DNA from: Fibrobacter sp.
Lineage (GTDB): Bacteria > Fibrobacterota > Chitinivibrionia > Chitinivibrionales > Chitinispirillaceae
DNA length: 34,207 bases
Direction of reading: 5' to 3'
Assembly: GCA_012728995.1 (NCBI GenBank)
Contig: JAAYEB010000153.1
Coordinates: 1 to 34,207, forward strand
The notes beneath the pieces are model-generated. The model was given only the letters and a program-made list of their open reading frames with translations. It had not been told where the DNA came from and did not search any database. Positions 1 to 34,207 of the stretch are shown one piece after another. How positions within the stretch are numbered: position 1 is the stretch's first letter; each line of letters starts with the position of its first letter. The position numbers were made by a program, and so were the translations under genes.

Positions 1-49
1 GAAAATAACCATTAAAAATTAATTTTTAGCATTATACAGCTTTTCGATT

Positions 50-688
50 CTAATGTTTTGGGCTGATCTGGTCTGTTATGAAAATCCCCGCATGTATTCC
101 GACTGAATTTATCCTTTTACCGGAAATAGTATAATAGGCAGAACCATAATTTTTGAATAATGATTGAGTCCCATTAATAATTACAACACCGGCACGATTC
201 GAAACCTTTTTTTTAATTTTTGGGTTATCATGTGTTACCCTGCTGATTTGGCGGCTTATTCTCAGGCTGTCGAAAGAATAACTCTGGGCAAATTCATCCC
301 CACTCATACGGTAACCCATGACTACTATAGTATCCCCCGGTTTTATTAATTCCACCTCTTCTCGAGGAGGTAATCGGGTAACATAAGACTCATGTTCGCC
401 GGTTTGAATATAGCTTAGAAGCGATGTGTCAGAAGAGTCTGTCAATGATACAAATGCATTTTTTAAAGTAATGCCATAAAAAGCGGATCTATTAAAACAA
501 TATCTGATATCGCTTCCTTCATAAATTACACAACCATAAATTGAATCCTGACAGTATTCAATTGATACTACAATACCCTGGTAATCAATTTTGGGAAGAT
601 CTATCATCCTGGATTTTTCTTTTGCAGATAAGCAAGCAGATACGCAAATAATAACAAGAAACAAATTAATAACCTTATTATGATTCAT
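50..688 (-). CDS. Putative lipoprotein of unknown function with secretion-tail-like C-terminus
   Basis: I do not recognise a family. The open frame reaches back to 754, but the ATG at 686-688 is preferred. It is preceded by an AAAGGAAA ribosome site and begins a short basic N-terminus, a hydrophobic stretch (LFLVIICVSAC) and a lipobox-like VSAC, so the product of about 212 residues is probably a lipoprotein. The middle is beta-rich and polar with no catalytic motif I can name. The last 30 residues (YYTISGKRINSVGIHAGIFI and a few more) look like the C-terminal tails of many secreted Fibrobacterota/Bacteroidota proteins, which follow a pattern of G-K/R-x-V, a short linker, then aGIYI. Having both a lipid anchor and such a tail is odd. 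It lies 175 bases beyond the GGDEF-like gene and is probably transcribed separately. The gene call is fairly safe; the function is unknown. Confidence 0.7.
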   Translation of the reverse strand: MNHNKVINLFLVIICVSACLSAKEKSRMIDLPKIDYQGIVVSIEYCQDSIYGCVIYEGSDIRYCFNRSAFYGITLKNAFVSLTDSSDTSLLSYIQTGEHESYVTRLPPREEVELIKPGDTIVVMGYRMSGDEFAQSYSFDSLRISRQISRVTHDNPKIKKKVSNRAGVVIINGTQSLFKNYGSAYYTISGKRINSVGIHAGIFITDQISPKH

Positions 689-863
689 TTTATCGTTTCC
701 TTTCTTTAGTTCCGATCTATTTATCAATATAACTATATCAGGATAGATTATCACTATTCAGATAACAATAGCGTATTCAGTATGAATACATCTATCTTTT
801 TGTAGACTGACAAAAGGAAAGTAATGTGATTGCAGTAACCCAGCAGAAATAGTTAATATGATT

Positions 864-2945
864 CTATTTTTGGTATTTCTCATGATTTTTACGGACAAGA
901 TCAAGATAGGAATGGTAATTCTTTATCCCGTTTTTCGGAGAGGTAATTGAAATTGCGAGCTCTGCGGAAATTTTTTCTTTTCCGATACAGAATTTCCTGG
1001 CAGTTATTTTGTCGTTAATTCTTCTTTTTACGACCATGGCTCCATCCGGATCGGTCATTGAAAGGAGAATAAAGATGGATTCTTTATCCAGATCATCCAG
1101 AGAACCAATAAGGTCGATATCACGCAGCAATTTTTTCGTAATTATAAAGATTTCGGAAAGAATCCGCTGTTTATCTGCAACGACTTCCTGATTTCGTTCA
1201 TCAATTAGCTTTTTGATAGAAATTACAATAGTTGAAAATGGTGTTTTGTACCTTTGATTTTGTTTAATTTCACGGTCGAGAAGAAAAATGATGTTATTTG
1301 AAGACAGAATTCCCGACGGCAAAGTGACTACTTTTTTGTCTGAAACATTTTGGGCAACAGTTTTAATAAACTGATCTATCTGCTCTTTTGAATAACCTTT
1401 CAATTCAAGTACTTCAATAAGTGAATTCTGATAGCGGGATATTTCATTTTCATTTTCCAGAAATACGGCAAGGTTACTGGCAAACTTGTCGGGAGCTTGA
1501 AGCAAAGAGCGGCTTATCCATTTTGAAGCGGCATTATCAAAAACAGATTCAAACCGGCTTGATAATGATTTGGTTATATTAAAAAGTATTTTTTCATCAA
1601 CTCCGTATTTTTTAAGCTGATCGACAAGCTTTTTCTCGAGCTGCATCAATGCTTTTCTCAGAGTTTTACTTCCCTGTGGACCTGATACTCCCTTAAACCC
1701 CACTGCAATGCCTGTACTTACTTTTTCGACATATTCTGCAAGTAGATTTGACAACTGTGTATCATCATCTGTTGAGCTTTTTCTGATTTCTGAAGCAAGA
1801 TATATCAATCTGGCAGCTTCTTGCGGTTGAGCTTCGATTGCTGCTATAAGCTCTTTTTCTGTAACTCCGATACTCCCAGCAGCTTCACTTAATGATCCGG
1901 CCAGACGCTCGCCCTCCAGTTCGATATTAAGCAGGCGAAGCAGCTCAAGATAATTATGCAAAGGCATCCCACCAGCCAATAATGCTTCTTTCATTTTTGG
2001 TAAATACATTTTTAGCTCAGAGAGATCAGGAAGCATTCGACGAATGATCTGAGCAAGCCTTTTAAGAGACTGTATACCCTGTTTATACTCCTGAAGAATA
2101 AGCTTGACAATAACTTCACAGCTCAGCTCATCAAACTGTTTCGATACAGTTTCCCTGCCGGATATAATATTACCTGTAAGTTTCTGAACCTCTATCGCTT
2201 CCGACAGATCCGATTTTAACTGGTAAATCGATCCCAGCAGGGTTTCCAGAGAAGATGAGGACATGCTGTTGAGCCCTGTTTTAATATCTGAAAAGAAATC
2301 GGATACTCTGGCAGTGTTTTTCAGTTCCGTCAAGTTCTGAGACAGTTTCTGAGCTGTCTCCTGAGGTTTTTCGAGTAACTGGGCAAGTGATAAAATCTCG
2401 CTTATATTTCGTGAAGTATCATGAACGATTTCGTTGTCATTTTCGTTTTTGAAGAAACAACCATCCTGATTTGAATTAGTGCAGCCTGAATCTACAACAA
2501 CCTGATCACCCATGACCATATCAAAACGCACGTAATTGAGTTTTACCTTCGTGCAGCCAGCATCTGCAAGTTTTTGTTCAATTTCATTTATCCTGTATGT
2601 GTTTACGTTATCACCAGATAAACTTATGAATGCTATTACATCAGATAACTGAACGCCCCGTTCGAAAGTAACCGATTCAAGTCCTGTTTTTGCGAATTGA
2701 CTTATAATCCTTTTGGGGTTTACCATCTTGTCTACACATGCATCCTCAATAAAAAGGCTTCCACGATCAACAATAAAGGAGAGTGCGGGCATCGAGCAAT
2801 GCATTTCTGTTATGGCATCAAACAGTGGAGCAACATTTCTGGTTGTAGTAGGGTGCTGTCCACCATAAAGACCAGCACTGTTGAATGCAACATTAAACAA
2901 ACGGGCAAGTTGATCTGCTCTTTTCTGATCCAATCCCGAACCCAT
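864..2945 (-). CDS. Large helical protein with degenerate C-terminal GGDEF-like domain, partner of a Ser/Thr kinase
   Basis: The start at ATG 2943-2945 has GAGGAG five bases upstream and leaves 11 bases after the kinase stop. The frame also stays open to 2972, inside the kinase gene. The product is about 693 residues. The N-terminal 130 residues (YGGQHP, then a VDRGSLFIED segment) resemble the domain that precedes HD or HEAT regions in deltaproteobacterial signalling proteins. The middle is long and alpha-helical. From about residue 556 the fold pattern of a GGDEF diguanylate cyclase is visible: LDREIKQNQRYKTPFS matches the usual LdrEl.ra.Ry.tplS, and IDLIGSLDDLDKESIFILL lies where R.GGDEF should be. 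The signature Gly-Gly-Asp-Glu-Phe residues are absent, so cyclase activity is unlikely. Coupling to the kinase suggests it is a kinase substrate or adaptor, which is inference. Confidence 0.8.
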   Translation of the reverse strand: MGSGLDQKRADQLARLFNVAFNSAGLYGGQHPTTTRNVAPLFDAITEMHCSMPALSFIVDRGSLFIEDACVDKMVNPKRIISQFAKTGLESVTFERGVQLSDVIAFISLSGDNVNTYRINEIEQKLADAGCTKVKLNYVRFDMVMGDQVVVDSGCTNSNQDGCFFKNENDNEIVHDTSRNISEILSLAQLLEKPQETAQKLSQNLTELKNTARVSDFFSDIKTGLNSMSSSSLETLLGSIYQLKSDLSEAIEVQKLTGNIISGRETVSKQFDELSCEVIVKLILQEYKQGIQSLKRLAQIIRRMLPDLSELKMYLPKMKEALLAGGMPLHNYLELLRLLNIELEGERLAGSLSEAAGSIGVTEKELIAAIEAQPQEAARLIYLASEIRKSSTDDDTQLSNLLAEYVEKVSTGIAVGFKGVSGPQGSKTLRKALMQLEKKLVDQLKKYGVDEKILFNITKSLSSRFESVFDNAASKWISRSLLQAPDKFASNLAVFLENENEISRYQNSLIEVLELKGYSKEQIDQFIKTVAQNVSDKKVVTLPSGILSSNNIIFLLDREIKQNQRYKTPFSTIVISIKKLIDERNQEVVADKQRILSEIFIITKKLLRDIDLIGSLDDLDKESIFILLSMTDPDGAMVVKRRINDKITARKFCIGKEKISAELAISITSPKNGIKNYHSYLDLVRKNHEKYQK

Positions 2946-2956
2946 ATTTACTCCTC

Positions 2957-3868
2957 TTATACCTTTTTGCACCGTCTTTCGTAGTAAAAGTGGAGATCAT
3001 CACGAAAAGCAGCTGCACTCTGGTACCTTTTTTCAGGATCGGCGCGAACTGCTTTACATACAATTCTCTCGAGTTCTTTATCAATATGTGGTCTCCATTG
3101 TGAAGGTAAACAGGTGAAAAGTGAATCGTGATCATTTATTTTTGCCATCAATATTTTCTCGATTGTTTTAACCCGCAACGGTAATTTTCCTGCTACAGTT
3201 TCATAGAAAGACATACCGGCAGAATAGATATCAGATCTGTTATCTACTTTTTTGTTAAGCATCTGTTCGGGTGACATATAAATCGGTGTTCCGAAAACAA
3301 CACCCTCCTGGGATTGTTCGGTATATTCGGTACGTGCAATACCAAAATCGGCCAGATACGGTCTTTGCCCACGCTCTTCAATAAGGATGTTAGCCGGCTT
3401 TATATCCTGATGAATTACACCCTCCTCATGCGCAAACGAAAGCGCATCAAGAATGTTTTCAAATATACGGATACACTCATCTACAGGAATAAACTTTTTG
3501 GATGATACCGGATGGCGATTATACCGTTGAATTATGGAATCCAGATCTTCACCCTCAACCAACTGCATCGATATGTATAACAAATCTCCAGTATCTCCCA
3601 TATCAAAAACCGGTACAATACTGGGGTGATTCAGTATTGCAACCGTCTCTGCTTCATCACGAAATCTGATACCGGAATCTGGAACCGGACCCTGTTTTGG
3701 ATAAATTTTTACAGCAATTTTACGTTTTAATGAATGCTGAAAAGCAATAAATACAGCTCCCATTGCCCCCCTGCCGAGCATCTGAATAATTGTATATCCC
3801 CCTATCTCTTTCCCGATTAAACTTGCAGGATTAAATATCGACTTTGAACAATCAATTTGAGAATGCAT
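2957..3868 (-). CDS. Hanks-type (PknB-like) Ser/Thr protein kinase, soluble, HQD variant
   Basis: At 303 residues this is essentially a kinase domain alone. The motifs appear in order: glycine loop LGRGAMGAVF (31-40), ATP lysine AVKIY (K54), a C-helix acid near E72, HPSIV (81-85), catalytic loop HQDIKPANIL (153-162), DFG (174-176), GTPIYMSPE (193-201) and the F-helix Asp in RSDIYSAG. All residues needed for phosphotransfer are present, but the Arg of the usual HRD is Gln (Q154), a non-RD arrangement. No transmembrane segment, PASTA repeat or other sensor follows, so it is a cytoplasmic kinase. The ATG at 3866-3868 has no good ribosome site; it is kept because the kinase fold starts at residue 23. 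It is first in an operon with the degenerate-GGDEF gene, 11 bases apart, which is its most likely functional partner. Confidence 0.95.
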   Translation of the reverse strand: MHSQIDCSKSIFNPASLIGKEIGGYTIIQMLGRGAMGAVFIAFQHSLKRKIAVKIYPKQGPVPDSGIRFRDEAETVAILNHPSIVPVFDMGDTGDLLYISMQLVEGEDLDSIIQRYNRHPVSSKKFIPVDECIRIFENILDALSFAHEEGVIHQDIKPANILIEERGQRPYLADFGIARTEYTEQSQEGVVFGTPIYMSPEQMLNKKVDNRSDIYSAGMSFYETVAGKLPLRVKTIEKILMAKINDHDSLFTCLPSQWRPHIDKELERIVCKAVRADPEKRYQSAAAFRDDLHFYYERRCKKV

Positions 3869-4384
3869 AAAACCAACAAAACAGATTTAGGTTACATGGA
3901 TTGTTTAGTTCATTAAACCAAATATCTTTAGTATAAACTATACAATAATTAAGCTGATTTTGGTAGTTGAATTTAACATCAGATTCTGCTGCCCGTTTTT
4001 TTACTCTGCTATCAATCCCTTATTCCAGAAAATTTATAAAATTCCTGGAATCCATTTCGAATCTGTACTCTCCAGTTTGAATTAATATTGCAATAAAGAC
4101 TCGCAATAAGGAGCTATTTTTGTACAATTGTGATTTCTATTCCCTACAAGAACACCCCTCTATTGCTTCAAAAGCACTCTTAATCGCAGATTTTCTGTTT
4201 TTTGGGGAATATTTTGTGATTTTTAACTGTTGAGCAATTATATTGAAGCTAATCCGTAATGTTTTTAAACTCAGAATTCGGGTATATGGCATTTATTTTT
4301 AGCAAAATAGTCGATATTAGATTGGTGTAACCCGGGTTTAAACATTAAGAAGAATATAAAATTCAGGAATTTTTACCGATTATT
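3869..4384. other. Divergent intergenic region, 516 bases
   Basis: This separates the kinase gene (minus) from fxsA (plus) and must hold both promoters, but I see no convincing -35/-10 pair. An AACCCGGGTT palindrome lies at 4329-4338, 46 bases before the fxsA start. An open frame with a TTG start at 4120-4122 and an AAGGAG at 4109-4113 would encode a 37-residue hydrophobic peptide ending at 4233. It is only a weak candidate. Confidence 0.5.
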
Positions 4385-4789
4385 ATGATATTTAAACTTT
4401 TTTTATTATTTACGATTATACCTCTGGCAGAACTGCTTTTACTTGTAAAACTCGGTACTTATATTGGAGCTTTAAATACAGTTCTGATAGTAGTATTAAC
4501 AGCAGTAACCGGAGCCGCACTGGCAAAGCGACAGGGGACAGACACCTTGTGGAAAATACGTCAAAGCCTGAGTATGGGACATTTCCCTGCGGATAATCTT
4601 ATTGATGGCCTGTTCATTCTAACTGCGTCACTGTTTCTGATTACTCCCGGTTTGATTACTGACATCACTGGTTTTCTCTTCCTTACACCAGTAATACGAG
4701 ATATTCTAAAAAAGCATATAACAACAGCAGCCAAAAAATGGGTAAGCAGGTCCAAAACGATCCATTTTACTTTTACCCAGCCCGGATGA
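4385..4789 (+). CDS. fxsA: FxsA family membrane protein
   Basis: The 134 residues match the FxsA family in length and layout. An N-terminal hydrophobic segment (IFKLFLLFTIIPLAELLLL) contains the family's P-x-x-E. A second membrane segment ends in GAALAKRQG, and a re-entrant hydrophobic region carries the characteristic ITPGLITDITGFLFLTP. A basic cytoplasmic tail follows. In E. coli FxsA overproduction relieves exclusion of phage T7 by the F-plasmid PifA protein, but the ordinary cellular role of the family is not known. The protein is integral to the inner membrane. The ATG has only a weak AGGA ribosome site. It stands alone: the next gene, the dynamin-like GTPase, begins 240 bases later. Confidence 0.93.
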   Translation: MIFKLFLLFTIIPLAELLLLVKLGTYIGALNTVLIVVLTAVTGAALAKRQGTDTLWKIRQSLSMGHFPADNLIDGLFILTASLFLITPGLITDITGFLFLTPVIRDILKKHITTAAKKWVSRSKTIHFTFTQPG

Positions 4790-4947
4790 TTTTCCAACGA
4801 AATGAATGGTGAATCCATGCCCTTTACAATGCGACTACCAGATATCATTAAATAGTGTTATTATGACCAGATTCTCTCTTGATGTTTTTGCCTCGGATGC
4901 CATCACAAATCACCTTTGATGGAATATTAATTGTTCTGGTTTTGCCA

Positions 4948-5006
4948 TCCTTACTCCCCTGAAATATTTTTTGTTGTTGAGCAGTAAGGAAAAAATATAT
5001 TTCAGG
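4948..5006 (+). repeat. Overlapping inverted repeats just upstream of the dynamin-like gene
   Basis: Two arm pairs interleave. TCCTTACT (4948-4955) is fully complementary to AGTAAGGA (4983-4990). CCTGAAATATTTTTT (4958-4972) pairs with AAAAAATATATTTCAGG (4990-5006) apart from a two-base bulge. As RNA the two stems could compete or form a pseudoknot. The element ends 23 bases before the GTG start of the GTPase gene, so it is either a 5' UTR switch-like structure or a weak terminator for fxsA. Confidence 0.55.
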
Positions 5007-5029
5007 CCATTTTTCAATCGACTTTTAGT

Positions 5030-6835
5030 GTGATAAACAGAGATTCGCTGTCAAAAACTTCAGATATACCGGTTTCTTTTTCCCAAAATGAACCATTATC
5101 AATAGATCAGATTATTGATAACGCGCTCAAGCAATGTAACAGCCTTCCCGAATCCTGTTCACCATTTATTACACAAATCATGGATCTTAAGAATCGTCTC
5201 TCACACGGTAGACTTCATCTTGCGATCCTGGGCCAGTTCAACCGCGGGAAAAGTACTTTTATTAATGCTCTTACTGGTTTCAGGATACTCCCTACATCAG
5301 TACTTCCAATTACATCTGTACCCACATTTATCTCTTATGGAAGCCTGTCGTGTACTGTAAATTTTTTTAATAACAATCCGGATCTTGTAATTACACATTC
5401 TATTGAAGCAATAAGTTCCACACTAAAGAGATATGTAGCTGAAGAGAACAACCCAAAGAATGGGTTATGTGTCAAAAATGTTGAAGTTAACTGTCCGAGT
5501 CCGCTTCTTGAAAATGGTACAGTGCTGATTGATACTCCCGGTTTTGGATCAACATACATCCATAATACACGTTCTGCACTTGATGCGCTTTCGGAATGTG
5601 ATGCTGCGTTATTTCTTGTAAGTGCAGATCCGCCGATGACTCAAACAGAAATTGAATTTCTCAAACAGGTAAACAAATATATACCGCGAATCTTTTTCAT
5701 TCTTAACAAAACGGATTTACTTGAAAAGTCAGAACTGGACAAAATAGAGCAATTCATACGTGAAATACTTGTAAAACAACTGGATTACCCCTTGAATATT
5801 CCTTTATTCAGGATTTGTGCATTAAATGGTGAAAAGGCTTTAAAACAGGATAAATCCGATTTCAGATGGACCAGCAGCGGAATGGAAAAAATGCGTGAAG
5901 AGATACTGGATTTTCTTGTCAGAGAAAAATACTTTACACTTTCACAAGGCTTGACTGATAAACTGGGAGATGCGCTGAGTGGGATTTGTACTTGCCTGCA
6001 AAAGGAAATAGACAATCATCAGATTCCGGTTCAACTGCTCGTCAGGGAAAAGCAGGAATTAACGAACCAGTTTGAAGCACTACGAAAATCAATTGACAAA
6101 GACCTCTCTTTAATCAACATTGAAAAAGAGGCAATCCAGAAATTTTTAAAAGAACAGATTTTCTCAGAACAAAAAGCAATTATTGGGCACCTTGCCGAAA
6201 TTCTTGCATCTCTCCTGATAAACGTTTCAGGAAACCAGGAATCAATTTACAGTATTGCAAAAGCACTTAACCGTATTACAAACGATAACCTTTCAAATCT
6301 CCTGACAGTACTTATCACCAAAGTCAATAAACCACTGCGAAAGGCCATACAGTTTCATTTACATGAATTCGACCGGGTTTTCGAAACATTTGAGAAAACT
6401 GTTCATGATCCGGAATTTAACGCTCTTGAATTCCACGAAAAAATTGAATTTATGGAAATTTCAATGGAACGCACCTGGCAGCCGGACAATGCATTGTCCG
6501 AACTGAGCCTGGAAAGCAGATGGACAGACCGTTTCAGGAATCGTCAATCGCGCATTGCCCGTTTGCAACAACACTTTACAGAAAAGCTCAAGGAAATTGT
6601 ACTTAAAAACACTGAATCTCTTGAAGAACACCTCGAACTGGAAATAAAATCAGCCTTTGACAAAATTAGCGGTACACTAACTGAACGATATGGTAAATGT
6701 TTGACATTTCTTGAAGAAGCCGTAAAGAAAAAGGAAATCGCAATTAAAGAACGAATGGAAAGAGGCGGGAAACCGGCTGCAATATTAAAGGAATCAATAA
6801 CTGCGATTTCCGGTATTCAAAAACAGCTAACCTGA
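5030..6835 (+). CDS. Dynamin-like GTPase (bacterial dynamin-related protein)
   Basis: The 601-residue protein has an N-terminal dynamin-type G domain. The P-loop is GQFNRGKS (68-75), the switch I threonine lies in LPTSVLPITSVPT, G3 is DTPGFGST (about 168) and G4 is NKTD (about 226-229). The remaining 300 residues are charged and alpha-helical with heptad-like stretches, as in the stalk regions of bacterial dynamin-related proteins. No strong transmembrane paddle is visible, so membrane association, if any, would be peripheral or through a short amphipathic tip. Such proteins remodel or surveil membranes and are linked to membrane stress and phage defence. The GTG start lacks a clear ribosome site; an ATG at 5180 would also keep the P-loop. 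No second dynamin gene is adjacent, unlike the usual tandem pairs. Confidence 0.9.
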   Translation: MINRDSLSKTSDIPVSFSQNEPLSIDQIIDNALKQCNSLPESCSPFITQIMDLKNRLSHGRLHLAILGQFNRGKSTFINALTGFRILPTSVLPITSVPTFISYGSLSCTVNFFNNNPDLVITHSIEAISSTLKRYVAEENNPKNGLCVKNVEVNCPSPLLENGTVLIDTPGFGSTYIHNTRSALDALSECDAALFLVSADPPMTQTEIEFLKQVNKYIPRIFFILNKTDLLEKSELDKIEQFIREILVKQLDYPLNIPLFRICALNGEKALKQDKSDFRWTSSGMEKMREEILDFLVREKYFTLSQGLTDKLGDALSGICTCLQKEIDNHQIPVQLLVREKQELTNQFEALRKSIDKDLSLINIEKEAIQKFLKEQIFSEQKAIIGHLAEILASLLINVSGNQESIYSIAKALNRITNDNLSNLLTVLITKVNKPLRKAIQFHLHEFDRVFETFEKTVHDPEFNALEFHEKIEFMEISMERTWQPDNALSELSLESRWTDRFRNRQSRIARLQQHFTEKLKEIVLKNTESLEEHLELEIKSAFDKISGTLTERYGKCLTFLEEAVKKKEIAIKERMERGGKPAAILKESITAISGIQKQLT

Positions 6836-6988
6836 ATATTTTGACAATACATAACCGCTGATTGTTTATTTTTCTACCAATTATATTCGTAAATTTTTTT
6901 GCTGCTGCATAAAAGATTCGACGAAGCGCGTTTTTTTTTCACGATTTGTAAAATTTTATCCTCGTATTAATGAATAAAATCAATCCAG

Positions 6989-8242
6989 TCAAAAACAGTT
7001 TTTAATCTTTCCGGGTAACGACAGTACAGTGCTTTCCAAAAATATTTTTGGCAGCTTTACCAGAAATCTTTTTTTAACTTCTCCGATTCTTTCATCACCT
7101 GCAAAGAACTGAAACAAAATATCTGAAAGAGTATTGCTTGACTGGGCTGCAGCGATCAGTGTTTCAAGCAGATTCCTGTTTTCAAACAGCTTCCGGTTAA
7201 GAGCAGCTTTTATCAGTTCATCACCAAATTCCTGTTTCCATAAGGAATCGAACAATCTCAAATCACCGATTATAATGGCCTGAGCTGCGAGTTCTGCAGA
7301 CCAGAGTGCATATAGCAAGCTGTCACCGGTCAGGAAATTTACATGCCCCGCAGCATCACCTGCAAGCAGCCAGTTCTTACCTGTACAGGATTGTTTAAAA
7401 AAATCTGCATTCTGTGGTGAAGGAATCAGAGTGCTCCATTTTCTAAATGGCCTGAGCCTGTGCGACTCCTGTTTAATAATAATATCAAGTTCAGCTTTTA
7501 ATCCTTCAGAATTACATAGTTTGTCTACCAAACCGATACTGCTGCATTTGCCAAGGTCATTTATCCTTAAGTAACCAGTACGGTTTTTTAGAAACCTTTT
7601 TATAAATCTCTTTTCCGGAAATCCTTTCACAAGATATCCAAATCCAATAGAAAGATCCTCTCTGCTTAACGGCTCACAAACAGTTTTTCTCACCAGACTT
7701 CTTACACCATCTGCACCAACAATTATTCGTGCCCTTGTAGTTCTGAAATCAGTTTTTATTTTCCAGAGTCCTTTTTCAGAGTATATATCAACAACTTTTT
7801 CGGGTATAAACTTGCACCCGCATCTTATTGCAGAATCAAGCAGATATCGATTCAGATTATCCGGCAGGAATGAAACAAATTTTTTATTTGATTCTGTTCG
7901 GAAAACAACTTTTTTCCCTGATGGAGAAATGAGGTGATATTCGTTGTCATTTCTGTGTTCAAGTGACAGGAATCCTTCAAGAAGTGAGAATTTTTTTAAG
8001 GCAAGATTTGAAATAAATCCACCACAATTTGTATTACCGGAATTCCGGCAATCAAATACTACTGGTTGTAAACCTTGTTTTGCCAGACAGTATCCAAGAA
8101 AAGCTCCACAGACACCGCCTCCGACAATGACAACATCAAAGGTACGAACAAATCTGCCCGAATTTACAGATCCAGGAATCAATTCTGAATACAGGAATTT
8201 TTTAACCTTTTGGGGTTTAACCGCATTACTAATGAGTCCCAT
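6989..8242 (-). CDS. Geranylgeranyl reductase family FAD-dependent oxidoreductase
   Basis: At 417 residues it has the full architecture of the family. An N-terminal Rossmann dinucleotide site (VVIVGGGVCGAFLGYCLAKQG, from about residue 36) is followed by the second FAD motif VGADGVRSLVRK and the pyrophosphate-contact motif AGDAAGHVNFLTGDSLLYAL, with the Gly-Asp pair intact. Members saturate isoprenoid chains of lipids, chlorophyll or menaquinone. The substrate here cannot be read from sequence, and menaquinone or another polyprenyl lipid is only a guess. The ATG at 8240-8242 has AGGAT five bases upstream. The extra 30 residues before the FAD site are unusual but have no other start. It converges on the dynamin-like gene, with 153 bases between them containing a nine-T run but no clean hairpin. 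Confidence 0.88.
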   Translation of the reverse strand: MGLISNAVKPQKVKKFLYSELIPGSVNSGRFVRTFDVVIVGGGVCGAFLGYCLAKQGLQPVVFDCRNSGNTNCGGFISNLALKKFSLLEGFLSLEHRNDNEYHLISPSGKKVVFRTESNKKFVSFLPDNLNRYLLDSAIRCGCKFIPEKVVDIYSEKGLWKIKTDFRTTRARIIVGADGVRSLVRKTVCEPLSREDLSIGFGYLVKGFPEKRFIKRFLKNRTGYLRINDLGKCSSIGLVDKLCNSEGLKAELDIIIKQESHRLRPFRKWSTLIPSPQNADFFKQSCTGKNWLLAGDAAGHVNFLTGDSLLYALWSAELAAQAIIIGDLRLFDSLWKQEFGDELIKAALNRKLFENRNLLETLIAAAQSSNTLSDILFQFFAGDERIGEVKKRFLVKLPKIFLESTVLSLPGKIKNCF

Positions 8243-8459
8243 AGAAGATCCTGTCTATAATGTATTTAAAAATACAGCGTTATTTTCAAATTTCAGAACA
8301 AATCTGGTTGTTTCAAATTCCCGATTTGAAAAAATTATTCCGAAGTTAGAAAAACCTTATTTCACTTTCGTCCAAAATAAATTTCAAAACAGTCTGCCTA
8401 TTCTTATTCTTGGGGTTTAAGTAAATCACGAGAGTCTGGCAAACTCCTTTTTTAAGAAC

Positions 8460-8935
8460 ATTAAATCAACGAGTATATATAAAAAAAATGCCCTTAAAGC
8501 TCAACTCTTAACAATCTCTGCCCTGCGAATAAGTTCAGTGATACCTGTTCACCGATTTGTTAAGGACAAGTGTGACCATATTCTTAAATTGCTCTGGAAA
8601 CTTCTACGGTTTAATTTTACTCATCCATGCTATTTATTCATCAATTACCATGCCTGTTTTTTCTTTAAAGGTTTTTATTACCTTTAATGCCCCACAAACC
8701 ACTGCTCTCAATAATGCTCAGATACCATGGTTTTGGGACAAGCTATTTTTTTACTTTTATCTATTAGTCCGGCATTTAAATGAGGCGTAAGAACTATCTC
8801 AAATTGTTCAATTTCTTGCATTAATAGATAGTTTATAACTCTTGAATAACCAACTTTAGTTGCCAGAATAATAATATGGTAAAACGATTGCCCATCCCAA
8901 CGTCCTGATTCCCAATTATCAGAATATTTACACTA
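8460..8935 (-). pseudogene. Possible remains of a decayed gene in a 779-base intergenic region
   Basis: The interval 8243-9021 has no intact gene. On the minus strand several protein-like stretches follow one another in different frames. The frame open from 8932 to its stop at 8708 encodes WESGRWDGQSFYHII and onward to LTPHLNAGLIDKS, but has no start codon. A second frame gives RAVVCGALKVIKTFKEKTG and stops at 8634. Further fragments follow, including ITELIRRAEIVKS near 8510-8550. This looks like a gene broken by frameshifts and stops. I cannot name the ancestor, and chance open frames in AT-rich DNA remain possible. Confidence 0.25.
8516..8585 (+). repeat. Degenerate dispersed repeat, copy 1
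   Basis: Shares a colinear pattern with 32666-32740: CCCTG, GAA, AAG, then TACCTGTTC, CGATTT, AAGTGT, CCA, ATTCTT, about 70 percent identical by eye with small gaps. The CCCT (8521) to ACCTGTTC (8543) distance is 22 bases, the same as in the weaker copy near 19213. Confidence 0.5.
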
Positions 8936-9021
8936 TTTACCACAAGACAGGAACAGTTTTTTCTATATTATTAAAAAGAGCTTTTACCCGAAAACAATCA
9001 CCCAAAAAATCAGAGCTTATT

Positions 9022-9393
9022 ATGGATGCAGAGAATGATTTTATTCAGATATATAAAAAAATACTCAAATTCGGATATGATCCTGCTGATGATGCATATA
9101 AAGAGTTGGAGAAAAATGGAAGATACTGGGAAGGACGCACTGAGGATGGTTTGAGTTACTGCGTTTACGATCCTCCACAGAAGACAGAAGTAAACAAGAA
9201 AATCCCCAACAAAATGGAGATACTATTAAAAAGATACCAGTTGTTAAAGCAGATCCTTCAGAGAGTTGAGAATTCTGATGACATTTCGTGGAATGATGTA
9301 TCCAGGCATTATGAAAGAATTAAACAGGAATACCTTCACCTTCAGGAATTGCTGGAATCGGTTACCCTGAATAAACCTGAATCAGACAAATAA
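9022..9393 (+). CDS. Small hypothetical protein, acidic, coiled-coil C-terminus
   Basis: I do not recognise this 123-residue protein. The first 55 residues form a compact, aromatic-rich unit (YKKILKFGYDPADDAYKELEK, then GRYWEGRTEDGLSYCVYDPP). After a short linker, residues 65-115 are a predicted coiled coil (ILLKRYQLLKQILQRVE, then YERIKQEYLHLQELLES). It has no signal peptide or membrane segment and is probably cytoplasmic. The upstream ribosome site is poor (CAGAG). It stands alone between the decayed region and the efflux operon, which converges on it. Codon usage looks like that of its neighbours and the frame is clean, so it is probably real. Confidence 0.6.
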   Translation: MDAENDFIQIYKKILKFGYDPADDAYKELEKNGRYWEGRTEDGLSYCVYDPPQKTEVNKKIPNKMEILLKRYQLLKQILQRVENSDDISWNDVSRHYERIKQEYLHLQELLESVTLNKPESDK

Positions 9394-9470
9394 CTCCCAC
9401 CACCGTGTCATGTAATTGTCGAATTACTTTTTCCCTGATATTACCCAATGCCCACAAAAAATGAATTCAT

Positions 9471-9604
9471 AAATCGATTCCGCCCCAGGAACAGTAAAAT
9501 GAAAGCTGGGAAAAACATTGTAATTATACCCTTCAGAATCGGTATCCGGGGTTGCTATCGGTATCGGATCATAGAATAAGAAATTTCAGAAATCGATTCC
9601 GGCC
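9471..9604. repeat. AAATCGATTCCG direct repeats flanking an ATCGGTATC-rich patch
   Basis: AAATCGATTCCG occurs at 9471-9482 followed by CCCC, and nearly identically at 9590-9601 followed by GCCC. Between them, 9536-9570 is built from repeats of GAATCGGTATCCGG, GCTATCGGTATCGGATC. Such GATACCGATA-style hexamer arrays occur as dispersed intergenic repeats in several environmental lineages. This is a small, degraded example at the 3' end of the RND gene. Confidence 0.45.
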
Positions 9605-9620
9605 CGATTTGGGATTATTA

Positions 9621-12600
9621 TTAAGCGTTACCAGTTTTGGGGGGTATCCATTTGAAATAAAGCGACAACATGGCAGGAATCAAAATCAGGGTCATAAAAG
9701 TTGCAAATGATAATCCGTAAATCATTGTCCAGGCAAAAACAGTCCAGAATTCAGACATTTCCGATCCAATCTGTATCCCAAATGACGAAGGATGAATATC
9801 AAAGCTGACTCCAAAAGCCATTGGCAACAATCCCAAAACAGTTGTAAGTGCAGTAAGAAGGACCGGACGCATACGTGTTTTTCCAGCTTCAACAACTGCT
9901 TCCTGAACCGGCCTTCCCCACCCTATCAGTTTATTTGTGTAATCAACCAGTACGATACTGTTATTCACAGCAACGCCAGCCAGAGCTATTAAACCAATTC
10001 CAGACATAATAACGACAAAGTTCATGCCTGTCAGTAAATATCCCCAGAATACTCCACCAAAAGATAATAATATTGAAATCAGTATAATTACAGGTTGGCC
10101 GATGGAGTTGAACTGAGCAACCAGAACCAATGATATCAGAAACACAGCTACAATAAATGCCTGAACAAGAAATCCGGATGCTTCCTGGCGCATTTCGAAT
10201 CCGGTCCCCTCAACAATTTCATATCCGGGAGGCATTTCAATCGCATGTACAAGACTATCAATTTGATTCTTTATCTCGGTTTTATTCGGGATTTCAGGAA
10301 AAAAATCCCCATATACACCTATCGAACGCTGTAAATCCCGATGGCGTATTGTTCCTGTTGATGAAGTAACAGATATTTCAGCAACTGAACTTACAGGGAT
10401 ACTTACACCGTCATTATCAACAACATTCAGGTATTCAACATCTGAAATTGAAGATCGGAATGGATTACAATACCTCAATACGACATCGTATTCATCACCA
10501 CCTACACGGTATTTACTTATCTCGGTACCATTAACAGCAGTGCGAACCGTTGATGCGATCTGCTGTATGGATAAGTTATAAAAAGCTGCCTTTTTACGAT
10601 CTACAAATATATTCAGCTCCGGTTTTGCAGGTTCATAATTGGTTTCGACAAGTTGAATTTCTTTGATATTTTTCAGATAGGCTAAAATGGTGTCTGCATA
10701 TGATCCCATGATTTCATAATCATCACCAATAATCTCGTATGAAATATCATTACCAGATGGAGGCCCGGCCTCCTGTTCCAGGATTTTAATCTGCGCACCT
10801 GTAAAATTTGACAGACTATCATTAAGTGTCCGAACTGTAGTTCTTCCTTTAATAGTACGCTCCTGAAAAGGTTCCAGTGACAGTCTGACATATCCTTTGT
10901 TATATTCTTCTCCAACACCCGAAAAAAAATCACCATCACCGGCACTGCCCGAAACCACTTGAATATTTTTAACTGAAGCAGGTACATTTCTAACAACCTC
11001 TTCAATTTTTCGTAGGACATTATCGGTTTTTTCCAAAGGTGTACCCTGTGGCAGTTCAGCAGTAATAATGATATCGGATGGATCCAGCGAAGGAAAAAAT
11101 ATCGCTTCCTTACCAAAAATCCAATAGAGCAGGAAACCCGTAATAACCAGTGTAAAAGAAACTGCAAGCACAACTTTAACATGAGAGATAACACGTACAA
11201 GCAGTTTTTCATAATTTCTGACAAGCCATAAATAAAACCGGTTATTTCCTGCTATCCTGGATTGTGATTTTTCATCTCTGACTTTTAAGAAACGCGAGCA
11301 ATAAACCGGATTGAATATCAGGGCAACAAACAGTGATGACAAGAGCACTATTATAACTGTTTTAGGAACATACGACATAAAATCGCCCATAACATCCGGC
11401 ATAAATATGATCGGAAGGAAAGCAAGACATGTCGTAACTGTTGATGTAATAATTGGCCAAGCAACTTCAGAAGACCCTTCTATTGCAGCCTCCAACTGCG
11501 ATTTTCCCATGGTTCCATGTCGGAAAATATTTTCGACGATTACGATTCCGTTATCAACCAGCATTCCTAATGCCAGTATCAAACTGAAAAGTACTACCAT
11601 GTTTAATGTAATATTCAAGGACTGAAGTATGGTGAAAGACAGAAGCATGGAAAAAGGTATTGCAAGTGACACAAACAGTGAATTGACAAAACCAAGAAAC
11701 AATATCGTAACGAGCAACACCAGAACGAATCCTGAAAACATGTTATTTTCAAGATCAACTATTATCTGCTCAATATAATCCGATTCATCGTATATATAGT
11801 CGATTCTGGTATTCTCCGGAAACCTGACTGCAATGCTGTCAACCAGAGATCTGACTCTTTGAACAATTTGAATTATATTTTCACCACTTCTTTTTGAAAT
11901 TGACATTGTTATGGCCGGCTGGCCATTAACACGTGAATATGTCTGAGGATCTGCATATGTAAAAGAAACCTTTGCGATTTCACCCAAAGGGACATTCAGT
12001 TCTCCCGATTGTATAATAATATCCTCAAACAAAGTGGCTTCACGGATTTCCGAGTTTACAGAAATCGTGTATGTTCTTGCCTCATTTTTTAATATACCAC
12101 CTGGAATCGCAATGTTCGCCTGCTGTACAGCAGCAGTAACATCGTCAATTGAAAATCCGTAATAATGCATTTTTTGCGGATTAATTTCGATTTGAATCTC
12201 CTTGTCGCTTCTGCCAGCTATTTCGACATCAAGAACACCCCGTACTCTTTTTAGTTGTTCCTCCAGATCTGTAACAGCCTGATCCAGAATTCTGATCCCC
12301 CGTGGATTTGACAGGGTAAAAATCAGCATAGGGAAACTCGAAGAACTTAACTCCTCCACTACCGGTTCATCAATATCTTGCGGTAAAAGAGCTCTTGCCC
12401 TGTCTACTCTCTGTTGAACCCGTCTGAGTGCAGTTTCGACTGTTATATCAGATGAAAACTCGGAAAAGATAAATGACAAACTCTGCTGTGATGAAGATGT
12501 TAATTCTATCAACCCATCCAGACTGCTCAATTCATTTTCAATCACCTCTGTAACAAGATTTTCTACATCAGCCGCACCAACTCCTGGATATACAGTAGAA

Positions 12601-12734
12601 ATAAAAATATATGGTTGTTCTATTTCGGGTGCCGATTCTCTGGGTAGATTAATATAAGCGAATATACCTGCAATAACTATAAGTGCAGAAGCCAGAAAAA
12701 CAACAGCTGCCTTATGCACTACAAATCTTATCAC
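9621..12734 (-). CDS. RND family efflux pump, inner-membrane transporter (AcrB/HAE type)
   Basis: The 1037-residue protein has the RND layout. TM1 (VVHKAAVVFLASALIVIAG) is followed by a large periplasmic loop (LPRESAPEIEQPYIFISTVYPG), a TM2-6 block, a second periplasmic loop and TM8-12. It would be a proton-driven exporter of drugs, detergents or metabolites, working with the MFP and OMF genes upstream. The TM4 proton site reads GMLVDNGIVIVEN, with D394 followed by N395 where AcrB has Asp-Asp. TM10 reads GVAVNNSIVLVDY, with N924 where AcrB has the relay lysine. This VDN/VNN pairing is shared by a large RND subgroup, so it is probably functional with a reduced relay. The start is GTG, five bases after the MFP stop. 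Substrate unknown. Confidence 0.95.
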   Translation of the reverse strand: MIRFVVHKAAVVFLASALIVIAGIFAYINLPRESAPEIEQPYIFISTVYPGVGAADVENLVTEVIENELSSLDGLIELTSSSQQSLSFIFSEFSSDITVETALRRVQQRVDRARALLPQDIDEPVVEELSSSSFPMLIFTLSNPRGIRILDQAVTDLEEQLKRVRGVLDVEIAGRSDKEIQIEINPQKMHYYGFSIDDVTAAVQQANIAIPGGILKNEARTYTISVNSEIREATLFEDIIIQSGELNVPLGEIAKVSFTYADPQTYSRVNGQPAITMSISKRSGENIIQIVQRVRSLVDSIAVRFPENTRIDYIYDESDYIEQIIVDLENNMFSGFVLVLLVTILFLGFVNSLFVSLAIPFSMLLSFTILQSLNITLNMVVLFSLILALGMLVDNGIVIVENIFRHGTMGKSQLEAAIEGSSEVAWPIITSTVTTCLAFLPIIFMPDVMGDFMSYVPKTVIIVLLSSLFVALIFNPVYCSRFLKVRDEKSQSRIAGNNRFYLWLVRNYEKLLVRVISHVKVVLAVSFTLVITGFLLYWIFGKEAIFFPSLDPSDIIITAELPQGTPLEKTDNVLRKIEEVVRNVPASVKNIQVVSGSAGDGDFFSGVGEEYNKGYVRLSLEPFQERTIKGRTTVRTLNDSLSNFTGAQIKILEQEAGPPSGNDISYEIIGDDYEIMGSYADTILAYLKNIKEIQLVETNYEPAKPELNIFVDRKKAAFYNLSIQQIASTVRTAVNGTEISKYRVGGDEYDVVLRYCNPFRSSISDVEYLNVVDNDGVSIPVSSVAEISVTSSTGTIRHRDLQRSIGVYGDFFPEIPNKTEIKNQIDSLVHAIEMPPGYEIVEGTGFEMRQEASGFLVQAFIVAVFLISLVLVAQFNSIGQPVIILISILLSFGGVFWGYLLTGMNFVVIMSGIGLIALAGVAVNNSIVLVDYTNKLIGWGRPVQEAVVEAGKTRMRPVLLTALTTVLGLLPMAFGVSFDIHPSSFGIQIGSEMSEFWTVFAWTMIYGLSFATFMTLILIPAMLSLYFKWIPPKTGNA

Positions 12735-12739
12735 GGGTA

Positions 12740-13783
12740 CTAATTCTTTCTGTTATTACCAATCATAACTTCATCACCTTCACCAACCATATTATATCCC
12801 TCTGTAATGATAAATTCTCCAAAAGACAAACCACTGTAAACAAGTGTAAGTGAATCTGATTTCGGCCCGGTTTCTATAAACCGCTGTTCCACCTTACAAT
12901 CTGGTTTTACGACCATAACAGATTTTTGTATTCCCCGAATTGTGATCAATTCAGTTGGTATGACAACTGCACTGTCAAAATGTTGTAAATCAATTTCTAC
13001 TCTGCCCGCAATTCCCGGTTTGAGCGCTCCATCATAATTATCAAAACATATTTCAGTTCTGAAAGCTCTGGTCGTTTCATCTGCTTCTTTTGCGAATGTT
13101 CTGACTTTTCCAGCCCATTCTCTCCCCGGCATCATATCGATTGATAATCTTGCTTCGGTACCAGTTTCCAGATAATAAACATCAGATTCCATAATATCAA
13201 CATTTAATTCCATTTCATCCATTTTTGAAACAGTAAAGACATGTGCATCTTCTGCAATTTCATCATACTGTTCTATATATCTGGAGGTAACTATCCCGCT
13301 GATTGGAGATATTGCCAGTGCGCCCTGATAATTTCTATGTGCATTTATCCTGTTATTTGCGGCATTAAGATAGTTCATTTCCGCTTCATCGACTCTTAAC
13401 CGTGATGCGTTACCGTTTTTGAGATGTATTCTGGTTTGTTCAAGAGTAGAGAGGGCAATACGCTCCTGGACCTCAGTTGTCTGAAGCATTGTTAATGCTT
13501 TGGCCGCATCAATTTCAGCAAGGGAATTCCCTTTTTTAACATAATCTCCTTCACGTACTTTTACAGTCTCAACCCGTCCCCCTGTGTATGAAATAATTTT
13601 TACTGAAGATGCCGGTACAAGTCTGCCAAAATAAATTCCTTTACTGACAAATTGAGAAGGTACAATCTTGATTACTTTAACACTCACCTTTTGCCGAATC
13701 TGTTTTTGACCATCCGAGTGCTGTTGATTACAATCCAAAAGAATGAATATCAATATCAGTACTGTATTAATCCTGTTCGTCAT
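12740..13783 (-). CDS. RND efflux membrane fusion (periplasmic adaptor) protein
   Basis: About 347 residues from the ATG at 13781-13783. A TTG at 13804 would add seven residues but lies deeper in the upstream gene. A hydrophobic N-terminus (INTVLILIFILLDC) could be a lipoprotein signal, although Asp before the Cys is unusual. The adaptor order is clear: the first half of the lipoyl domain (VKIISYTGGRVETVKVREGDYVKKGNSLAEID), a short alpha-hairpin (residues about 95-130), the second lipoyl half (LAISPISGIVTSRYIEQYDEI), then the beta-barrel (VYYLETGTEARLSIDMMPGREWAG) and membrane-proximal domains. It links the inner-membrane RND pump to the outer-membrane channel. Its start overlaps the end of the OMF gene by 17 bases, so translation is probably coupled. 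Confidence 0.93.
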   Translation of the reverse strand: MTNRINTVLILIFILLDCNQQHSDGQKQIRQKVSVKVIKIVPSQFVSKGIYFGRLVPASSVKIISYTGGRVETVKVREGDYVKKGNSLAEIDAAKALTMLQTTEVQERIALSTLEQTRIHLKNGNASRLRVDEAEMNYLNAANNRINAHRNYQGALAISPISGIVTSRYIEQYDEIAEDAHVFTVSKMDEMELNVDIMESDVYYLETGTEARLSIDMMPGREWAGKVRTFAKEADETTRAFRTEICFDNYDGALKPGIAGRVEIDLQHFDSAVVIPTELITIRGIQKSVMVVKPDCKVEQRFIETGPKSDSLTLVYSGLSFGEFIITEGYNMVGEGDEVMIGNNRKN

Positions 13784-15188
13784 ATACTGAAAGCCCCATA
13801 GCAATTCGCAGTTGTATTTCCGTTACCAGATACCGAAGCCGCACCTGCTCAAGCTGGCGTGATGACGACTTGTACTCTTCTATTGTATTGAGATAGTCTA
13901 TTACATTAATGAAGCCATTATGAAGATCAGTTTCAGCCTGTTCAAGAGCCATTTCTGATGCCTGAAACTGAAGATTCAAGGCTGCAATCATACTGTCAAG
14001 CGCGACGAGATTTCCCCTTGCATCCGATATGTCATTGTCGTACTCTCTTGTCATCTGTTCAAGCTCAAGTCGTGATGACTCAATTGTATATTTCAGCCGC
14101 CGATAGTTCTCAATTGTTCGTTTACCGTCAAAAATATTCCAGTTAAGGCGTAAACCTATCGAATAGCTGAAATAATCCGGATCAAAATAGCTGGATATTC
14201 CCGGATTTTCACCGAAAGGAGAAACCATTGTGTCTACAACCGGAGTTCCCGTACCCCCAAGAAAATCGATATATTTTGCGGTCAAACCGGATGTATCAAC
14301 AATAATGAAATTATTCTGTATTGAACCAGTTAAATTCAGTGATGGAAAGAATTCTGCCCTGGCATATCGTTTCTGATATTCATTCTGTTCTGTTTCCAAC
14401 TCCTTTATTTTTAATTCCAGGCTTTTTCGTTTACGTTTCCCGTTTTCCGTTATCTGGAAAAGATTACGATCATTCTGCCCAAAGTAAATTGAATCCATAT
14501 CACTTTCCATCCCGATAAGAATTGCCAATCGTTTTTTTACGGTTTCCATTCTATTACGAGACTCAATCAGGTTAGCCTGATCACCCCGCATTGCTGCTTC
14601 CATTAAAAGCAGATCCCTCCTTGAGACTAAACCTGCCTGATAATCAACATAAACACGTTCGTACGTTCTTTGGGATTGTTTTAAAGATTCAGAATAGATG
14701 GTGTAGTCATACTGTGCCATAAAAGCGGAAAAAAACTGCTGTACGACTTCAAGAAAATATGTATCTCTCTGAAGCCTCTTTGAATAAGCGATTGTCCTGT
14801 CTCTCAAACGAGCCAGCTTAAGGGTGTTCAGAGTTCTCCCGAAAGTTAATACTGGTTGTTCCAAAGACAGACTCCAATCTAAATTATACCCGTCTATTCG
14901 TTCAAAAATTCTTGAAATTTCTGCTTCTGCAGCACCCTGTCCTATTATAGACTGGTTAACATAAGACACCCCGCTGGAAAACTGTATCAATGGCCAGGCT
15001 TCGGAACGATATGCGTCAACCTCAGCCCTTGCAGACAGTTCATTTTTTTCAATTATTTTGAGCCTGTTTCCTGACGAATCCGCTATAGCCATAATTTCAC
15101 TTAATGAATATTTATTTGAAATTAAGGAGTCTGCTTTCAGACAGAACCCAAGTAACACACCCAGCATCAAGAAACGGCATGAGTCCAT
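13767..15188 (-). CDS. TolC-family outer membrane efflux channel
   Basis: The 473-residue protein begins with a signal peptide (FLMLGVLLGFCLKADS). It contains the two repeated outer-membrane-efflux domains of the TolC family: long helices rich in Gln/Glu/Arg (for example YERVYVDYQAGLVSRRDLLLMEAAMRG and LEQAETDLHNGFINVIDYL) alternate with beta strands such as PLIQFSSGVSYVNQ and YSIGLRLNWNIFDGKRTIENYRRL. The FDGKR turn is typical. It forms the trimeric exit duct for the pump encoded downstream. It is first in the operon, with GAGGA five bases before the ATG. The 241-base region upstream is shared with the divergent plus-strand cassette, and no regulator gene is adjacent. Confidence 0.93.
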   Translation of the reverse strand: MDSCRFLMLGVLLGFCLKADSLISNKYSLSEIMAIADSSGNRLKIIEKNELSARAEVDAYRSEAWPLIQFSSGVSYVNQSIIGQGAAEAEISRIFERIDGYNLDWSLSLEQPVLTFGRTLNTLKLARLRDRTIAYSKRLQRDTYFLEVVQQFFSAFMAQYDYTIYSESLKQSQRTYERVYVDYQAGLVSRRDLLLMEAAMRGDQANLIESRNRMETVKKRLAILIGMESDMDSIYFGQNDRNLFQITENGKRKRKSLELKIKELETEQNEYQKRYARAEFFPSLNLTGSIQNNFIIVDTSGLTAKYIDFLGGTGTPVVDTMVSPFGENPGISSYFDPDYFSYSIGLRLNWNIFDGKRTIENYRRLKYTIESSRLELEQMTREYDNDISDARGNLVALDSMIAALNLQFQASEMALEQAETDLHNGFINVIDYLNTIEEYKSSSRQLEQVRLRYLVTEIQLRIAMGLSVYDEQD

Positions 15189-15291
15189 TTTTCCTCTTTT
15201 GTTAAATTAAGAAATTATTGAATAAAGCAAATTATGCTCCAGTTTACAATTCTCCCGGGTGCACCTGTTTCATTGTATTAGTGTTTAACAG

Positions 15292-15327
15292 AGCTGTGCT
15301 TTACCTCAAGTAATAGGGTGTACAGCT
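15292..15327. promoter_or_regulatory. Inverted repeat in the divergent efflux/cassette promoter region
   Basis: AGCTGT (15292-15297) and ACAGCT (15322-15327) are perfectly complementary with a 24-base spacer. They lie between the divergently transcribed efflux operon and the membrane-stress cassette, where an operator would be expected. The arms are short and the spacing long, so this is a weak candidate only. Confidence 0.2.
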
Positions 15328-15429
15328 ATTTTGATATTTTCGCATATATCCTTTCCCCACTCTCTTTTTCTTTAAATAACTCCTGGCAATCAGGCGCAAT
15401 TTTTATGAATCTATTCAAGGAGTTTCAAT

Positions 15430-15807
15430 ATGGATAGAAGCGAGTTTGAATTTCGAAAAACAGAATCGGAATCGAAATCCGATATGAGTGAATCTTTAAG
15501 AGAACAGGGAAACCGCCTGGCAAATTCAGGTAAAACTGCCACTGTTGAAGAACTGTCAAAACTTGGAAATGCTTTTCATGCTGCTGCCGACAAACTTCAT
15601 GAGCAAAATGACAAATTTGCACAATGGGCTGATATGGCTGCAGGACGGGTAGATGCCATGAAAGACTACTTTAATGAGAAGGATCCAAAAGGGATTATGG
15701 ATGACGTTCAGGATTTTTCGAAGCGTAATCCATACTTAACTGTAGGAAGCATGTTTGTAGCAGGTGCAGCCCTGTCCAGATTTCTGAAATCAGGATCAGG
15801 GAGGTGA
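15430..15807 (+). CDS. YqjD/ElaB-like membrane-tethered helical protein
   Basis: The 125-residue protein is a long amphipathic helix region (residues 15-95, including LREQGNRLANSG and LSKLGNAFHAAADKLHEQND) followed by NPYLTVGSMFVAGAALSRFLKSG at the C-terminus. That NP-starting glycine-rich membrane anchor is the mark of the YqjD/ElaB/YgaM group, which in E. coli tethers ribosomes to the membrane in stationary phase. Family membership is inferred from this layout rather than strong sequence identity. AAGGAG lies seven bases before the ATG. It is the first gene of a three-gene unit, with the next ATG five bases after its stop. That order matches the E. coli yqjD-yqjE arrangement and supports the assignment. 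Confidence 0.75.
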   Translation: MDRSEFEFRKTESESKSDMSESLREQGNRLANSGKTATVEELSKLGNAFHAAADKLHEQNDKFAQWADMAAGRVDAMKDYFNEKDPKGIMDDVQDFSKRNPYLTVGSMFVAGAALSRFLKSGSGR

Positions 15808-15812
15808 TTGAT

Positions 15813-16247
15813 ATGGATTTTAAGGAACGATCGGTATTGGTTGAGGATGAACCGGTAGTAGACCTGATAAGGGACTTACGTGACAATATGGTAACGATGA
15901 TTCGCCAGCAAATAGAACTTGCAAAAGCTGAAACTGGTGAAAAAGCATCTGTATTTGCCAAAAATTCTGTCTCTCTATTACTATGGTCTGCAATTTTATA
16001 CGCAGGTTTTCTTCTCCTGCTTGCAGCAATAACCTTTTTAGGATACGCCGGTCTTGTCGCAATTGGATTATCTCCTCTTATATCTGCCTGGCTGATGCCG
16101 CTCATTGTTGCAGCAATAGTTTTAGCAGTAGGGGGAATTGGTGCACAAAAAGCAATAAAAAAATTATCATCAGTAAAACCGGCACCAAAGAAAACAATTC
16201 ATTCAGTTAAGGAGGACCAGCAATGGCTGAAAGAGAAATTAAAGTAG
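15813..16247 (+). CDS. Holin-X / YqjE-like small membrane protein (phage holin family 3_6)
   Basis: The ATG at 15813-15815 is chosen because GGGAGG sits at 15799-15804, with the GTG at 15804 being part of that ribosome site. The 144-residue product has a helical N-terminus (VVDLIRDLRDNMVTMIRQQIELAKAETGEKA). Two transmembrane segments follow at about 52-78 (SLLLWSAILYAGFLLLLAAITFLG) and 84-107 (LISAWLMPLIVAAIVLAVGGIGA), then a basic tail. This is the pattern of the putative Actinobacterial holin-X/YqjE family. Despite the name, such genes in chromosomal YqjD-type operons are not phage lysis genes. The gene lies between a YqjD-like gene and a DUF3618 gene, and the downstream gene starts inside its 3' end. 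Confidence 0.82.
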   Translation: MDFKERSVLVEDEPVVDLIRDLRDNMVTMIRQQIELAKAETGEKASVFAKNSVSLLLWSAILYAGFLLLLAAITFLGYAGLVAIGLSPLISAWLMPLIVAAIVLAVGGIGAQKAIKKLSSVKPAPKKTIHSVKEDQQWLKEKLK

Positions 16248-17317
16248 AAAACAGGAAACAGGATTCTTCACACAACTGGGCTCCTGTTAAAAATGACGGA
16301 CAGCCGAAAAATTCTGATGAAATCGAACACGATATAGATCAAACCAGAGACGAAATGGATAAACTCATGGATGCTCTGGCTTACAGGCTGAACCCTAAAA
16401 GGATAGTAAACAATTATAAAGACAAGAGTAGAAAGGCGTATCATAATAACAAACTGCCTCTTGTTCTGGCAGCATCAGGAGTGGTCTGGATGTTATGGGA
16501 AATTCAGAAGCAGGATGGTAAACAACAGAGAATTCCTGTTTATGAAAAAGAACCGATTCGATACAGTAAAACAGAATCTGTTAGCCAGGGAATGGAATCT
16601 GATAAAGAATCTTTTCAGCAAAAAACAAAAACCGGTATTGAATCTGCAAGGCAAAAATATCAATCCGGCACAGAAACGGTACAACGCAAAACTGAGGAAG
16701 GAATGGAGCAGGCAAAACAAAGATTTGAATCCGGCAAGGAAAGATTGGGTAAACAGGCAGAAAAATACCAGGCAAGATTTCAGGAAAAGGCTGAATCTGT
16801 TAAGGAAAGTTTTGAACAGAAAAGAGAATCTGCCAGAGAAAAAGGAGAGCAATTTCAGGAAAAAACACATGATTTGACAGAGCAGACAAAAGAACGTTCA
16901 CGAGAAACGATGAATAGGGCTAAAGAATTTATTCACGACAATCCTTTATTGTCTGGTTTATCAGCCATGTTCGCCGGAATGATTGCTGGTTTACTGTTGC
17001 CCGAGTCCGGTGCTGAAAAGAGAGCACTCGGCAAATCTTCTCACAACCTGTTGGAAAAGGCCAAAGAGAGTACAGAACATACGATTGAGAAAGGTAAGAG
17101 GGTTGCAGAAGAAGCAGTGCATTCTTTTAAAGAGGAATCTGGTAAACAGGGCCTTACATCTGAACAGATAAAAAAGGAGGCCAAAGAGCCTTCAGAAAAG
17201 CCCCATGAAAAAGTTGAAAAAATGGGAGAAAAGATTACCACAGCAGCAAAAAAAGCAACAGAGAAAGCAGATGCTACGATCAAACAGGAGCAGCAAGGTG
17301 GTCGTAAAGCGGCCTGA
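16223..17317 (+). CDS. DUF3618 protein fused to a long LEA-like amphipathic repeat region
   Basis: The 364-residue protein overlaps the holin-like gene by 25 bases and has a strong AAGGAGG seven bases before its ATG. Residues 31-60 (SDEIEHDIDQTRDEMDKLMDAL and on) match DUF3618. A short hydrophobic segment follows at 78-94 (PLVLAASGVVWMLWEI). Residues 120-235 are Lys/Glu/Gln-rich amphipathic helix with an approximately 11-residue rhythm, like group 3 LEA or apolipoprotein helices. Next comes a YqjD-like glycine-rich anchor (NPLLSGLSAMFAGMIAGLLLP, 240-260) and a second charged helical tail (about 270-355). So it carries two membrane contacts joined by a long helix. A role in membrane or envelope protection during stress is likely but inferred. 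Usual DUF3618 proteins are much shorter. Confidence 0.85.
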   Translation: MAEREIKVENRKQDSSHNWAPVKNDGQPKNSDEIEHDIDQTRDEMDKLMDALAYRLNPKRIVNNYKDKSRKAYHNNKLPLVLAASGVVWMLWEIQKQDGKQQRIPVYEKEPIRYSKTESVSQGMESDKESFQQKTKTGIESARQKYQSGTETVQRKTEEGMEQAKQRFESGKERLGKQAEKYQARFQEKAESVKESFEQKRESAREKGEQFQEKTHDLTEQTKERSRETMNRAKEFIHDNPLLSGLSAMFAGMIAGLLLPESGAEKRALGKSSHNLLEKAKESTEHTIEKGKRVAEEAVHSFKEESGKQGLTSEQIKKEAKEPSEKPHEKVEKMGEKITTAAKKATEKADATIKQEQQGGRKAA

Positions 17318-17339
17318 GGCGTTCTAAACAGAACGCCTC
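17316..17339 (+). terminator. Hairpin terminator of the membrane-stress cassette
   Basis: A perfect ten-base stem, GAGGCGTTCT / AGAACGCCTC, with loop AAAC begins inside the stop codon of the DUF3618 gene. It is followed only by CTGTTTG, so the U-tract is weak. It sits between convergent genes and may serve both strands. Confidence 0.7.
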
Positions 17340-17400
17340 CTGTTTGTATATTGATAATCCGTGTACAGAATTTTATCAACTGTATAACAAAACGAAACTT

Positions 17401-17829
17401 TTACAATTTATACAAATCGCTGTCTGCCAGTATTCTGAATCCATTATCTTCAACAATAGCTTTTGCAGATTCGTAATCTTTTACTTCAACACACAAAACA
17501 GCTTTCATATTAGACTTGATTACAAAACCATAAGCATCAATAATATCAATTCCACGACCTGAAAACGTTTTTGTCAAATTATGTAAACCGCCGGCTCTAT
17601 CATCGATGATGATTGCCAGAACTTTTTTCAGGGCACAGGCCAATCCAGCATCAGTCAAAGCCTTGTAAGCAACTAATGGTTTGTCAACCAGAATTTTTAT
17701 CACTCCGAATTTCTCCCGGTCAGCAATAACAATCGCCCTGATATTTACATCATTTTCGAATAGAATCTCAGTAATTGTATTAAGTCGCCCCTGTTTGTTT
17801 TCGACAAAAATATTTATCTGCTCTGCCAT
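17401..17829 (-). CDS. Tandem ACT-domain protein, partner of phenylacetate-CoA ligase
   Basis: About 142 residues. Two consecutive ATGs exist, and the second (17827-17829) has better spacing from AGGAGGT. The protein is two ACT domains: residues 4-65 (QINIFVENKQGRLNTITEILFENDVNIRAI) and 70-140 (VLAIIIDDRAGGLHNLTKTFSGRGIDIIDAYGF), each with the Gly-x-Leu ligand-binding turn. ACT domains bind amino acids and control partner enzymes. A tandem-ACT gene directly beside a PaaK-like ligase is a recurrent arrangement in anaerobic bacteria and archaea, so it probably senses an aromatic amino acid and modulates the ligase, which is inference. It follows paaK by 27 bases. Confidence 0.88.
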   Translation of the reverse strand: MAEQINIFVENKQGRLNTITEILFENDVNIRAIVIADREKFGVIKILVDKPLVAYKALTDAGLACALKKVLAIIIDDRAGGLHNLTKTFSGRGIDIIDAYGFVIKSNMKAVLCVEVKDYESAKAIVEDNGFRILADSDLYKL

Positions 17830-17856
17830 CATACCTCCTGATTCATATCCATTGAA

Positions 17857-19167
17857 TTAAATTTGAGGTCTGTTATCAATTACCCTTTTAGCTTTGCCTT
17901 CAGAAACAGGAAGGCTTAAAGGTTCATGGAGCTCTATGAGAGGGTTGACAAGTATTGTATCCCTGATCTGCTCCTTAATCGCAATTTCAAGACGATTTAA
18001 CGAAGAGATATCTCCGGTAAAGAGTTTGGAATTGATCTCGGTTTTTACTGTAACCCTGTCTAAAACACCTTCTTTATCAATCTCTATCAGATAGTTTGTT
18101 CCAACCTGAGGATTTTTCATAAGGACTTCTTCAATCTGGGACGGGAATACGTTAACACCATTTATTATAAGCATATCATCACTCCGTCCCTTGATACGTG
18201 CGATTCTTTTGTGAGTCCGGCCACACGGACAAATATCGCTGTATACCCTTGAGAGGTCCCTTGTACGATATCTGAGTAACGGAGTTGCAGTTCTGGTTAA
18301 AGTTGTAAATACCAGTTCTCCCTCACTGTCATCATCATAAGCCTCTTTTGTAACAGGATCTATCACCTCCATCAGAAAGGAGTCCTCCCAAAGATGCATC
18401 CCGTTTTTGTACACGCATTCAAAGGCAACACCAGGTCCGTTCATTTCCGAAAGTCCATAAGAATTATAAACTTCAATTTCCAGTAGATCCTCTATTTTCC
18501 TGCGTGTTTCTTCAGAATATGGTTCTGCCCCCAGAAATGCCTTTCTTAGTTTCAGTTCCGGTCGTTTTATCCCGTAAGTACCAAGCTGAGATGCTATATG
18601 CAAAAGATAACCAGGTGTGGCATGAACAACGGTTGTCCCAAAATCTTTCATCAGCTTTAACTGACGTCGCGTATTACCGCTGCTTGCAGGTATTACCAGT
18701 ACACCCATTTTTTCTGCACCGTAATGAAAACCCAGCCCCCCGGTAAACAAACCATATGTAGTCATATTCTGAAATACATCACCACGATTTACCCCACTTG
18801 CACATATACAGCGAGCTATAAGGTCTGTCCAGTTTCTTATATCCTCTTCGGTATGATAAATCACAGTTGGGGTTCCGGTTGTGCCGCTTGAGGTATGCAA
18901 ACGAACTACATTTTCCTTATTAACCGAAAGAAGTCCATAGGGATAAGCATCACGAAGATCATTTTTTGTCGTAAATGGAATCCTTTTGATATCATCAAGA
19001 GACCGTATATCATCAATAGATTTAATCTGAACCTCAGCAAGTCTTTTTTTATAGAAAGTAGTTTTGAGAGCCATTTCTACAGTTTTTCTGAACCGTTCTA
19101 ACTGAAGTTTCCTGAGAGAATCCCGGTCTATTACTTCGATCTGTTTGTTCCAGAATTTTATCTCCAT
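17857..19167 (-). CDS. paaK: Phenylacetate-CoA ligase (PaaK family)
   Basis: The 436-residue adenylate-forming enzyme has the family motifs. The phosphate loop is HTSSGTTGTPTVIYHTEED (about 91-109), the A5-type motif is YNSYGLSEMNGPGVAFEC, the hinge region is LRYRTRDLSRV, and the C-terminal domain has KGRSDDMLIINGVNVFPSQIEE. A CPCGR segment near residue 310 is typical of the group. It activates phenylacetate or a related aryl-acetate to the CoA thioester with ATP. In anaerobes without a phenylacetate-oxidation cluster, paralogues usually serve aryl-acid salvage linked to amino-acid ferredoxin oxidoreductases. No such oxidoreductase or paa gene is in this window. AAGGA precedes the ATG by six bases. 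The 5' UTR holds a 14-base palindrome. Confidence 0.9.
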   Translation of the reverse strand: MEIKFWNKQIEVIDRDSLRKLQLERFRKTVEMALKTTFYKKRLAEVQIKSIDDIRSLDDIKRIPFTTKNDLRDAYPYGLLSVNKENVVRLHTSSGTTGTPTVIYHTEEDIRNWTDLIARCICASGVNRGDVFQNMTTYGLFTGGLGFHYGAEKMGVLVIPASSGNTRRQLKLMKDFGTTVVHATPGYLLHIASQLGTYGIKRPELKLRKAFLGAEPYSEETRRKIEDLLEIEVYNSYGLSEMNGPGVAFECVYKNGMHLWEDSFLMEVIDPVTKEAYDDDSEGELVFTTLTRTATPLLRYRTRDLSRVYSDICPCGRTHKRIARIKGRSDDMLIINGVNVFPSQIEEVLMKNPQVGTNYLIEIDKEGVLDRVTVKTEINSKLFTGDISSLNRLEIAIKEQIRDTILVNPLIELHEPLSLPVSEGKAKRVIDNRPQI

Positions 19168-19182
19168 ATCTGTTCCTTATGA

Positions 19183-19196
19183 AAAAACCGGTTTTT
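19183..19196. promoter_or_regulatory. Perfect 14-base palindrome upstream of paaK
   Basis: AAAAACCGGTTTTT lies 16-29 bases before the paaK ATG, directly upstream of its ribosome site. It could be an operator for a dimeric regulator or a short hairpin in the leader. No regulator gene of the PaaX/TetR type is adjacent to support one reading. Confidence 0.35.
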
Positions 19197-19212
19197 GTTT
19201 CTAATCCAGAAT

Positions 19213-19249
19213 CCCTTTAGTATTAACATGGACAACCTGTTCGCGGATC
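19213..19249 (+). repeat. Degenerate dispersed repeat, copy 2 (weakest)
   Basis: CCCT at 19213-19216 and ACCTGTTCGCGGATC at 19235-19249 keep the 22-base spacing seen in copy 1, and the latter matches 14 of 15 bases of 32692-32706. The sequence between is not conserved. The copy lies in the paaK upstream region. Confidence 0.3.
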
Positions 19250-19396
19250 AGAAAATAACAAAACCCAATTACTTAATCGATTAAAATAAATTAATATTGC
19301 CGAAAAAAAATTTCCAAAACAGCCTTCCAGCTCTTGTTTAAAAAGTTGATAACTTTTAACTGATTTATTTTGGACTGGTTCACAAGTAACTCAAAT

Positions 19397-20605
19397 CTAA
19401 TCCTCGGGATCATCTGTTTCCAAATCTGATTGTTTTGTAACAGATTCATCCCTGAATTCAGCCCGATCCATACGGAATGTATTGGGAGAAACAGAGGTAA
19501 TTTCTTTAAATGTCCGGGAAAAATGTGTAAGATTAGTATATCCAACTTTATAAGCGATTTGTGATACCTGCATTCTGGTTTCCTGCAAAAGCCGTTTTGC
19601 TTCAGCTATTCGAATAGTATTGAGGTACTGGCGAAAAGACATATGATATTTATCTTTAACTATCGACGAAATCTTGTTTCCTGAAATATTCAAATCCGTA
19701 CTAATCCTTGAAAGTGATAAAGTCTGATCTGAAAAATGACTGCCGAGATATTCAAAAACCCTCGGTGCATCATCACTGTTTTCCTCTTCTATCGGCAATA
19801 CCTGATATGGAATTGTAACTGGTTGTTCATGTTTTGATTTAAAGAATTTTCTAGACAAAATAACTGAAAAGAAAACAAGATAGTAAATTATTAAAACACT
19901 TAACAGTTTCAATACAGTAGTTAATCCTCCTGATTTTTGAAACCTGAGATTATTGAGAACAATTCTTTTTGTTTCACCTATTGCACCAGAACCATCCTGA
20001 ATCGAAATCATTCCCAAAAAGGAAAGATCCGGTCTGCCAAGGTCTTTTTCTGTTATTTTAAACTGATTATACCACCACAGGGGTGTTTTGAATTCAGATA
20101 AAGGGATTGTATATGTATATTTTTTATCTTTAACCAGCAGTTCTTTAGACAGATACTGCCATGTCATCCTGTCTGCAGGGTTGGAAAACCCATCCACAAA
20201 AAACTGGAGAATCAGTATAATCACGTCTTCAGAAGTATTGGGATGCAAAGTTACTGAAAGATGATCATAACCTGAGATATCAATATACGGTTGTCCCGAT
20301 TTTAATATCCATTGAAAACCAGCAAAAGGGTGTACATTTTTACTTCCAATTTTATACTCGATATCTATATAATTACTGTCTGAAACATACTTTAAAATAG
20401 TTGTCCGGGTTGAATCAGAATTTTGAAGAAGAAAACTTGTGTCTGTATCATCCAAACCCTTTTCATCTGAATACGCAGTCAGATACATACTGTTTTTGCC
20501 TGGAAATATCACCATATCCTTTTTAACATTAAAAGGAATAATGATTCCAATAATAAAAGCCGGGATAATTAAAAAAAGAAGATTTTTACGGAAAAACTCA
20601 GGCAT
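19397..20605 (-). CDS. Membrane-anchored AraC-family regulator with carbohydrate-binding-like sensor domain
   Basis: The ATG at 20603-20605 is chosen because AAGGG is correctly spaced; a GTG lies one codon upstream. The 402-residue protein has TM1 at about 8-25 (LLFLIIPAFIIGIIIPF). An extracytoplasmic region (about 30-230) has a beta-sandwich pattern like CBM11/CIA30 galactose-binding folds (YDHLSVTLHP, ILQFFVDGF, then FKTPLWWYNQF, and a closing RIVLNNLRF). TM2 is at about 235-256 (VLKLLSVLIIYYLVFFSVIL). The cytoplasmic C-terminus is an AraC-type double helix-turn-helix (about 290-385; LSLSRISTDLNISGNKISSI and VSQIAYKVGYTNLTHFSRTF). It would sense an external ligand, perhaps a sugar, and bind DNA directly. 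No sugar-use genes are nearby, so the target is unknown. Confidence 0.88.
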   Translation of the reverse strand: MPEFFRKNLLFLIIPAFIIGIIIPFNVKKDMVIFPGKNSMYLTAYSDEKGLDDTDTSFLLQNSDSTRTTILKYVSDSNYIDIEYKIGSKNVHPFAGFQWILKSGQPYIDISGYDHLSVTLHPNTSEDVIILILQFFVDGFSNPADRMTWQYLSKELLVKDKKYTYTIPLSEFKTPLWWYNQFKITEKDLGRPDLSFLGMISIQDGSGAIGETKRIVLNNLRFQKSGGLTTVLKLLSVLIIYYLVFFSVILSRKFFKSKHEQPVTIPYQVLPIEEENSDDAPRVFEYLGSHFSDQTLSLSRISTDLNISGNKISSIVKDKYHMSFRQYLNTIRIAEAKRLLQETRMQVSQIAYKVGYTNLTHFSRTFKEITSVSPNTFRMDRAEFRDESVTKQSDLETDDPED

Positions 20606-20957
20606 CACTACCCTTTTTCACCAATTAATAGATTTTTCTACATATTATTTAGTTTTAACCCGAATGATTTACTAAAAGTAAATTAATGTCTCTATTCAGA
20701 TTAAACCATCTTTGTAACAACAGGTTTTCCTGCTTAGATATTAAAATTAATTAATGTATGTTGCATAATTGTAAATTAATCAATAAAATTATTAATCCAT
20801 AATTAAATTAATGAAATTACAACTGGTTCAAAGTGTATATACGGTAAAATAGGCACTTGCGATCAGGATCCCTTTGGAACAATACAGGATGTTCCCGAAG
20901 AAGTCATAGTTTGCGCAAAAGCCCTCCTGACAGCAGCCAGTTTATGCAGGCGGCAGA
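20606..20957. other. AT-rich intergenic region between the P-type ATPase and the AraC-type gene
   Basis: About 350 bases. The part at 20650-20820 is extremely AT-rich with many TTAAT/ATTAA words and probably contains the promoter of the AraC-type gene. A hairpin GGAACA (20876-20881) / TGTTCC (20890-20895) with an eight-base loop lies 63 bases beyond the ATPase stop; it has no U-tract. No coding frame stands out. Confidence 0.5.
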
Positions 20958-23090
20958 TCAATCGGAAGGAAGGTTTTTAGCTATACGGAGGGCTCTTGTT
21001 GAGTTTAGAACAGCAATTATGGCAGTACCCATATCCGCAAAAACCGCTTCCCACATTCCAGCAAGCCCGAATGCACCAAAGCTTATAAAGAATATTTTAA
21101 CAGCTAAAGCTAAAACAATGTTTTGCCATACAATTTCACGGGTTTTTTTACTTATTTTGATGGCCTCAGCAGCTTTCGATGGATGATCTGTCATAAGCAC
21201 AACATCAGAAGTCTCAATCGCAGCATCTGAACCTAATGCGCCCATGGCAATACCTACATCAGACTGGGCCAGAACCGGTGCATCATTTATCCCATCTCCA
21301 ACAAAAGCAGTTTTTCCAGATTTCATGTAATCTCTGGAAATTTTTTCAAATACTGCTACTTTTTCTTCGGGTAGTAATTCTGCATGATATGAAGAGATAC
21401 CCAGCTTATCTGCAACCTGTTTTGCCGTAAAACGATTGTCTCCTGTTAACATAAAAATGTTTTCGACTTTTTCTGATCTAAGCATTTCTACTGCGATTTG
21501 TGCATCTTTTTTTAATTCATCACCTATAGTAATATAACCTGCATATACATTGTCAACCACAACATGTACAACAGTACCATCAATATTGCATAAATCATGC
21601 TTAATATTTAACTTATGCAACAAAGCATCGTTACCCGCAATAATTACATGATCCGGTGTGCGAGCCTTTACTCCAAACCCGGACATTTCCTTATGCTCAA
21701 CAATTTTTTCTGTAATTTTTATTGAATTCATCACTGATGCTTCAATAACCGACCTTGCAATTGGGTGATTGGAGCCGGTTTCAGCCAAAGCTGCATAATA
21801 TAACAACCTGTTTTTATTATACCCATTAAAAGCAACTATCTCTTTTACCTTGAACTCACCTTTGGTTAAGGTTCCTGTTTTATCAAAAACCACTGTCTTT
21901 ACTGCTGAAAGGGCATCAATAAAGTTTGACCCTTTAATAAGAATTCCTCTTCGTGATGCCCCGCCAATACCACCAAAATATCCTAAAGGTACAGATATAA
22001 CCAGTGCACACGGACATGATATAACCAGCAATACAAGTGCCCTGTAAAACCATATTTCAAACGATTCTGAAGAAAAAAGCAGAGGCGGAAACAGTGCAAG
22101 ACTAATTGAGAGAAAAACCACTGCAGGAGTGTAATAACGTGCAAACTTCTTGATAAACTGCTCGGTTTTGGCTTTCTTTGCAGTTGCCTTTTCAACCAGA
22201 TCCAGAATTTTTGATATGGAAGATTCCGCAAAAGGTTTTGTTACTTCAATTGTCAACATGGCTGAAATGTTGACCTCACCGGCAAGAACCAGATCCCCTG
22301 GCTTTATATTTACAGGAACGGATTCCCCTGTAAGAGCCGAAGTATTAACCAAAGACAAACCTTCCTTAACAATACCATCAAGTGGTATCTTTTCTCCAGG
22401 CTTGACAACTACAAGATCTTTCGGATTAACTTTTTCCGGTGTGGTTTTTTTTATCCCTTCAACTGTTTTTACTGCAGCATGTTGAGGTCTTATTTCCAGA
22501 AGAGAACGAATGGAATTGCGGGAACGTGATACAGCCAGATTCTGTAAAAATTCTCCAACTTTGAAAAAAATCATCACCCCGACCGCTTCTGAAACAGCAT
22601 GAATTGAAAAAGCGCTGACAGTAGCAATTGTCATTAATACAAACTCATCGAATATGCTGCCCCTTAATATGGTACGAATTGCGCCCTTTAAGACATTCCA
22701 TCCAGCCAGAAAATATGCAGTCAATGCTAAAGTATATTCAGCAATAAACCCATATCGGGCCTGGTGAAATGTTTGTTCATTAAAAAGCAGAATCAGGAAT
22801 AAAAGCACCGCAACAGCAATTGTCCAGGCTTCCCTTGTCACATTATAAATATCGGCTCCGATACCTGCGGTGAGAAATTCCCCCTTTTTTTCGAGGAATA
22901 TATCCACATCAGGTTCAAGCTTTTTTATTTCTCTTCGAACAGCTTCAATACTGCTTGTATCTATAAGCATTACCGCCGATGCATAATCAACGGATACATC
23001 TTTTACAAAAGATCTGGTCTTTAAATGTGATTCAATTTTTTCAGCACAATTCAGACAATCAAGGTTTTCTATCCGGTATTTTATTAACAT
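20958..23090 (-). CDS. zntA: Heavy-metal P1B-type ATPase, Zn/Cd/Pb exporter
   Basis: At 710 residues it has all P1B parts in order: an N-terminal metal-binding domain with DCLNCAE (C12 and C15), TM helices, the actuator loop LTGESVPVN, the intramembrane metal site SCPCALV (C359-P-C361), the phosphorylation site DKTGT (D403), the HP motif SNHPIARS, the nucleotide/hinge motifs LTGDNRFTAKQVA and VGDGINDAP. The last membrane region has AVKIFF and FADMGT, whose Lys and Asp are the P1B-2 signature, so the substrate is Zn(II), Cd(II) or Pb(II) rather than copper. It pumps metal out of the cytoplasm. No MerR or ArsR gene is adjacent. The ATG has only a weak ribosome site. Confidence 0.93.
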   Translation of the reverse strand: MLIKYRIENLDCLNCAEKIESHLKTRSFVKDVSVDYASAVMLIDTSSIEAVRREIKKLEPDVDIFLEKKGEFLTAGIGADIYNVTREAWTIAVAVLLFLILLFNEQTFHQARYGFIAEYTLALTAYFLAGWNVLKGAIRTILRGSIFDEFVLMTIATVSAFSIHAVSEAVGVMIFFKVGEFLQNLAVSRSRNSIRSLLEIRPQHAAVKTVEGIKKTTPEKVNPKDLVVVKPGEKIPLDGIVKEGLSLVNTSALTGESVPVNIKPGDLVLAGEVNISAMLTIEVTKPFAESSISKILDLVEKATAKKAKTEQFIKKFARYYTPAVVFLSISLALFPPLLFSSESFEIWFYRALVLLVISCPCALVISVPLGYFGGIGGASRRGILIKGSNFIDALSAVKTVVFDKTGTLTKGEFKVKEIVAFNGYNKNRLLYYAALAETGSNHPIARSVIEASVMNSIKITEKIVEHKEMSGFGVKARTPDHVIIAGNDALLHKLNIKHDLCNIDGTVVHVVVDNVYAGYITIGDELKKDAQIAVEMLRSEKVENIFMLTGDNRFTAKQVADKLGISSYHAELLPEEKVAVFEKISRDYMKSGKTAFVGDGINDAPVLAQSDVGIAMGALGSDAAIETSDVVLMTDHPSKAAEAIKISKKTREIVWQNIVLALAVKIFFISFGAFGLAGMWEAVFADMGTAIIAVLNSTRALRIAKNLPSD

Positions 23091-23154
23091 TGTTGAACCA
23101 CTTCACTTAATCCAGAATAAATTTTAAAAAAGCCTGCAACCCTTATTCTACACA

Positions 23155-23183
23155 CCACCAGTGAATCGCGCCCGGCCTGGTGG
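23155..23183. repeat. Inverted repeat between hemW and the metal ATPase gene
   Basis: CCACCAG (23155-23161) and CTGGTGG (23177-23183) form a seven-base perfect stem with a GC-rich 15-base loop in otherwise AT-rich DNA. It lies 29 bases beyond the hemW stop. No U-tract follows directly, so it may be an RNA-stabilising or rho-type hairpin rather than an intrinsic terminator. Confidence 0.45.
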
Positions 23184-23211
23184 ATTTCATTATGAACACT
23201 GCATACCAAAA

Positions 23212-24351
23212 TCAAAAAAATTCCCGCGCAACCGCATCTGCAATCAGAAATCCGGATTCACTCAAACGATACCAGGGTTTTTGGTAATTAATAATACCCA
23301 TTTTGATAAATTTTTCAATTTTTTCGAAGCCAGCCCATTCTATAAAGTTTTTTCCTGTTTTTATTTCGAAAAGATTTTCATTTAAACCACAACATCTTCT
23401 GAATCCTAAAAAGACCATTTCACGAGCCAGAGTATCCGAATTGATCCTTTCCTTTTCATCAAGAGGAAGTTCTCCCTTATTCATCATTGTGATGTATTCT
23501 CTGATATCTCTTGAATTTGACCATCGGTACGGATGAATATAAGAGTGGGCTGATGCCCCCAGACCGATATAGGGCTCATGTTCCCAGTATATTTCATTGT
23601 GCCGGCAATTGAAACCAGACTTTGCAAAATTTGATATTTCATATCTGTTAAATCCATATCGACCTGTTTTATCAAGAAGTTCTCCTACCATTTCAATAAC
23701 CGCCTCTTCATCAGGAAACGACAATTTTTTCTGGATGCGCCCCAACTGAGTTGCCGGTTCAATTATTAACTCATAAGCTGACAGATGTTTTAAATAAGAT
23801 GAACTCAATAAAGTCTGCAAAGATTCAGAAAATGATTTTACCGTTTGATCTGGAATTCCATACATCAAATCCGCTCCGATGGAATCAAACTTTTCCAGTG
23901 ATTTGTCATTTAATACATCTAATGCCCGTTTTACCGTATGGATCCGCCCCAGAAGTTTTAACTCTTCATCAAATAGGGACTGGATACCAAATGTGAGTCT
24001 GTTAACACCGCTTTGTGCATACATATATGCTTTTTCTGAAGTAAAAGAATCCGGATTACACTCAATACTCCATTCCATCGTATTACTATGATTTAATCGG
24101 GCAAACAACTCCCTGACAAGAATATTCCATAACTTTTCAGGAAGCAGTGAAGGGGTACCTCCTCCAATATAGATGGTATCAACAATCGCATCACAAAGAT
24201 TGAATTGGTGGCTTACAAGTTCCCATTCATAACTTAAAGCATGAATATATGGGGCGATCAGTTCAGAATAAGAGCTTTCAGAATAAAAATCGCAATAATA
24301 ACATTTTTTTGTACAAACAGGTATATGTATGTACAATGACAATTTTTTCAT
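23212..24351 (-). CDS. hemW: HemW, radical SAM heme chaperone (formerly HemN-like)
   Basis: The length (379 residues) is that of HemW. The N-terminus YIHIPVCTKKCYYCDF gives the CX3CX2C cluster site (C13, C17, C20) that binds 4Fe-4S and S-adenosylmethionine. The glycine-rich SAM motif YIGGGTPSLLP follows. The HNxxYW motif of the family is present as HNEIYWEHEPYIGLGASAHSY. HemW binds and delivers heme to respiratory enzymes and is often mis-annotated as oxygen-independent coproporphyrinogen oxidase. It lacks the extra N-terminal features of true HemN. The ATG has no ribosome site, and TATATTAT abuts it, but the start is fixed by the distance to the cysteines. It lies 277 bases beyond trpF. Confidence 0.93.
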   Translation of the reverse strand: MKKLSLYIHIPVCTKKCYYCDFYSESSYSELIAPYIHALSYEWELVSHQFNLCDAIVDTIYIGGGTPSLLPEKLWNILVRELFARLNHSNTMEWSIECNPDSFTSEKAYMYAQSGVNRLTFGIQSLFDEELKLLGRIHTVKRALDVLNDKSLEKFDSIGADLMYGIPDQTVKSFSESLQTLLSSSYLKHLSAYELIIEPATQLGRIQKKLSFPDEEAVIEMVGELLDKTGRYGFNRYEISNFAKSGFNCRHNEIYWEHEPYIGLGASAHSYIHPYRWSNSRDIREYITMMNKGELPLDEKERINSDTLAREMVFLGFRRCCGLNENLFEIKTGKNFIEWAGFEKIEKFIKMGIINYQKPWYRLSESGFLIADAVAREFF

Positions 24352-24628
24352 ATAATATAATGCGTTAAATCAATCGGGAAATTGTAATAATTGTTTTCCT
24401 GTTTCAACATTCAATTAACAATCAAAGTTTCAGCTTTACTTGAATTATCTCAGAAAATATAAAACCATTTTTTCTGTATTTTATCGGAGGCAATTATTAC
24501 CAGTACAATATATTATTTATCAAAACATGCTGGTTTTGAGTCGAAAAATCGCTCTTGTAATTACTGATTCCCGAACCACATTGCCCGATTCATTTGATGA
24601 TTTTATAAACTATAATGGACAAACTCTC

Positions 24629-25258
24629 TCAACCTGTCTTTTTCCAGTTATGTACGATTTTTACTGCATCTCTCATTTTAACCGGATTTTTTATTCCAGG
24701 CATGATTTCTACACCGCTATTGAGATCTACACCATAAGGGCTTACTGTTTCCAGTGCTTCAGAAAGGTTTGCCGGACCGAGTCCACCAGCCAGAATAACA
24801 TTGTCGTATTTTTTACAAATTTTTTTTGCAACATACCAGTCAAATGTTTTTCCTGATCCGCCATACATTTTTTCGTTCCATGTATCAAGCAAAACAGCAG
24901 AGATCGAATAGTTTTGAATAACCAAAAGATCAGAATCCGGTTTAACAGAAAAAGCCTTGATTACAGGCAGAGTCAGTTTATTACAGAACTTTGCGTCTTC
25001 ATCACCATGGAGCTGAACTGCAGTAAGGCCTACATGCTGTGATATTTCATTTATATGTGATAAACTTTCGTTTACAAAAACTCCAACTTTCGTTACAAAT
25101 GGAGGTAATTTTGAAACTATTGTACGTGCATCTGATGGATCAATGTTTCTGGCACTATTTTTGAAAAAAATGAAACCCAGGGCATCAACTCCCAGATTAA
25201 CAGCAACCTTTGCATCCTCATATCTTGTGATTCCGCATATTTTAACCTTTATTCTCAT
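24629..25258 (-). CDS. trpF: Phosphoribosylanthranilate isomerase
   Basis: TrpF converts N-(5-phosphoribosyl)anthranilate to CdRP in tryptophan synthesis. The 209-residue TIM barrel carries KICGITR at residues 5-11 with the catalytic Cys, DALGFIF, VQLHGDE, LLDTWNEKMYGGSGKTFDW (catalytic Asp within LLD) and the phosphate-binding ILAGGLGPANL and GVDLNSGVE. It is the last gene of trpEGCF. Its ATG overlaps the trpC stop in an ATGA arrangement, so the two are translationally coupled. No trpB or trpA follows; there are 277 bases without a clear gene or terminator before hemW. Confidence 0.97.
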   Translation of the reverse strand: MRIKVKICGITRYEDAKVAVNLGVDALGFIFFKNSARNIDPSDARTIVSKLPPFVTKVGVFVNESLSHINEISQHVGLTAVQLHGDEDAKFCNKLTLPVIKAFSVKPDSDLLVIQNYSISAVLLDTWNEKMYGGSGKTFDWYVAKKICKKYDNVILAGGLGPANLSEALETVSPYGVDLNSGVEIMPGIKNPVKMRDAVKIVHNWKKTG

Positions 25259-26031
25259 ATGGCAGGATCCTCACAGATACAACTTAATTCTTTAATAAGA
25301 GATGATGGGTCGGGATTACGCATAAGAGATTCTCCAACCAGTATGGCATCAACACCCGCTTTTTTCAGACTGGAAGCCTGCTCTCCTGAAAAAATACCGC
25401 TTTCAGAAACAACAGTTACTTCATCAGGTATAATTCCGATCAGATCCAGAGTAGTCTTTATATCAGTTTTAAATGTATTGAGATCACGATTATTAATTCC
25501 AATTAAAGCTGGTTCCAGTGCCATAACCTTATCGAGTTCCATAGCAGAATGCACCTCGATTAACGGGTCAATATCCAAGTCTTTTGAAGCCTGAAACAAA
25601 TCCTTCAACTGGATTTTATCCAGAGCGGCAGCTATCAAAAGTAATGCATCAGCACCAATTGATGCACTTTGCTCTACCTGAATGATATCAATAATAAACT
25701 CTTTTCTTAATACCGGAATAGAAACAGTTTTCCGTACATCTGAAATATATTTAACGCTACCCCCGAAAAACCGTTCATCTGTCAGAACAGACAGCGCACT
25801 TGCACCACCAGATTCATAGTTCTTCGCAATCTTTACAGGCTCAAAATCATTACAGATTATTCCTTTTGACGGTGATGCTTTTTTTATTTCAGCAATTACC
25901 GACAATCTCTCAGATTTGCTCAGCGATTCTGCAAAAGGCCTTTTGGGTTTAGATGATGGGTTGAAAGATTTTCCCTTAAGCATTCCAACTTCAATTTTTT
26001 TTTGATCAATTATTTTATCAAGTATTGACAT
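25255..26031 (-). CDS. trpC: Indole-3-glycerol-phosphate synthase
   Basis: The ATG at 26029-26031 is preferred because GGGGG lies five bases upstream and the product then begins [12 protein letters not shown], as TrpC proteins do. The frame extends to 26064 inside trpG. The 258-residue TIM barrel has the signature [64 protein letters not shown] and ILVGESLM, with the catalytic Lys and Glu residues in place. It closes the indole ring from CdRP. The start overlaps the trpG stop by 14 bases and the end overlaps trpF by four. The enzyme is separate from TrpF, not fused as in E. coli. Confidence 0.97.
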
Positions 26032-26620
26032 ATTTTCCCCCTGACTGATTTGATGCACATACAAGAAAATTTTTCAGAAGGGTTTTACCATTTTCAGTAA
26101 GAATTGATTCAGGGTGAAATTGTACCCCAAATACAGGATACCTTTTATGGCGAACTCCCATGATCAAACCATCTTCTGTGCGTGCTGTAATGTGTAAGCA
26201 ATCCGGACATGATGATTTTTCGAGAATGAGGCTGTGATACCTGGTTGCCTCAAATGGATTTTGCAGTCCATAAAAAAGATCTTTGTTATTATGAATAATT
26301 TTTGACACCTTGCCATGCATAAGATATGGTGCTCTAACAACCGAACCACCAAAAGCATAACCTATCGACTGGTGTCCCAGACAGACACCCAGCATGGGTA
26401 TACTGCTTCCGAATGTCTTTACTACTTCAACAGAAACACCAGCCTCTTTGGGAGTACATGGACCTGGTGAAATAACAATTGCAGACGGTTTCATCATTTC
26501 AATTTCTTCAACTGTAACTTTATCATTTCTGCAAACCCTTATCTCATGCTCACAGATTTCTCCGAAGTATTGAACAAGGTTATACGTAAACGAATCGTAG
26601 TTATCAATAATAAGCAACAT
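26018..26620 (-). CDS. trpG: Anthranilate synthase glutamine amidotransferase component
   Basis: The 200-residue class I amidotransferase supplies ammonia to TrpE. Visible motifs are [14 protein letters not shown] (5-18), ISPGPCTP (50-57), the nucleophile loop [16 protein letters not shown] with C80, and the catalytic pair FHPES with H169 and E171. It is a stand-alone subunit, not fused to TrpD, which matters because trpD is missing from the operon. The sequence would also fit PabA, as TrpG often serves both pathways. It starts 20 bases after trpE and ends inside trpC. Confidence 0.96.
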
Positions 26621-26640
26621 AATTTTTTTTCCAATCGTTA

Positions 26641-28116
26641 TCAGTGTTTTCCAATTACTTCATTACTGCTTTTTATTGCTTCAAAAGAAGCTGTTGCTTT
26701 TTGAACAGTTTCCTGATACTCCCGGGCCGGCACCGAATCTGCTACGATACCCGCACCAGCCTGGATAAGAGCTGTTTCGTTATTGTATACTATCGTCCTT
26801 ATAACTATACATGTATCCATATTGCCATTAAAATCTATATACCCTAATGCTCCCCCGTAAATTCCTCTTTTTACAGATTCAAGTTCATCAATGATTTCCA
26901 TAGCCCTTATTTTCGGAGCCCCAGTAAGAGTCCCTGCAGGAAAACAGGAATAAAGCGCATCGAAACAATCTTTTTTGGGATCAAGTCTGCCTGCGACATT
27001 GGAAACAAGATGAATAACATGAGAGTATATCTCTGCATGCATCATTTCTTCCACTTTTACTGTTCCATACTCACTTACTCTTCCGATATCATTTCTTCCC
27101 AGATCTATCAACATTACATGTTCAGAGCATTCCTTTGGATCTGCCTTTAATTCTTCAATCAGCCTTTCGTCTTCCTTGTCAGTTTTTCCACGTTTCCTTG
27201 TACCTGCAATCGGTCTTGTCTCAACAATTCCATCCTCAACCCGCACAAGCATTTCCGGAGATGCACCGATTACAGATGTATCACCCAACGATAAAAAATA
27301 CATATAAGGAGAAGGGTTTATGACTCGTAAAATTCTGTATAAATTTATCGGATCAGATTGAACTTTTATGGAAAAACGCTGCGAAATGACAACCTGAAAA
27401 ACATCTCCGGCCTTGATATACTGTTTACACTTTTCAACTGCAGCCTCAAAATCCTCACGCTTGAAATTGGAACTGATCTCACTTTTTACTCTCATGGAAA
27501 TACTGCTCCAGGCAAGTCTTACAGCCATTTTATCCTGCATTTTACCTATTTCATACTGGGCATCTTTCCAAGCCTTTTCGATATCATCCCCTTTTTCAAG
27601 TATGATATTGCTTATCAGCATCAACCTGTGTTCTCTATTATCAAAAACTATAAGGTTTTTATAAAACGAAAAATGAATATCATCAAGAGGATCATCTTTT
27701 TCATTATTATCCGGAATTTCTTCCCATAAACGAATAGAATCATAAGAAAAATACCCTACGGCACCACCGGTAAAACGTGGTAATCCGGGAATTCTTGCCG
27801 GTTTATAAACAGCCATAAGACTGCGAAGTTTCTCGACAGGAAAACCGGTACCTTTTTCATTAATTTTACCACTGATTTCCCAGCCATTAGGATTTGAAAC
27901 AAATCTCATGTAAGGCTTTCCCCCTAAAAAGGAGTATCGGGCTACAGCTTCTTCACCGCTTATACTTTCAAGAAGGAAACTGTATTTTTCATTACTGAAC
28001 AGTTTCATCCAGACCGAAACAGGGGTTTCGGTATCAGCAAGTACACTTCTACACACAGGAATTACATTATGATCCTTTGCGAGTTTTTTAACTTCTTCCA
28101 AAGAAGGAATTACCAC
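26641..28116 (-). CDS. trpE: Anthranilate synthase component I
   Basis: The 491-residue enzyme makes anthranilate from chorismate. The N-terminal feedback-binding motif SFLLESISG is intact, so tryptophan inhibition is expected. The C-terminal chorismate-binding domain has [37 protein letters not shown], the [11 protein letters not shown] signature, [10 protein letters not shown], and [22 protein letters not shown]. The start is GTG at 28114-28116 with GGGG about eight bases upstream. About 360 bases separate it from the leader peptide, with the attenuator terminator in between, so its expression probably depends on tryptophan-controlled read-through. It is the first structural gene of the trpEGCF operon. 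Confidence 0.97.
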
Positions 28117-28336
28117 AAATTACCCCACTCTGATCAAAGGTTTATTCTTCTCCTGACATCACTTGACATCAGATTTTCTGGTTTGTTCGGTAATATCCGG
28201 TAAAAATGAAAAGTTGCGTCCAGAAGCCTTTTAAAAGCAATAAAGTGATATCACTCAATGAAGATTGAATTCACTATTATTTGCGCAAAAGATTCTCCCC
28301 ATCGCAGCCTGACCGAACACTACGAACACTTGCATA
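28117..28336 (-). other. Long trp leader segment between attenuator and trpE
   Basis: About 220 bases of transcribed leader without a gene. On the plus strand TGACATCA occurs twice, at 28154-28161 and 28164-28171, ten bases apart, which is one helical turn. A perfect 12-base palindrome AGTGATATCACT lies at 28244-28255. These could be protein-binding sites for an internal promoter or operator. No ribosome site is seen other than that of trpE. Confidence 0.4.
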
Positions 28337-28337
28337 T

Positions 28338-28366
28338 AAAAAAAGCCCGCTCTTTGGAGCGGGCTT
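28338..28366 (-). terminator. trp attenuator intrinsic terminator
   Basis: Read on the minus strand, AAGCCCGCTC / GAGCGGGCTT forms a ten-base GC-rich stem (28357-28366 with 28343-28352) with the four-base loop CAAA, followed by seven Ts. It is the strongest intrinsic terminator in the window and lies 33 bases after the leader-peptide stop codon, well before trpE. Confidence 0.93.
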
Positions 28367-28447
28367 GCAATTTTTTCTATTTAAACATCAGAAAAGGATT
28401 ATGATAGCACCGCTCGGTTAATAAAGCTTCGCCACCAAAAAGCAATC
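28343..28447 (-). promoter_or_regulatory. Tryptophan transcription attenuator: alternative RNA stems 1:2, 2:3 and 3:4
   Basis: Segment 1, GATTGCTTTTTGGT (28434-28447), covers the first Trp codon. It can pair with segment 2, ACCGAGCGGTGCTATC (28403-28418), through GAU/AUC, GC/GC and UUGGU/ACCGA. Segment 2 can instead pair through GAGCGG (28410-28415) and GCT (28406-28408) with AGC-CCGCTC of segment 3 (28357-28365), with one bulged base. Segment 3 otherwise pairs with segment 4 to make the terminator. A ribosome stalled at the Trp codons would cover segment 1, freeing 2 to block the terminator. This is the logic known from the E. coli trp operon. The pairings were found by eye, with no energies computed. 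An extra eight-base pair (28387-28394 with 28455-28462) also exists. Confidence 0.85.
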
Positions 28448-28479
28448 TTTCTTATTTCTGATTTATATACCAAGTTCAT
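28399..28479 (-). CDS. trpL: trp operon leader peptide with tandem Trp codons
   Basis: A 26-codon frame starts at ATG 28477-28479 with AGGAG (28486-28490) six bases upstream, and ends in TAA. Codons 15 and 16 are both TGG in the context AFWWRSF. Tryptophan is rare, so an adjacent pair in a tiny, well-initiated frame just ahead of a terminator and trpE is the hallmark of a ribosome-stalling leader peptide. Its translation, not its product, is expected to matter: low charged tRNA-Trp would stall the ribosome and allow transcription into trpEGCF. The region upstream (28500-28530) is AT-rich with TATATAAC and GATATATT stretches that may contain the promoter, though no clear -35 is seen. The gene is below usual annotation length limits. 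Confidence 0.9.
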   Translation of the reverse strand: MNLVYKSEIRKIAFWWRSFINRAVLS

Positions 28480-28637
28480 ATTTATCTCCTGTTTAATTCA
28501 AAATATATCTGTTATATAAACATGAAAAGAGTTTTTTAAGAAAATTAACCAAACTGCCCGATTCTGGATTACAAACTGTGGAACCCAAAACCACACAGAT
28601 CTTTTTGGGAAGGGGGTAAAAGGCAGATTTTGTATAT

Positions 28638-29855
28638 CTAAACATTTTTTTTCAATCGCTCTCTTAATCTCTTATCCAGCTCAAACAATTCTGATTCCGA
28701 ATCAGCAGTGATAAAAAATGCGTTTCGCAGAGGTTTACTCCATTTATTATTGAAATAAACTTCAAGAGGGCTAACCAACATAATACCTGTTTTTGTTACC
28801 GGATTATATTCCTCTTCCCCAAGCATTTCACTCAAACTATCATAATTATCCGGTACTTTCCCTTTTTTTCTGCTTATGAACCGGAAAAAACAGTGTTTTC
28901 CCTGTGCGCAGGAATTCTTTAACTCAAAAACGATATCAGACATGACATGACGAGCGTTGATTTCGATAACAGAAGCAATCTTGTAGCATCCAGTCAGATG
29001 ATCTTTGTATACAAAAGAGTCCAGGCCAGCAGGCCCCCAGTATCCCTGAGAATACAGCTCTTTTGAAACAATCAGTGCTGTATCTTCAAGAACTTTTTCA
29101 TACTGTTTCAATACCGGGTCCAGTGGAGAGAGATAAATGCCATAAAATGCGCCGAATGTATTTACACACGATCTCAAATGACGAATCAGTGATACAGAAC
29201 CATCATGACCGATTTCTACTCTTGTAGATAAATCACAAACACGCTCATACCATGGTTCAACCACATAGCCACCATGTTTCGATAAAAAAGAGATATCACA
29301 GAAATATTCCTCTGCCTGATCCAAAGATTTAATTTGCCTGAATCCAAAACCGGAGCCACCATATGCGGGCTTGATAACAAGAGGAAATTTATTACTGAGA
29401 GAAGATACTATCTTTGTGTAATCTGCCAGATCGCGCGAAAACTTTGATCCACCAACTCCCCACTCATACTTTTTTGCGAGATAGTTGCTAAAACAGCGGG
29501 AATTTACTTTTTCAACGATCCCGGTATCGGGATGAAAACAACTGGCACCGGCTTGCTTTAATAAGCAAAGGGATTTTTCGTTCCATCCCCATGCTTCTCC
29601 TTTGAACCTGTTGTTACAATTTACCTTTTCGGTAACAGGAAACGGCTGCGGTGTACTCAATCCACATGCGTCGAGATATTTCCAGTAATTATCATGAACA
29701 TCTATTCCCATCAGTATTCGATCCTGCCTGGAACCAAGCGGTGCAAAAAGCACTGTCATCTCTGCACTGGCCTGTTCCACTTTCTGAGAAGAAAACTTAC
29801 CCAGTTCAAGATCGAAAAGGGAGTTAAAATAAAATATTCTGTTCAATTCACACAT
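28638..29855 (-). CDS. ATP-grasp domain protein of unknown substrate, downstream of valS
   Basis: The 405-residue protein has ATP-grasp hallmarks: the nucleotide loop VIKPAYGGSGFGF (160-172), the adenine-hinge strand VVEPW (198-202), and the Mg-binding tail GPAGLDSFVYKD (274-285) with VIEINARHVMSD (296-307), where the E.N.R residues coordinate metal and phosphate. The N-terminal 130 residues contain a pre-ATP-grasp-like region with FAPLGSRQDRILMG, and the last 60 residues are unlike anything I recognise. ATP-grasp enzymes ligate a carboxylate to an amine or thiol through an acyl-phosphate, so a peptide or amino-acid ligase is plausible but unproven. It begins 28 bases after valS, with GAGGTGAT rather far (about 12 bases) from the ATG, and is probably cotranscribed. 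The trp leader lies 160 bases beyond its stop. Confidence 0.85.
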   Translation of the reverse strand: MCELNRIFYFNSLFDLELGKFSSQKVEQASAEMTVLFAPLGSRQDRILMGIDVHDNYWKYLDACGLSTPQPFPVTEKVNCNNRFKGEAWGWNEKSLCLLKQAGASCFHPDTGIVEKVNSRCFSNYLAKKYEWGVGGSKFSRDLADYTKIVSSLSNKFPLVIKPAYGGSGFGFRQIKSLDQAEEYFCDISFLSKHGGYVVEPWYERVCDLSTRVEIGHDGSVSLIRHLRSCVNTFGAFYGIYLSPLDPVLKQYEKVLEDTALIVSKELYSQGYWGPAGLDSFVYKDHLTGCYKIASVIEINARHVMSDIVFELKNSCAQGKHCFFRFISRKKGKVPDNYDSLSEMLGEEEYNPVTKTGIMLVSPLEVYFNNKWSKPLRNAFFITADSESELFELDKRLRERLKKNV

Positions 29856-29883
29856 TCAAAAATCGGGATCACCTCAACTGGAA

Positions 29884-32553
29884 CTATGCCTGCCTGTTTT
29901 CAAGAGCTGCAAGATTTTTCTGAAGTTTCTCCATATTGATTACAAGCCCCTGCTGTTTTTCACGTTCCTTTTCTATTACTTGTTCCGGAGCTTTGGATAT
30001 AAAGTTTTCGTTTTGAAGCCTTTTTTTGCTGGCTTCAATCAGGTTTTGTACACGCGCGATTTCCTTTGTCAGTCTTTCGATTTCGACATTAATATCAATA
30101 AGCCCTTCCAGATGCAGATAGATCTGATTCCCCATTACTACAGCAGCCCCTGCCATATCCGGTTTTTGAGCAGAGCTGGAGATTTCACTTGATGATAATT
30201 TTGAGAACTGATTTATCAGATTTACCTGTGAAGACAACCATCGGGAAACATTTTCATCAATTGGAATAATAAGAGCATTACCCCATTTATCCGGCGGGAC
30301 ATTATTTTCCGATCTTATTGTCCGCAAAGCTGTAATTACCTCTTTAAGCAACCCGAATTTCTCTTCAATACCTTCATCCATAAAACATTGATCTGCAGCC
30401 GGGAATTTTGCATTCATTACAGATTCACTATCAATAACAGCGGGGAAACTTACTTTTTTACAAAGGTTAAACCAGACCTCTTCAGTTATAAACGGCATAA
30501 CAGGATGCAGCAGTTTTAGAACAGACCCCAGTACATATGTTGTAACAGCAATGGCATTATCCCGCCTTGGTGGATCTTCATTCTGATACAGATCCGGCTT
30601 TTTGGCCTCAATATACCAGTCACAGAATTCATGCCATGTGAAGTCATATATTATATGGCAGACCTCATTGAATCTGAAAGAATCCAGTGCTTTGCAAATA
30701 CTTTCGATCGTATGGTTTAGTTTACTCAAGATCCACAGGTCTTCAGCTTTCAACTCATTTTTATCCGGCAGTGAAGAAAACTGTTTTTTGTCCTGAATAT
30801 TACTTAGAATGAAACGTGAGGCGTTCCAGAGTTTGTTGGCAAAGTTCCTTCCGATATCAAAAGTATCTTTACTAAGATAAACATCTGCACCCTGCGCAGT
30901 TATCATTATCATGGAAAACCTGAGTGCATCAGCCCCGTAAACCGGGATAATTTCCAGTGGATCAATTGAATTGCCCAGGGATTTACTCATTTTACGACCG
31001 GTTTTATCGCGAACCGTACCATGTAGAATTACATCATTAAACGGCAGTTTTCCTGTAAAGTGGAGCCCAGCCATAATCATTCTTGCAACCCAGAAAAAAA
31101 GTATTTCTGGTGCAGTAATCAGGGTATTGGTTGGATAAAATTTATCCATAACCGCACTCTGATCGGGCCATCCCATGGTAGAGAACGGCCATAGCCATGA
31201 CGAAAACCAGGTATCGAGCACATTTTCATCCTGATGCAGCTTTTCACTTTGACATACAGGACATCTCTCCGGGGCTTTTTCAGAAACTATAACTTCTCCA
31301 CATTCGCAATACCATACCGGGATACGATGTCCCCACCAGATCTGGCGCGAGATACACCAGTCCCGGATATTTTCCATCCAGTCGACATAAGTCTTTTTCC
31401 ATCTTTGCGGATAAAAAGAAACTTCATTGTCAATAACCGCTTTAAGAGCCCCTTGTGCCAAGGGTTTCATTTTTACAAACCACTGATCGGAATAATATGG
31501 CTCCACAACAGTATGACACCTGTAGCAGTGCCCTACTGCATGAGAATGTTCTTCAATTTTTTCAAGCAAACCCAAGGCTTTAAGATCCTCCACTATTTTT
31601 TTCCGCGCTTCAAACCGGTCTAATCCTTTATAAGAATCGGGAACCGGTCCGGTCATATGACCGGTTTCATCCATGATAACAACAGGCTCAAAATTATGAC
31701 GCAACCCCATTTGAAAATCATTGGGATCGTGTGCAGGCGTAACTTTTACAGCTCCGGTTCCAAACTCCTTTGCAACAAAATCGTCGGCTATCAACGGGAT
31801 ATCTCTGTTTACTATAGGTAGTTTCAGCATCCTGCCTGTCATATCGGAATAACGTTCGTCCTTAGGATTTACAGCGACTGCAGTATCACCCAGCATTGTT
31901 TCGGGACGAGTCGTTGCAATGGTTACAAACCCGCTTCCATCAGAAAACGGATAACGGAAATAGTACAGTTTCCCCTTTAATTCCTTGTGCTCTGCTTCTT
32001 CATCAGACAAAGCGGTCTGGCACCTGGGACACCAGTTAATAATGTATTTTCCTTTATATATCAATCCCTCATTGTACAATTGCACAAACACTTTACGTAC
32101 GGCTTTCGACAATCCCTCATCCATAGTAAACCGTTCACGTTCCCAGTCACATGAACATCCCAGCTTTTTCAACTGATTTGTAATAGTTGCATGATACTCA
32201 TTTTTCCACTCCCATACTTTTTCAATAAAAGCTTCTCTGCCCAGATCATGACGGGTCTTTTTTTCTTTTGCAAGTTTACGTTCAACTACATTCTGGGTTG
32301 CAATTCCGGCATGATCGGTACCAGGCATCCATAGAGATTCAAAACCACTCATTCGTTTATACCGTATCAAAATATCCTGAATAGTATTGTTCAGTGCATG
32401 TCCCATATGAAGTACACCTGTAACATTTGGCGGAGGTATTACAATTGAGTACCCGGGCTTCCTGGATTTTTCATCAGCATGAAAAAGGGTTTTTTCCACC
32501 CAGTACTTATACCAGCGATCTTCTACCTGTGAAGGATTATATTGTTTTTCCAT
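29884..32553 (-). CDS. valS: Valyl-tRNA synthetase
   Basis: The 889-residue class I enzyme charges tRNA-Val. PPPNVTGVLHMGH gives the HIGH motif (HMGH, 49-52), and GRKMSKSLGNS gives KMSKS (521-525). The valine specificity and editing region (CP1) contains TTRPETMLGDTAVAVNP and ARHDPNDF-like AHDPNDFQMG. Zinc-type knots WCPRCQTALSDEE and CECGEVIVSEKAPERCPVC are present. The anticodon-binding domain follows, and the C-terminal coiled coil (about 820-889; INVEIERLTKEIARVQNLIEA) is the tRNA-binding arm typical of ValRS. The length is normal. The ATG has only a weak GAGAG. A structured 5' leader lies 75-140 bases upstream, but no T-box consensus is visible. The ATP-grasp gene follows in the same direction. 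Confidence 0.98.
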   Translation of the reverse strand: MEKQYNPSQVEDRWYKYWVEKTLFHADEKSRKPGYSIVIPPPNVTGVLHMGHALNNTIQDILIRYKRMSGFESLWMPGTDHAGIATQNVVERKLAKEKKTRHDLGREAFIEKVWEWKNEYHATITNQLKKLGCSCDWERERFTMDEGLSKAVRKVFVQLYNEGLIYKGKYIINWCPRCQTALSDEEAEHKELKGKLYYFRYPFSDGSGFVTIATTRPETMLGDTAVAVNPKDERYSDMTGRMLKLPIVNRDIPLIADDFVAKEFGTGAVKVTPAHDPNDFQMGLRHNFEPVVIMDETGHMTGPVPDSYKGLDRFEARKKIVEDLKALGLLEKIEEHSHAVGHCYRCHTVVEPYYSDQWFVKMKPLAQGALKAVIDNEVSFYPQRWKKTYVDWMENIRDWCISRQIWWGHRIPVWYCECGEVIVSEKAPERCPVCQSEKLHQDENVLDTWFSSWLWPFSTMGWPDQSAVMDKFYPTNTLITAPEILFFWVARMIMAGLHFTGKLPFNDVILHGTVRDKTGRKMSKSLGNSIDPLEIIPVYGADALRFSMIMITAQGADVYLSKDTFDIGRNFANKLWNASRFILSNIQDKKQFSSLPDKNELKAEDLWILSKLNHTIESICKALDSFRFNEVCHIIYDFTWHEFCDWYIEAKKPDLYQNEDPPRRDNAIAVTTYVLGSVLKLLHPVMPFITEEVWFNLCKKVSFPAVIDSESVMNAKFPAADQCFMDEGIEEKFGLLKEVITALRTIRSENNVPPDKWGNALIIPIDENVSRWLSSQVNLINQFSKLSSSEISSSAQKPDMAGAAVVMGNQIYLHLEGLIDINVEIERLTKEIARVQNLIEASKKRLQNENFISKAPEQVIEKEREKQQGLVINMEKLQKNLAALENRQA

Positions 32554-32665
32554 TGCACACTCTCTATTCAGTAAACAATTATATTAAAAGTTATTGATTT
32601 CCATAACATATCATAAAGGGTAACTTCGGAAAAGCCAAATGGCTTTGATACCCGGTTTTCAACAC

Positions 32666-32740
32666 TTTCACCCTGTGAACAAGATCCGGGTACCTGTTCG
32701 CTGATCGATTTTGGGCAGAAGTGTTCCAGACATTCTTTCA
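32666..32740 (+). repeat. Degenerate dispersed repeat, copy 3
   Basis: Aligns with 8516-8585 over roughly 65 bases (CCCTG..GAA.AAG, TACCTGTTC, CGATTT, AAGTGT, CCA, ATTCTT in the same order) and shares ACCTGTTCGCTGATC at 32692-32706 with 19235-19249 except for one base. It overlaps the valS leader inverted repeat. Confidence 0.5.
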
Positions 32741-32935
32741 GGTATTCGTTTTAAATTTGAATCAGAAACGATCCTTTTGCAGCGATTAACAAGGAAGTAC
32801 ACATGAATATATGTCTTCAAATCCAAAGGCTGCCTGCTATTAAACTTCCAGACTTCAAATGTAACCTGAAGGATAAAAATATAATACGGAATAGGGCCAA
32901 TTTCAGTAAGAAGTCTGTTATGCAATAAATTTTTC

Positions 32936-32964
32936 AAAAAAAAGGCAGGAATGGGATTCCTGCC
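32936..32964 (-). terminator. Intrinsic terminator of the rubrerythrin gene
   Basis: On the minus strand GGCAGGAAT / ATTCCTGCC forms a perfect nine-base stem with a three-base loop, immediately followed by eight Ts (32936-32943). It begins 10 bases after the rubrerythrin stop codon and separates that gene from valS. Confidence 0.95.
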
Positions 32965-32973
32965 TCAAAACTT

Positions 32974-33549
32974 TCAATAATTATCCGTAAGGACTTCAAA
33001 ATATCCCTGCGGATGTTCACAGCACGGGCATTTTGTCGGCGCCTGTGTTCCTTCATGAATATATCCACATTTACGGCATTTCCATTTGGTTGTTTCGGCT
33101 TTTTTAAATGCTGTTTTTTCTTCAACATTTTTAAGAAGCATCAAAAATCTCTCTTCATGGTGCTGTTCAACACTTGATACAGAATTAAACTGAGCTGCAA
33201 CCTGAGGGAATCCCTCTTCAATTGCTATTTTTGCAAATTCCGGATAAAGTTTTGAATATTCCTCGTTTTCTCCTTCAGCAGCAGCCTTGAGATTTTCTGC
33301 TGTTGTTCCTGTAACACCAGCAGGATATTGTGCATTAATTTCCACCATGCCGCCTGTGAGAAAACGGAAGAATCGTTTAGCATGCTGCTGTTCATTATCT
33401 GCAGTTTCGGTAAATATAGCTGCTATCTGTTCATAACCCTCTTTTTTTGCAACTTTCGCAGCAAAAACGTAGCGGTTGTAAGCCTGAGATTCACCAGCAA
33501 ATGAAGCCAGCAGATTTTTTTCTGTACGTGTGCCTTTAATATCCGGCAT
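32974..33549 (-). CDS. rbr: Rubrerythrin
   Basis: The 191-residue protein has the two classical rubrerythrin parts. The N-terminal ferritin-like four-helix domain carries the diiron ligands in GESQAYNRY, TADNEQQHAKRF, AAEGENEEYSKLYPEFAKIA and SSVEQHHEERF (ExxH-type motifs). The C-terminal rubredoxin-like domain (about 154-185) binds one iron through CRKCGYIHEG and APTKCPCC. It reduces hydrogen peroxide with electrons from rubredoxin or NADH-dependent partners and protects anaerobes from oxidative stress. AGGAGG precedes the ATG. A weak ATTATAAACAATTAAT partial palindrome at 33580-33595, 31 bases upstream, could be part of a PerR/Fur-type site, but the match is poor. It is a single-gene unit with its own terminator. 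Confidence 0.97.
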   Translation of the reverse strand: MPDIKGTRTEKNLLASFAGESQAYNRYVFAAKVAKKEGYEQIAAIFTETADNEQQHAKRFFRFLTGGMVEINAQYPAGVTGTTAENLKAAAEGENEEYSKLYPEFAKIAIEEGFPQVAAQFNSVSSVEQHHEERFLMLLKNVEEKTAFKKAETTKWKCRKCGYIHEGTQAPTKCPCCEHPQGYFEVLTDNY

Positions 33550-34207
33550 GTTTAACCTCCTGATTTAATAATTGAAATGATTATAAACAATTAATATCAA
33601 TTTTTCATGATTTTGAGTCACCTGATCTCAAACAAAACCTCATTCTGTATACAGAAAGAACCCGCCCAGCAACAGTCTTCAGACCCCAGCAGCAATATGC
33701 CCCATGAATCGTTATATGCAAGGTACTGCAGGAAACCGGTGTATTCCTCTAACGTGAGATGATGAAGATGTGCAGATTAGAGATTCAGCCATCTTGGGAA
33801 AATAACATTTTGCAGATCAAAGATAAACATCCGAGTTTTTATAAAAAGCAGAATCTGTTTACAAATTCTTTCATCAATATCCGGTTTCCATCTTTCTGTA
33901 TAAGCAGTTGATATTTCAGCCGCAGACCCTGATATAGATGATCAAATCAATCTTTTTAATATCAATATCAAAATATGTACAGAATTTTAATCATAGAAAA
34001 ACGTTTGGCTACTTAAGCACAAATTATTTTAATTAAGTAATAAATTACACAACAAAAATTATCAGAATGATTTAAGGCGGTAATGATTAATATGCCTGCT
34101 GATATCTTTCACTGTAAGGGAGTTTATACGAAGCTGCTGTGAATAAACGGTTAAAATAATCTCATTAATGTAGTATGTTTAAAGGTTTTTACTATTGTAG
34201 TAAAGTA
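33550..34207. other. 658-base terminal region without a convincing gene
   Basis: The rubrerythrin promoter should lie at about 33580-33640. On the minus strand a frame of about 50 codons ending at 33618 reads like protein (HHLTLEEYTGFLQYLAYNDS and on to NEVLFEIR) but has no start codon and stops near 33770. From 33960 the DNA is very AT-rich. No tRNA, terminator or long frame is visible, and a gene beyond the window edge cannot be excluded. Confidence 0.5.

Follow-up and report, generated by a model that had tools for sequence, protein, structure and literature searches.

A probable ribosome-mediated trp attenuator upstream of trpEGCF in a member of the Fibrobacterota, and related elements elsewhere in the phylum

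The trpEGCF locus and its upstream region

The window, that is the whole 34,207-nucleotide stretch analysed here (contig JAAYEB010000153.1), carries four tryptophan biosynthesis genes in a row. All are assigned from protein family models, and the gene named trpE in a preliminary description of this DNA indeed scores as such.

28116–26641, minus strand: trpE, anthranilate synthase component I, GTG start (TIGR00564, 567.9 bits versus a cut-off of 517.7)
26620–26018, minus strand: trpG, glutamine amidotransferase component (TIGR00566, above cut-off)
26064–25255, minus strand: trpC, indole-3-glycerol-phosphate synthase (NF001377, above cut-off)
25258–24629, minus strand: trpF, phosphoribosylanthranilate isomerase (NF002298, above cut-off)

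TrpE of the window is 61–70% identical to most of its same-family relatives, and in several of these either valS or the gene preceding trpE apparently holds its position. For these two reasons the contig does not look foreign. The gene between valS and trpE (28638–29855, minus strand) encodes 405 amino acids without a Pfam match at E 0.001, and its position is apparently kept in several relatives. In five loci of the same order (L012, L016, L017, L020 and L023) the gene ahead of trpE ends like ValS as judged by eye; in these loci trpE and the valyl-tRNA synthetase gene may share a transcript.

The intergenic region between the 405-residue gene and trpE contains the following elements.

28490–28486, minus strand: Shine–Dalgarno sequence AGGAG, 6 nt 5′ of the leader ATG (sequence)
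28479–28399, minus strand: leader peptide frame MNLVYKSEIRKIAFWWRSFINRAVLS, 26 codons plus TAA (sequence and translation)
28437–28432, minus strand: regulatory codons TGG TGG, the adjacent Trp codons 15 and 16 (sequence)
28424–28437, minus strand: segment 1, TGGTGGCG plus GCTT; overlaps the Trp codons and is the partner of segment 2 in the minimum-energy fold
28402–28415, minus strand: segment 2, GAGCGGTGCTATCA; partner of segment 1, or of segment 3 via GAGCGG.GCT (folds and duplex energies)
28357–28366, minus strand: segment 3, AAGCCCGCTC, the 5′ arm of the terminator (terminator scan and folding)
28338–28352, minus strand: segment 4, GAGCGGGCTT, the 3′ arm, plus the T-tract with seven T in all (terminator scan)

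The start of the leader reads AGGAG-ATAAAT-ATG on the minus strand, and its TAA follows immediately past segment 2. Both the stop codon and the Trp codons are placed where an attenuation mechanism needs them. The terminator, AAGCCCGCTC CAAA GAGCGGGCTT followed by T7 (28366–28338, minus strand), has a 10 bp stem with seven GC pairs and a loop of four, and is the strongest terminator-like site in the region. As is typical of this class of element, the trp operon is preceded by a short frame that has adjacent Trp codons and its own ribosome site, and an intrinsic terminator with a T-tract stands ahead of the first structural gene. The candidate promoter of the leader is weak (TTTTCA-N17-TATTTT), and about 220 nt separate the terminator from trpE. 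Every part listed in the preliminary description, from the leader frame, ribosome site and WW codons 15–16 to the segments and the 10 bp, seven-T terminator, is present in the sequence on the minus strand.

The trpBA and trpD genes of the same genome, located on other contigs, have no such leader, and a second attenuator was not found. Loose pattern searches gave matches at chance level only, the reversed pattern returning similar numbers. One suggestive match in the same genome (contig C107, L039) was rejected as it looks like a piece of a longer coding region.

Predicted folds and chance expectation

The predicted energies are −13.7 kcal/mol for the 1:2 helix, −16.2 kcal/mol for 2:3 (with segment 1 masked) and −18.2 kcal/mol for 3:4. 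The three helices are mutually exclusive in the 1:2, 2:3, 3:4 sense, with the Trp codons within segment 1, and the predicted minimum-energy fold combines 1:2 with 3:4, i.e. the terminated state. Folding of the 171 nt region is 3.6 standard deviations below that of dinucleotide shuffles. The 2:3 duplex (−15.3 kcal/mol) was matched in none of 2000 shuffles (mean −6.1, s.d. 1.8). RNA folding, proposed as a check in the preliminary description, agrees with its reading.

Chance occurrence was estimated from 20,000 dinucleotide shuffles of the 521 nt intergenic region. A comparable terminator appeared once and a WW leader with a Shine–Dalgarno sequence 46 times, while leader and terminator together appeared in none.

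Comparison with known systems

No Rfam family reaches its threshold in the window, in agreement with the earlier statement that the element was unlabelled. The Trp_leader model RF00513 reaches 34.3 bits across its full length (E of 3.6e-5 in 701 bases), below its gathering score of 41, and Leu_leader scores 34.5 bits, below 50. RF01692 (Bacteroid-trp, gathering score 49) finds nothing in the window at E 10 or in 168 Fibrobacterota genomes at E 0.01, the T-box model RF00230 has no covariance-model match in the window and eleven related loci are likewise without an Rfam match at threshold.

The closest likeness is to the trp attenuator of E. coli and other Proteobacteria (RF00513), which shares the WW leader, the Trp codons inside segment 1, the 1:2/2:3/3:4 alternatives and the location before trpE. 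Even the terminator, AGCCCGC...GCGGGCT in those organisms, has nearly the same sequence. The E. coli trp leader has 14 codons, making the 26-codon leader of the window the longer of the two. Unlike in E. coli, the stop codon in the window follows segment 2 rather than falling between segments 1 and 2, and the distance of about 220 nt to trpE and the phylum also set it apart from the Proteobacterial attenuators. Fibrobacterota belong to the FCB group, as do Bacteroidetes, and Bacteroid-trp resembles the window element in placing a Trp leader peptide before trp genes; it was described in Bacteroidetes in 2010 (PMC2864571). Actinobacterial attenuators, known from Corynebacterium and Streptomyces, also combine a double or triple UGG leader with an antiterminator and a GC-rich terminator ahead of trp genes, but their helices have different conserved triplets and the phylum is unrelated (PMC1262725). 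A 2010 survey gave leader-peptide systems as known only in Proteobacteria and Actinobacteria, to which it added Firmicutes (PMC2965389).

Since it has been described in Actinobacteria and Bacteroidetes, trp attenuation is a known kind of control. A search of the accessible literature on Fibrobacter leader peptides found nothing on point, and Fibrobacterota are new to this kind of control as far as Rfam and that literature extend. The preliminary description considered attenuation to be best described in Proteobacteria and an example from another phylum to be informative. The phylum is indeed without a label, although the Actinobacterial and Bacteroidetes systems narrow the novelty. What is gained is an extension of classical leader-peptide attenuation, with all of its parts visible, to Fibrobacterota.

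Distribution in Fibrobacterota

A beta-glucanase from a genome of the same phylum (G050) aligns with PDB entry 1mve over 242 residues with few differences. Entry 1mve is the Fibrobacter succinogenes enzyme, and on the strength of this match the phylum is Fibrobacterota and its large family f8 is Fibrobacteraceae. The window belongs to a different order from that of Fibrobacteraceae.

Within the order of the window, the WW frame and terminator are absent from about 30 trpE upstream regions (families f1–f7). The conservation which the preliminary description proposed to look for thus fails among these relatives, the closest of which come from genera other than that of the window. Elsewhere in the phylum, similar elements are common. 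Leader, 2:3 helix and terminator occur together in two genomes from other families: G043 (L031) with the WWW leader MKTSNNKVLMWWWQGNITSLERAFIAN, and G041 (L032) with a WW leader in a GTG-started frame containing ...RPWWRWCRTCLGRETV. Both terminators are of the ACCCGCT...AGCGGGT type and the 2:3 helices have energies of −17 to −19 kcal/mol. Relative to the window, the substitutions in these terminators are matched on both arms (GCCC:GGGC to ACCC:GGGT and CTC:GAG to CTT:AAG).

WW or WWW leaders with terminators are present at 65 loci of Fibrobacteraceae and family f12, examples being MMNFVTTATLNRRWWRGL, MKIINALTVAFDGRWWRGL and MNFICTNNNWWWQTQ. The three helices are predicted in 15 loci of this set that were checked individually, and their sequences differ between lineages. 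The automated choice of terminator fell on the 1:2 hairpin in L142, L144 and L159; L142 and L144 were reassigned on individual folding. In the Fibrobacteraceae alignment, which represents a different sequence subfamily from that of the window, 91% of the cells are paired in the 2:3 helix, compared with 17–58% after a shift of the pairing by one to three columns. Compensating U-A/C-G changes are also seen in 2:3, and shuffle support for these counts is modest. Fibrobacter gives weak mononucleotide-shuffle P values, as one position of segment 2 is mismatched to segment 3, and the covariation of the 1:2 hairpin on the MAFFT alignment is blurred by a register shift. The attenuation logic thus appears to persist while helix sequences change between lineages.

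The main trpE of f11, of f14 and of most of genus g34 has no leader element. In one f11 genome (G160, contig C18, L157) a second, divergent trpE copy has the WWW leader MNGNFRKVWWWRLP, and the main trpE of that genome is without one. Two loci from f8 genera g33 and g36 (L131 and L134) have WWW leaders and a second type of terminator, ACCGCGG...TGCGGT; judged from sequence, the helices there have been replaced while the predicted logic is kept. In many Fibrobacter loci of genus g24 (L163–L206) interrupted T-tracts follow the terminator, for example CTTTCTCT and CCTTCCTT; measured against E. coli, such intrinsic terminators would be weak.

The distance from terminator to trpE is mostly 80–190 nt in Fibrobacter and about 20–190 nt across the phylum loci examined. 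The gap in the window, earlier called unusually far, is correctly given as about 220 nt and is long, but lies just beyond this range.

Proposed mechanism and alternatives

In our view, the trpEGCF operon is very probably controlled here by ribosome-mediated transcription attenuation of the E. coli type. RNA polymerase would transcribe the leader and a ribosome would start at the ATG led by the Shine–Dalgarno sequence. With charged tRNA-Trp plentiful, the ribosome would read past codons 15–16 as far as the stop codon where segment 2 ends, covering this segment, such that segments 3 and 4 would pair and transcription would stop at the T-tract near 28338. With charged tRNA-Trp scarce, it would stall on the two Trp codons within segment 1, leaving segment 2 free to pair with segment 3; no terminator would then form and trpE would be transcribed. 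Transcription start, leader translation, stalling and termination at this site are what we infer.

The attenuator reading is supported by the anatomy, by its improbability by chance, by the predicted exclusive helices and by recurrence before trpE in other Fibrobacterota. Weighing against it are the absence from other genomes of the same order, the weak candidate promoter, the modest covariation counts of the Fibrobacteraceae alignment, with its different sequence subfamily, and the long gap. The last of these would suit a hairpin that does no more than terminate the upstream gene (28638–29855, on the valS side) at its 3′ end, the WW frame being incidental and the trpE promoter lying inside the 220 nt gap. 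The upstream gene has the same direction, and relatives of the same order without the leader often have a short gap between upstream gene and trpE. However, chance would not be expected to yield a Shine–Dalgarno-led frame with adjacent Trp codons together with the 2:3 complementarity. The arrangement also recurs before trpE in other Fibrobacterota families, often with gaps of 80–190 nt; we regard this explanation as improbable.

The absence from some 30 same-order regions could also mean that an ancestral attenuator is decaying here and has lost control of trpE. Yet every part is intact (an open frame, the Shine–Dalgarno sequence, a perfect 10 bp stem, seven T and a strong 2:3 helix), which makes a remnant less probable still. 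Another tryptophan-sensing leader, be it a T-box, TRAP or a trp riboswitch-like RNA, has nothing specific in its favour beyond a weak RF04312 (trpB motif) score of 22.5 versus a threshold of 59. With no Rfam family at threshold in the window, and with the WW leader and overlapping helices accounting for the region, its probability is close to negligible. The preliminary reading as an E. coli-type Trp-sensing attenuator agrees with all of the sequence tests, and counterparts exist within the phylum. The trp attenuator of the window is very probably functional and ordinary in mechanism.

Predicted leaderless leaders

In the related loci L141–L153 and L158–L210 the leader starts 6–9 nt past the −10 box of a TTGCCA/TTGACA-N17-TAnnnT promoter, which is a consensus reading and not a mapped start. 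A scripted scan found this spacing in 63 of 66 loci; in the remaining three an in-frame ATG follows a TATCTT box at a distance of 7 nt. With the start codon at the expected transcription start there is no room for a Shine–Dalgarno sequence, and the leader mRNAs of Fibrobacteraceae and f12 are predicted to be leaderless. The trpL attenuator of Sinorhizobium meliloti, which is reported to have a leaderless leader mRNA (PMC7298713), resembles these predicted versions and differs from the window, which belongs to another phylum and has a Shine–Dalgarno sequence and a predicted 5′ UTR. The leader of the window has AGGAG and no TTGCCA/TTGACA-N17-TAnnnT promoter at 6–9 nt spacing.

On balance we favour the view that Fibrobacterota have their own family of trp attenuators, leaderless in Fibrobacteraceae and two other families, of which the lineage of the window kept or regained the Shine–Dalgarno form and the rest of the sampled order is without. 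If true, these lineages would form a natural series in which to study the coupling between attenuation and a leaderless ribosome start. The predicted leaderless leader peptides span Fibrobacter, a rumen cellulose-degrading genus, and this wider leaderless family is a better lead than the window element. The patchy distribution, with the element lost or replaced in the order of the window, offers a case in which to study the turnover of amino acid control.

Leaders also occur among the named TrpE relatives outside the phylum. A Saprospiraceae genome matches Bacteroid-trp, and one Bacteroidetes genome (L046) and one Melioribacteraceae genome (L051) have WWW leaders and strong terminators. These two leaders, about 106 and 134 nt before the trpE match, respectively, have no Rfam label at E 0.01, and their terminators are nearly identical: AAACCC(T/C)TCTTAGTATCACTGAGA(A/G)GGGTTT.
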